Part shown: piece after piece, positions 1 to 45,314 of the stretch
Layout of the letters: each line of letters opens with the position of its first letter
Position numbering within the stretch: the first letter of the stretch is position 1
Source of the DNA: Treponema sp.
GTDB lineage: Bacteria; Spirochaetota; Spirochaetia; Treponematales; Breznakiellaceae
DNA length: 45,314 bases
Reading direction: 5' to 3'
Assembly: GCA_012517385.1 (NCBI GenBank)
Contig: JAAYUZ010000051.1
Location: 1 to 45,314, forward strand
Made by a program: the position numbers and the translations under genes
The notes under the pieces: model-generated
The model's database searches: none
What the model was told of the DNA's origin: nothing
What the model saw: only the letters and a program-made list of their open reading frames with translations

Positions 1-329
1 GAAACCTGGTGAGTAATGCCCTAAAGCACGCCCGGGAAGGGGCCTTCCTGGGGATAGATCTCCGGCAGGAACAGAAGAAGTGGGCCATCCTGGCAGTCCG
101 AGATCATGGCCCAGGTATTCCCCGGCAGGAACGAAAGCAGATCTTCGAAGCCTTTTACCGTGGTGAACAGGCAAAAACAAAGCAGGTCCCCGGCAGCGGC
201 CTTGGGCTCAATGTGGTCCGCCGGATCATCGAAACCCATGGGGGCACCGTTACCTGTGAAGCCCTTGGCGACCTGGGAGCCCTTTTTGTCATCAAACTGC
301 CCCTTGTAAAAGAGGTTCCCCATGAGTAA
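1..329 (+). CDS. Sensor histidine kinase, C-terminal part (5' end outside window)
   Basis: Only the ATP-binding (HATPase_c) end of a two-component sensor kinase is inside the window; the reading frame is open from base 3 and no start is visible. The N box (NLVSNALKHA) is at the very start, followed by the G1 box (DHGPGIP), an F-box-like stretch (IFEAFYRG) and the G2 box (GSGLGLNVV). These are the ATP-lid and nucleotide-binding motifs of HisKA-type kinases, which phosphorylate their own histidine and then a partner regulator. The stop overlaps the start of the next gene by 8 bases (322-329), so the kinase and the OmpR-type regulator are almost certainly a co-translated pair. The input domain cannot be judged. 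Confidence 0.93.
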   Translation, partial: NLVSNALKHAREGAFLGIDLRQEQKKWAILAVRDHGPGIPRQERKQIFEAFYRGEQAKTKQVPGSGLGLNVVRRIIETHGGTVTCEALGDLGALFVIKLPLVKEVPHE

Positions 330-1164
330 GCCTAAACACATACTTCTCATAGAAGATGAGCCGGGCCTGGTGCTGACCATTTCTGACCGGCTTACCGCTG
401 AGGGCTACCAGTGTGATACGGAAAAGGACGGTAAGATCGGTTTTGAAAAAGCAAAAAACGGTTCCTGGGACTTGCTCCTTTTAGATGTGATGCTCCCCGA
501 AAAAAACGGGTTTGACATCTGCCGAGATTTACGGGCCCAGGGATTCGGCGCACCCATATTGATGCTCACCGCCCGAAGCCAAATTATTGACCGGGTGCTT
601 GGCCTTAAACTCGGGGCTGATGACTATCTCTGCAAACCCTTTGATATGAATGAGCTGCTTGCCCGGATAGAAGCCCTCCTCAGGCGTTCCAAGGCCCTCG
701 ATACGGCCATCGCAGCAGGCGCGGTCGCTGTCACTTTTGGCGCTGCCAAAACCTACGGTGCAAACGACACTGTGAGGCCAAACACCGGTTCAGATGCCAG
801 CGCCTACGTTGGATCTGGCAACGGCGCTGCAAGTGCGACCGGCACCGGTCCGGAGGCTCCGCGGGGAAAGGAAACCTACACCCATTTTACTGTGGATTTT
901 CAAAGGGGGACCGTGGAACACCAGGGATTGGTACAGAACCTTTCTGCTCAGGAATATAAGCTGCTTGCATACCTCACCCGGCATCCCGGCGAAATTATCT
1001 CCCGGGACACCCTGCTCGATGCGGTCTGGGGCTATGGTACTGAAACAACAACCCGTACTGTGGATGTCCATGTAGCCTGGCTACGCAAAAAAATCGGCGA
1101 CACCGAGCCTGCCCCCTACCACATCCAGACCATCCGCGGACTGGGATACCGGTTTAATCCCTGA
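322..1164 (+). CDS. OmpR/PhoB-family response regulator
   Basis: A 280-residue two-component response regulator. The receiver domain (about 1-122) has the acidic pair D12/E13, the phospho-acceptor D55 in LLLLDVMLPEKNG, and K105 in the CKPFD motif. The C-terminal winged helix (about 190-280) has the OmpR signature pattern: LSAQEYKLLAYL, the recognition region TRTVDVHVAWLRKKI, and the wing IRGLGYRF. Between them is an unusually long, Ala/Gly/Thr/Ser-rich linker (about 123-185), some 40-50 residues longer than usual. It should bind DNA as a phosphorylation-dependent dimer. Its start lies inside the end of the kinase gene, so the two are coupled. Its TGA stop (1162-1164) shares bases with the first bases of the structured repeat that follows. 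Targets are unknown. Confidence 0.95.
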   Translation: MSKPKHILLIEDEPGLVLTISDRLTAEGYQCDTEKDGKIGFEKAKNGSWDLLLLDVMLPEKNGFDICRDLRAQGFGAPILMLTARSQIIDRVLGLKLGADDYLCKPFDMNELLARIEALLRRSKALDTAIAAGAVAVTFGAAKTYGANDTVRPNTGSDASAYVGSGNGAASATGTGPEAPRGKETYTHFTVDFQRGTVEHQGLVQNLSAQEYKLLAYLTRHPGEIISRDTLLDAVWGYGTETTTRTVDVHVAWLRKKIGDTEPAPYHIQTIRGLGYRFNP

Positions 1165-1316
1165 GGTTCTTGCAAAAGTCTGTTACTTTTGCAAGAACCT
1201 CTTGCAGTATTTTTACATTAATAAGACAATTAATTACATAGTAAAGAATAATAAAAATACTGCATGTACATCTAAGGTTGCTCTTTCAAAACTCCCTGAG
1301 TTTTGAAAGAGCCTCC
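1163..1316. repeat. Structured intergenic repeat, full copy 1 (three dyads)
   Basis: A 154-bp element made of three inverted repeats. Dyad A has 17-bp perfect arms at 1163-1179 and 1185-1201 with loop CTGTT. Dyad B has 13-bp arms at 1203-1215 and 1252-1264 around an AT-rich centre. Dyad C has 14-bp perfect arms at 1281-1294 and 1298-1311. The outer ends (GAGGTTCTTGCAAAA and, inverted, GAGGCTCTTTCAAAA) are imperfect terminal inverted repeats, as in a MITE-like element. It lies between convergent genes. No T-run follows the stems, so it is not a classic intrinsic terminator. A same-length copy at 12578-12731 differs at 10 positions by hand alignment. Confidence 0.9.
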
Positions 1317-1326
1317 CCTATTATTT

Positions 1327-1665
1327 TTAAAACTGCACAGAATAGAAAATTCCATCATTACTGTCCCAGTAGGTTTGTCCAGCGGTCTGATAAAAAAGGG
1401 CAAACTTAAGCAGAACACCGGGCGTAATATCAGATCTGGTCAAAATAGTAAATTCATCAGTTTCTGGATTTACCTGTCTGCTCCATTCACCATTAACATC
1501 GGTAAAATGTTGAAAGTTATCTATGGTATACCGCAGGCCAACCCGTTTTTCATAAGCTAAATTCTGAACCCCCGCAATAACCCGTAATTGTCCTGCCATA
1601 TTATGAGAATTGCCTTCCCGGAAATAATTAAGCTTTTCCATTGATATGAGCCAGACATTTTTCAT
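1327..1665 (-). CDS. Stand-alone CBM21-like starch/glycogen-binding protein
   Basis: A 112-residue protein that seems to be one carbohydrate-binding module of family 21 and nothing else. The diagnostic CBM21 run is visible: VQNLAYEKRVGLRYTIDNF near residues 33-51 (family pattern VxNLxFEKxVxVRYTxDNW), then FTD, a middle strand ending in FTI, and FALFYQTAGQTYWDSNDG near residues 89-106 (family pattern FAIxYxxxGQxYWDNNxG). CBM21 domains bind starch or glycogen and are best known from fungal glucoamylase and glycogen-targeting phosphatase subunits. There is no signal peptide or membrane segment, so it should be cytoplasmic. A GGAGG ribosome site stands about 7 bases before the ATG. It is divergent from the alpha-amylase gene. 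Binding to glycogen is inferred. Confidence 0.8.
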   Translation of the reverse strand: MKNVWLISMEKLNYFREGNSHNMAGQLRVIAGVQNLAYEKRVGLRYTIDNFQHFTDVNGEWSRQVNPETDEFTILTRSDITPGVLLKFALFYQTAGQTYWDSNDGIFYSVQF

Positions 1666-1805
1666 ATAAAGCCTCCATTATAACATAACAACCATGTAAA
1701 TCGGTAAAATTATATCACGTTTATTTGATTATGTATGATTATAATTTATTATTATATATATTCTTATATAAATCCAAACCTAAGTAAAACGGTTTATAAT
1801 TTTTG

Positions 1806-1857
1806 TTGACAGATTAGAATTCCGGGTTTACGATATCTCTATACGATATAGAATATC
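1806..1857 (+). promoter_or_regulatory. Candidate promoter and operator of the alpha-amylase gene
   Basis: A TTGACA -35 box (1806-1811) is followed by a 17-bp spacer and TACGAT (1829-1834) as -10. Starting in the -10 box is an interrupted inverted repeat, GATATCTCTATA ... TATAGAATATC (1832-1857, one-base bulge), placed where a repressor would block initiation. The rest of the 272-bp divergent region to the CBM21 gene is very AT-rich, including a TATAAT on the minus strand near 1720. The promoter is a pattern match only. Confidence 0.6.
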
Positions 1858-1937
1858 TTCATTGAATTTACTATCTCCATTTTATCTATATTCGTATTAA
1901 AATCATCCAGCCAAGATGAAAAGAACAGGAGGAAGTG

Positions 1938-3413
1938 ATGAAAAGGAGCGTAAAAAAACTCGGAATACTTGCTGTTGCAGCGAGTATTTCACTATTCTTC
2001 CTGGGTTGCAATACCCAAATTTTAAATCCCAGCGATACAACTGCTGAAGGAACAGCCCGTTCAATAACAGGAAAATCCGGGGTTATGATGCAGGGTTTCT
2101 ACTGGGATGTCCCCGCAGGAGGGACCTGGTATAATACTATGAAGAGTAAGGCCGCAGAGTTGGCTAATATGGCGGGCGGTTATGGAATAGATGCAATCTG
2201 GTTTCCGCCACCTTCCAAAGCCGACAATGGGGCTTACTCTATGGGTTATGATCCCTTCGATTACTATGATCTTGGCCAGTATAATCAGAAAGGATCTACA
2301 GAAACCCGTTTTGGATCCCAGGCTGAGTTAAAAAGTGCCATAGCGACCTTTAAGAGCTATGGAATTGCCAGCATGGCAGACATCGTATTGAATCACCGCT
2401 CCGGCGGAAACAGCGAATACAACCCTAAAACTGGTACAAATACCTGGACTGATTTTTCCGCCGTAGCTTCTGGCAAGAATAAATGGCACTGGGATTCATT
2501 CCATCCAAACAACTATTGTTCCAGCGATCCCGGCGCATTTGCCGGTTTCCCCGATGTCTGTTTTGCCTCCGGTTCTGCATATAACGATCAGAAAACCTGG
2601 ATGAACTGGCTGATGAGTACCACCAATGCGGGCTTCTCCCAGTGGCGTTTTGATTATGTAAAGGGACTTGAACCCTGGGTTATCAAGGATATGAAGGCTG
2701 CTACCGGAGGAGCCTTCTCGGTCGGTGAATACTGGGATGCAAACACTTCCACCCTGGACTGGTGGACCAATGCTGCAAATGCCTCTGCCTTTGACTTTGC
2801 CCTGTATTACACCCTTAAGGATATCTGTAATAATACCAGTGGCGGCGGCTATCTCCCCAACCTGGTAGATTACAGCAAATCCTTTGCTGCGAAAAATCCC
2901 CTGCGGGCAGTCACCTTTGTAGGTAACCATGATACGGATGAAATATACACCGATAAAATGATGGCCTATGCCTTTATCCTCACCTACCAGGGATACCCAA
3001 GTATCTGGTGGAAGGATTATTACAACTATGGGTTAAGCAACCTTGGCGGCCAATGGGGTAATGGTATTAAACAGCTGGTTTGGGTCCGGGGCAAACTGGC
3101 TGGCGGAGCACCCACAATTCAGAACCTAAAGACCAATGATGGAGATATGCTGATTTACGGAAGCTATGGGACCTCATCAAGCTCCCCGGGATACATTGTG
3201 ATCATTAACGACAATGCAACGAGCTGGAAAGGTTCCTGGGTACAAACCGGAAATGGCTACCTTAAGAATAAAAACCTTAAGGTGTATGCCTGGTATTCTC
3301 CAGTGAGCGGTCAGAATTATCAGCCCCAGACAAAATACTGTGACAGCAACGGCTGGGTAGAAGTATGGGCTCCACCACGGGGTTATGCGGTCTATTCTGT
3401 AGACGGTCTATAA
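1938..3413 (+). CDS. Alpha-amylase (GH13), probable lipoprotein
   Basis: A 491-residue glycoside hydrolase family 13 alpha-amylase that cuts internal alpha-1,4 bonds of starch-like glucans. The four conserved regions are present: DIVLNH (148-153), RFDYVKG with nucleophile D239, GEYWD with acid/base E264, and FVGNHDT with D332. The compact barrel and the GEYWD motif resemble the GH13_6/GH13_7 (plant/archaeal) type more than Bacillus enzymes. The N-terminus is a lipoprotein signal ending FLGC with Cys24, so it is probably anchored in a cell-envelope membrane. The ATG at 1938 is preferred over the GTG at 1935 because AGGAGG (1927-1932) is only 2 bases from the GTG but 5 from the ATG. It has its own terminator and probably forms a single-gene unit, divergent from the CBM21 gene. 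Confidence 0.93.
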   Translation: MKRSVKKLGILAVAASISLFFLGCNTQILNPSDTTAEGTARSITGKSGVMMQGFYWDVPAGGTWYNTMKSKAAELANMAGGYGIDAIWFPPPSKADNGAYSMGYDPFDYYDLGQYNQKGSTETRFGSQAELKSAIATFKSYGIASMADIVLNHRSGGNSEYNPKTGTNTWTDFSAVASGKNKWHWDSFHPNNYCSSDPGAFAGFPDVCFASGSAYNDQKTWMNWLMSTTNAGFSQWRFDYVKGLEPWVIKDMKAATGGAFSVGEYWDANTSTLDWWTNAANASAFDFALYYTLKDICNNTSGGGYLPNLVDYSKSFAAKNPLRAVTFVGNHDTDEIYTDKMMAYAFILTYQGYPSIWWKDYYNYGLSNLGGQWGNGIKQLVWVRGKLAGGAPTIQNLKTNDGDMLIYGSYGTSSSSPGYIVIINDNATSWKGSWVQTGNGYLKNKNLKVYAWYSPVSGQNYQPQTKYCDSNGWVEVWAPPRGYAVYSVDGL

Positions 3414-3435
3414 ACCAAGCTGCGGTACGCTCTTT

Positions 3436-3470
3436 GGGGCTGACCTTATTTTGGGGTCAGCCCCTTTTTT
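3436..3470 (+). terminator. Rho-independent terminator after alpha-amylase
   Basis: Perfect 10-bp stem, GGGGCTGACC (3436-3445) with GGTCAGCCCC (3455-3464), loop of 9 bases, followed at once by six T (3465-3470). Strong intrinsic terminator on the plus strand. Confidence 0.92.
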
Positions 3471-3500
3471 AGCCAGTGAGAGGTATTCCGGGGTATTCCA

Positions 3501-4598
3501 ATGAAAACATATACCAGTGGGGCAATAGCTCTAGTCTTTATGCTGATTTTACTTACTCATATTTCCTGCAATTCTAAAACTGAGATGCTCCCTAAACTGG
3601 CAGATGAGAACAACCTTGTTTTTACTTCTACCTATCAACTGGGGGGAATTAGTATTTCAGGGCAGCTTAGCATATCCAAAGGCACTCACCAGGGAACTGT
3701 AATGTTCGCGATAAAAAATAATACAAAAAAATCCATTACAATCCAATCTGATGCAATTACCATTAAAAGCCCCTCGGGTTATGTTAATTTTCCTTCAAAA
3801 AATTCAAATGGGGTATTTCACATACCAAAGAGTTCCTTAAAAACATGTACCCTTTATTTTCAAATCATTAACAATCCCATCCTTTATCAGAGATACGGCC
3901 TTCCTGGAGATATTCAGGATAAATACTTTATATCGGTCGATTTTATACTCAACGAAGATGGGAGCCCTGCTGTACCGGGAACCATGCAATTCACTATTGC
4001 TAAAGAACTATATCAAAAATACCTGGAACAATATGGAATAGAACATAAGCTGACAAGCTATGAACCAATTATAAACAGCAACCTTTTTATCGCCGAAGAA
4101 ACTGAATATATTATACAAAATAATCTGTTAAAAAAGGACCATCATGATGACGAAGATATACAAATCGAAGTTATACCCGAACCTCAAGTCATCCTATCTG
4201 GGAATGAACTTGTACTGGATCAAATTATCTGTAAATTCTCACCCTACAAGATCCAAGACACCTTTTACCTTTATGTGAAATTGATAAATCGATATCCTGA
4301 TCCAATCCAGTTCGATAGCTCCCAATTCAGTATTATTACAGACTCTCCGGAGCAAACTTTGAACAGCGATAAGTTCGATTTTACGGAGTTAAAACATGCC
4401 TTATCTCCGCTGAATACATCTACACCGAATCATGTCCTGGTCTTGAATCAGAACGAACGGGCTGATTTTACCATAGCATTTCAATATTCAGAAATAAATA
4501 ATCCCAAGAAGATTCAGATCATACCGAAGGGTATTAGCATCTATCAAAAAGAGTTACCCCTAATCGGAATACCCTTAGAGTATCAGGCAGTTCCCTAA
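3501..4598 (+). CDS. Unknown lipoprotein with two similar beta-rich halves
   Basis: A 365-residue exported protein that I do not recognise. Residues 1-23 are a signal peptide ending in a lipobox-like HISC with Cys23 as the likely lipidated residue. After it come two regions of similar length (about 35-170 and 225-360), each rich in beta-strand patterns (for example GTVMFAIKNNTKKSITIQSD and DTFYLYVKLINRYPDPIQFD), reminiscent of BsuPI-type or other Ig-like folds; this is inference. The middle (about 190-225) is acidic and may be a linker. It lies 30 bases after the amylase terminator. No strong ribosome site is visible; GGGG stands 7 bases before the ATG. Its TAA overlaps the TAG of the convergent gene on the other strand. 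Confidence 0.75.
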   Translation: MKTYTSGAIALVFMLILLTHISCNSKTEMLPKLADENNLVFTSTYQLGGISISGQLSISKGTHQGTVMFAIKNNTKKSITIQSDAITIKSPSGYVNFPSKNSNGVFHIPKSSLKTCTLYFQIINNPILYQRYGLPGDIQDKYFISVDFILNEDGSPAVPGTMQFTIAKELYQKYLEQYGIEHKLTSYEPIINSNLFIAEETEYIIQNNLLKKDHHDDEDIQIEVIPEPQVILSGNELVLDQIICKFSPYKIQDTFYLYVKLINRYPDPIQFDSSQFSIITDSPEQTLNSDKFDFTELKHALSPLNTSTPNHVLVLNQNERADFTIAFQYSEINNPKKIQIIPKGISIYQKELPLIGIPLEYQAVP

Positions 4599-5329
4599 TG
4601 CTGCAATTCCAGAAGGGCCTTATTTAAGCGCTCAAGTATTTCAAGCGCATCCGGATAATTCTTAGAAACTAGCAAGCGATATTCTAATTGGTCTGCAAAG
4701 GGTCTGTTAAGAAACACAAACCTATCTTCTTTAGCTGCATAAAGTCTCTGGATTGCATCTTTGGCAACCCTGTATTCGTCTATAATAAAATCGAGGCGGC
4801 CACTATAGAGTTTTTGTATCGCCAGATCGATGGTGTTCGACTCCTCTATAACAACACCGGCCCTCTTCAGAGGATAGATTACCGCATAGGACCCTGCGGT
4901 TGTTCCAATTCTAAAAGGTTTTAATGCTTCCGGCCCTCCCCCGTATTCAAAATGTTCAGTTTTTTTATTGTTCTTCATTGTGATTATTATTAGTTGGGAT
5001 CTAAATAGGGGTTCAGAAAAGTAAAATGATTGTTCCCGCTCAGGGATATGCAAATATGGAAAGGTAGCAAAATAGCGCCCGGTTTTTACCAGGTATTCAG
5101 CCCGCGGCCAGGGGAAAAAGTCGAACCGTGGGGTAATCCCTGCTTTAGCACAAGCTTCCTGTACAACTGAACTTATAAGTCCAAAAGAAGGAAGTTCCTT
5201 GCCGGTAAAGGGTGCCCATTCGCCGATTGCAAAAGAAAGAACCTCCTCTGCGGAGATATTATCGGTTATGAAAGAGCCCCAAAGCAGCGGCCATACCAGC
5301 AATATACTAACTAAATACCTCATTTTCAT
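4595..5329 (-). CDS. Periplasmic solute-binding protein, family 3 (amino-acid type)
   Basis: A 244-residue exported protein with a cleavable signal peptide (hydrophobic core about 4-20, likely cut after NISA near residue 27). The mature part reads like an SBP_bac_3 domain: FAIGEWAPFTG at the start, GLISSVVQEACAKAG, FDFFPWPRAEYLVKTG, then the second lobe with FRIGTTAGSY and a C-terminal helix. Such proteins bind amino acids or other small solutes in the periplasm. No permease or ATPase gene is next to it. Instead its start overlaps the stop of a sensor kinase gene by 4 bases (ATGA, 5326-5329), so it is more likely a ligand-presenting partner of the kinase than a transport component. Confidence 0.8.
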   Translation of the reverse strand: MKMRYLVSILLVWPLLWGSFITDNISAEEVLSFAIGEWAPFTGKELPSFGLISSVVQEACAKAGITPRFDFFPWPRAEYLVKTGRYFATFPYLHIPEREQSFYFSEPLFRSQLIIITMKNNKKTEHFEYGGGPEALKPFRIGTTAGSYAVIYPLKRAGVVIEESNTIDLAIQKLYSGRLDFIIDEYRVAKDAIQRLYAAKEDRFVFLNRPFADQLEYRLLVSKNYPDALEILERLNKALLELQH

Positions 5330-6693
5330 GTTGAATACAATTCTTTCTTCATAGCAGTTTGGATTGTATCCACTCCGATTTTGAGTGATACCGAATAACC
5401 ATTCCCATTTTGTTCTTCCAGTTGTGCATTGATCTGTGCCGCCAAAGCATTTATAAAACGGAAGCCTAGAACGGTCTCAGGCGGATGTAAGAGGGAAACA
5501 GGAGACCCCGGGCCCTGATCAGACACGGTGAGCACGAATGTATTTTCTTCCTGCTGCAAGGAAACATTTGCATTTCCAGATCTGCCAGCATAGGCATGCA
5601 TAGCCGTATTAGTAAGAAGTTCGTAGACTATCAATCCAGAGGCAATCGCCACATCGAGGGGAAAAACTACAGACATGACCCGTAGATTTATTTCGAGTCC
5701 GCCGTTTCCAACGGTTTGATAAAACAAACCACAGATCGCAGATAAGTAGGACCCCATTTCAATCCCATTAATTTTCCTTGTCTCCAATAAAAGACCGTAG
5801 GCTTCTGAAATTGTATCAATACGTCCTAAAAGTTTGTTTAAGATCTGCCGTTCCCTGGATTCCATTGAGATAGATTCGTCTGCTTGTTGATTTATTATTG
5901 CCGCCAGTAACTGCAAATTATTCCTGATTCTGTGATTCAACTCCCTCATCAGTAATTCTCTGTCCTGAATTGCTTTGTTTAATTCTTTAAATTGATTCAA
6001 TATGGTTTCCCTTAAGGAAAGCAGCAGTCCCTTAATACCTTCGAATTCAATGTACCCATGGTGTTCATCTTTTGAATAGAGACTTAGATTGGCGTCATCA
6101 TCTTTTATTGTTGCAGCCAGGGTTCCATATGTAGCAATAAGGGATACTATTTCATCCAGAGGTTCACGCAGTCTTTGTAACAGGATGTATCTCGTACTGA
6201 TAAGCATAAAAACGAAGATGGAAACCACTGAAAAAAGGTAAATAAGATAATTTCTCCCTGTCCGTTCTATTAGACTGAATACATCAATTTTATAGCTTGT
6301 TTGGCCAAGGTAAAAACTATTTTCAAAATGCTTAAATATACTTTTTTCACTTGAGACAAACGGAAGAGGTGGTACTTTTTTTGAATAAGAAAAAACGGTA
6401 TGTCCTTCTTCATTCTGAACAACAAATTCAGCAAGAGCAGAATTTGAGATAACAGATTGAGCCACGGTTTCAAGAGCTTTTTCATCCATTTCCCATAAGG
6501 CCTTGGTAATGGATGATTTCAGAATACTTTGAATATACTTTTCTTCTGTTTTAATAGAATTTTGTAAAAGGATTATTGCAGATACAGTCCATCCAAGGGT
6601 AATAAGAACCAGGAGCAACACAAACATGCTCGCGATGGAGAGAGAAACATCATGGGTAAAGGATTTTCTCTGTGTACCCTGATTTCTAACCAT
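5326..6693 (-). CDS. Membrane sensor histidine kinase, HisKA_2 type
   Basis: A 455-residue sensor kinase. A transmembrane helix (about 20-45), a periplasmic region of about 100 residues and a second helix (about 148-168) are followed by a cytoplasmic linker. The phosphoacceptor segment RELLMRELNHRIRNNLQLL places the histidine at H254; this LNHRIRNNLQ pattern is the HisKA_2/HPK11 type. The ATPase part has an N box (YELLTNTAMHAY, E358/N362) and a G1 box (SDQGPG, D392). No response regulator gene is adjacent, so the partner is elsewhere. It is downstream of the chemoreceptor remnant on the same strand and translationally coupled to the binding protein gene. No clear ribosome site is seen before the ATG at 6693. 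Confidence 0.88.
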   Translation of the reverse strand: MVRNQGTQRKSFTHDVSLSIASMFVLLLVLITLGWTVSAIILLQNSIKTEEKYIQSILKSSITKALWEMDEKALETVAQSVISNSALAEFVVQNEEGHTVFSYSKKVPPLPFVSSEKSIFKHFENSFYLGQTSYKIDVFSLIERTGRNYLIYLFSVVSIFVFMLISTRYILLQRLREPLDEIVSLIATYGTLAATIKDDDANLSLYSKDEHHGYIEFEGIKGLLLSLRETILNQFKELNKAIQDRELLMRELNHRIRNNLQLLAAIINQQADESISMESRERQILNKLLGRIDTISEAYGLLLETRKINGIEMGSYLSAICGLFYQTVGNGGLEINLRVMSVVFPLDVAIASGLIVYELLTNTAMHAYAGRSGNANVSLQQEENTFVLTVSDQGPGSPVSLLHPPETVLGFRFINALAAQINAQLEEQNGNGYSVSLKIGVDTIQTAMKKELYST

Positions 6694-6747
6694 GATTTAA
6701 GGATAATCATTCTATATGGAAAAGCAAGTAAAGACTTTTTCAGTCAT

Positions 6748-8280
6748 TTATACCTTAAATCGGCCGATATAGGACTCCATGATTGATATAATTGAGGCTG
6801 TCTTATCAGAGGACTCGAGAACCACCTGGGCAGTTTCATCGATCTCTGCAGTCTCCTTCACAATGCCTTCCATCAAGCTTTGGATATCATGGGCACTTTC
6901 ATGGAGATGTTCAATTTCATCCCGTATAACCAATATGCTGGAAGTCATTTCCCCGGAACCGCTTTGCACCTGACCGGTTATATCATTCATGTTTTTTAAG
7001 GCTTCCAGAATCTGGCTTGAACCGACTTTTTGTTCTTCCATCGCATCCTGTATTTCGAGTACCAGAGAACTGGTAGATTGAATATGGGATAATAGACCGC
7101 TAAAGGTTTGCACCGACTGCTGGGAAGATTCAACAACCCCCTCTATTTCATTCCGCATTGAAGCCAGGTTTGAACCAATATTTTTAGACTGTTCTGCAGC
7201 GGTTTCAGCCAAGCGGCGTATTTCATCGGCTACCACAGAAAATCCCTTACCAAGCTCACCCGCATGGGCTGCTTCTATGGCCGCATTCATCGCAAGAAGA
7301 TTTGTCTGGCTGGCAATAGCAGCGATGGCTTCATTCGCTTCTATCAGGGCCTGGGACTGCTGCGCAACCTGGGAGATCCGGTCTACCACATCCTGCTGAG
7401 CTTCTGCGCCAAGTTCTGAGGCCTTGTTAAGTTCCTGGAATTGAGCTGCCATTTTTTCGACCGTGGAAGTAACCGAACCGATGTTGCCAACCATCTCTTC
7501 TACCGCAGATGAGGCCTGGTCAATACTCTGCACCTGGGTCTTTATCATGGTATGCAGACTTTCTATAGATCTGGCAATTTCCGTAGCAGCACTTGCTGCC
7601 TGGTCGGTACTTTGAACCTGGTATTCAGATTTATTTTGTACATGCCCTACCATAGTGCTGATTTTTTCTATGGTCATTTTAGCCTGCAGACTCTCCTGTT
7701 CCAGACTTTTTCCCACCACAGAAAGTTCCTGTTGAGCTTGCTTAAGGCTGCGTACCAGGGCATGAAGTTTATCGGTAAAAGCATTAAAGCTGAGTACGAG
7801 ATCGGCAATTTCGTCATTTCCTGAAACTGAAATTCGTTGGGTTAAATCCGCATCCCCCTCTGCAAGGGCTTCGAAGGTTCCCACCGTATGGATAAGGTGT
7901 TTTGTTATGGACCGGGCAATCAGGAGTGACACAAGAATGATGAATAATAAGGCAATTACCGCGAGAAATACAAAGAAAAGCAATAATTCCCGTATTGGTT
8001 TTTCCACCTCGGAAATAGGGACCGAGATCACCAGTTTCCAGCGAGAGGCTTAAGTCTGTTTATAGTTCGCTGCGAGTATTTTTAATTCCCATTGCAGTTT
8101 TTCTATTTGCCGATTCAGTACATCTGCTTTGGTCTGGGCAAGCTGAAGCATATCCTCCTGAGAAATACGCTGTATATCGGATCCAATTCTGAGACTGATG
8201 ACAAAGGTTACAATACCTAAAATAAGAAGCGATAGGATGCCAAAACCAAGTATCATCTTAAATCGTATGGTCATTTTCAT
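6748..8280 (-). pseudogene. Chemoreceptor (MCP) with deleted sensor domain and in-frame stop
   Basis: Reads as one methyl-accepting chemotaxis protein interrupted by TAA at 8050-8052; the two halves are in the same frame. The first 76 codons encode a short tail, a transmembrane helix and the first helix of a Cache-like sensor (ending LAANYKQT). After the stop the frame continues [19 protein letters not shown], which is the typical end of a dCache domain just before the second membrane helix, then HAMP, methylation helices and the signalling tip ([20 protein letters not shown]). Most of the sensor domain, usually 200 residues or more, is missing. A GTG at 8029-8031 could restart the second part but has no ribosome site. 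An AGGAG precedes the ATG at 8280. Most likely a deletion-derived pseudogene; a restart product without sensor cannot be excluded. Confidence 0.8.
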
Positions 8281-8291
8281 CTATCAACTCC

Positions 8292-8334
8292 TCTAAAAAG
8301 AAAGGGCTGTCCTAATCTATGGTAGACAGCCCTT
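8292..8334 (-). terminator. Terminator of the sugar ABC operon
   Basis: On the minus strand AAGGGCTGTC (8334-8325) pairs perfectly with GACAGCCCTT (8311-8302) around a 13-base loop, followed by a T-rich tail (8301-8292). It lies downstream of the permease gene and before the chemoreceptor start. Confidence 0.82.
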
Positions 8335-8379
8335 ATAGTATACAATATTTTTAATCTAATATCTATAAAATATCAAAAA

Positions 8380-9564
8380 CTATGCTTTTCGTTTCCGTGA
8401 GGTTACGTCAAAGATTACCGCGCCAACCAGAACGAGACCACGGATAATGTACTGAAGGGAAATATCCGTCCCCATCAGGTTCATACCGTTCATCAGGGAC
8501 ATATAAACCAGGGCACCAATAAGAGAGCCGGTTATGGAGCCGATACCGCCGGCTGCAGAAACACCCCCAATATAACAGGCTGCGATTGCATCCATTTCAA
8601 AAAGGGTTCCCGCCTGGGGGGTGGCAGATTTAAGCCGGGCAGTAAAGAGAATGCCCGCCAGAGCAGAAAGTAAACCCATTGAAGCAAAGACGAAGAGGGT
8701 AATCTTTTTTACGTTGATGCCTGAAAGTTCGGCTGCTTCGGGGTTACCACCCACAGCAAAGATATGCCGGCCGAGGACAGTTTTCCGGGCCAGGAAGTCA
8801 TACACAAAGACTACGATCATCATGATTACAAAGGTCCAGGAAAGACCATTGTAGCCTGCAAGAATCCAGGTGATGTACGCAATTACCAATGACAACAGAA
8901 CCAATTTAAGAATAAACATGGGCATAGAAAGGACATCAAAATGATACTGCTGTTTTCGTTTTCGATCCATGAACTGGCTTACTACCATGACAATTATAGT
9001 AATGAGACCAATCAGGATGGTGGTCTTATGTAAACCGGGCAGTACATTATCCAGGGGGAAGAGTTCAGGAATGTAACCGTTCCCGAGGGCATTAAAATCT
9101 TCGTTTGGAACGATTATGGTTCCCGTAGCTGCGGTAGTAAGCATTAAAGCGCCGCGGTAAATAAGCCAGCCTGCCAGAGATGATACGAAGGCCGGTATAC
9201 CGAGGGTAGCCACCGGGGCTCCGGTAACAAAACCTGCTGCTGCACCTAATACCAATACTAGCAGGATGGTCAACCATGCATTCAAATGCACCTGGGTCAT
9301 TAGAACCGCTGCAACGGCTCCCAAAAAACCTGCCAGGAAGCCGACAGAAAGGTCAATATGCCGGATAACGATAATAAGGGTCATACCTACCGCGAGAACC
9401 GCAATGTAACCGGTCTGATTGAGCAGGTTAGCGATATTTCGGGAAGAAATAAAGTTTCCATTGGTAAAAATACTGAAAATAATCATAATAGCCACGAGGG
9501 CGATATACATTGCATATTCCCGCAGGTTTCTGCGGAGCATGGTTCTAATTTCTTTATAGGCCAT
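8380..9564 (-). CDS. mmsB: Sugar ABC transporter permease (MmsB/GguB type)
   Basis: A 394-residue polytopic inner-membrane protein of the BPD_transp_2 (ribose/xylose/multi-sugar) permease family, with about ten hydrophobic segments. Family features include the N-terminal GNFISSRNIANLLNQTGYIAVLAVG, the IDLSVG motif, and the cytoplasmic coupling motif GRHIFAVGGNPEAAELSGINV. It forms the membrane channel for the sugar delivered by the ChvE-like protein. The ATG at 9564 is chosen over an upstream in-frame TTG at 9597 because GGAGG stands 6 bases before it and because the TTG would overlap the ATPase gene. Gap to the ATPase gene is 16 bases. The gene name follows the multiple-monosaccharide transporter nomenclature; a XylH name would be equally defensible. 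Confidence 0.88.
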   Translation of the reverse strand: MAYKEIRTMLRRNLREYAMYIALVAIMIIFSIFTNGNFISSRNIANLLNQTGYIAVLAVGMTLIIVIRHIDLSVGFLAGFLGAVAAVLMTQVHLNAWLTILLVLVLGAAAGFVTGAPVATLGIPAFVSSLAGWLIYRGALMLTTAATGTIIVPNEDFNALGNGYIPELFPLDNVLPGLHKTTILIGLITIIVMVVSQFMDRKRKQQYHFDVLSMPMFILKLVLLSLVIAYITWILAGYNGLSWTFVIMMIVVFVYDFLARKTVLGRHIFAVGGNPEAAELSGINVKKITLFVFASMGLLSALAGILFTARLKSATPQAGTLFEMDAIAACYIGGVSAAGGIGSITGSLIGALVYMSLMNGMNLMGTDISLQYIIRGLVLVGAVIFDVTSRKRKA

Positions 9565-9580
9565 TTTTTCCTCCAAAATC

Positions 9581-11107
9581 CTAATATTGGGTAGCAAGTT
9601 CCATGACCCGTTCCTGGGTGGCTTCGCTGATCGGCAATTCGCCGGTTATTTGTCCGTTGGCTACTACATAGACCCGGTCACTCATTCCAAGAACCTCCGG
9701 TAGTTCCGAGGAAATCATAAGAATGCTCATTCCACGGGCTACAAGCTCATTCATCAGGGTGTATATTTCGTATTTGGCACCCACATCGATACCCCGGGTG
9801 GGTTCATCCAGGATCAGAAGATCCGGCTTTGCAAAGAGCCATTTCGATACAGAAACCTTCTGCTGGTTACCACCGGATAGATTAAGCACCAGCTGCTGGA
9901 TGCTGGGAGTCTTTATGGTCATATCCTTGACGTACTGTGAAGCAACCTGGATTTCTTTTTCATCAATAATAACACCCTGTTTTGTTGCCACTTCTCCCAG
10001 ATTCGCCATGGTAATATTGGTCTTAATGGGCTGAATAAGAACCAATCCGTTCCGTTTCCGGTCCTCTGACGCATAGGCTAAACCAGCAGCTATGGCCTCA
10101 GAAGGATGATTAAACCGCTGATTTTTACCTTTAAAAATTAATTCGCCAGAAATTTCATACCCGTCAGGATTACCAAAGAGGCTGCGGGCCAGCTCTGTAC
10201 GACCGGACCCCATGAGACCGGCAAGCCCAACAATTTCACCCCGTCGAATTTTAAAATTGACATCCTTTAAAACATTTCTGCCGAGTTTAGGATCAAAGGC
10301 GGTCCAGTTCTTTACTTCGATCACCACATCGTCCCAAATGCGGGAGTTGCGCTTTGGATATATATTTTCTATAGAACGGCCAACCATGTGCTTAATCAGC
10401 ACCTGTTCATTTACCTTGTCCTTTTCCCGGTCCATGGTGCAGATGGTCTTGCCATCCCGGAGAACCGTGATGGTATCCGCAATACTTAACACTTCCTTTA
10501 ATTTATGGGAAATCATAATGCAGGTTACACCCTGGCTTTTGAGTTCCCGGATTATATTCAACAGGTTTTCGCAGTCGTCTTCGTTTAAGGCTGCGGTAGG
10601 TTCATCAAGAATCAGCAGTTTTACATTCTTGCTTAATGCTTTTGCTATTTCTACCAGCTGCTGTTTGCCAATTCCAAGATCCTTTATTTTAGTGGTAGGA
10701 TTTACCTTAAGGTGCACCCGTTCAAGGAGCTGCTCCGTTTCCTTTATCATTTCATGGACATCGATGGTAAGGCCCCGCCTAATTTCATGACCCAGGAGCA
10801 CGTTTTCATACACCATCATTTCAGGTACCAGGGCTAATTCCTGGTAAATGATACCTATTCCAACCTCTTCGCTGTCGTGAATTCCGTTAAACTTTACTTC
10901 TTTTCCATCAAAAAGGATTTTTCCTTCAAATTCATGGTGGGGATAGACCCCACTGAGAATTTTCATCAATGTGGATTTTCCCGCCCCATTTTCACCAACC
11001 AGACAGTGGATTTCGCCTTTTTTTACCGAAAAGGTTACATCACTCAGTGCCCGTACTCCAGGAAATGTCTTGGTGATATGCTGCATTTCCAGTATGTATT
11101 CGCTCAT
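9581..11107 (-). CDS. mmsA: Sugar ABC transporter ATP-binding protein (MmsA/GguA/XylG type)
   Basis: A 508-residue double ATPase of the monosaccharide importer class. The first cassette has Walker A GENGAGKS (38-45), the degenerate signature LGIGKQQLVEIAKAL and Walker B LLILDEPTAAL. The second has the altered Walker A GLMGSGRT that is normal for this family, a full LSGGNQQKV signature and LLILDEPTRGIDVG. Tandem cassettes with an altered second P-loop are shared by MglA, XylG, RbsA and GguA; the neighbouring ChvE-like protein favours the MmsA/GguA group. It powers sugar import with the MmsB-type permease. It is separated from the binding protein gene by 144 bases with two hairpins. The sugar is not decided by the sequence. 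Confidence 0.92.
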   Translation of the reverse strand: MSEYILEMQHITKTFPGVRALSDVTFSVKKGEIHCLVGENGAGKSTLMKILSGVYPHHEFEGKILFDGKEVKFNGIHDSEEVGIGIIYQELALVPEMMVYENVLLGHEIRRGLTIDVHEMIKETEQLLERVHLKVNPTTKIKDLGIGKQQLVEIAKALSKNVKLLILDEPTAALNEDDCENLLNIIRELKSQGVTCIMISHKLKEVLSIADTITVLRDGKTICTMDREKDKVNEQVLIKHMVGRSIENIYPKRNSRIWDDVVIEVKNWTAFDPKLGRNVLKDVNFKIRRGEIVGLAGLMGSGRTELARSLFGNPDGYEISGELIFKGKNQRFNHPSEAIAAGLAYASEDRKRNGLVLIQPIKTNITMANLGEVATKQGVIIDEKEIQVASQYVKDMTIKTPSIQQLVLNLSGGNQQKVSVSKWLFAKPDLLILDEPTRGIDVGAKYEIYTLMNELVARGMSILMISSELPEVLGMSDRVYVVANGQITGELPISEATQERVMELATQY

Positions 11108-11152
11108 TGAATTACCTGCTCATAAAAAAAATAAAACGCTGATACATAAAGC

Positions 11153-11230
11153 CGTTCTGCATAAGCAGAACGACCCTATCCCAGACTTTCATACAGCCCT
11201 ACGTTGCAGGCAGCCCCTAAGGGCTGCCTG
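11153..11230. other. Two hairpins between binding-protein and ATPase genes
   Basis: CGTTCTGC/GCAGAACG (11153-11160 with 11165-11172, loop ATAA) and CAGGCAGCCC/GGGCTGCCTG (11207-11216 with 11221-11230, loop CTAA). Both are perfect with tetraloops and neither is followed by a T-run on the minus strand. Stems at this spot after a binding-protein gene usually protect the upstream mRNA or reduce read-through, which would give more binding protein than ATPase and permease; that role is inferred. Confidence 0.75.
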
Positions 11231-11251
11231 GTTAGGTGCTTGTTTTACTAA

Positions 11252-12364
11252 TTACTTGTCAAGACCGGTGAACTTGTCAGCTGGCCAGTATCCGGAATCA
11301 ACAATTTCTTTCTTTACATTTTCCTTGGTTACGGTAACGATAGCGGTGGGCTTTGCAGGAACATCCTTCTTGCCGTTGTTGTAGTAGGCGGTAACAGGAG
11401 GAGTCTGGCCCTTCATATAGGCCACAGCCGCATTAATCGCATCCTGAACCAGGGTCCGGACGTCTTTAAGAACGGTCATGGACTGTTTACCATCGATGAT
11501 GTACTGGATGGATGCAATTTCAGCATCCTGGCCGGTGATGTAGTACTTGGTTACAGCCTTATCAGCGGCAAAGGCATCGGCGATAGCGCGGGCAGTACCA
11601 TCATTGGGTGCGCAGATATATACGGTGCCCTTTGCTTCGGGACCAACAGCGGTCAGGTTAGCTTCTGCTTTGCTCTTGGCATCGTTGAAGTTCCAGTTGG
11701 TGGTAACCTGGCCAATAATCTGGGCCATTTCGTCCCGGGTCAATTTAGCCTTGTCTTTCAGAGCAACAGCCTTATCGGAGTTGCGGACAATATAGGTACC
11801 ATCGGCAATCTTGGGCTGCAGTTTGCTCCATGCGCCTTCGAAGAAGAGGAACGCATTGTTATCAGAAGCAGCACCAGCATAGATATAGAGGTTATTGTTC
11901 TTAGTACCGGCGGGAACCTTGGAATTGAGGTAATCACCCCAGGCAGCACCGACCTGAACACTGTCGAAGGTTACATAGTAATCGACAGAGGTAGTTCCGG
12001 TGATGAGGCGGTCATAGGAAATAACCTTTACACCTGCCTTGGCAGCGAGGTCAGCGGCAGCGGCGGCAGCAGCACTGTCGTGGGGGCAGATAACCAGAAC
12101 TTTAATACCCTGGCTGATAAGAGCTTCTACGTTTGCCTTTTCTTTTGCAGAATCACCCTGGCTGAACAGAACGTTTGCGCTGAAGCCGGCAGCTTTCAGG
12201 GCATCCAGGAACCGGGTCTGGTCCTGAATCCAGCGGGGCTCATCCTTGGTCGGCAGTACAATACCAACCTGGGTTTTGCCAGCTTCACCCTGGCCACTTG
12301 CGAATACACCACCGATAACGGCTACAGAGAGCAGTGCAATGAACAAACCACGTACTAGTTTCAT
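11252..12364 (-). CDS. chvE: Periplasmic multi-sugar-binding protein (ChvE-like)
   Basis: A 370-residue periplasmic binding protein for monosaccharides, first gene of the ABC transporter operon. The signal peptide (about 1-23, ending GGVFA before SGQGE) is of the type common in treponemes. The mature part is a Peripla_BP_4 fold: VGIVLPTKDEPRWIQDQTRFLDAL at the start, ALISQGIKVLVICPHD, KVISYDRLITG, a hinge region near TGQDAEIASIQYI, and LVQDAINAAVAYMKGQ. These match the ChvE/XylF group, which bind xylose, arabinose, glucose or galactose. AGGAGG stands 5 bases before the ATG. Regulation is probably by the YesM/YesN-type operon upstream, from which it is separated by a structured repeat and 213 bases of upstream sequence. 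Confidence 0.9.
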   Translation of the reverse strand: MKLVRGLFIALLSVAVIGGVFASGQGEAGKTQVGIVLPTKDEPRWIQDQTRFLDALKAAGFSANVLFSQGDSAKEKANVEALISQGIKVLVICPHDSAAAAAAADLAAKAGVKVISYDRLITGTTSVDYYVTFDSVQVGAAWGDYLNSKVPAGTKNNNLYIYAGAASDNNAFLFFEGAWSKLQPKIADGTYIVRNSDKAVALKDKAKLTRDEMAQIIGQVTTNWNFNDAKSKAEANLTAVGPEAKGTVYICAPNDGTARAIADAFAADKAVTKYYITGQDAEIASIQYIIDGKQSMTVLKDVRTLVQDAINAAVAYMKGQTPPVTAYYNNGKKDVPAKPTAIVTVTKENVKKEIVDSGYWPADKFTGLDK

Positions 12365-12577
12365 TGCTTCCTCCTACATGGGGACTTTTTATCTGCGGTT
12401 ACCAGGAACCACAGTGACAGGCAGGCTCAAGAACCTCCTGTCGAGTATCAGTGTGCCCCTGTTTTTTACATCACGCATCAGGAAAGATTTTGCATTATTC
12501 TGCAATTTTTTAAGATTTTCCTCACTCAGGCCTGGCTAGCATTTTTTTAACATAATTTTACTGCAAAATAATCCTAT
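12365..12577 (-). promoter_or_regulatory. Upstream region of the sugar ABC operon, with two direct repeats
   Basis: This non-coding stretch should hold the promoter of the chvE operon, but no convincing -35/-10 pair is seen. On the minus strand the 12-mer pattern TTGCAGNANAAT occurs twice, starting at 12566 and 12505, 61 bases apart (about six helical turns), in the same direction. AraC/YesN-type activators often bind direct repeats, so these are candidate sites for the regulator encoded at 13771-15330. The last 80 bases before the gene form the leader with AGGAGG. Confidence 0.35.
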
Positions 12578-12731
12578 GAGGTTTTTGCAAAAGTCTGTTA
12601 CTTTTGCAAAAACCTCTTGCAGTATTTTTACATTAACAAGATAATTGTTTACATACTATAGAATAGTAAAAATACTGCATGTACATCTAAGGTTGCTCTT
12701 TCAAAACTCACTGAGTTTTGAAAGAGCCTCC
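12578..12731. repeat. Structured intergenic repeat, full copy 2 (three dyads)
   Basis: Same length and order as the copy at 1163-1316: dyad A 12578-12594 with 12600-12616, dyad B (TGCAGTATTTTTAC with its inverse), dyad C 12696-12709 with 12713-12726. In dyad A the C at position 7 of copy 1 is T here and the pairing G on the other arm is A, so the stem stays perfect. It separates the sensor operon (stop at 12743) from the sugar ABC operon. Confidence 0.9.
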
Positions 12732-12742
12732 TATAATGAGGC

Positions 12743-13774
12743 TTACCGCCGGGGGACATTTCTGAACACATCTTCCCGGGTATGAAAGCCATCTTGTATC
12801 ACCGTAGCTTCGAGATTTTCTTTAGTCACAAGAATGGGTTCTAACTTAACATAGGGCACATCATAAAACCCGTCATATATGGTAGATGCGGCTGGTAGCT
12901 TTTCTCCCTTTGCCAGCATGACCGCCAAGGCAGCGGCCTTTAGTGATAAATTTTCTATGGGCTTATAAATGGTGGCATATTGGCTTCCTTCGGCTACCCG
13001 CTGACATGCGGAAAGCTCCGCATCCTGACCAAGCACCAGTGTTTTTCCAAGCATGCGATTTTCCGAAAGTACCCCGATAACCGTTTCTGCCAGCATATCA
13101 TTGCCACAGAGGACGACATCAATATTTTTTTCTTCCGAAAGAAGCTGTTCAAAGCGGGTTTTAACCTCATCGCTGATCCAGTCTGAGGGCCATATCTCTT
13201 TTACCAGGTTTATTTTTCCGGAAGCAATGAAGGGATCCAGAACCTGATGAAAACCTCGATTAATCATATAGGCATTGTTATCGGTGATTGCTCCGTTAAT
13301 AATCACATAGTTCCCCGTCGCTTGTGCTGAAAGGGCGGCGTTAGCCATTAGGGAACCAACCCGGTCATTATCAAATGAAATATACAGGTCCACATTCGCC
13401 CGGTTGACCAGCCGGTCATAACTTATAACAGGTATATGTTTCCGACTCACCATCCGGCAGACCTCGGTGAGCTTATCTGCATGGTTCGGGATAACCACAA
13501 GTACATCAATACCGGAATCGACAAGGCTCTTTATCTGGGCAATCTGGGTATCCGCATCCTGATTGGCTACCCTCAGTTTTACCGTCGCATCCAGATCAGA
13601 GGCAGCGCGGGTAAAGCTGTCCACATCCCGACGCCACCGTTCAACCACCAGGGAATCCAGAGAAAGGCCGATGACAGGTTTGTAAGTATCCGACTTTTTT
13701 GCGTTTTTTCCGCAGGATGCAAGAACTCCCACTAATAAGAGGGAAAGTGAAACACATAGTACTATCCGTTTCAT
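12743..13774 (-). CDS. Second sugar-binding lipoprotein, last gene of the sensing operon
   Basis: A 343-residue Peripla_BP_4 protein like XylF. The lipoprotein signal ends in LASC with Cys21, so it is membrane-tethered, unlike the ChvE-like protein. It has the sugar-binding layout: VIGLSLDSLVVERWRRDVDSF, SLVDSGIDVLVVIPNH, IPVISYDRLVNRANVDLYISFDN, and LVLGQDAELSACQRV. Its ATG overlaps the stop of the YesN-like regulator by 4 bases (13771-13774), so it is made together with the sensor proteins. It could be a second, tethered ligand receptor for the kinase or an alternative binding protein for the nearby transporter. The two binding proteins in this operon are clearly different in sequence. Confidence 0.85.
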   Translation of the reverse strand: MKRIVLCVSLSLLLVGVLASCGKNAKKSDTYKPVIGLSLDSLVVERWRRDVDSFTRAASDLDATVKLRVANQDADTQIAQIKSLVDSGIDVLVVIPNHADKLTEVCRMVSRKHIPVISYDRLVNRANVDLYISFDNDRVGSLMANAALSAQATGNYVIINGAITDNNAYMINRGFHQVLDPFIASGKINLVKEIWPSDWISDEVKTRFEQLLSEEKNIDVVLCGNDMLAETVIGVLSENRMLGKTLVLGQDAELSACQRVAEGSQYATIYKPIENLSLKAAALAVMLAKGEKLPAASTIYDGFYDVPYVKLEPILVTKENLEATVIQDGFHTREDVFRNVPRR

Positions 13775-15330
13775 AGAACTTCTGCTCCTTCGCCTTTCTT
13801 TTTCTGAGCTTCCATATACTCGGTGGGGGTCATACCAACCCAGTTCTTAAAGAGCCGGGTAAAATAGTTTGGGTCCTGATAACCGCAGGCGATACTCACC
13901 TCTTTTACTGATATGGTACCCTGTCTCAGTAATTCCTTTGCCCGTTTCAACCTGTATTCTATCAGGGTACGGGCAAAACCGGTACCAAGTTCTTCAGAAA
14001 AAAGACGGGAAAGGCTTGCAGGAGCCATTCCCAGAATGTCTGCCACCTGTTCCAGACTGATAGGCTCCGCAAAATGGTTCTCTATATACATAAGAGCCCG
14101 TTTTGCAGTCGGTGAGAGACTTTTCTTTTCACGAGCCTTTTCAATTATACGATGGAAAACATCCCTGGCCCTTTGGATAAATGGAGAAAGGAGTCCTGCA
14201 TTCCATAGGGTAACGAGTTCATCATAATTGAGAAGAAAGTGAATTTCCTGTTCTGAAATTGAAGCTTTTTCGGTAATCTGTACCACAATAAGGGTAATTA
14301 CACTCAGTAATCTATGGAGACTATGGGTATCGCTGGATCCTCTCGCCAGAATACGGCTCAGTATTTCTTCGTAAAGCTCTTGAACCTGGCTGAGATTGCC
14401 CCCCATAAGGGCAGATATAAGTTCCCTGTCGAGGCTGAGAGGCCAGGGGAGCAGGGCTTCTCCTTCTTTTAAGCTGGTCTGATTCATATATTGAATGAAG
14501 GCTGACTTCCAGGAGAGGTGGACCTGTTCTATCGAGAGAATTTCACCGGGGTACAGTGAAAGCCTGCCCAGGCTGCACTCTGCAGAAAATGCTGATTCCA
14601 GACGCTTAAGCCAATCCTGGAGCTGTTCCACAGCGGGCTGTTTCAGGGGCAGTAAAACCGGTGCATACAGGTCATCTTCCAGATTGCCGATAACCGCTTC
14701 GGTCTTATATTGAATGTGTTCAGTGATCCGTTTATATAAACTTTGCAGCGGCTCATCTTCAGCGGATCGTATAAAGATTAAAATAATTACGGCCCATTCT
14801 GTTTGAACCTGTAAGGCCTTTTTAATCACATACATATCCCGGCCGCATGGAATACCGTTCTTTATACGATAAAAAAAAGCATCTTTAATAAGCGGAGCCA
14901 GTTGATGATCCTGTTCCGTGATTTCCAGCCGCAGTTTCTCCAGTTCCCGGCCCCGTTCCAGATATTGGCTCGCGGTACGAAGGGCTGTTTCGAGCCGATC
15001 ACGGGAAACGGGTTTTAAAATGTAGTCGCAAACCCCAAGGCTCAGGGCTTCCCGGGCAATATCGAACCGTTCATAGGCGGTGATTAAAATAAATGCCTTA
15101 GGACCTCCGAAAGAAACGATGGTTTTAATGGCCTCGAGGCCGGAAATACCCGGCATCTGTACATCCATAAGGAGGATATCCGGCGAAAGCTCCCTTGCCT
15201 TCTCTATGGCCTCCCGACCTGAGGAGGCACTGCCGACAACCGTATAGTCTTCTGAAAAATAACGTTTGATAAGCAGGCTGAGGCCTGCCACTATGGGCTG
15301 TTCATCATCTACAATAAGGATCCGTTTCAT
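13771..15330 (-). CDS. YesN-like response regulator with AraC-type DNA-binding domain
   Basis: A 519-residue regulator. The receiver domain (about 1-125) has D8/D9, phospho-acceptor D56 in DILLMDVQMPG, and K106 in LKPVS. A long middle region (about 130-405) is typical for YesN-type regulators. The C-terminal AraC domain (about 410-510) carries two helix-turn-helix motifs: SLEQVADILGMAPASLSRLF and the second ending GYQDPNYFTRLFKNWVGMTPTEY. It should bind direct-repeat sites and activate sugar genes, most likely the chvE-mmsA-mmsB operon that follows. Both ends overlap the neighbouring genes by 4 bases, so the operon is translationally coupled. In clostridia the analogous XylFII-LytS-YesN set activates xylose transport, a close functional parallel. 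Confidence 0.92.
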   Translation of the reverse strand: MKRILIVDDEQPIVAGLSLLIKRYFSEDYTVVGSASSGREAIEKARELSPDILLMDVQMPGISGLEAIKTIVSFGGPKAFILITAYERFDIAREALSLGVCDYILKPVSRDRLETALRTASQYLERGRELEKLRLEITEQDHQLAPLIKDAFFYRIKNGIPCGRDMYVIKKALQVQTEWAVIILIFIRSAEDEPLQSLYKRITEHIQYKTEAVIGNLEDDLYAPVLLPLKQPAVEQLQDWLKRLESAFSAECSLGRLSLYPGEILSIEQVHLSWKSAFIQYMNQTSLKEGEALLPWPLSLDRELISALMGGNLSQVQELYEEILSRILARGSSDTHSLHRLLSVITLIVVQITEKASISEQEIHFLLNYDELVTLWNAGLLSPFIQRARDVFHRIIEKAREKKSLSPTAKRALMYIENHFAEPISLEQVADILGMAPASLSRLFSEELGTGFARTLIEYRLKRAKELLRQGTISVKEVSIACGYQDPNYFTRLFKNWVGMTPTEYMEAQKKKGEGAEVL

Positions 15331-16802
15331 CCGTGGAGCTCCATAGGTATGTATATAATCACCTTGCTTCCCTGGCCTTCGGTGCTTTCTATAGAGACAT
15401 GGCCCCGGCCTGCGGTAGAGAGGGTGATCCGGCGTATGACATTAAAGAGTCCAATGCCGCTATGTTCACCAGAGTCATCCAGTTGGGCGGCCTTCATGAC
15501 CTCTTCTATGTCTTCCTTTTTCATACCCTTGCCCGTATCGGCCACCGCAAGCTGGATCATCCGGGAAGCTTCATCCAGCTGTACCGAAATGGTGACCCGT
15601 CCGCCCTGTTCGAGGTCATGAAGGCCGTGGGTAATGGCATTTTCAATGAGGGGCTGCAAAACTAAGGCGGGGGTCTCATAGGGCAGCGCCCGTTCATCAA
15701 CCTGAATTTCGAATTGATAACGCTCTGCAAAGCGGAGTTTCAAAAGCCAGATATATTTATTGGCACAGTCCAGCTCTTCCGAAATAGGAACAAAGCGGTT
15801 GGTGGGTTTAAGCACATAGCGGATAAATTCGGCCAGTTTTTCCAGAAACTCCGCAGTGGTTTCATCCTGCTCTGCCAGGGCCAGCTGCCAGCCCGCGGAG
15901 AGGGTGTTGTAGAGAAAATGGGGGTTTATCTGGGTTTGCAGGGCCAGCAGTTCCGCGTCTTTTAATTTATGCTGGTAATCCAGCATCTGCATTTTCTGTT
16001 CCAGGAGCAGTTTTTCCAGTTCTGCCTTTTTATTCAGTTCCTCGAAGGCGTTTTGAATGCTTTTCTGCATTCGTTTAAAGGCATGATTAAGGGTACCTAT
16101 TTCGTCATCCTCTTCATAGGGTGGAAGGTTATGGGAATAGTCCCCCCGCTCTACGGCTTTCACAGTCTCGGAAAGATGTTCCAGAGGTTCTGTAAGAATG
16201 CTGGAATAACGCATCATAAAGATGGAGCTCACCAGGAATGCAAGCATGATGAGGAGCAGATTCAGAAAAAGTACGATGCTGATGTTAGTACGATAGCCCA
16301 TGAAAGAAGTGAGGGCTTCATCCAGATAGATGGTATTCATCTTTTCCAGCAGGAACTTTATAAGTCCTTCAATTTTTTTTGCTTCATCATATTGACTGAC
16401 ATAGGTACTGACATTCCGGCCCCGTTTCGCCTGGACTGCATTGTCCGTAGATGCCAGGTAGTTTTCGATGAGGATGGCCAGATTCCGCTCGAGCAGCAGA
16501 AGCTGGTCGTCCTTGATCTCCCGGTTCAGTTTACCCGCTAAAACCTGCAGGTCAGAGGCATATCTGATATAGTCCTTCAGGGACTCGGAGTTTTTAGCCC
16601 GGAGATAGGCCGTTAAATTGTTCTGGGTTTCATCCAGATTTTTCTGTATATCCTTAAGAACCAGATTGTTCTGCAGGAGCAGGTCAAAACTTTTAGAGAG
16701 TTCTATAGATGCAATCGCAGTGTATATCATTACTATAGAAAGAATAAAAAGTATTACCATAGAATTCAGCACAATACGGTTCCGCAGTCTGTGTTTCATC
16801 AT
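15327..16802 (-). CDS. YesM/LytS-like sensor histidine kinase
   Basis: A 491-residue membrane kinase. TM1 (about 10-31) and TM2 (about 174-197) enclose a helical periplasmic region of about 140 residues that should contact the binding protein. A HAMP domain (about 200-252) and a coiled coil lead to the His_kinase segment LQTQINPHFLYNTL with H295, the YesM/LytS-type phosphorylation site. The HATPase end has LIENAITHGL and DTGKGM. It should phosphorylate D56 of the YesN-like regulator made from the next gene. Its ATG overlaps the previous stop as ATGA. Confidence 0.92.
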   Translation of the reverse strand: MMKHRLRNRIVLNSMVILFILSIVMIYTAIASIELSKSFDLLLQNNLVLKDIQKNLDETQNNLTAYLRAKNSESLKDYIRYASDLQVLAGKLNREIKDDQLLLLERNLAILIENYLASTDNAVQAKRGRNVSTYVSQYDEAKKIEGLIKFLLEKMNTIYLDEALTSFMGYRTNISIVLFLNLLLIMLAFLVSSIFMMRYSSILTEPLEHLSETVKAVERGDYSHNLPPYEEDDEIGTLNHAFKRMQKSIQNAFEELNKKAELEKLLLEQKMQMLDYQHKLKDAELLALQTQINPHFLYNTLSAGWQLALAEQDETTAEFLEKLAEFIRYVLKPTNRFVPISEELDCANKYIWLLKLRFAERYQFEIQVDERALPYETPALVLQPLIENAITHGLHDLEQGGRVTISVQLDEASRMIQLAVADTGKGMKKEDIEEVMKAAQLDDSGEHSGIGLFNVIRRITLSTAGRGHVSIESTEGQGSKVIIYIPMELHG

Positions 16803-17815
16803 TTGGTTGCCTTCCCGTACTTGGTATAGGTGGATACCTTGCTGATCGGTGCAAACCTGGAGGTAATACCTTTCTGTGAAAGGGAGAGTATCGCCGTTTC
16901 TCCCATTTTTATTGCATCCCGTACAATGGTTGCCTGGACAACCCCTTTTTCCAGAAGTCTTGCGACGTCCAGGTCTTCATCGGCGCCGATGATCACAATT
17001 TTACCAACCAGCCCCCGGTCTATGATAACCTGGGCGGCACTGACTGTGCTGCGGGCATTGGTGCAGATAAAACAGTTCAGTTCGGGATAACGCTGGAGCA
17101 TGGTGGTACAGACCTCTTCCCCGCCCAGGATGTTTTCCTCTTCCCGTTCAGCGGCCAGTATTTTCCCCTGTTGTTTCTGGTTTATTTCAAAAACGGCTCC
17201 ATTCAGGAAGGGTTCCTCTGAAATGATAAAGGAGTTGGGGTTACCCGCGGGGAGGATAACTCCGATACGGGCATCCTTGCCAAGGAGCCCTAGGGCAACA
17301 CTGACAGCCTCTGATCCTTGAATAAAGGAATCGCTCGTTACAAGGGCAGGAATACCCTGCACCGGCTGGTCCATCGCGATCGGTACAAAGGGAACCTGCC
17401 GTTCCTGGGCCTTATCGGAGAAGCTTTTAATATCACTTCCCGGCGGAAAGTACATCACTACCCCATCGGGTTTTGAACGCAGAGCAATATCAAAAAAACG
17501 GTAGGCTTCGGCGGACAGAAAAAACTGACTCACCTCCACTTCCGACGAATAGGTGAGCAGTTCCAGCCCTGCCATCTCCTTTGTGGCTCCCTGCTGTATT
17601 CCATAATATAAATTGATGAAAAAGGGGTCCGATATGGCGGGTACTATGGCTATATAGTGCTTCTTAACGGTTTTAAGGGAAGCAGGGTTGCGGAGTACCG
17701 ATCTTCCCAGTTCTTCCCGGCTTTTTCCAATAAGCAGAATATTCAATATGGTGGTGAGTGTCAGGGCTATACTAAAAGTAATGAGCAAAAAAAGGCTAAA
17801 GCGGTTCTTCTGCAT
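16799..17815 (-). CDS. Membrane-anchored sugar-binding sensor protein (XylFII-like role)
   Basis: A 338-residue Peripla_BP_4-type protein with a single N-terminal hydrophobic segment (about 8-30) and no obvious cleavage site or lipobox, so it is probably anchored with the binding domain in the periplasm. The fold is visible in YIAIVPAISDPFFINLYYGIQQG, KPDGVVMYFPPGSD, and the second lobe IGVILPAGNPNSF and KIVIIGADEDLDVARLLEKG. It is the first gene of a four-gene, fully overlapping operon with the YesM-like kinase. Genes of this type present ligand to the kinase rather than to a transporter. It starts 35 bases after aat, so some read-through from the clp operon is possible. Confidence 0.85.
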   Translation of the reverse strand: MQKNRFSLFLLITFSIALTLTTILNILLIGKSREELGRSVLRNPASLKTVKKHYIAIVPAISDPFFINLYYGIQQGATKEMAGLELLTYSSEVEVSQFFLSAEAYRFFDIALRSKPDGVVMYFPPGSDIKSFSDKAQERQVPFVPIAMDQPVQGIPALVTSDSFIQGSEAVSVALGLLGKDARIGVILPAGNPNSFIISEEPFLNGAVFEINQKQQGKILAAEREEENILGGEEVCTTMLQRYPELNCFICTNARSTVSAAQVIIDRGLVGKIVIIGADEDLDVARLLEKGVVQATIVRDAIKMGETAILSLSQKGITSRFAPISKVSTYTKYGKATK

Positions 17816-17850
17816 GGGTGCATTGTATCATAGCGGGACTGTAAAGGCTA

Positions 17851-18603
17851 TTAAAATTCCGGTACACTCTGTGCCCAGGAGCCTCGCCGGTCAGCCCGCT
17901 CCATCCCCAGCCTTTCGCGGACAGAAAGGGCTTGTTTGAGGAGCCGCAGAAAGGAAGACCGGTCTATAACCTGTCCGCCCAGGCTGATGAGATGGTTCGT
18001 AGGAACCTGGCAGTCTATAAACTCAAGTCCATCGCTGAACATGAACTGTGCAAGGGTAAGAAAGGCCGCCTTGGATGCGTTAGGGTAGCGGGCAAACATG
18101 GATTCGCCGCAGAATACATTTCCTATCCGGATGCCATAGCAGCCGCCCACAAGCTCACCGTCAAGATAGGCCTCAGCACTATGGGCCCAGCCAAGGCGAT
18201 GTAACCTTGTATAGGCGGTAATGATATCCTGACTGATCCAGGTACCGTTTTGCCCCGGACGAGGTGCCATGCCGCAGCCGTGAATTACCCCTTCAAAATC
18301 GGTATCAAAGCGGATAGCAAGTATATTTTTTTTAAATAACTTCCGCATCGATTCAGATATATGGAGCGTTTCGGGGTATATGACCAAACGGGGGTCCGGC
18401 GACTGCCAGATGAGGGGGTCCTCCGGGTTATACCAGGGGAAAATTCCCTGTTCGTAGGCGGACAGGAGCATCCCCGGTGACAGATTACCTCCGACGGCGA
18501 CAATCCAGTCCTCACAGGCTTCTGGATCGGGAAAGGTAAAGCGTTCATCTTCTGTAAGATAGGGGAAATGCGGGTCCGGGCCGGGCCCGCGCCAGTACCC
18601 CAT
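17851..18603 (-). CDS. aat: Leucyl/phenylalanyl-tRNA-protein transferase
   Basis: A 250-residue Aat enzyme that adds Leu or Phe from charged tRNA to proteins with N-terminal Arg or Lys, marking them for ClpS/ClpAP. Family motifs are clear: the N-terminal FPDP, VGGNLSPGMLLSAYEQGIFPWY, WQSPDPRLV, the loop GTWISQDIITAYTRLHRLGWAHSAE, GGCYGIRIGNVFCGESMF, and FIDCQVPTNHLISLGG near the end. Length fits the family. The ATG follows the clpA TAA with no base between them, and clpS is the first gene, so the whole N-degron pathway is one operon. Confidence 0.95.
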   Translation of the reverse strand: MGYWRGPGPDPHFPYLTEDERFTFPDPEACEDWIVAVGGNLSPGMLLSAYEQGIFPWYNPEDPLIWQSPDPRLVIYPETLHISESMRKLFKKNILAIRFDTDFEGVIHGCGMAPRPGQNGTWISQDIITAYTRLHRLGWAHSAEAYLDGELVGGCYGIRIGNVFCGESMFARYPNASKAAFLTLAQFMFSDGLEFIDCQVPTNHLISLGGQVIDRSSFLRLLKQALSVRERLGMERADRRGSWAQSVPEF

Positions 18604-21072
18604 TTAGGACACCACCTCGATCCGGTATTCACCATCGATCCAATCAGCCCGGGCTACCCCACCGTTGGATAAGCGGCCAAAGAGGACCTCATCGACAAAG
18701 AAGCTCTTTATTTTATCTTCTATTAGCCTGCTCACATTGCGGGCTCCGAATTCACGGCTGTACCCGTCCCGGGCAAGCTGGTTAATGCACCTTTCGGTGA
18801 CCTCCAGCACGACCTGCTTTTCTGCCAGCTGCATCCGGAAAGCGTCCAGTTCTTTGCGGACTATGGAGGCCACAATTTCCTGGTTAAGGTGGCCGAAGCG
18901 GACCACCGCATCGAGCCGGTTCCTGAATTCGGGGGTAAAGATCCGTTCCACAGCACCGTCTACCACGGCCTCGTCGAGGGTCCGCTCTCCAAAACCGATG
19001 AGACTTTTTCCTATATCCCTGGCACCGGCGTTGCTGGTCATAATAAGCACCACATTCCGGAAGTCCGCCTTCCGGCCATTGTTGTCAGTCAGGGTAGCGT
19101 AGTCCATAATCTGGAGGAGTATGTTGTAGATATCCGGGTGGGCCTTTTCAATTTCATCCAACAGGACCACCGCATGGGGCTGTTTCCGTACCGCATCGGT
19201 TAGGAGGCCCCCCTCTTCGTACCCCACATAACCAGGGGGTGAACCGATTAGGCGGCTTACGGTATGCTTTTCCTGGTACTCACTCATATCAAAGCGGTGC
19301 ATGGCAATGCCAAGGACATCTGCTAGGCTCCGGGCCAGTTCGGTCTTTCCGACCCCGGTGGGACCCACAAAGAGGAAATTTGCTACCGGTTTATTGGGGG
19401 CGCGGAACCCAGCCCTGGACCGTTTCACGGCACGAACAACTGCTTCCACCGCTGCATCCTGACCAAAGATCCGTTCTTTAAGGCGGCTTTCCAGGAAGCG
19501 GAGCTTATCCTTTTCGTTTTCACCCACGGTCCGCTCGGGGATCCGGGCAATCCGGGCTACCACCGTTTCTATCTGGGGCACATCAATCTCGATTATTTCT
19601 ACAGAGTCCTGCTGCCCAGAGGCCGGTTCTGTCTGCAGCCCCTGGGGCGCTTCCTGGTTTTGCGGCTCCTGGCGCTGTTCCTGGCGCTGTTCCTGGTTTT
19701 GTGGCTCCTGGTGCGGCTCCTGGCGCAGTTCCTGGCGCTGTTCCTGGTTCTCCCGCGCCTTAAAGGCCTGTATCCTTGCAAAGGCCCCCGCCTCATCGAT
19801 CACATCGATAGCCTTGTCGGGCAGGCGCCGTTCGGTAATGAACTGGGCAGAAAGCCGCACCGCCGTCTCCAGGGCCGCATCGGTATAACGGACCCGGTGA
19901 AATTCTTCGTATTTATGGCGGAGCCCCTTAAGGATGGCGATTGCATCGGCCTCGCTGGGTTCATTGATATCGATCTTCTGGAACCGGCGGGAAAGGGCCC
20001 GGTCCTTATCAAAGTATTTTGTATATTCCTCGTGGGTGGTAGAACCGATACAGCGAATTTTACCCGACGTGAGGGCGGGTTTGAGCAGATTGGACGCATC
20101 CAGAGAGCCCCCTGAGGTAGCCCCTGCGCCAACCAGGGTGTGGATTTCATCAATAAAAAGGATAGCCTTTTCCTTTTTCAGGATCTCATCCACCACCTTT
20201 TTAATCCGTTCTTCAAAATCACCCCGATATTTGGTCCCCGCTACCAGGGCTCCCATATCGAGAGCATAAATAGAAAAATCCTTGAGGGTAGGAGGCACAT
20301 TACCAGCCACAATCCGCTGGGCCAGGCCCTCGGTAATGGCGGTTTTTCCCACCCCAGAGTCCCCCACATGAATAGGATTATTTTTAAGACGCCGGCACAA
20401 AACCTGGACAGTCCGGTCCAGTTCATGGTCCCGGCCAATCACCGGCTCCAGTTTTCCCTCCCGGGCAAGGGCGGTCAGGTCCGTAGTGAATCGTTCAAGG
20501 GCAGTCCTGCGGGCCGGCCGCATCCTCGGCTCCGCCTCTATGCCGCTGTCGCTTTCTGCGTCTTCCCCGGCCTCTTCATTGCCTTCTTTCCAGGTTTCAG
20601 AACCCTTCGAGCCTTCGGCATCCCCCGTGTCTTCCTCCATCTCGTCGGTGAACCGTATGCCGTGGGAGAGTACTTCCAAGAGATCTATCCGCTTTATCCC
20701 GGCCTTACGGAGGTAATAGGCGCAGTAGTTCCGTTCCTCATCGTAGAGGGAAACAAGGATATCCGCCACATCGAGCTCCTTCTTCTGGGCCGACTGGCTC
20801 TGAAGCACCGCCCGTTCCAGCACACTCTGGAAGCCTACGGTCTGGGTAGGCTCCATGTTCTGCACGACCGGTACTTTCTGCTCAAAGTAGTTTTCCATAC
20901 CACTCTTTATCTGATTCAGATCCGCACCGCAGGCAAGCAGGACCTGCTGGACCTCCTCAAAGGCCAGGGCAGCATAGAGTACATGTTCCGGGGTCAGGTA
21001 TTCATGATTCCGGACCTTGGCTTCGTTATAGGCTGCATTGATTATAGCCTGCACATGGCGGCTGATTTGCAT
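18604..21072 (-). CDS. clpA: ATP-dependent Clp protease ATPase subunit ClpA
   Basis: An 822-residue AAA+ unfoldase that feeds proteins to ClpP. The N domain (about 1-140) is followed by two AAA+ modules: Walker A GDSGVGKT (237-244) and Walker B ILFIDE (304-309), then GPTGVGKT (570-577) and VVLLDE (635-640). The ClpP-docking tripeptide IGF is at 692-694. Two low-complexity inserts are unusual: an acidic Glu/Asp/Ser/Gly stretch (about 143-182) after the N domain, and a Gln/Glu/Arg/Pro repeat (about 441-475) where the first AAA module ends. The ClpA identity, rather than ClpB or ClpC, rests on the missing middle coiled coil, the IGF loop and the adjacent clpS. AGAGGAG stands 7 bases before the ATG. 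Confidence 0.95.
19648..19752 (-). repeat. Gln/Glu/Arg-rich degenerate repeat inside clpA
   Basis: The DNA is an imperfect tandem array (plus strand units such as CTGGCGCTGTTC and CTGGTTTTGTGGCTC) that encodes runs like NQEQRQE and RQEPQNQE, codons 441-475. It stays in frame and sits in the link between the two AAA+ modules. It looks like a slippage-expanded hydrophilic spacer; copy number could vary between strains. Confidence 0.75.
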
Positions 21073-21093
21073 ACAAACACTCCTCTCTAGATC

Positions 21094-21405
21094 TTATGCT
21101 TTCTCTACAATACAGCGGAGGGGAAACTCCGCCTGGCGAGCCAGGCTGTGGACCTGTTCAGCCTTGGTGGTGGCAATATCCCAGGGATACATCCCTACCA
21201 CACCCCTCCCCTTTTTATGAACATCCAGCATGATTTTCTGGGCCTCCATTTCATCCTTATGAAACACCATCATTAGAACAGCAACCACAAAATCCATGGT
21301 GGTATAATCATCGTTCAGAAGCACCACCCGATACTGGTCCGGTTCCTGCAGTTTCTGTTCCTGTTTTGGTTTTAACAGGGTCCCCAAACTCATGCGTTTT
21401 GACAT
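21094..21405 (-). CDS. clpS: ClpS, N-recognin adaptor of ClpA
   Basis: A 103-residue ClpS adaptor that binds N-terminal Leu, Phe, Tyr or Trp and passes the protein to ClpA. The core is typical: YRVVLLNDDYTTMDFVV with the ligand-contacting NDDYT, followed by VFHKDEMEAQKIMLDVHKKG and GVVGMYPWDIATTKAEQV. The N-terminal 22 residues form the flexible extension needed for delivery. It is the first gene of the clpS-clpA-aat operon, 21 bases before clpA. A weak AGGGG lies before the ATG at 21405; a second in-frame ATG is 12 bases on. Confidence 0.95.
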   Translation of the reverse strand: MSKRMSLGTLLKPKQEQKLQEPDQYRVVLLNDDYTTMDFVVAVLMMVFHKDEMEAQKIMLDVHKKGRGVVGMYPWDIATTKAEQVHSLARQAEFPLRCIVEKA

Positions 21406-21488
21406 CCAAAATCCCCTACAATTATCTACAATTAAAGATAGCTAAAAAGCGGGGATAAAACAACGGGGTATCGTTAAGAGAAGCGGTC

Positions 21489-22406
21489 CTACAACTGAAA
21501 CCCAAGGCCTGTGGCTACTTTCCAGTCCGACACGCCAACAGAGCCGGAGTCATATCCAACTGAACCGGAAACAAAGAACCAATTCTGAAAGGAACCGGTA
21601 GAGATCAGGTTGATGCGCACCTCTCCGGCTGCGTCGCCTGTGTATTGCCAGTTACGCCACTGGGCTCCGTGGCTTAGACTGAAACCAAGCCGCGGCAGGG
21701 GCTGTAATACCAGTTCTGTGAGAAACTGCAGGGTTTTTACAGCGGTTTTCAGATCCTCCTGATAGATGAACGAAAGGTCCAGCGAGACAGGAAAGGCCGG
21801 ATACCAGGCGAGACCAAGCTCTGGACCGAAGGACCATGAAACAAGACTCTGCTCAAAGGTTGCCACCGATACCTGAACCAGGGGCTTAATCACCACTTCG
21901 CCCCATAAAAAGGAGGCTGAAAGTTCTGTGGAATAACCCATATCATAGGGTTCTCCGAAGGCTGCCAGAATATCAGCGGACAGCTGGAATGATATATTAG
22001 GATTATTGATGGTATCACTCAGTCTTAATCGAACATTCCCCGAAGGGTTTGCGCTAGACAGGCGGTCATCCGTAAAGGCTCCGTAAATTCCGGCCCGGTA
22101 AACGGCTGTGCCCTGGCCAAGGCTCAGCTCTGCGCTGCCCTGGCCTGAGGCGCTATAGGAGCCTGCAGAGCCCCACCAGAGGGCATTGAGGGAAGCCGCA
22201 AGGGAAAAAAGCCCATTCTGGCCCAATGGGCTGTCGGAAGAGCAGCCCGCCTGGCCCCCATAGTACCAGCCGGGGCTAAGGGTTTGCTGATCCGGTGTGC
22301 CATATCCGACAGATGGTTTTACTAGAAGCTCTGCATGCATTAATTCCGGAGCAATGCTCATCAATATAAAACAATACAAAAATGCAGCATGAAACACTTT
22401 TTTCAT
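21489..22406 (-). CDS. Unknown exported protein, probable outer-membrane barrel
   Basis: A 305-residue protein that I do not recognise by family. A signal peptide (about 1-25, likely cut after MHA) is followed by alternating polar/hydrophobic strands rich in Gly, Ser, Tyr and Trp with tight turns (for example GWYYGGQAG, AELSLGQGTAVYRAGIYGAF, ASFLWGEVVIKPLVQVSVA), ending in an aromatic-containing strand (VATGLGFQL). This is what an outer-membrane beta-barrel of about 14-16 strands would look like. It is the last gene of the ECF sigma operon, and its ATG overlaps the preceding stop by 4 bases. Confidence 0.75.
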   Translation of the reverse strand: MKKVFHAAFLYCFILMSIAPELMHAELLVKPSVGYGTPDQQTLSPGWYYGGQAGCSSDSPLGQNGLFSLAASLNALWWGSAGSYSASGQGSAELSLGQGTAVYRAGIYGAFTDDRLSSANPSGNVRLRLSDTINNPNISFQLSADILAAFGEPYDMGYSTELSASFLWGEVVIKPLVQVSVATFEQSLVSWSFGPELGLAWYPAFPVSLDLSFIYQEDLKTAVKTLQFLTELVLQPLPRLGFSLSHGAQWRNWQYTGDAAGEVRINLISTGSFQNWFFVSGSVGYDSGSVGVSDWKVATGLGFQL

Positions 22407-23095
22407 GGACGCTGACTCCTTGTTTGCAGTTCCCGGTCCAGGGCAGCAAGGCCGCTTCCGCTGTCCAGGCTGCCGATAATGAGCTTAACTAGCGGTTCTC
22501 CCATAATATTTCTGCCCTTTGCCCGTACCGCCAGAGACTGCAGCTGGGCGAACTGGGTTTCCTTAAGGCTGCTGCGGATAAGACATTCTGAGAGGGGCCG
22601 CAATAAATTTGCGGGGGCCTGGGCGATGGCGATGATTCTAAAGGAGGCCGAAAGGGCATCTACCGCCCGATTTGTTGGTTTTTGTACCAGGTTTGCATAC
22701 TCTAACACCGCATCGATAGTGTCCACGGAAACACCTCCTTGCAGAAGCAGTGAAAGGGCTTTGAGCAGCGATGCCCTGCTGGCTGAAGCAATCTTTTCCC
22801 TTTTTTCCAGCATTTGTATGGCCTGGGTAAGCCGTTCTACTTCTGCTCTGAGGGCCTGTACCAGCTGTGCACCGGTCACCCGCTTTGCAGCGCCCTCATT
22901 GAGTTTATCTACCAGTAAATCCCCCGGGATCTGCCGGCCCTCAGCCTGGTCGAAGATCCCTTGCAGTTCTGAGGCCACCTGCTCGTAGGCTGCACCGGCT
23001 TTACTGTTCAGCCAGAGCCGGGGTTCGTATTCAGCCCAGAGAGCAGTCGAAAGAACTAAAAATAACAGGCTGAAAAAAGAAATGCGGGCTTTCAT
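22403..23095 (-). CDS. Unknown exported helical protein
   Basis: A 230-residue protein with a signal peptide (about 1-21, cut after LWA). The rest is predicted mostly alpha-helical, with heptad-like stretches around VQALRAEVERLTQAIQMLEK and a leucine-rich region after it. No catalytic motif is visible and I cannot name the family. Start and stop both overlap neighbouring genes by 4 bases, so it is made together with the proteins at 21489-22406 and 23092-23520. Envelope location is inferred from the leader. Confidence 0.75.
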   Translation of the reverse strand: MKARISFFSLLFLVLSTALWAEYEPRLWLNSKAGAAYEQVASELQGIFDQAEGRQIPGDLLVDKLNEGAAKRVTGAQLVQALRAEVERLTQAIQMLEKREKIASASRASLLKALSLLLQGGVSVDTIDAVLEYANLVQKPTNRAVDALSASFRIIAIAQAPANLLRPLSECLIRSSLKETQFAQLQSLAVRAKGRNIMGEPLVKLIIGSLDSGSGLAALDRELQTRSQRP

Positions 23096-23520
23096 CGATG
23101 GGGTGATCCTGGTTTTTCTTGTGATGGAAAGGTAAAGGCATTCGAACCCGGACTTCCCTTACCGGGAGCGCCAGAGAAGATTGACTGCTCCCCCTTTACA
23201 GTCCTTAACATCCTCAGGCTTTGCAGCCTGCGCTGCTGTTCTGATTCATTCACATCAGATCCGCCAAACTTAAAGGCTAGTTCCTGCCTGAGCTGGGCCA
23301 GTGCTTCCTGGTAGGTAAACCCCTTTAAAAGCTGAAACCGGACCTGCTGTTCGTATTCCTTCTGCAGAGGTACATTATCGGTCAAGGACGGAAATTGCTG
23401 TTCCAGGGCTCGAATAATCCTATGGGCCTGGAACTGTAGAGGATCTGGCTCTCCTGCAGAAAGGATTCCGGTTATACATAGTGCAAGGACGGCACCAATA
23501 CTATACAGCCTATGTTTCAT
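23092..23520 (-). CDS. Small unknown exported protein
   Basis: A 142-residue protein with a signal peptide (about 1-22, LSA before GEPDP). The mature part has a charged helical region (PLQFQAHRIIRALEQQFPSL to LAQLRQELAFKFGG) and a flexible, Gly/Pro/Ser-rich tail. Family not recognised. AGGAGG stands 6 bases before its ATG, so translation restarts strongly here after the anti-sigma gene, 21 bases upstream. Confidence 0.7.
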   Translation of the reverse strand: MKHRLYSIGAVLALCITGILSAGEPDPLQFQAHRIIRALEQQFPSLTDNVPLQKEYEQQVRFQLLKGFTYQEALAQLRQELAFKFGGSDVNESEQQRRLQSLRMLRTVKGEQSIFSGAPGKGSPGSNAFTFPSQEKPGSPHR

Positions 23521-23541
23521 AACAGCCTCCTGTTCATCAAT

Positions 23542-24186
23542 CTATAAATCCAGCAGTGAAACCTTGCCGCCAAAATCATCATCGATAGAAACCGCTGCAT
23601 GGGGATCTGCTATCCATATCTGGTTGTCGATGACGAAGTTATACCGGTATTCTCTGGACCGTTTCAGCCGTACCGTGGCAGACCAGGTTTTGCCATCCCC
23701 TTCTGGTTTCAGGGGGATATCCATGCTGGACCACTGGTTAAAGTTACCCGATACCATGACCGTCGTTGCCCCGGGGGCTTCCAGGAAAAAACGGACGGTT
23801 ACCACATCGGAATTCCTGTTCGCATATAATAAGTAGCCCAGGGGAAGAAGCACCAGCAAGGCCGCCACAGCCGCCCAGGGAATAAAACGTTTGAACCTTC
23901 GCGACTGGATTTGGGAATGGAAACCTTGTTCGTCAGGTGCGATAGCCCGCTCAAGACCTGCCATGAGCCGCTCCGTATCGGGGACCTTTGTGCTTTCCAG
24001 CGGAATCTTCACCTGCGTACTAAGGCCCCCATCCCGGTCCAGCAGAGGAATAAGGGCCCCATACTGGCGCGAACAGGAACTGCATTCAGCTAAATGGGCC
24101 TTTAGGGCTTCCAGCTCAGCGGTAGTGATTGATTCCTTCTGTTCCCAGCTATTAAGCAGGGTGGCAACCTGTACACAATCCATCAT
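23542..24186 (-). CDS. Membrane anti-sigma factor with extracytoplasmic glycogen-binding domain
   Basis: A 214-residue single-pass protein. The N-terminal zinc-finger anti-sigma (ZAS) region has C4 and the HxxxCxxC motif H31/C35/C38. A transmembrane helix spans about 101-121. The C-terminal 85 residues read as an AMPK-type glycogen-binding/CBM48 domain: VTVRFFLEAPGATTVMVSGNFNQW, DGKTWSATVRLKRSREYRYNFVIDN and WIADP. Such domains bind alpha-glucans or have become protein-interaction modules. The design suggests that a glucan-like or envelope ligand outside the membrane controls release of the sigma factor at 24183. The genes overlap by 4 bases, as expected for a sigma/anti-sigma pair. Ligand binding is inference. 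Confidence 0.85.
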   Translation of the reverse strand: MMDCVQVATLLNSWEQKESITTAELEALKAHLAECSSCSRQYGALIPLLDRDGGLSTQVKIPLESTKVPDTERLMAGLERAIAPDEQGFHSQIQSRRFKRFIPWAAVAALLVLLPLGYLLYANRNSDVVTVRFFLEAPGATTVMVSGNFNQWSSMDIPLKPEGDGKTWSATVRLKRSREYRYNFVIDNQIWIADPHAAVSIDDDFGGKVSLLDL

Positions 24187-24767
24187 TCTATTATACCCTT
24201 CTTAAAGCCCTTTGGTTGTAAAAGTTCCTTCACTTTTTTTCTTCCCCGGAAAAGACGGGACTTTACATTTTCTTCACCTATAGAGAGGGTTTCTGCAATA
24301 TCACTGACAGGAAGGCCTTCAAAATAATAGAGAAAGAGTACCTCATAAAGATCATGGGGCAGCTTTCTGAGAACCCGGACCAATTCAGTCCTGGTTTCGG
24401 CCTGCATTGCATCATGTTCGGGGTTATTCTGATCCGGGTCTTCGGGATAAAAGATCTGGCTGGCTATATCCTGCTCTCTTTTTATACGGCCCCAGGAGGT
24501 TCTGAGCACATTGGAGGCAATCGCAAAAATCCAGGGTCCGAATTGTTTTCCCAACTTAAAGGTTGGCAGCGACCGGTATACTCTGATAAAGGTTTCCTGC
24601 ACCAGATCGTTTGCCCGATCCTCGTTTCCTGTCCTGGCAAGGCAGTATCGATAGAGGGAATCCTTATAGGTGTCTACAATAACACGGAAGGCATCATTGT
24701 CTCCCGCCAGCACATGCTGAATGGCAAGGAGGATTTTGTCTTCCCTGGTTCTATCTGTATAATTCAC
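24183..24767 (-). CDS. ECF-type RNA polymerase sigma factor
   Basis: A 194-residue sigma-70 family protein with only regions 2 and 4, the ECF layout. Region 2 (about 24-95) includes GDNDAFRVIVDTYKDSLYRYC and the core-binding DLVQETFIRVYRSLPTF. Region 4 (about 135-185) has LPHDLYEVLFLYYFEGLPVSDIAETLSI and the DNA-reading helix EENVKSRLFRGRKKV. It should be held by the anti-sigma factor encoded next and direct transcription of its own operon. The start is a GTG (24765-24767); the frame is closed by TAG just upstream and no Shine-Dalgarno is visible. A TATAGT (24776-24781) lies only 8 bases before the GTG, so the message could be leaderless. Confidence 0.92.
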   Translation of the reverse strand: MNYTDRTREDKILLAIQHVLAGDNDAFRVIVDTYKDSLYRYCLARTGNEDRANDLVQETFIRVYRSLPTFKLGKQFGPWIFAIASNVLRTSWGRIKREQDIASQIFYPEDPDQNNPEHDAMQAETRTELVRVLRKLPHDLYEVLFLYYFEGLPVSDIAETLSIGEENVKSRLFRGRKKVKELLQPKGFKKGIIE

Positions 24768-24911
24768 AGAATCATACTATATCATGGGGCTGCTTCTTTT
24801 TCAGAGGGCACTTTAATTTATAGAAAATAGAAGAATTTTTATAAACCTCGATCAAAAAAATGAAATTGAATGCAACCAACCTGGGGAGAGCTGAGTATTT
24901 AGGGGTAGAGT

Positions 24912-24931
24912 GCATATCAAATTGGATATGC
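24912..24931. promoter_or_regulatory. Inverted repeat, candidate operator
   Basis: GCATATC (24912-24918) and GATATGC (24925-24931) form a perfect 7-bp inverted repeat with a 6-bp spacer, in the region between the divergent sigma factor gene and the small exported protein gene, 33 bases before the latter's start. Likely a protein-binding site; the protein is unknown. Confidence 0.5.
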
Positions 24932-24964
24932 CCAGTCTACAACAACATTAACCAGGAGGTTAGT

Positions 24965-25465
24965 ATGAAACGGATTGCAATGACAGTATTGATGGTCGCC
25001 CTTGGCATTGGTGCCCTGTGGGCTAATGGAAATGCAGAAAAACTGAGTACTGTAGAAGGTACAGTTCTGCAGGTTACCCCCCTCCAGGCAGAAGCCCGTG
25101 TAGCCCTACAGCTTGCCAGCGGCGAAACGGTAGAGGTGGTTCTGCCCGCGGAAGAACTTACCAGGCTGCAAATCAGGGAACAGGCTCATATTCGGTTCCA
25201 GGGAGTCCTGGTGCAGGGAGACACGACAGCACAGATTCAGACCAGGCTTTATGCACGGACCTGTGAGGTAAACGGGAAACAGGAACAGGTGAAAAATGCG
25301 GTAAAGCTTAGTACCCAGGACCAGGAACGGCTTCGCCAGCAGCTCAAGGATGGAACGGGTGATATGACCCAGACTCAGACACAAACCAGAACTCAGACCC
25401 AGACCCAGACATCAACCACTTCGGAAACCGCGACTCAAAGCCAGAACGGCACAGGTAAGAAATAA
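24965..25465 (+). CDS. Small exported protein with Thr/Gln-repeat tail
   Basis: A 166-residue protein with a signal peptide (about 1-20, cut after LWA). The middle (about 25-105) looks like a small beta domain of OB or similar type: STVEGTVLQVTPLQAEARVALQL, VEVVLPAEELTRLQIREQAHIRFQGVLVQG. The C-terminal 35 residues are low-complexity Thr-Gln (TQTQTQTRTQTQTQT), encoded by a CAGACN-type hexamer repeat (25371-25411), probably extended and extracytoplasmic. The ATG at 24965 is chosen because GGAGG stands 5 bases before it; the longer reading frame from 24860 lacks a ribosome site and would bury the signal peptide. It is divergent from the ECF sigma operon and could be a target of it. Confidence 0.75.
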   Translation: MKRIAMTVLMVALGIGALWANGNAEKLSTVEGTVLQVTPLQAEARVALQLASGETVEVVLPAEELTRLQIREQAHIRFQGVLVQGDTTAQIQTRLYARTCEVNGKQEQVKNAVKLSTQDQERLRQQLKDGTGDMTQTQTQTRTQTQTQTSTTSETATQSQNGTGKK

Positions 25466-25511
25466 GTTACGCCCATCCTGGTCACGTCAGCGGAACCGTT
25501 GGCAGAGATAT

Positions 25512-25535
25512 CGTCCCCGTACACCTGCGGGGACG
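25512..25535. other. GC-rich hairpin between convergent genes
   Basis: CGTCCCCG (25512-25519) pairs with CGGGGACG (25528-25535), loop of 8. There is no T-run on either side. It may mark transcript ends of the two convergent genes, but this is uncertain. Confidence 0.5.
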
Positions 25536-25577
25536 GGGGAGGGTCCTGTATCACTTCGGGAACGGGTCTGACCCACA

Positions 25578-26078
25578 TTAAAAAGGTTCAAATTGCTGTT
25601 TTTCGAACCAGCGCTGGGTCAGCTCATCCTGAAGAGAAAGCAGTTCATTGTAATGGTGTTCTTCCCATTGCATAAGGGTAGTAAAGAAGGATGTCAGTTC
25701 TTTTGCAGGTGCCGATTCCGCTGCGGATCGGTAAAAGCTGATTGCGGTGGCTTCCATAAGGGTTGCGGTCGCTACAGCGGTAACCAGATACTGATCGGCG
25801 GCAAGACGGTTTATGAACTCTTTAGTGATAAGGGGGCTTTTATAATCCATACCAAAGACTTCCGCTGCTAAATCATAGTTTGGGGTCGAACCGCCCTGAA
25901 CTTTTTTATAATATTCCAAAAGCCAATTATAATGCCGCTTCTCTTCAGCGGCCCGTTCAGAAAAAAATTTTGCCACTTCTCCCTGGGCTCTTTCCGCCGC
26001 TTCTGAATACACGGTGACACTATCCATTTCATTTTTAAGGCCCGAAAGCAGGGCTTCTGCAAGATTCATAGTACCCAT
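25578..26078 (-). CDS. Ferritin-like / rubrerythrin-type diiron protein
   Basis: A 166-residue four-helix-bundle protein of the ferritin-like superfamily. Likely diiron ligands are E17, E46 and H49 (EEKRH) in the first half and E109, E139 and H142 (EEHH) in the second, giving the two ExxH motifs. There is no C-terminal rubredoxin domain (no CxxC pairs), so it is the short rubrerythrin/sulerythrin-like form. In anaerobes such proteins help remove peroxide or handle iron. AGAGGAG stands 9 bases before the ATG at 26078. It is alone on its strand; the exonuclease III gene is divergent. Confidence 0.85.
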   Translation of the reverse strand: MGTMNLAEALLSGLKNEMDSVTVYSEAAERAQGEVAKFFSERAAEEKRHYNWLLEYYKKVQGGSTPNYDLAAEVFGMDYKSPLITKEFINRLAADQYLVTAVATATLMEATAISFYRSAAESAPAKELTSFFTTLMQWEEHHYNELLSLQDELTQRWFEKQQFEPF

Positions 26079-26186
26079 GTTGTTAAACTCCTCTTATATA
26101 CTATAGCCCCTGGGCGTGAAAGGCTGCAAGGAAAATCCCATATCTTTTTTCCTATTTTTCCCCCTTGCTCTGGAAGGACCTTTTCT

Positions 26187-26192
26187 TATAGT
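26187..26192 (+). promoter_or_regulatory. Candidate -10 box of a leaderless exonuclease III transcript
   Basis: TATAGT at 26187-26192 ends 8 bases before the ATG at 26201, with a poor -35 (TTGCTC, 26165-26170, spacer 16). No Shine-Dalgarno is seen before the ATG. If used, transcription would start at or next to the start codon. Confidence 0.4.
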
Positions 26193-26200
26193 TTATCCGT

Positions 26201-26977
26201 ATGCGTATACTTTCCTGGAATGTGAATGGCCTGCGGGCGGTAGAAAAAAAGGGCTTTGTGCAATGGATGAGGGATGAATCGGCCGATGTGGTCTGTATCC
26301 AGGAAACAAAGGCCCATCCAGGCCAGCTTTCACCGGAACTGCTTGCACCGGTAGATGCGGAGGGCCGTCCCTATAAATCCTACTGGGCTTCTGCAAAAAA
26401 GGCCGGATATTCAGGCACGGCCATTTATACCCGGATTGAACCCAGAGAAGTCAGGACCATGGGAATTAAGGAGTTTGATGACGAAGGGCGGCTGCTTATC
26501 GCCGACTTTGACCGTTTTTCGCTCCTCTGTGCCTATTTTCCCAATTCCCAGGAAGGTGGCGCCCGGCTGGATTATAAACTTGCCTTCTGCGATGCGGTAC
26601 TGGAAACCTGTAATACGTTGGTTCAAGCGGGGAGAAACATCATACTGTGCGGCGATTATAACATCGCCCATACCCCCATAGACCTGGCCCGGCCTGAGGA
26701 TAATGAAGAAAATCCGGGCTACCTCCCCGAAGAGCGGGCCTGGATGACCAAATTTCTTTCCGCCGGCTATGTGGACACCTTCCGCTCTGAGCACCCTGGA
26801 GAGCCGGGGCATTATACATGGTGGTCATATCGAACCAGAGCCCGGGAACGGAACATAGGCTGGCGTATCGACTACCATTGTGTAAACCAGGCATTTCAGC
26901 CTGAGGTACAAAAATCGATAATACGACCTGAGATTACCGGGTCAGATCATTGCCCCATTGAGCTTGTCTTAAGGTAG
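26201..26977 (+). CDS. xth: Exodeoxyribonuclease III (AP endonuclease)
   Basis: A 258-residue Xth/ExoA-family enzyme that cuts DNA 5' of abasic sites and has 3'-5' exonuclease activity. The metal and catalytic motifs are in order: LSWNVNGLRA (N7), CIQETK (E35), GYSGTAIYTR, AYFPN, GDYNIAHTPIDL, the DNA-reading loop YTWWSYRTRARERNIGWRIDYH, and the terminal GSDHCPIEL with the Asp-His pair. Length is standard. The rhomboid gene follows after only 7 bases and uses a ribosome site in the end of this gene. Confidence 0.96.
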   Translation: MRILSWNVNGLRAVEKKGFVQWMRDESADVVCIQETKAHPGQLSPELLAPVDAEGRPYKSYWASAKKAGYSGTAIYTRIEPREVRTMGIKEFDDEGRLLIADFDRFSLLCAYFPNSQEGGARLDYKLAFCDAVLETCNTLVQAGRNIILCGDYNIAHTPIDLARPEDNEENPGYLPEERAWMTKFLSAGYVDTFRSEHPGEPGHYTWWSYRTRARERNIGWRIDYHCVNQAFQPEVQKSIIRPEITGSDHCPIELVLR

Positions 26978-26984
26978 GTATCCC

Positions 26985-27545
26985 ATGCATATCAAATATA
27001 ACGCTCCCACCGTTTTAACCTATGCATTCATTAGTGCCCTGGTGCTGGTACTGAGCCAGACCCTGCTCCCCAGTCTTACCACAGCACTCTTCATGGTGCC
27101 CGGGAGAAACCAGTTTAATCCCCGGGATCTGGTAAACTGGGTGCGGGTATTTACCCATGTCATAGGGCACGCAAACTGGAATCACCTGATCTCTAACTTT
27201 TCCTTTATACTGCTCATCGGCCCCATCCTGGAAGAAACCTACGGGTCCCTATCCCTGCTTTTTATGATTGCTGTGACCGCCTTCGTTACCGGTATCTTAA
27301 ACGCCTTTCTCCTGCCCACAGCCCTGCTTGGAGCAAGCGGAGTGGTCTTTATGATGATACTCTTGGCCTCCTTTACCAATTTTAAACAGGGGGAGATTCC
27401 CCTTACCTTTATACTGGTGCTGACCCTCTATCTGGGACGTGAGATATTTAATTCTTTTACCAACAATAATATTTCTGAGTTTGCCCATATTGTGGGAGGC
27501 TTCTGCGGAAGCCTATTCGGTTTTTTCAGACCTGCCCGGCGCTAG
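26985..27545 (+). CDS. Rhomboid-family intramembrane serine protease
   Basis: A 186-residue membrane protein with six hydrophobic segments, the minimal bacterial rhomboid core. The catalytic dyad is S118 in LLGASGVVFMM (GxSG) and H168 in EFAHIVGG. H67 and N71 (NHLISN) match the oxyanion residues of GlpG. It cuts transmembrane helices of other proteins inside the lipid bilayer; the substrate is unknown. It is probably co-transcribed with xth. Its TAG stop lies in the first unit of a 22-bp tandem repeat array. Confidence 0.9.
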   Translation: MHIKYNAPTVLTYAFISALVLVLSQTLLPSLTTALFMVPGRNQFNPRDLVNWVRVFTHVIGHANWNHLISNFSFILLIGPILEETYGSLSLLFMIAVTAFVTGILNAFLLPTALLGASGVVFMMILLASFTNFKQGEIPLTFILVLTLYLGREIFNSFTNNNISEFAHIVGGFCGSLFGFFRPARR

Positions 27546-27771
27546 GGGCTGCTTTACCCAGAACAAGTAGCGGCTTTAGCCGGCGCTGTGGCGGCGTTAC
27601 CCTCTGCTAGGAGCAGCTTTAGCCGGCGCTAGGGCGGCTTTGCCCGGCGCTAGAGGCGGCGTTACCTGGCGCTAGGGGTGGCTTTAGCCGCCGCTAGAGG
27701 CGGCGTTTGCCTCTGTTAGGGGCGGTGTTAGCCGGCGCTGTGGCATGACCGCAGCTTTAGCCGCCGCTCGG
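27538..27771. repeat. 22-bp minisatellite following the rhomboid gene
   Basis: About ten imperfect tandem units of 21-22 bp, consensus close to GGCGCTAGGGGCGGCTTTAG plus CC, starting at 27538, 27560, 27582, 27603, 27625, 27646, 27668, 27690 and 27712, then one longer unit (27734-27762) and a partial one. The first unit covers the last two sense codons and the TAG stop of the rhomboid gene. Units contain short self-pairing parts (GGCT-TT-AGCC), so the RNA would be strongly structured. GC content is far above the neighbouring DNA. No gene is seen here. Confidence 0.85.
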
Positions 27772-27799
27772 CAGACCCGATACCCCCTCCCGGATTTCT

Positions 27800-27841
27800 G
27801 AGGTTGCTCTTTCAAAACGCCCTGAGTTTTCATAGAGCCTC
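27800..27841. repeat. Single-dyad relative of the structured repeat
   Basis: Begins GAGGTTGCTCTTTCAAAAC and ends GAGTTTTCATAGAGCCTC, matching dyad C and the right end of the 154-bp element with a few mismatches. Dyads A and B are absent. Its right end forms the TGA stop of the minus-strand regulator gene (27840-27842). Confidence 0.75.
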
Positions 27842-28784
27842 ACCTGGCAAAAAACAAACGCAGCTTAATGGCCTGGTTATGGTTACCAAAACCGCGGCCA
27901 AAGATATTTATTCCCCCCGGATGAACCGCATCTTCCTTAACCCCAAGGCGCACCCGTATGGAATGATGATTCTTAAGTTTTAGGTCCTCCAGGGTAACAG
28001 GGGACACCTGTACTCCATCTACAAAGGCTCCTTCCTCTGTGATAAGCCATCTTTTTAATAGGCCGTATTGGGATCCTTCCAGCTTCCACCATGGTGGGGT
28101 ATATTTTCCCCGCCGGTCACCAAAATCACCGGGGCTCGTCCAGGTGCCAACCTCCACCGAATTAACCCAGAGGGTAATATCGGACTGCCAGTTTGCATTG
28201 GTTCCCGGCGTTTCAGAAGAAAGTTCTACACTAAGTTCCAGGGCCTGTACCGGTTTATCCGCATAGAGGCTGTTATTCGGGAACTGATACTCCACAAAAC
28301 CTGTTTCAAACCAGAGCAGTCCCGCACTCATCCGTTCGGGATTGAGAAACGAGTCAGGAACATCCAGAAAGCCGATGATGCCCGTGGGCGAGCAGAGCCC
28401 GCAGGGTGCGGTTACATTAAAATTAGTAAATAATCCGATAGGCATTTCTACTTCGATCCCCGAATCAATATCAGAAGCGGGCTGTACGAACTGTACCAGA
28501 ATCTCGTTGTAAGCGGCCCTGCACAGTTTCTGGTTTCCCTTTTTTGCACTCATGATCTCAGTTTCAATGAGGCCGGCCTTCTCCAACAGGGCCACATTGG
28601 TAGCCACCGTTGACTGGGGTAGCTGCAAAGCCTGGGCAATTTCATTGATATTGAGCTGTTTTTCTATCAATATATTTAAAATAGAAATCCTGATTTCAGA
28701 ACCCAGGGCAAGGAGAATATCCCTGTGTTCCAGGGCATTTATGACTAAACAGGGGTCTTTTGGTCTCATACAGGTAAAAAGCAT
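27840..28784 (-). CDS. ArsR-like transcription regulator with large C-terminal sensor domain
   Basis: A 314-residue regulator. Residues 18-95 form an ArsR-type winged helix (LLALGSEIRISILNILIEKQLNINEIAQALQLPQSTVATNVALLEKAGLI), with recognition helix STVATNVALLEKAG. The remaining 210 residues are beta-rich with many Trp and Gly and probably bind a ligand; I do not know this domain by name. It is divergent from a GH51 arabinofuranosidase gene, and the shared 131-bp region has repeated ATATCA half-sites, so it very likely represses that gene and itself. The ATG at 28784 has no clear ribosome site; the ATG at 28769 is an alternative. Its stop overlaps the repeat at 27800-27841. Confidence 0.85.
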   Translation of the reverse strand: MLFTCMRPKDPCLVINALEHRDILLALGSEIRISILNILIEKQLNINEIAQALQLPQSTVATNVALLEKAGLIETEIMSAKKGNQKLCRAAYNEILVQFVQPASDIDSGIEVEMPIGLFTNFNVTAPCGLCSPTGIIGFLDVPDSFLNPERMSAGLLWFETGFVEYQFPNNSLYADKPVQALELSVELSSETPGTNANWQSDITLWVNSVEVGTWTSPGDFGDRRGKYTPPWWKLEGSQYGLLKRWLITEEGAFVDGVQVSPVTLEDLKLKNHHSIRVRLGVKEDAVHPGGINIFGRGFGNHNQAIKLRLFFAR

Positions 28785-28824
28785 ATCAGAGCTGCATAAA
28801 AGCTACAATAAGGCAGATCTATTT

Positions 28825-30409
<1,585 letters not shown>

Positions 30410-30424
30410 AACCATATCCTGGGC

Positions 30425-30454
30425 ACCAGGTTTAGCCAAAAGACTAAACCTGGT
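30425..30454. other. Hairpin between convergent genes
   Basis: ACCAGGTTTAG (30425-30435) pairs perfectly with CTAAACCTGGT (30444-30454), loop of 8. It is symmetrical, 15 bases after the arabinofuranosidase stop. No T-run follows, so it is at best a weak bidirectional terminator. Confidence 0.6.
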
Positions 30455-30486
30455 TGTGCGTCATACCCATTCTTTGCAGAAATTAC

Positions 30487-31719
30487 CTAAAAGGCTGCCT
30501 TTAGGGTAAGTCCCAGGGCAGCCATGACCGGCAGGTTTTGCGCAGAGGGACCCAGTGACCGGACATCACCGCGATTTGCAGCGCCATACAAGACGATGCT
30601 CGTCCGGCGCATGAGGCTGCGATTCAGGGCGGCCATCACCTGCCAGGCTTCGGTATCTACTGCATATATCAGATAACTTGAAACACTGGTCCAGTCATCA
30701 ATCTTATAGGACAGGTTTGTAAACAGGCTGGTATCCGCCTGGAACTGGCCGATCCGGGGTCCTTCGCCGAAGCGACCCTGGTATTCCACGGTACAAAACA
30801 GGGTACCAGCAAAGGAATAGTCCGTTCCCAGTACCACGGAAAAACCGGACCGGTCAGGTTCAAGATGGTAATCCTTATAGGGAATGGCCGCCAGAGCTTC
30901 GCCATAGAGACCTGCAACAAGGTCTCCCTTAACATCAAAGCCCGCAAGCAGGGCAGGCTCAGAGGCTTGAGCGATAGGGCCGTTTCCGCCTATGCCACTA
31001 AAAGCGGCACCGGACTGCAGCAGCGACAGACCGCCCCCATTGTGAAAGACAAGGGCTGAAAGGTCCCAGCCCCCAAAAGATGCAAAGGCCCGGCCCCCAA
31101 AGACAGCCTTTTCTGGAGGCAGGGCAAGGGAACTAACCATTTCGATCCCTGATAGATCAGAGAGGGGAAGCTGGAGACGGAGCACATCGGTACCGGTCCT
31201 GCCCAGGGCCTGGTCCTGCAGATTTACCGCTGAAAAGAGGTCCTCCGGAGAGAACAGACGGCCCTTCCCATAATTCACAATCATTCTTCCCAAAGATAGG
31301 TCCGAATTGGTGAAACTTAAGGTTACATAGAGCTTGGAACATTCCAGGGCAAAGGGAAGCGCCTGAGGGGTATTGTTCAGCAGGGCCGCCGCCTCCCCAT
31401 AGGGCAGCATGAATTTGACAAGGCCCACTATTTGGGCCGAATCCCGGTCCCCGCCATTAAAACTGAGACTCAGGGTATTGGTACCGAGATAGACGCCGCT
31501 GCCAAGGGTGTCGGCGAAGTCATTCCAGGAGGCGGCGCCATAGAGGGCCGCCGCGTCGGGGAGGCTGTACATCAGGTCCGTGCTGAGAGCGGCGGCCCAG
31601 GTGAGCCCCCAGTCCTGGGCTGGGAGGGGGGCCCTGCCGAGCAGCAGCACCAGGAGGGGGAGCAGGAACCTGGAAAGGATGGCGCCGGAAAGGCACCGTT
31701 TATTCATCAATATGGACAT
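30487..31719 (-). CDS. Probable outer-membrane beta-barrel protein of the ABC exporter operon
   Basis: A 410-residue exported protein of unknown family. A signal peptide (hydrophobic core about 15-30, cut after LPA) is followed by many amphipathic strands with aromatic girdle residues and Gly/Asn turns (for example GVYLGTNTLSLSFNGG, KLYVTLSFTNSDLSLG, YSFAGTLFCTVEYQG), ending in LGLTLKAAF with a terminal Phe, as outer-membrane barrels do. It is the last gene of the operon with a MacB-like exporter and a LolA-like protein, so it may be the outer-membrane end or the client of that system. The ATG at 31719 is used; 31707 is an alternative. Confidence 0.78.
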   Translation of the reverse strand: MSILMNKRCLSGAILSRFLLPLLVLLLGRAPLPAQDWGLTWAAALSTDLMYSLPDAAALYGAASWNDFADTLGSGVYLGTNTLSLSFNGGDRDSAQIVGLVKFMLPYGEAAALLNNTPQALPFALECSKLYVTLSFTNSDLSLGRMIVNYGKGRLFSPEDLFSAVNLQDQALGRTGTDVLRLQLPLSDLSGIEMVSSLALPPEKAVFGGRAFASFGGWDLSALVFHNGGGLSLLQSGAAFSGIGGNGPIAQASEPALLAGFDVKGDLVAGLYGEALAAIPYKDYHLEPDRSGFSVVLGTDYSFAGTLFCTVEYQGRFGEGPRIGQFQADTSLFTNLSYKIDDWTSVSSYLIYAVDTEAWQVMAALNRSLMRRTSIVLYGAANRGDVRSLGPSAQNLPVMAALGLTLKAAF

Positions 31720-31729
31720 GATGGGATTC

Positions 31730-32584
31730 CTATCGGCTGAGACGGCGCAGGCTGAACTGGTCCTGGGGGAGGGAAATATCGAACTGAAGGTCCATCATCT
31801 TAAAGGTGGTACCGCCGCCGTTTTTCAGCTTGTCTTCCATCCGCAGTTCGGTGGCGAACCAGCGTTTTCCGTATTGGGCGACCTTTAAGGATTTGCTTTC
31901 CTTGATGAGTTTTCCGCTTTTTGAGAGCATCTGGGATTTGAGGACGATAAACCGTTCGCCGTCGACCCAGAGTTTCTGTTTGTCGTAGGGCGCATTTTTA
32001 GCGGTTGCGGAAAGCTCCAGCACATAACAGGGCCTGCCGTCCAGAGTTTCAGTGCCAGCTACGGTGACTGAATACTTGGTCAGCAGATTTCCCGACTCCA
32101 GGGCGTCTTCATAGGAAACATCAGAGCCCATCATCCCTTCTTTTAAAAGATGTCCCGATATTTTAATGGTTTCCTGTTCCTCGGGGAAATACATCCAGAG
32201 GTCCTTATCAATTTTAAGATACCGGGTTCCCCGGTCTTCCGGGTTGATGAATTCCACGAAGGCCTTTGTATCTCCCTCTGCAAGGGCGGTAAATTCCTTG
32301 ACCATGGTCTTTTTCTGCTGCTGTATTTCCATGATACCCCGGTAACTGAGGGTGCCAAAGCTTGCATTGGCATCAATCTTTTTTAAGATTTCTGCTCCGG
32401 ACAGGGCTGGCAGGGCGGCCTGACCGGTTTGCGTTTGGCCTGCCTGGGCAGCCTGCCCCTGGGCGGTTTGGGCTTTCAGGACAGGGCTTGCTGTAAAGAA
32501 GAGGACCAGGACGAGAAAAAAGAGGGAAATTGTCAGGTTTTTTGGCTTAAGCCCCCGGAACATATCATCAATATATAATTTCAT
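31730..32584 (-). CDS. LolA-like outer-membrane lipoprotein-sorting protein
   Basis: A 284-residue periplasmic protein of the LolA-like (PF17131-type) group that accompanies MacB-like transporters. The signal peptide runs to about residue 39 (SPVLKA before QTAQG), then a Gln/Ala/Gly-rich linker. The LolA-like half-barrel follows: EILKKIDANASFGTLSYRGIMEI, FVEFINPEDRGTRYLKIDKDLWMYFPEEQETIKISGHLLKEGMMGSDVSYEDA, and YDKQKLWVDGERFIVLKSQMLSKSGKLIKE. The phrase LWMYFPE with MGSDVSYED is typical of this group. The ATG at 32584 is chosen because AAGGAGAG lies 6 bases before it; the longer frame from 32641 has no ribosome site. It probably carries lipid or lipoprotein between membranes. Confidence 0.88.
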   Translation of the reverse strand: MKLYIDDMFRGLKPKNLTISLFFLVLVLFFTASPVLKAQTAQGQAAQAGQTQTGQAALPALSGAEILKKIDANASFGTLSYRGIMEIQQQKKTMVKEFTALAEGDTKAFVEFINPEDRGTRYLKIDKDLWMYFPEEQETIKISGHLLKEGMMGSDVSYEDALESGNLLTKYSVTVAGTETLDGRPCYVLELSATAKNAPYDKQKLWVDGERFIVLKSQMLSKSGKLIKESKSLKVAQYGKRWFATELRMEDKLKNGGGTTFKMMDLQFDISLPQDQFSLRRLSR

Positions 32585-32616
32585 AAAGCTCTCCTTATAA
32601 TCACATTCAAGATGCA

Positions 32617-32711
32617 GAGGGGCCGATGAAAGGCCCCTCATAGGACGCCCCTCACAGGACGGCCCTCATAGGGCGACACTCACAGGACGACACTAATAAG
32701 ACGACACTCCT
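32617..32711. repeat. Hairpin and 14-bp tandem repeat upstream of the LolA-like gene
   Basis: A perfect hairpin, GAGGGGCC (32617-32624) with GGCCCCTC (32632-32639), is followed by five 14-bp tandem units from 32642 (consensus near AGGACGACACTCAC), with a possible sixth degenerate unit before them. It fills the gap between the permease stop and the LolA-like gene. Read on the minus strand it is part of the operon message and would be translated only if the ribosome read through. Confidence 0.8.
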
Positions 32712-32721
32712 GGGTCTGCGC

Positions 32722-34116
32722 TCAAGCCACAGCCTTTATGGCCTCCACCGGATCAAGCCGGGCTGCTCTCCGGCTTGGCAGGTAGGATACGACCATGGAC
32801 ACGAAAAGGCCGATACAGAACATCCCCACAATTCCCAGGGGATTGACCACGGAATAGAACACGGGGTCTATGGGGAAGGTCAGGGAACCTACGGCGGAGC
32901 TGAAATCGATGCCATACACCGAAAACACCCAGCAGAGCAGGAAACCAAATACAGCGCCAACACCGCTGCCGATACTGCCCATGAGGGCCCCCTCGGTTAG
33001 GAAGAGCCAGAGGGTTTCCCGCCGGTTCAGCCCCAGGGCTTTCATGATGCCGATTTCCCGCTTCCGTTCCAGGACAACCATCATCATGATATTGGAGATG
33101 ATGAAGGCCCCCAGGAAGGTTATTACCAGTTCAATCCAGAAGTAGATTCCTTCCATCATTAAAATGAGCCGGGGATATTCACCAATTTCGGTCCAGCTCT
33201 GTATCCTGAGGGCATCGGTGGGGGACACAGCGGATGCGGTGTCAAATGCAGCGTTGGGTGTTGCCTCGGCGGAACCAGCGGCAGCGGGGGCACCTGCCCC
33301 TGAGGTCCTGGAGGCAGGGGCTGCGCGAGCGGTGACAGCACCGGAGGCAGCACCGGCTATGGGGAAGCCCTGGCGGGAAAGTTCCTGTGCAATGAGGGCA
33401 CTCAGCCGGTCCGCCTTAGTGTAATCCTTTAGCAGGATCAGGATCTGCTGCACGGCACCGCCGGTCCGCAGGAATTCAACCCCATCCTGCAGGGGTATCT
33501 GAAAGAAGCTCCGGTCCATCTGAACGAGGCCAGTGGAAAAGAGTCCCACAATGGTAAAACGCCTGAGACGCAGACTGTAATCGGCCCCCTGGGTAACAAT
33601 CCGTATGCTGTCCCCCACGGTGAGACCCAGGGAAGCGGCGGCCCTTTCGCCCAGAATAATTTCGCCCTTATTCTGGAGGTATCTGCCTTTAATGATGCTG
33701 CGGTTCATATTCAGGACCCCCTGTTCAGTCTCCATATCCCCGGCAACCCCATAGGCTGCCACGGTGTTCGGACCATTGGAAAGCAGGGTTCCAAACATAA
33801 TCCGGGGAGCAATGGCGGCAATTTCTCGGTTCACCTCAGGAATAGCCTGTATAGCCTTGATGAGGGTCTGGGGATCTTCGACGAGTTCATCCATAGGCAT
33901 GAAACGGGAACGCTTAACAAAGCCTTCGGTAGCGATCCGGATATGGCCGCTATCATTTTTAGTGATATTTTTTACCATATTCTGCAGGACCCCGCTGGTG
34001 AATCCGTTAAGAAAGGTGGTCAGCGCCACCGAAAGGGCTATAGAAACTACCGCAAGCACCGTACGTCTGCGGTTCCGTTTGATATTTCGCAGTGCCAGAT
34101 CAAAAATCCAATTCAT
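32722..34116 (-). CDS. ABC transporter permease, FtsX/MacB type, with Ala-rich insert
   Basis: A 464-residue permease of the MacB/LolCE class: N-terminal cytoplasmic NIKRNRRRT, TM1 (about 18-40), a large periplasmic domain (about 41-325), and three TM helices (about 325-345, 378-405, 425-448). The motif LERKREIGIMKALGLNRRET is the FtsX coupling region. Residues 254-300 are an Ala/Ser/Pro/Thr-rich stretch that interrupts the periplasmic domain and is not seen in the sister permease; it looks like a flexible insert. It probably forms a heterodimer with the permease at 34132-35412 and works with the ATPase at 35414-36109 to move lipoproteins or other envelope molecules. Confidence 0.9.
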   Translation of the reverse strand: MNWIFDLALRNIKRNRRRTVLAVVSIALSVALTTFLNGFTSGVLQNMVKNITKNDSGHIRIATEGFVKRSRFMPMDELVEDPQTLIKAIQAIPEVNREIAAIAPRIMFGTLLSNGPNTVAAYGVAGDMETEQGVLNMNRSIIKGRYLQNKGEIILGERAAASLGLTVGDSIRIVTQGADYSLRLRRFTIVGLFSTGLVQMDRSFFQIPLQDGVEFLRTGGAVQQILILLKDYTKADRLSALIAQELSRQGFPIAGAASGAVTARAAPASRTSGAGAPAAAGSAEATPNAAFDTASAVSPTDALRIQSWTEIGEYPRLILMMEGIYFWIELVITFLGAFIISNIMMMVVLERKREIGIMKALGLNRRETLWLFLTEGALMGSIGSGVGAVFGFLLCWVFSVYGIDFSSAVGSLTFPIDPVFYSVVNPLGIVGMFCIGLFVSMVVSYLPSRRAARLDPVEAIKAVA

Positions 34117-34131
34117 ACTTTGTCCCCCTTC

Positions 34132-35412
34132 CTATACAAAACGCAGGGCATTGGTTACTTCCAGTTTGCCAGCCCGTTTGGCTGGGGAACGGCTTGCATA
34201 GAGGGCTATGAGGATTCCGATAATCACCGCCACCACCATCTGGTCCGGATTCCATTCACCATAGAGGTTTCCCCCTACGGGAAGCCCCATATCAATATTC
34301 CCCATCATGGCATCCAGGGGCATACCCCAGAAGATAAAATAGGCGTCCAGCATGATGCCAAAGAGCAGGCCCGCCAGGGAGCCCACCAGGCCGATGAGGC
34401 CCCCTTCCAGGAGGAAGAGCCTCCGGATATCCTTCGCAGTAAGGCCAAAGGCCCGAAGCACCCCGATTTCGCGGATACGGCTGTACACACTCATGAGGAC
34501 CGTGTTGGCAATACCCACTCCGGCGATTATCATCATGATAAAAATGATCATCCCAGCCCCTTTTGATTTGGCCTTAGAGAGCTCCAGAAACTGGCGTCCA
34601 ATTTCGCCGAAACTTTTTGCAGACAGCTCCGGAAAATTGGCGTTTACCAAGGCGGCCACTTCATCCGAATCCTTCATGGCATCTTTAAGATTGACCCGTT
34701 TTTGCATCCGGACAACCAGTTCTGTTCTGAGCCCCTCCAGATCCAAAAAGGGTTCAGCAGCGGCAAAACTGATATAGGCATTCCCATTATTAATGGTAGG
34801 ATCCGGTGTATCCAGCAGGGCTGCCACAAGAAAATCCTGGGCGTTCTGCGCATCGTAACGGGTACGGGCAGACAGGGTTACCCAGGAACCAATCTGAAGC
34901 CCCAGTTCAGAGGCAAGTTTTTTGCCCAGCATGATTGCAGGTCCCTCGGTCTGGGCTGCCAAAGAATCGCCGGTCCGATAGTTTGCGAGAGAAAACACCT
35001 GGTCATCATCTTGAGGATTTATAGCAATAATCTGAACCGGCAGAGCATCCTGCCCATTGGAAAGCTGACCCACAAAACGGAGCCGTTCGGAAACCGCCAG
35101 CACCCGTTTATCCTGCATAAGAAAGGCCTTGACCGCGGCTACATCGGGAATACCGTAATCTAAGGGCATACTTTGGGCTTCCTCGTCATAGGCACGGGTC
35201 GTTATTTTTACCGACGAATCGGAAAGTTCCATCATATTTTCAAGGCCCATTCGGTCCATACCTTTCAGGATTGAATCCATACCGATATAGAGTCCGAGAC
35301 CAAAGGTCATGGTGATAACCGTGAGGGCGGTCCGTTTGCCGTGGCGCCATACATTACGCCATGCAATGGTAGCAAGGGTGGTCCAGGCGGTGCGTTCTTT
35401 CCGCTTTTTCAT
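34132..35412 (-). CDS. ABC transporter permease, FtsX/MacB type
   Basis: A 426-residue permease with the same four-helix plan: TM1 near 24-45 after WRNVWRHGKRTALTVI, a periplasmic domain with a MacB-like core (LGKKLASELGLQIGSWVTLSA), then TM2-TM4 starting in MIIFIMMIIAGVGIANTVLMSV and the coupling motif YSRIREIGVLRAFGLTAKDI. The ATG at 35412 follows the ATPase stop with one base between, and an AGGGGA lies 6 bases before it; the longer open frame to 35613 would overlap the ATPase gene and has no ribosome site. Partner of the permease at 32722-34116. Confidence 0.9.
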   Translation of the reverse strand: MKKRKERTAWTTLATIAWRNVWRHGKRTALTVITMTFGLGLYIGMDSILKGMDRMGLENMMELSDSSVKITTRAYDEEAQSMPLDYGIPDVAAVKAFLMQDKRVLAVSERLRFVGQLSNGQDALPVQIIAINPQDDDQVFSLANYRTGDSLAAQTEGPAIMLGKKLASELGLQIGSWVTLSARTRYDAQNAQDFLVAALLDTPDPTINNGNAYISFAAAEPFLDLEGLRTELVVRMQKRVNLKDAMKDSDEVAALVNANFPELSAKSFGEIGRQFLELSKAKSKGAGMIIFIMMIIAGVGIANTVLMSVYSRIREIGVLRAFGLTAKDIRRLFLLEGGLIGLVGSLAGLLFGIMLDAYFIFWGMPLDAMMGNIDMGLPVGGNLYGEWNPDQMVVAVIIGILIALYASRSPAKRAGKLEVTNALRFV

Positions 35413-35413
35413 A

Positions 35414-36109
35414 TTATTCCCCTTTTTTTTCATCACTATGAATAATCCCGTCCCGTATATTGATGACCCTTCGGGCGTTTCTTTGAACGAGGGCGTCGTG
35501 GGTGGAAAAAATAAAGGTGGCCTTGAGGGTTTTATTGATATTCCGCATAAGCTCCACAATTTCCTCGGCCATATGGGAATCCAGGTTGGCGGTAGGTTCA
35601 TCGGCAAGCACAATGTAGGGGTCCTTTACCAGGGCCCGGGCTATGGCAACCCGCTGTTCCTGGCCGCCAGAGAGCTCCCGGGGAAACCGATCACCCAGTC
35701 CAGCAAGCCCAACGGCAGCGAGGACGTCCTCTGCCTTCTGCCGAATTTCCGGCTTAGAGAGCCGCAGCTCAATAACCAGGGGCAGCTCCACGTTTTCCCG
35801 GACCGTCAGTACCGGAATAAGGTTGTAGGATTGGAAAATAAACGAAATATGCTGTTTCCGATAGGCTGACCGTTCATCCTCGCTCATCGCCCCCAGGGGA
35901 CTGCCATTATAACGAACCACTCCCGTAGTCGGCGTATCAAGACACCCGATAATATTAAGAAGGGTTGTCTTGCCGGACCCTGAGGGCCCCACAATGGCGG
36001 TAAATTCGCCCTTTTCAATAGAAAGGCTCACCCCATCGATGGCATGCACTTCCGATTCTCCCTTTTTATAAATTTTTGTAATACCTTCCAGTTCTAGAAT
36101 TGCCGACAT
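35414..36109 (-). CDS. ABC transporter ATP-binding protein, LolD/MacB type
   Basis: A 231-residue ATPase. Walker A is GPSGSGKT (41-48), the signature is LSGGQEQRVAIARAL, and Walker B is YIVLADEPTANLD, the form shared by LolD, MacB and FtsE. It drives the two FtsX-type permeases encoded downstream. AAGGAGG lies 6 bases before the ATG at 36109, and the regulator gene ends 15 bases upstream. Confidence 0.94.
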   Translation of the reverse strand: MSAILELEGITKIYKKGESEVHAIDGVSLSIEKGEFTAIVGPSGSGKTTLLNIIGCLDTPTTGVVRYNGSPLGAMSEDERSAYRKQHISFIFQSYNLIPVLTVRENVELPLVIELRLSKPEIRQKAEDVLAAVGLAGLGDRFPRELSGGQEQRVAIARALVKDPYIVLADEPTANLDSHMAEEIVELMRNINKTLKATFIFSTHDALVQRNARRVINIRDGIIHSDEKKGE

Positions 36110-36124
36110 AATAGCCTCCTTGTG

Positions 36125-37120
36125 CTACGACCTATTTTTAAGGGCCATGATAAGCTGCTCCATTTCATCAAGATAGGCTTGCAGAGCCGCTTCTCCCGCT
36201 TTCGTTAATGCCACATCGGTAAAGGGTTTGTTATCCACAAAGGATTTTTCGATCCGTACAAAGCCCGCATCTTCAAGATTTTTTAGTTGTATTGATAGAT
36301 TTCCCGCGGTAAAGCCAAGCTGGTCCCGCAGTTCCGTAAAGGCCGCCCTGAGGTTATCTGCAGAGGCGAGGTAGGTCAGGATCATAAGCCTGGACCGCTC
36401 GTGGATAACCTTGTCCAGCCGTGGGCCCTGGCCCGGTTTACTCATGGGAGGCCTTCCTGTCCTTGTGACCTTCCCAAAGTCCGAGGAGGCCGAATACAAA
36501 AAACCTAGGCTGGGGCTCAGGGCAAGCACCGCAAAGGGATAGGCCTGAACAAAGAAAAAGGAAAGACCGGCGCTCACGATGAGCCAATAACCCACCACAA
36601 GATAGGAGCGGCTTTTTATATATTCGCCCAACTGGTTCCAAATAATACCAACCATCAGAACCACAACAGAAATGACAAGCATAGCAAGCCCGGTTTGTAT
36701 TAGGTAGAGCGATACAAGCAGCGCACCAATGGCAGCTCCGATATAGACGTGCCTGAGGGGTAAGATAAAGAATTCCCGCATAAGAGAGAAAACCCCTGTA
36801 GGGCCAGAGAGTTCCCTGCTTGCCCTCGTAAGGCTGACGAGCTTAATAACACCGCCGCTCACGGTGGCAAAAGCAAAAAAGGCCCAGAGGAGGTAACGCA
36901 CCACAGATGGGATACGGTCATAAGCGCCGTAATACACAATAAAGCCCTGGAATAAGCCAAAGACAAAAAGCATGGCTCCTCCATAATAGGCGCTCATGAG
37001 ACCAAAGTATTTTGGCAGCAGTATCTGCCTGATAACATGGTCATGCCGATGGAGGGCAGTCTTTATTGCCCGGATGTCCTTAAGAATATGTTCCAGATCC
37101 GGCATCTCATTTATATCCAT
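36125..37120 (-). CDS. Membrane protein fused to a winged-helix regulator (HTH_34-like)
   Basis: A 331-residue protein made of two parts. Residues 1-225 have about six hydrophobic segments in pairs (for example LFVFGLFQGFIVYYG, AAIGALLVSLYLIQTG). Residues 226-331 are a MarR/PadR-like winged helix of the HTH_34 kind: LDKVIHERSRLMILTYLAS, FTELRDQLGFTAGNLSIQLKNLEDAGFV, then a wing and dimer helix. In other bacteria these are usually two adjacent genes; here they are one frame. An internal ATG at codon 226 (36443-36445) has an AGGAAGG 7 bases before it, so a separate soluble regulator could also be made. It is the first gene of the exporter operon and probably controls it from the operator-like sites at 37196-37219. 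Confidence 0.82.
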   Translation of the reverse strand: MDINEMPDLEHILKDIRAIKTALHRHDHVIRQILLPKYFGLMSAYYGGAMLFVFGLFQGFIVYYGAYDRIPSVVRYLLWAFFAFATVSGGVIKLVSLTRASRELSGPTGVFSLMREFFILPLRHVYIGAAIGALLVSLYLIQTGLAMLVISVVVLMVGIIWNQLGEYIKSRSYLVVGYWLIVSAGLSFFFVQAYPFAVLALSPSLGFLYSASSDFGKVTRTGRPPMSKPGQGPRLDKVIHERSRLMILTYLASADNLRAAFTELRDQLGFTAGNLSIQLKNLEDAGFVRIEKSFVDNKPFTDVALTKAGEAALQAYLDEMEQLIMALKNRS

Positions 37121-37146
37121 AATAACGACTCCTTATACGGCGAAAT

Positions 37147-37187
37147 GAGCCACTTTCAAAAGTTTGCTGCTTTTGAAAACGCCTCAA
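37147..37187. repeat. Diverged copy of the structured repeat dyad
   Basis: GAGCCACTTTCAAAAG (37147-37162) pairs with CTTTTGAAAACGCCTC around 7 bases; 13 of 16 stem positions pair. The sequence matches the GAGGCTCTTTCAAAA end of the 154-bp element. It lies in the leader of the exporter operon rather than after a gene. Confidence 0.6.
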
Positions 37188-37195
37188 TCACTTTC

Positions 37196-37231
37196 ATAAA
37201 CTAGTTTATATTATAAACTATAATACGTCAA
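37196..37231 (-). promoter_or_regulatory. Promoter and operator-like half-sites before the exporter operon
   Basis: Three 7-bp half-sites lie close together: ATAAACT (37196-37202), its inverse AGTTTAT (37203-37209), and ATAAACT (37213-37219). The first two make a perfect 14-bp palindrome, and the last two a perfect palindrome around ATT. On the minus strand TTGACG (37231-37226) is followed at 15 bases by TATAAA (37210-37205), a possible promoter that the sites would block. Autoregulation by the winged-helix protein is the simplest reading. Confidence 0.6.
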
Positions 37232-37519
37232 GAAGGGAAAAATAGTGGTGAAGGATATAAATACCCGTTTACGGCCTCCTGTGTATGTATCTGAGCGTTA
37301 TTTATTGCCTGTAGAAGAGAAACAAGCTGCACCAAAACAGCGCTGTTTATGCCGGTCATTCTTGAAAATCTACTTGCTCAATAAGCTGCCTAATGTCTTG
37401 GGACATACCATGTCTGTTTACTTACCATAATTGGACACCAGCTAATATCAATACAGGCAATTCTATGCTATAATGATAAAAACCATATTAAAAAAATCAC
37501 TAATTATGGAGAACAGAAA
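37232..37519. other. Non-coding stretch before hsdM
   Basis: No convincing gene. A 61-codon open frame (37245-37430) has no ribosome site and no recognisable family. TATAAT at 37469-37474 could be the -10 of the hsdM operon but has no good -35 at 17 bases. GGAGAA lies just before the hsdM ATG. This is the boundary between the chromosomal operon on the left and the defence block on the right. Confidence 0.5.
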
Positions 37520-39064
37520 ATGCCCAAAACCAAAGAAAACAACAACATCGAACCCCTCGAAAAACAACTCTGGAAAGCCGCCGACAAGCTCCGCAAAAAT
37601 ATTGACGCCGCCGAATACAAGCATGTCGTGCTGGGCTTAATATTCCTGAAATACATCTCCGACGCTTTTGAGGAACTCCACGCGAAACTCAAAAGCGGCC
37701 AGGGCGAATATGCCGGCGCTGACCCGGAAGATAAGGACGAGTACAAAGCCGAAAATGTTTTTTTTGTCCCCGAAAAAGCCCGCTGGTCATACCTGCAGTC
37801 GAGGGCAAAACAGCCCACCATTGGCAAAGAAATAGACGAGGCGATGGACGCCATCGAAAAGGAAAACCCCTCCCTCAAAGATGTGCTGCCCAAAGTCTAT
37901 GCCCGCGGGAACCTGGACCCCACCAGCCTGGGGGGCCTCATTGACCTTATATCCAACATCGCCCTGGGCGAAGCCAAAGCCCGCAGCGCCGACATTTTAG
38001 GCCATGTGTTTGAGTACTTCCTCGGCGAGTTCGCCCTGGCGGAAGGCAAAAAAGGCGGACAATTCTATACCCCGCGCTGTGTGGTTGAGCTCCTCGTCGA
38101 AATGCTCGAACCTTATAAAGGCCGCGTCTTTGACCCTTGCTGTGGCTCGGGCGGTATGTTCGTGCAGTCCGAAAAATTTGTGCAAAGCCATCAGGGCAAA
38201 ATCAACGACATTTCCATTTACGGCCAGGAAAGCAACCAGACCACCTGGCGACTGTGCAAAATGAACCTGGCCATCCGCGGTATTGATAGCTCGCAGGTCA
38301 AGTGGAACAGCGAAGGCTCGTTCCTCAACGATGCCCACAAGGACCTGAAAGCCGATTTTGTCATTGCCAACCCGCCGTTTAACGACAGTGATTGGGGCGG
38401 TGACCTGCTCCGCACCGACGGCCGCTGGAAATACGGCGCCCCTCCCGCGGGCAACGCCAACTACGCCTGGATCCAGCACTTTATCTATCACTTAAGCCCC
38501 TCCGGTATCGCGGGCTTTGTGCTGGCCAAAGGCTCGCTTACCTCCAAAACATCCGGCGAAGGTGAAATCCGCAAAGCTCTTATCGAAGCGCGGCTTGTGG
38601 ATTGTATTGTGAACCTGCCCGCCAAACTCTTTTTGAACACCCAAATCCCCGCATGCCTCTGGTTTTTGTCCCGTAATAAGGCTAACGGCGGCTACCGCAA
38701 CCGCACCGATGAAATCCTTTTCATCGACGCCCGCAACATGGGCCAACTCATTAACCGCCGAACCCGCGTACTCACCACCGAGGATATCCAAAAAATCGCC
38801 CGCACCTATCACGAATGGCGAAACCCCAACGGAAAATACGAGGACATCAAAGGCTTTTGCAATTCCGCCTCCATTGAACGGGTGCGCGAACTCGACTATG
38901 TGCTCACTCCCGGCCGCTATGTGGGCCTGCCCGACGAAGAAGACGACTTCGACTTCAACGAGCGATTTACACAACTCAAAAAAGAGTTCGAGGCGCAACT
39001 GGAAGAAGAACAACGACTGAATCAGGCGATCATTGAAAATCTGAAAAGGCTGAAACTAGAATGA
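37520..39064 (+). CDS. hsdM: Type I restriction-modification DNA methyltransferase subunit HsdM
   Basis: A 514-residue N6-adenine methyltransferase. The HsdM N-terminal domain (about 10-150: [41 protein letters not shown]) is followed by the catalytic domain with [16 protein letters not shown], the SAM-binding motif [15 protein letters not shown] (D205) and motif IV ANPPFN (N284-F287). It methylates adenines in the site chosen by HsdS. It is the first gene of the block, with GGAGAA before the ATG. Its GC-rich, C-ending codons differ clearly from the AT-rich genes at the other end of the block, a sign of separate origin. The ORF6N gene overlaps its stop by 4 bases. Confidence 0.95.
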
Positions 39065-39948
39065 GCACCGACCTTGTTAAAATAGATGATATCCAAAAAC
39101 GGATTTATTCTATACGGAATGTTCAAGTGATGTTGGATGAGGATCTATCTGTTTTATATGGTGTGGAAACCAGGGTGCTGAATCAGGCTGTAAAAAGAAA
39201 CATCGAACGCTTTCCACCCGAATTTATGTTTCAACTGACCAAAGAGGATATGGAAAACTTGAGATCACAGTTTGTGACCTCAAGTTGGGGTGGAAGACGA
39301 TACCTTCCTTTTGCCTTTACAGAACAAGGTGTAGCTATGTTATCGGCTGTTTTAAGGAGTGAAACAGCCATTCAAGTTAGCATTCAAATTATGAATGCAT
39401 TTGTTGCTATGCGGCGTTTTCTGCAAACAAACGCACAAATATTTCAACGCCTCGACAGCCTGGAATTAAAGCAGATTGAAACAGACCAAAAGGTGGATAC
39501 CATTTTAAACGCTATTGAACAAAAAACAGTAATCCCCAAACAAGGTATTTTTTATGATGGACAGATTTTTGATGCATGGAATTTTATAAGCAATCTCATT
39601 AGATCTGCTAAAAAATCAATCATTTTGATCGATAATTATATCGATGATACGGTGCTCTCTCTTTTTGCCAAGCGAAGCAAAGGAGTTACGGTTACACTAT
39701 TGACCAAAAATCCAAGCCAGCAACTCAAAACAGATGTACAAAAATTCAACGCCCAATATGAACCCATTATACTCAAAGATTTTTCTGCGGCACATGATCG
39801 GTTTTTAATTATTGATGAAACCGATCTGTACCATATCGGCGCTTCGCTCAAAGACTTGGGGAAAAAATGGTTTGCCTTCTCGAAAATGGACATGCAGGTC
39901 GTGGCGATCCTGGAAAACCTCAACAAGGTAAAACTGGGAGATAGCTAA
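39061..39948 (+). CDS. ORF6N-domain protein with PLD-like C-terminal domain
   Basis: A 295-residue protein. The N-terminal ORF6N/KilA-type DNA-binding domain (about 5-100) is clear: [54 protein letters not shown] and [21 protein letters not shown] short coiled coil ([24 protein letters not shown]) links to a C-terminal domain of phospholipase D type, with a single [23 protein letters not shown] motif. Such proteins are often embedded in type I RM operons and phages; their job is unknown, possibly DNA binding or nuclease activity. The ATG overlaps the hsdM stop (ATGA). Composition is more AT-rich than hsdM. Confidence 0.85.
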
Positions 39949-39974
39949 TGAATCACGAACAACCCGCGCCGCCC

Positions 39975-40013
39975 CTTGTTGACATTGACAACAAGGTATT
40001 TACGAATTATATT
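39975..40013 (+). promoter_or_regulatory. Internal promoter with dyad before the Abi_2 gene
   Basis: TTGACA (39985-39990), 17-bp spacer, TATATT (40008-40013): a near-consensus promoter inside the hsd operon. An inverted repeat, CTTGTTG (39975-39981) and CAACAAG (39989-39995), overlaps the -35 box and could be an operator. It lies 85 bases before the ATG at 40098. Confidence 0.65.
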
Positions 40014-40097
40014 ATTCTTAATAAGACTCGCCACGGGATATCTTCGGATACCGCACCAGGGCGGGTTGTTTTTTATACCCTGGGCCATGGGGGCATC

Positions 40098-40976
40098 ATG
40101 GCTGAAAAAATCTCCTTTTCAAAGCCAAGCCGTTCACCACAGCAACAAGTGGCTCTCATAGAAAGCCGTGGTGTACAAGTCTATGATCGGGAAGAAGCCG
40201 AACATTTCCTGCGCTACCATAACTACTATCAAATCAGCGGTTATGTTTATTATTTCGAAGTAAAAGGCCCATCGAGAACCCATCGGTTAGCCCAGCCGAT
40301 TTCATTCAGCGATTTAATATCTCTTGTTTGCTTTGACCAGGAGCTTCGATTCATCTTTTTTAAGTTGACTACCGAAATAGAAATAGCCCTGCGCTGTTCT
40401 GTGGCTTATAGACTCTCCCAGGCCTATGGACCGTTTTGTTTTGAAAATCCAGACATTTTTCGTTATCCTGAACAAGCCCAACCATTCAAGGAAATACTTT
40501 TAAAAGCCCTCGCGGCTCATGACAAAGAACCCTTTGTTGCGCATTTTACCCGAACTTACCAGGAACCCATTCCCCCCGCCTGGGTTATGGTAGAACTGAT
40601 TACCCTAGGAAACATTTCCTGGCTTTATAGTCAACTGCGAACGGATCTTCAAAAAACCATTGCGAAAGACTTTTCGGTTGACCATATGATTCTCGTCTCC
40701 TGGCTCAAAGCCCTCACCGAATTACGGAACACCTGCGCCCATCACATGCGGCTCTGGAATAAAGTCTTTGTGAACTATCCGAAAATCCGTAAAGCAGACG
40801 AATCCTTCCCTATTATACCGGACCAGAAAAACCGCCTGGGAAGTTTCCTTCCCATGATATTTCACCTAATGCGTATTTTGCATAAAAACCAGGTCTGCCA
40901 AACGGACTTACTCCAATTTCTGCGTTCACAACCCTTAATAAAACCCAAAGATATGGGCCTCTCCAAATGGCCTTGA
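40098..40976 (+). CDS. Abi_2-family (AbiD/AbiF) abortive-infection protein, HEPN type
   Basis: A 292-residue Abi_2 protein. Family landmarks: KPSRSPQQQVALIESRGVQVYDREEAEHFLRYHNYYQISGYVYYF at the N-terminus, FSDLISLVCFDQELRFIFFKLTTEIEIALRCSVAYRLSQ, and near residue 210 the HEPN-type RNase motif RNTCAHHMRLWN (RNxxxH). Such proteins stop growth after phage entry, probably by cutting RNA. The ATG at 40098 is preferred over one at 39948 (touching the ORF6N stop) because the family sequence starts there and a good promoter lies between the two; the longer form would add 50 residues that do not look like the family. It has no partner toxin gene. Confidence 0.85.
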   Translation: MAEKISFSKPSRSPQQQVALIESRGVQVYDREEAEHFLRYHNYYQISGYVYYFEVKGPSRTHRLAQPISFSDLISLVCFDQELRFIFFKLTTEIEIALRCSVAYRLSQAYGPFCFENPDIFRYPEQAQPFKEILLKALAAHDKEPFVAHFTRTYQEPIPPAWVMVELITLGNISWLYSQLRTDLQKTIAKDFSVDHMILVSWLKALTELRNTCAHHMRLWNKVFVNYPKIRKADESFPIIPDQKNRLGSFLPMIFHLMRILHKNQVCQTDLLQFLRSQPLIKPKDMGLSKWP

Positions 40977-41025
40977 AAGAGGATCGACCATGAATGCTTA
41001 TGTAAAGTTATGGAAAAGTTTTAAA

Positions 41026-41114
41026 GGGGGAAGTCTCCCCCTCGCGCAAGCCTCCTCGGTCGCCAGGCTCCCTGCGGGGTCTTGCGCTACCCCCTCTGCG
41101 GGGGACACCCCCGC
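41026..41114 (+). other. Structured RNA-like leader between Abi_2 and hsdS genes
   Basis: Very GC-rich with nested inverted repeats: GGGGGA/TCCCCC (41026-41031 with 41036-41041), GCGCAAG/CTTGCGC (41044-41050 with 41081-41087) enclosing AGCCT/AGGCT (41049-41053 with 41065-41069), and GCGGGGG/CCCCCGC (41098-41104 with 41108-41114, loop ACA). It fills the 174-bp gap, and the hsdS ATG follows 36 bases later. A regulatory leader, a recombination site or a mobile-element remnant are all possible. Confidence 0.6.
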
Positions 41115-41150
41115 AACGCCCCCGTTCCGCTTATTTCTGGGGGTGCGGCC

Positions 41151-42332
41151 ATGAAGGGATGGAGGGAGTATAGGCTTGAGCAGTTTGCAATTTTGGTGAA
41201 AGATATCTACAAGCCAAACGGAAAAGACGAACAAAAATATATTGGACTAGAACATATTGAACAAGAAACATTACGTTTAAATTCAGTAGGGAATTCAACT
41301 GATGTCATTAGCAATAAATTTCTATTTCAAGCAAATGATATTCTGTTTGGAAAACTTCGTCCTTATTTTCGAAAGGTAATTAAACCTAAATTTTCAGGTA
41401 TTTGCTCAACAGACATATGGGTTTTTAGGGCTAAAGAAGGGTTTTCACAAGATTTCTTATTTTACTTCTTAGCGAACTGGGATTTTGTAAATACAGCAAG
41501 TAGTGGTGAAGGTGGTACAAGAATGCCTCGTGCTGATTGGAAGTTTCTTAGCAAAACCAAATGGTTACTCCCCCCACTCCCCGAACAAAAGGCCATCGCC
41601 GCCGTGCTCTCCAGCCTCGACGACAAAATAGACCTCTTGCACCGCCAAAACAAAACCCTCGAAGCCATGGCCGAGACGCTGTTTCGGCAGTGGTTCGTGG
41701 AACCCTGCAAAAACGGCTTGCCGGAGGGGTGGGAGGAGAAAAGCTTGGAAGAATGTGTAAACATAGGTATTGGGCGTACTCCTCCAAGGCAAGAATATCA
41801 ATGGTTTACTGAAGATCCCAAAGGTATTAAATGGATATCAATAAAAGATTTAGGCAATAATGGTGTTTATATATTTGATACAGATGAAAATTTAACACAT
41901 GAAGCAGTAGAAAAATTCAATATTCCTATCATACCCAAAGATACAGTTGTTCTCAGTTTCAAAATGACTATTGGACGAGTTGGAATAACAAGCGAAGACA
42001 TGGTTTCAAACGAAGCAATTGCGCATTTTAAATTTAATCAAAAAACACCTTTTTCATTAGAATATCTGTATTTATTCCTAAAGCTTTATCAATACGATAC
42101 ATTGGGAAGTACTTCATCAATAGTAACAGCAATTAATTCTAATATGATTAAACAAATCACAATACTGATACCAGAAAACACAATAATGGATCGCTTCAAT
42201 CATTTTGTAGCACCATTATTTAAAAAAATACGAGAAAATCAAATTCAAATCTACACCCTAGAAAAACTCCGCGACCTGTTGTTGCCCAAACTAATGAGCG
42301 GTGAGGTGAGAGTGGAATATAATGGAGATTAA
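41151..42332 (+). CDS. hsdS: Type I restriction-modification specificity subunit HsdS
   Basis: A 393-residue HsdS with two target-recognition domains and two conserved helices. TRD1 is about 1-140, the central conserved helix about 140-185 (PPLPEQKAIAAVLSSLDDKIDLLHRQNKTLEAM), TRD2 about 190-350, and the C-terminal conserved helix about 365-390 (YTLEKLRDLLLPKLMSGE). Each TRD reads half of a split target site. The TRDs are AT-rich while the central helix (41570-41710) is GC-rich with hsdM-like codons, the mosaic expected from TRD exchange. The ATG at 41151 is chosen since the upstream extension (to 41082) translates the hairpin-rich leader. It works with HsdM; no HsdR gene is inside the window. 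Confidence 0.93.
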   Translation: MKGWREYRLEQFAILVKDIYKPNGKDEQKYIGLEHIEQETLRLNSVGNSTDVISNKFLFQANDILFGKLRPYFRKVIKPKFSGICSTDIWVFRAKEGFSQDFLFYFLANWDFVNTASSGEGGTRMPRADWKFLSKTKWLLPPLPEQKAIAAVLSSLDDKIDLLHRQNKTLEAMAETLFRQWFVEPCKNGLPEGWEEKSLEECVNIGIGRTPPRQEYQWFTEDPKGIKWISIKDLGNNGVYIFDTDENLTHEAVEKFNIPIIPKDTVVLSFKMTIGRVGITSEDMVSNEAIAHFKFNQKTPFSLEYLYLFLKLYQYDTLGSTSSIVTAINSNMIKQITILIPENTIMDRFNHFVAPLFKKIRENQIQIYTLEKLRDLLLPKLMSGEVRVEYNGD

Positions 42333-42334
42333 AA

Positions 42335-44902
42335 ATGAGTAAAGAGCATCTTGGAAGCAAAAGAGATGTATTGGAATTCCTCTGGAAATGGGCAGAAGAA
42401 AAAGGAAATTGGGCAAAATTACTCCTTCACGAAGTATCACAAACCACAGAGCCGTTGCCTCTTGAGAAGCGAAATACAGTTTATCGACATTTTCGCAAAA
42501 GCATAGGTCTTCCTGATGAGGTTGAAGAGATAGAAATACCAAAACCTAATGTCGCATTTACAGGTAAATCAATCCAGCTTAAAAAACTTGGTAATATACA
42601 GGGTCTTAACCGGTTATCATCAAAATCTGTAATCGAATTCTCGCCTAACCTCACAGTGATATATGGTGAAAACGGAACCGGCAAATCAGGTTTTTGCAGA
42701 ATTCTGAAAGATATCGGTTATAGTTACGAATCGGAAACAAAAATTCTTCCCAATATTTATTCTAAAGAGAACCCTAAAATTTCCGCTGAAATAGAATACA
42801 CCTGTGATGGAACAACTCAATCATATTCTTGGGAACCCGGGAAGAAACAGGAGGACTTAAAAAATATTTCCGTGTATAACAGCTCTTGCGTGGCGATTTC
42901 GTTATCAGCAAACAGAAATCTTATTGTAACGCCTCTTGGTTTCTCACTTTTTGATCGTGTTTCTCGTGAACTGGATGCTCTGGCCAATTTATTAAGTAAA
43001 GAAAAAGAATCTTTAATAACTACCTACGAGTGGTTTGGCTTATTCCACGAGGGAACAGAATACTTTGATATAATTCAAAAATTCGAGAAATTATCAAACG
43101 AAGATATCGAAAAATTATCTGATTTTACTCTGGAAGATGAAACAAAACTCGCAGGACTTGAAAAAGCATATTCCAACACGAATAAAGAACTTATTAAAAA
43201 AGAAATCAACGATTTATATATCCAAAATCATGAACTTGAAGAAATAAAAGATTCTATAGAGAAAGCGAAAACAATTTTTGGTGTTGACCAATGGCGGGAA
43301 CTCGGGAAAATCGCCAATAAAATAAAAACTCTTGAAGAAAAAGGATATGGAAGTCTTGAGGAATTAGCCAAAGAAAAAGGGATCGAATTATATGGGAAAA
43401 CAGAATTCGAATCTTTTATAAGAGCAGCGGATAAATATATATCTACTCTCTCAGATCCTAATTATCCTGATTTAGAAAACGCAAAGTGTATTTATTGTAA
43501 TCAGCCTTTAAGTGATTATAGCAGCATTGAATTGATTCGAAGATATAAAGAGATTCTAAGAGACACAACCAGACAAGAACTTGAAACGCAAAAGCAATTA
43601 TTCGAAAATTTAAAAGGGGAATTTAATAAGATACCTCAAAACTTACAATTACACCACCCATCGTATGGAATGGATGATAATCAGCGCCCCATTCAGCCTG
43701 AATTTATTAAAACCTATAATGAAGTCCTTGTAAAATTGAATCGCGCTTCTGAAAAGAAAGACTTTGGCACTGTTGATTTTTCTGTTGATTACGAAACTAT
43801 AATCAATTCATTACAGCAAAAGTTAGAAGAAATAAACCAATTGATTGTTGCCAAGGAAAAACTTCTTGCAGACATCGATTCTGAAAGAGTTAGGCTTGCC
43901 AAAGAGATTAATACACTAAAAGACAAAAAATTATTTGCTCAAAACAAAAAGACTGTTTTACAAGTCATAAATAATTATTCATTGAAAAAGAAATTAACCC
44001 AAAATGAAGGGGCTTTTAATACAAAATCTATCAGCGACCTAACAACTAAAGCGAGAAAGGAACTGATCGAGAATTCTTTTTCACAAACTTTTAAGGAAGA
44101 GTTAAAGAATCTCAGAAAGGACCATATTCAGGTAGATATTGATTTTGGTACAAAAAAAGGAGCTAATAACATTCAGCAACGCTTGCAAGAGCGTTATGAA
44201 CTATCAGCCATACTAAGTGAAGGAGAACAAAAAGCAATCTCACTTGCTGAGTTTTTTACGGAATTAAGCATAGACGGTGGTAAATCTACCGTTGTATTTG
44301 ACGACCCTGTAAATAGTTTGGATCACCATATCATTGAGGAAACCGCTAAGAGACTGCTAACTCTATCAAAAGAACGCCAAACCGTCATATTTACGCATAG
44401 TATTCTTTTGTTTAACTCTTTATTAGCTCAGGTAAAATTGCCGTATAACAAAGATATTCAATCCAGGTTTTACCACACAAAAAATCAGTACGAATTATGT
44501 GGTGTTATTACTGACGCTGATGAAGAAATCAATAGCCCCAAATCATACATATCAAGACTAAATGAACTAATTAATAACTCTCCAAAAAATAGACCTGAAG
44601 AAGAAGTAGCCGCAGAGGGATACGGGTATTTGAGAAGCGCCATCGAGTTAACTGTTGAGCATGAAATATTTCAGGGTACAGTTAAGAGATATCAAAAAAA
44701 TATCGCTCTCACAAATTTGGCCAGGGTTTCCGGTGAAGCGATTGACAAATGCAAAACAACCCTCAACGATATCTTTGAAAAATGCTGTGGTTACATTAAC
44801 GCCCACAGTAATCCTACCGAAGTCGCAAGTACCCCTACTATGAAACAGCTTAGAACCGATTTTGAGACCTATCAAACTATAAGGAAGGATTTTATAAAAT
44901 GA
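42335..44902 (+). CDS. RloC/PrrC-like ABC-type ATPase with zinc hook
   Basis: An 855-residue SMC/Rad50-like ATPase of the AAA_13 group. Walker A is GENGTGKS (111-118), the ABC signature LSEGEQ (627-632), Walker B VVFDDP with the D-loop NSLD (653-663), and an H-loop THS (H688). Long coiled coils (about 255-380 and 400-600) surround a zinc hook CIYC (C385, C388), the mark of RloC-type proteins. The C-terminal part (about 760-850) is where RloC and PrrC carry a tRNA anticodon nuclease; it has R767 and E771 in RxxxE spacing and a possible H824. The first 60 residues are an extra domain. RloC genes are often linked to type I RM loci, as here. Strongly AT-rich. GGAGA lies before the ATG. Confidence 0.82.
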   Translation: MSKEHLGSKRDVLEFLWKWAEEKGNWAKLLLHEVSQTTEPLPLEKRNTVYRHFRKSIGLPDEVEEIEIPKPNVAFTGKSIQLKKLGNIQGLNRLSSKSVIEFSPNLTVIYGENGTGKSGFCRILKDIGYSYESETKILPNIYSKENPKISAEIEYTCDGTTQSYSWEPGKKQEDLKNISVYNSSCVAISLSANRNLIVTPLGFSLFDRVSRELDALANLLSKEKESLITTYEWFGLFHEGTEYFDIIQKFEKLSNEDIEKLSDFTLEDETKLAGLEKAYSNTNKELIKKEINDLYIQNHELEEIKDSIEKAKTIFGVDQWRELGKIANKIKTLEEKGYGSLEELAKEKGIELYGKTEFESFIRAADKYISTLSDPNYPDLENAKCIYCNQPLSDYSSIELIRRYKEILRDTTRQELETQKQLFENLKGEFNKIPQNLQLHHPSYGMDDNQRPIQPEFIKTYNEVLVKLNRASEKKDFGTVDFSVDYETIINSLQQKLEEINQLIVAKEKLLADIDSERVRLAKEINTLKDKKLFAQNKKTVLQVINNYSLKKKLTQNEGAFNTKSISDLTTKARKELIENSFSQTFKEELKNLRKDHIQVDIDFGTKKGANNIQQRLQERYELSAILSEGEQKAISLAEFFTELSIDGGKSTVVFDDPVNSLDHHIIEETAKRLLTLSKERQTVIFTHSILLFNSLLAQVKLPYNKDIQSRFYHTKNQYELCGVITDADEEINSPKSYISRLNELINNSPKNRPEEEVAAEGYGYLRSAIELTVEHEIFQGTVKRYQKNIALTNLARVSGEAIDKCKTTLNDIFEKCCGYINAHSNPTEVASTPTMKQLRTDFETYQTIRKDFIK

Positions 44903-44937
44903 CCACTAAAAACAGCGAATCGGTCATAAAACAATAA
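44899..44937 (+). pseudogene. 12-codon stub overlapping the ATPase stop (possible hsdR remnant)
   Basis: An ATG overlaps the stop of the RloC-like gene in the ATGA form used by coupled operon genes (44899-44902) and opens a frame of 12 residues (MTTKNSESVIKQ) that ends in TAA at 44935-44937. The coupling suggests a real following gene that was lost. The opening resembles the polar start of many HsdR proteins, but 12 residues cannot prove this. The rest to 45031 is AT-rich with no gene seen. Confidence 0.35.
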
Positions 44938-45031
44938 TTTCTCTGGTATAATCACAAAACATTTTCGCTACATCGAAAAAATATTGCCATTATCTATTGA
45001 AATTTCGATATACCGGAAATATAATTAAACC

Positions 45032-45314
45032 ATGATTCCCCGCGAACTGTATCTGAAAAAGGTGCGCCCCTTTATGAATACCCCGGTGGTCAAGGTGTTT
45101 ACCGGGATCCGCCGTTGCGGGAAATCCGTACTTTTACAACTGGTCCAAGCGGAGCTTATCCGCCAGGGCGTCGATCCGAATCGCATCCTCGCCCTGAACT
45201 TTGAATCCGCCGCCGATAACCGAATCCGCAGTACCGCGTCGGTCCTCGAGGCAGTCCATGAGCGGCGACAACTCTGCGGTCCGGGGCGGCTTTATCTTTT
45301 TTTTGACGAAATCC
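45032..45314 (+). CDS. AAA_14/DUF4143-type ATPase, N-terminal part (cut by window end)
   Basis: An open frame from ATG 45032 runs off the window after 94 residues. It starts IPRELYLKKVRPFMNTPVVKVFTG, then Walker A GIRRCGKSVLLQLVQ, LALNFESAAD, and the Walker B LYLFFDEI, exactly the order of the AAA_14 domain that is followed by DUF4143 in a family common in spirochaetes and other anaerobes. Function of the family is not settled; some members sit near toxin-antitoxin or defence genes. GC content returns to a higher level here, so this gene may lie outside the transferred AT-rich piece. TATAAT at 44947-44952 is a possible -10 box. Confidence 0.85.
   Translation, partial: MIPRELYLKKVRPFMNTPVVKVFTGIRRCGKSVLLQLVQAELIRQGVDPNRILALNFESAADNRIRSTASVLEAVHERRQLCGPGRLYLFFDEI

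Follow-up and report, generated by a model that had tools for sequence, protein, structure and literature searches.

A single-module CBM21 protein without an export leader, encoded beside an alpha-amylase gene in the spirochaete genus Gracilinema

The stretch of DNA analyzed here (hereafter, the window) comprises 45,314 nucleotides of contig JAAYUZ010000051.1, from a genome deposited as Treponema sp. (GCA_012517385.1). Near its start lie two divergently oriented genes, a short one encoding a leaderless protein and a longer one encoding a GH13 alpha-amylase (Table 1). The coordinates, strand and length of the shorter open reading frame were found to be exactly those of an earlier note on this DNA, which had described the product as a CBM21 domain constituting a complete cytoplasmic protein, divergent from an alpha-amylase. 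The divergent arrangement was confirmed. A fusion of the two genes was rejected, because they lie on opposite strands and both frames are intact.

Table 1. Positions of the CBM21 gene, its functional segments and the neighboring features in the window.
Feature	Position	Strand	Remarks
CBM21 gene	1327..1665	(-)	112-aa leaderless protein, one CBM21 module; ATG start
CBM21-profile-matched stretch (residues 19-110)	1336..1611	(-)	profile search
Site I loop, residues 99-108 (YWDSNDGIFY)	1342..1371	(-)	S102 and F107 replace the asparagines of the usual WDNN..N
Site II core, residues 35-40 (N-L-A-Y-E-K)	1546..1563	(-)	alignment to PTG N177-K182
Divergent intergenic region	1666..1934		amylase-proximal half conserved in three genomes, CBM21-proximal half not
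Shine-Dalgarno-like GGAGG	1672..1676	(-)	6 nt before the ATG; read from sequence
GH13 alpha-amylase	1935..3413	(+)	lipoprotein-type signal (read from sequence); divergent neighbor of the CBM21 gene

To establish the family of the protein, we compared it with the Pfam profiles using hmmscan. The match to PF03370 (CBM_21) scored 56.7 bits (E 3.3e-15), above the curated cut-off of 28.9, and no other Pfam family scored above its own cut-off. CBM53 (PF16760), with 17.7 bits against a cut-off of 27.6, was rejected as an alternative identity. This HMM search upholds the earlier claim of a CBM21 domain, and, as the profile spans residues 19-110 of 112, also the claim that one module makes up the whole protein. 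NCBIfam provided no name for the 112-residue protein. A phmmer search of the PDB returned five distinct sequences at E <=1, all of them CBM21 domains: PPP1R3C (two constructs), PPP1R3B, PPP1R3A and Rhizopus glucoamylase. Whole-genome searches detected one CBM21 in the source genome and none in 14 control genomes. The assignment to CBM21 is firm.

No signal peptide, lipobox or other export feature was seen in the 112 residues of the protein. Only 4 codons upstream of the ATG the frame is already closed, and its 116 open codons in total leave no room for a signal peptide. The open frames of all three copies in the genus span 116-121 codons, and the orthologues in two congeners (G002 and G003) start with GTG, while the window gene starts with ATG preceded by GGAGG. 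The intergenic region, translated in three frames, showed no leader-like stretch by reading. We therefore rejected the possibility that a leader was missed because the start was misassigned or the frame shifted: the frame is closed upstream, the intergenic region offers no leader, and both orthologues agree. Thus, the absence of a signal peptide, as proposed earlier, holds, and judging from its sequence the protein should reside in the cytoplasm.

An orthologue of equal length occupies the same place, between a response regulator and the same amylase, in two of the three Gracilinema congeners (G002 and G003), which rules out an artefact of a single species. In the third, G. caldarium H1 (G001), neither the CBM21 gene nor the amylase was found at the locus or in whole-genome searches; there the response regulator is followed by 11 bases and then by an MCP gene. 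In the window, the interval between the same two flanks contains, besides the CBM21 and amylase genes, genes for an unknown lipoprotein, a histidine kinase and a solute-binding protein. The dN/dS ratio (NG86) between G002 and G003 was 0.31 for CBM21, 0.11 for the amylase and 0.09 for the regulator; in the CBM21 comparisons with the window sequence dS was saturated. Neutral simulations at equal DNA divergence reached the observed identity in 0 of 1000 runs for window-G003, 0 of 1000 for window-G002 and 4 of 1000 for G003-G002. Neutral evolution is rejected, and the CBM21 gene is under purifying selection. Because the gene is conserved and under such selection, the open reading frame is not a chance frame. 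The gene is constrained, but less so than its neighbors: the identity between the window and G003 was 55% for CBM21, 92% for the amylase and 81% for the regulator. Overall, the CBM21 gene of the window is a real, conserved and somewhat unusual gene.

The conserved, amylase-side half of the intergenic region contains a TTGACA at 1806 (+). Upstream of this box, the sequence TAAAACGGTTTA at 1787-1800 (+) is conserved in three genomes, and we take it to resemble operators of the LacI family. On the other side of the CBM21 gene, between it and the response regulator, a stretch of 150 bases (1163-1312) contains three perfect inverted repeats with arms of 13-17 nt, two of which look like back-to-back terminators.

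To examine the predicted fold, we analyzed an AlphaFold2 model built from a 31-row alignment (mean pLDDT 92.3, pTM 0.84). The best Foldseek match of the model was the crystal structure of the PTG CBM21 domain with beta-cyclodextrin (E 2.4e-8), and VIA-align superimposed the two with a Z of 13.7 and 1.7 A over 100 residues; the model has the beta-sandwich typical of CBM21. A comparison with PPP1R3 and the Rhizopus starch-binding domain (SBD) had been proposed earlier, and the model resembles both. The CBM21 domains of PPP1R3C/PTG, PPP1R3B/GL and PPP1R3A/GM are the best solved matches (25-30% identity, Z 11.4-13.7), and the SBD of Rhizopus oryzae glucoamylase has the same fold (Z 12.5). However, the PPP1R3 proteins are eukaryotic and larger and carry a PP1-docking region outside the domain, which the window protein lacks, whereas the Rhizopus SBD is secreted and part of an enzyme, and has a polyN clamp at site I that is missing in the window protein. 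Z values of 9-12 were also obtained for the N-terminal early-set domains of GH13 enzymes and for a few other proteins. A non-CBM21 early-set identity was rejected because the fold is common to both but the sequence matches CBM21 only.

The earlier note regarded CBM21 as mostly fungal and animal, and a 2017 paper still called the family eukaryotic in the part available (PMC5571214). We scanned genome contigs for bacterial relatives. The single window sequence retrieved none, and alignment A1 (the three genus copies and four lipoproteins described below) retrieved 72 CBM21 loci in a pattern-based scan; this sample leans towards the patterns of the query. Pfam detected CBM_21 in all ten relatives submitted (eight of the 72 loci and two Brevinematales sequences). 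CBM53 exceeded its cut-off in L060, and other kinds of domain were above cut-off only in L079, a 1517-residue protein of Cohnella faecalis (L079:5932-10482) in which two CBM21 modules are combined with Big, VWA and TSP3 domains, an unusual architecture for CBM21. By reading, 68 of the 72 loci have a hydrophobic leader or lipobox, two (L066 and L107) are cut by the contig end before the protein start, and two are leaderless copies from the genus (L050 and L051). The hydropathy score alone was not decisive in this classification, as values of 1.9-2.1 arise within the domain itself in the leaderless copies, and L101 is low at its first ATG but has a leader further in. The typical stand-alone CBM21 protein in the scan has about 250 residues and mostly two modules. 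Those of Paenibacillus, Clostridia, Aquimarina and others (L055-L121) are likewise, with few exceptions among those read, devoid of a catalytic domain, but they are exported and mostly carry two modules in that length; the signal peptide or lipobox that marks them is absent from the window protein. Stand-alone bacterial CBM21 proteins are thus common, contrary to the earlier view, although the leaderless form is unusual among them. Since nearly all are exported, the oddity of the window protein is its missing leader and not its stand-alone module. In the parts of the literature searched, bacterial CBM21 proteins, common as they are in genomes, are hardly described, and we found no leaderless bacterial one there.

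Of the 58 genomes in the relatives set, three have CBM21, all of them members of this genus; among 392 genomes of the phylum it was found in 11, the source genome included. The nearest kin outside the genus are 181-residue lipoproteins with one CBM21, from four genomes (G119, G139, G143 and G173); the records for three of them (L052-L054) are titled Brevinematales or Spirochaetes bacterium. These Brevinematales-type lipoproteins (L005, L006, L019 and L041) are 47-49% identical to the window protein over its whole length, with alignments starting at window residue 1-2, and share its N-terminal strand and its site II residues. They differ by carrying about 69 additional residues of leader and linker and by keeping the asparagines of site I, both of which the window protein lacks. 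L005, scanned against NCBIfam, received no name. In a tree of 62 domains (31 of the 72 loci and 31 others), which was calculated from few columns with a quick method, the three genus copies group together (97) within a group that includes the four lipoproteins (98), inside otherwise exported relatives. From the sequences, and by parsimony, we infer that Gracilinema lost the leader. Another leaderless form, consisting of two CBM21 modules in about 220 residues, occurs in at least three of the four lipoprotein genomes (L029 in G119, L031 in G173 and L032 in G139), where it adjoins ordinary housekeeping genes; the fourth genome also gave a match of this kind.

According to the available part of the PTG study (PMC9582199), beta-cyclodextrin is held mainly at site II (N177, F180, E181, K182, Y203 and D214), and site I comprises R187, W193, Y196, C235, W246, N248 and N253. 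For the Rhizopus SBD, the binding of soluble glucans suffered most from mutations at site II, and the polyN clamp is part of site I (PMC3398936, seen in part). The site II residues of the window protein are N35, Y38, E39, K40, W61 and D70, the last of which lies near gaps in the alignment. Site II is therefore present, with W for Y at one place relative to PTG; its N, F/Y, E, K and D are common to the PPP1R3 domains, and Y38 has its counterpart in the site II tyrosine Y32 of Rhizopus. The site I positions are occupied by R45, F51, F54, A89 (the least sure in the alignment), W100, S102 and F107, so that the aromatics F51, F54 and W100 are kept and the asparagine clamp is absent, with S102 and F107 in its place. 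As site I varies within the CBM21 family, this absence does not exclude membership. In alignment A1, N35, Y38, K40, W61 and D70 are invariant in all seven sequences, and position 39 is E in the genus copies and D or S in the lipoproteins. At site I, the equivalent of N248 is N in 4/4 lipoproteins and S or P in the three leaderless copies, that of N253 is N in 4/4 lipoproteins and F in the leaderless copies, and that of W193 is W and F, respectively. Glucan binding through the conserved site II residues is predicted. The changes at N248 and N253 could mean that function was lost and not that the ligand changed.

The amylase and the CBM21 gene are present or absent together in all four genomes of the genus. 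Among the 392 phylum genomes, this type of amylase (E <=1e-100) occurs in 16, CBM21 in 11 and both in 7 (Fisher p 1.3e-8, kinship not corrected). However, the closest amylases outside the genus, 81-82% identical, belong to two genomes of the same order (G038 and G043) that gave no CBM21 match, which counts against a tight amylase-CBM21 unit; the same copies speak against an arrival of the amylase together with CBM21 from Brevinematales. No CBM21 gene lies beside the amylase in two Brevinematales amylase stretches (L152 and L153). G. caldarium H1, which has neither gene, is nevertheless reported to ferment starch in the part of the paper available (PMC3739177). Directly downstream of the amylase in the window is a 365-residue lipoprotein-like protein (3501-4598 (+)), which has no Pfam match and is absent from G002 and G003. 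In G043, G071 and G143 the same amylase is likewise followed by a protein of 334-372 residues whose leader is similar (L149, L151 and L153), so that the 365-residue protein may be a conserved partner of the amylase, to judge by size, leader and position only.

Our best reading, which we hold tentatively and at a little less than an even chance, is that an exported starch-binding lipoprotein has become a cytoplasmic alpha-1,4-glucan binder with one CBM21 immunoglobulin-like sandwich. The ancestor would have been a lipoprotein of the kind still found in Brevinematales, and in Gracilinema, beside an exported alpha-amylase, its leader and linker (about 69 residues) would have been lost. With these gone, the module should stay in the cytoplasm. 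There, site II would hold soluble glucan chains, such as glycogen or imported maltodextrins, and the polar residues of site I, which are associated with insoluble starch, would have been abandoned. Most simply, the protein might serve as a passive glycogen coat or a dextrin-binding protein; coating, storage and protection are conjectures about its purpose. A cytoplasmic glucan-binding role is a reasonable inference from these sequences. The source genome has genes for a GT5 glycogen synthase and a phosphorylase, so that soluble alpha-glucan can exist in the cell. G001 also has glycogen synthase-type and phosphorylase genes, though without a CBM21 protein, which indicates that the glycogen genes do not depend on CBM21 and counts against the reading.

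The rapid evolution of the gene and the unconserved CBM21-side half of the intergenic region speak against the cytoplasmic-binder reading, as they fit a weak or fading function. Together with the loss of site I residues, the weaker constraint relative to the neighbors and the absence of the gene from G001, they would suit a remnant in decay, that is, a former surface starch-binding lipoprotein that lost its leader and is drifting, still folding but with little or no function. We consider such decay unlikely, though a serious contender, since the frames are intact at 112 residues in all three genus copies, the neutral simulations hardly ever match the observed identities, and all seven sequences share five of the six site II residues. 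The exported neighbor amylase also argues against a cytoplasmic binder, as it points to an outside role. The protein might work outside the cell with the amylase, exported without an N-terminal signal, as the shared presence and absence of the two genes in the genus, their co-occurrence in the phylum and the export of the homologues would suggest. This is improbable given that the 112 residues show no export feature and that the genomes with the nearest amylases outside the genus gave no CBM21 match; moreover, we know of no signal-less export route for the CBM21 family, which counts further against it.

The earlier note had suggested a glycogen-targeting or glycogen-sensing adaptor; such a protein would, in the manner of PPP1R3, recruit an enzyme or a regulator to glycogen. 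In its favor, PPP1R3 glycogen-targeting subunits supply the nearest solved domains, the protein is cytoplasmic by sequence, and genes of a two-component system adjoin the CBM21 gene. However, the regulator and the kinase are adjacent also in G001, which has no CBM21 gene. In PTG the partner-docking RVxF and SALK motifs lie outside the CBM21 domain, and the isolated domain does not bind PP1, according to the available part of that study (PMC9582199). Nothing in the window protein extends past the domain to serve as a docking segment, an RVxF motif is absent from its 112 residues by reading, and no glycogen metabolism genes are adjacent to its gene. On these grounds we set the adaptor proposal aside as distinctly improbable.

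Under the reading of a cytoplasmic binder, the loss of the leader in one genus, with the soluble-glucan site kept and the granule site discarded, might form a bacterial, phosphatase-free parallel to the intracellular CBM21 domains of PPP1R3, with the leaderless Brevinematales pair as a second case; we regard this parallel as possible but somewhat doubtful. If the protein does bind glycogen inside the cell, it would be a natural glycogen binder of minimal size whose exported ancestor can be traced, and the leaderless protein and the lipoprotein would offer a clean comparison of the roles of sites I and II in CBM21.

Elsewhere in the window, the gene at 23542-24186 (-) encodes a 214-residue anti-sigma-like protein with a CBM48-like C-terminal part and is adjoined by an ECF sigma factor gene (24183-24767 (-)). 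Similar CBM48 matches were found in 234-codon frames in G002 and G003, and the anti-sigma-like protein could sense alpha-glucan outside the cell.

Follow-up and report, generated by a model that had tools for sequence, protein, structure and literature searches.

A CBM48-bearing membrane anti-sigma factor paired with an ECF sigma factor in Treponema: a predicted envelope-sensing unit found in three phyla

Overview

The window, that is, the whole stretch of 45,314 nucleotides of a Treponema sp. contig that was analysed, encodes on sequence evidence an ECF sigma factor and transmembrane anti-sigma factor pair, and the anti-sigma factor carries a CBM48/AMPK-type domain on the periplasmic side (Table 1). 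The pair probably forms a switch in which the CBM48 domain and a co-encoded secreted protein, dn2, read an envelope signal, and the promoters that it uses would include its own. The unit of sigma factor, anti-sigma factor (TM–CBM48) and dn2 occurs in three phyla and appears to be undescribed; our literature search, outside which most subscription journals lie, found no anti-sigma factor with a CBM48 or AMPK1_CBM domain, and this is no proof of absence. The new element is the CBM48 sensor domain together with a constant partner that has no known family, placed on ECF/anti-sigma signalling of a known type. The carbohydrate-sensing anti-sigma factors known so far are mostly RsgI proteins of clostridia, and the CBM48 fold is best known from the glycogen sensor AMPK. 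If the reading is true, a second, unrelated design would mean that bacteria have used CBM folds more than once as transmembrane sensors. The unit offers a way into ECF signalling in spirochaetes and Nitrospirota, two groups in which the signal is known for few ECF systems, and its testable parts are a defined promoter motif, the partner protein dn2 and a single domain suited to ligand tests.

Table 1. Features of the sigma/anti-sigma locus (positions in the window)
Feature	Position	Strand	Description
ECF sigma factor	24183..24767	(-)	194 aa, GTG start; Sigma70_r2, r4_2 and sigma70-ECF models
Membrane anti-sigma factor	23542..24186	(-)	214 aa, ZAS–TM–CBM48
Cytoplasmic ZAS-type anti-sigma domain	24031..24186	(-)	Residues 1-52; C4, H31, C35, C38; RsiW profile match, helices in model
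Transmembrane helix	23827..23883	(-)	Residues 102-120; hydropathy and flanking charges, model helix
Periplasmic CBM48/AMPK-type domain	23545..23805	(-)	Residues 128-214; Pfam, Foldseek, structural alignment
dn1, small secreted protein	23092..23520	(-)	Without family (Pfam)
dn2, secreted all-alpha protein	22403..23095	(-)	Constant partner of the anti-sigma factor
dn3, secreted protein and probable outer-membrane barrel (inferred)	21489..22406	(-)	No Pfam match
Divergent secreted protein	24965..25465	(+)	166 aa; weak TOBE/OB-like match; predicted sigma target
Predicted sigma-dependent promoter	24192..24219	(-)	ACAACC-N17-GTATA; lies within the last part of the sigma gene and stops 5 nt short of the anti-sigma start
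Predicted sigma-dependent divergent promoter	24871..24898	(+)	TGCAACC-N17-GTAT; 0.07 expected in the window

The sigma factor and anti-sigma factor

The two open reading frames overlap by 4 nt. The upstream one matches Sigma70_r2 (1.1e-13), Sigma70_r4_2 (6.8e-13) and sigma70-ECF (2.4e-28), all above cut-off, and regions 2 and 4 lie within one short protein, as in ECF (group 4) sigma factors; the ECF sigma factor of the original prediction is thus confirmed in its place. The sister-species sigma factor shows 70-72% identity, with its position unchanged.

In the anti-sigma factor, the N-terminus matches zf-HC2 (Pfam) with a value of 0.0029, which is below the cut-off. However, the HxxxCxxC signature and the upstream cysteine that characterize class I (ZAS/ASDI) anti-sigma factors are both present, and all four ligands are kept in the homologues that retain this domain. 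The family profile also matches the structure of the anti-sigma-W factor RsiW (5wuq) with an E value of 2.3e-4 over residues 1-79, so the zinc finger claimed earlier holds despite its sub-threshold zf-HC2 score. The AlphaFold model, in which both end domains are confident and the linkers are of low confidence, places N-terminal helices at residues 4-17, 22-34 and 36-52 with a pLDDT of >90, in agreement with the helical fold of anti-sigma domains. The single transmembrane segment is preceded directly by QSRRFKRF, which puts the Arg and Lys residues on the inner side, and the helix in the model spans residues 102-127; the one membrane helix that had been noticed is therefore present, with its positive side inwards. 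Full ZAS–TM–CBM48 homologues are spread over the order of the host, and this rules out a chance origin of the domain layout.

The CBM48/AMPK-type domain

The C-terminal residues had been suggested to form a glycogen-binding-type domain outside the membrane, to be checked by a profile search. Pfam finds CBM_48 (1.1e-8, residues 129-197) and AMPK1_CBM (1.7e-8, residues 139-208) there, both above the curated cut-offs, and the domain reaches the C-terminus of the protein. With this domain as the query, the best Foldseek matches are the CBMs of AMPK beta (4yee, TMt 0.74) and SEX4. The superposition of the model with the glycogen-binding domain (GBD) of AMPK beta1 (1z0n_B) gives a Z score of 12.3 and an r.m.s.d. 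of 1.8 over 79 residues. Together with the charges that flank the membrane helix, these matches support the domain type and its location.

We compared the sugar-contact residues with those of AMPK, in which W100, K126, W133, L146 and T148 make direct contacts and their mutation markedly cut glycogen binding (PMC2642990). The equivalents of W100 and W133 are W152 and W191, and both are invariant in 25 Spirochaetales sequences; the position of L146 is hydrophobic in the window protein. The equivalents of K126 and T148 are N183 and G207. The position of K126 is occupied by Asn in 22 of the 25 Spirochaetales sequences and by Met, Leu, Ile or Ser in nearly all of the Nitrospirota copies, and that of T148 by Gly or other residues in the family. 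The expected glucan-contact residues are thus kept as far as the two tryptophans are concerned and replaced at K126 and T148. With N183 and G207 in these places, the window domain can be called a domain of CBM48 fold and at most a possible glycogen binder. In the alignment of 27 sequences, all 14 invariant columns lie within the CBM48 domain and include both tryptophans. W191 is lost in distant members of the family, including the copy in one genome (G061). A lysine at the position of K126 is often kept in secreted spirochaete CBM48 proteins outside the unit (partly read by eye), so its loss seems particular to the anti-sigma branch.

Distribution of the unit

The scan of 84,980 species genomes returned 27 loci with the order sigma factor, anti-sigma factor and dn2, which belong to spirochaetes or their relatives (24), Nitrospirota/Thermodesulfovibrionales (two) and a Kiritimatiellales MAG (one, in which the contig end cuts the sigma gene). 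We also surveyed 246 Nitrospirota genomes; matches at E 1e-20 or better were found in 54, and the best 30 loci were read. The sigma gene immediately precedes the anti-sigma gene in 27 of 27 and 30 of 30 loci, respectively (two genomes are in both sets), and dn2 is present in all 27 and in 29 of the 30, the remaining locus being cut at a contig end. The pairing of sigma factor and CBM48 anti-sigma factor, for which a survey had been proposed, therefore recurs in Spirochaetota, Nitrospirota and a Kiritimatiellales MAG and is not a one-off. Among 296 Spirochaetota genomes, CBM48-like matches occur in 240 and dn2 in only 18, and all 18 have a CBM48 match close by on the same contig (adjacency was read in detail for some of the loci). 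One genome of the same genus (G001) has no close match to the sigma factor, the anti-sigma factor or dn2, as would follow from the loss of the entire unit. A further family copy (L007, G025:C218:47-592) carries a TGA codon in frame, close to the end of the contig, and is possibly degraded or truncated.

The zinc finger is absent in family f5, in most of the distant classes of Spirochaetota and in Nitrospirota; in the last of these, the anti-sigma factor begins with an 'LLDGELSxEE'-type sequence instead. Loci in which it is lost or replaced and TM–CBM48 and dn2 are retained are L080-L088, L089-L091, L119-L136 and L197-L226. From these comparisons, the sensor half is better conserved than the half that would hold the sigma factor, and the family can do without the zinc finger; ASDIs that lack zinc are common (PMC7406223).

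In 27 of the 30 Nitrospirota loci, the unit is flanked by a second, small CBM48 gene, and the other three are cut on that side. Several of its products have a lipobox-like start, as read from the sequence. Examples are L089:4651-5028, L090:4876-5289 and L197-L226, and L130 and L131 have comparable additional CBM48 genes.

Some CBM48 proteins met in the searches were rejected as members. The small cytosolic 'isoamylase early set' proteins (plasmid matches, L017-L029) have the fold in common and are of a different kind; they were set aside because their neighbours on the Pseudoalteromonas plasmid are glycogen genes, with no sigma factor. The secreted CBM48 proteins of treponemes, of ~650-730 aa, are a separate family with no sigma factor in the flanks searched. 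They have an N-terminal CBM48 domain and are probable outer-membrane barrels (L021, L026, L028, L030, L063, L120, L128, L133 and L135), and one such gene is next to an amylase gene on plasmid pTS2 of T. saccharophilum.

Operon partners and the divergent gene

The AF2 model of dn2, which is predicted to be secreted, consists of about a dozen helices with a pLDDT of 92. No Pfam or NCBIfam family was found for it, no PDB structure matched at an E value as low as 0.001, and neither these family searches nor the all-alpha model relates it to the RseB family of third proteins. It could be mere cargo rather than a co-regulator. dn1 and dn3 are variable across the family, and dn3 is present in part of it. 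The divergent secreted gene is kept beside the sigma gene in the sister species, and several other spirochaetes have a lipoprotein with DUF4382-like sequence at the divergent position (L068, L069, L070, L072, L073, L075 and L084); the one copy run against Pfam, that of L070, matches DUF4382 at 1.5e-31.

Promoters and regulon

The motif TGCAACC-N17-GTAT is common to the upstream sequences and is ECF-like in shape. Of 28 loci, 18 have its relaxed form at the anti-sigma start (0.05 expected) and 12 have it in the divergent region (0.36 expected); the 28 loci are related and not independent, so these expected counts are no p-values, and the site at the anti-sigma start overlaps the sigma coding sequence. 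The -10 element at the anti-sigma start leaves almost no leader. Genome-wide, the counts of the strict and relaxed patterns are near those of the reversed-pattern control and similar in G001, which is without the sigma factor, and a large regulon was rejected on this comparison. In another genome (G020), the sole genome-wide match is the anti-sigma site. The conservation of the motif by position and the near-background genome counts make autoregulation likely, as judged from predicted promoters, and a larger regulon is not indicated. In Nitrospirota, a different ECF-type motif, GTAAC-N-CGTC, precedes the sigma gene; a strict pattern finds it in 12 of 27 loci, and it can be seen by eye in others.

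Comparison with known systems

The window pair resembles SigW/RsiW of Bacillus subtilis in its ECF sigma factor, the adjacent membrane anti-sigma factor with an N-terminal ZAS domain, and the AAC/GTA-type promoter motif. However, RsiW lacks CBM48, the zinc site is dispensable in the window family, which has dn2 and the second CBM48 protein in addition. In SigI/RsgI of Clostridium thermocellum (PMC12203970), too, a transmembrane anti-sigma factor ends in a carbohydrate-binding-type domain outside the membrane. The sigma type and the cytoplasmic domain differ, and RsgI proteins have CBM3, CBM42 or PA14 where the window family has CBM48. The Pfam and NCBIfam matches listed are of the zf-HC2/anti-sigma and ECF types, with no RsgI N-terminal domain and no sigma-I partner among them, and the periplasmic autocleavage domain of RsgI was not recognised in the window anti-sigma factor, whose host has a Gram-negative-type envelope. 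The original view that this design is distinct from RsgI is therefore well founded.

The AMPK beta GBD (1z0n, 4yee) shares the fold, both binding tryptophans and the hydrophobic L146 position with the window domain, but it is cytosolic and part of a kinase, whereas the window domain is periplasmic, part of an anti-sigma factor and altered at K126 and T148. RseA/RseB shows the same gene order of sigma factor, anti-sigma factor and secreted third protein; in contrast, the third protein here, dn2, is all-alpha without a recognised family, and the anti-sigma factor ends in CBM48.

Proposed mechanism and possible signals

The domains, topology signals, gene linkage and promoter-motif conservation described above are observed, and the switch outlined here borrows sequestration, proteolysis and ligand from RsiW, RseA and RsgI. 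The cytoplasmic ZAS domain, zinc-free in relatives, would sequester the sigma factor, as the homology to RsiW suggests. The periplasmic CBM48 domain and dn2 would read an envelope signal, which may be a glycan or may reflect the condition of dn2 and its partners. The sigma factor would be freed when the signal binds or is lost, with regulated intramembrane proteolysis as the probable route, and would then transcribe from promoters of the TGCAACC-N17-GTAT type. The promoter at the anti-sigma start would then drive the anti-sigma factor with dn1, dn2 and dn3, combining negative feedback with the supply of envelope proteins, and the second promoter would drive the divergent secreted protein.

The invariance of both tryptophans supports a carbohydrate ligand of some kind, which is a prediction to which we give slightly less than an even chance. 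Somewhat below this stands a protein-sensing envelope-stress switch, in which the CBM48 domain would dock dn2 or the second CBM48 protein in an RseA–RseB-like manner, with no sugar involved. The constancy of dn2 as a partner over three phyla, the second CBM48 gene that adjoins the unit in each of the 30 Nitrospirota loci not cut at that side, and the partial loss of the canonical glycan contacts all favour it. So does the presence, near two Nitrospirota loci, of a weak match to Metal_resist and of a gene that probably encodes a copper-ATPase-type protein. However, dn2 is all-helical with no RseB similarity found, and two exposed-type tryptophans conserved over such an evolutionary distance are more typical of a sugar platform. 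The two loci are L090:3913-4320 and L089:1-4000, where the match is Spy/CpxP-like and the copper ATPase was recognised by eye, a hint of envelope or metal stress.

More tentatively, the CBM48 anti-sigma factor, often with a secreted CBM48 twin, and dn2 may sense polysaccharide of their own envelope or of the surroundings through a re-tuned site in which K126 is replaced; they would then represent an undescribed signalling class in Spirochaetota, Nitrospirota and Kiritimatiellota.

A specific alpha-glucan signal, the ligand first proposed, is unlikely. In this case glycogen, starch or maltodextrin, in the periplasm or outside the cell, would bind to the CBM48 domain, and alpha-glucan use would be switched on by the sigma factor. 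The nearest solved folds are indeed glycogen- or starch-binding CBM48s, the two tryptophans are invariant in Spirochaetales, and the host has 13 GH13 and three phosphorylase-family matches. However, K126 and T148, positions where the AMPK mutations markedly lowered glycogen binding (PMC2642990), are replaced, and no glucan gene was recognised in the examined operons or under the promoter motif. CBM48-type domains also occur on feruloyl esterases solved with xylobiose, which are among the Foldseek matches, so the fold does not imply alpha-glucan. In the G061 genome, which is a single contig and about 90% complete, the unit is present, but neither GH13 nor glycogen phosphorylase could be detected; since the G061 copy has lost W191, this genome informs only on the family as a whole. 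No phosphorylase match was found in G095. The neighbouring genes put forward in favour of this signal did not hold up either: the amylase at 1935-3413, the closest GH13 gene in the window, lies ~20 kb away and outside the operon, so linkage to it was rejected, and no CBM21 match was found among the nine window ORFs scanned.

The periplasmic domains of known anti-sigma factors vary widely, and in RseA-type systems protease access outweighs ligand binding by the anti-sigma domain itself. Although the position of CBM48 at the very C-terminus would suit a role in protease control as a folded plug or a handle for degradation, with no specific ligand, this is improbable, since the confinement of all invariant columns, both tryptophans included, to a fold kept across phyla is difficult to account for unless there is a specific contact, even if many of these positions may be structural.

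Other features of the window

Two adjacent ORFs at 28856-29482 and 29510-30409 appear by eye to be one arabinofuranosidase split in two, possibly by a frameshift or an assembly error. The region 37520-44902 holds type I restriction-modification genes (HsdM and HsdS), followed by a gene for an 855-aa AAA_13 protein.
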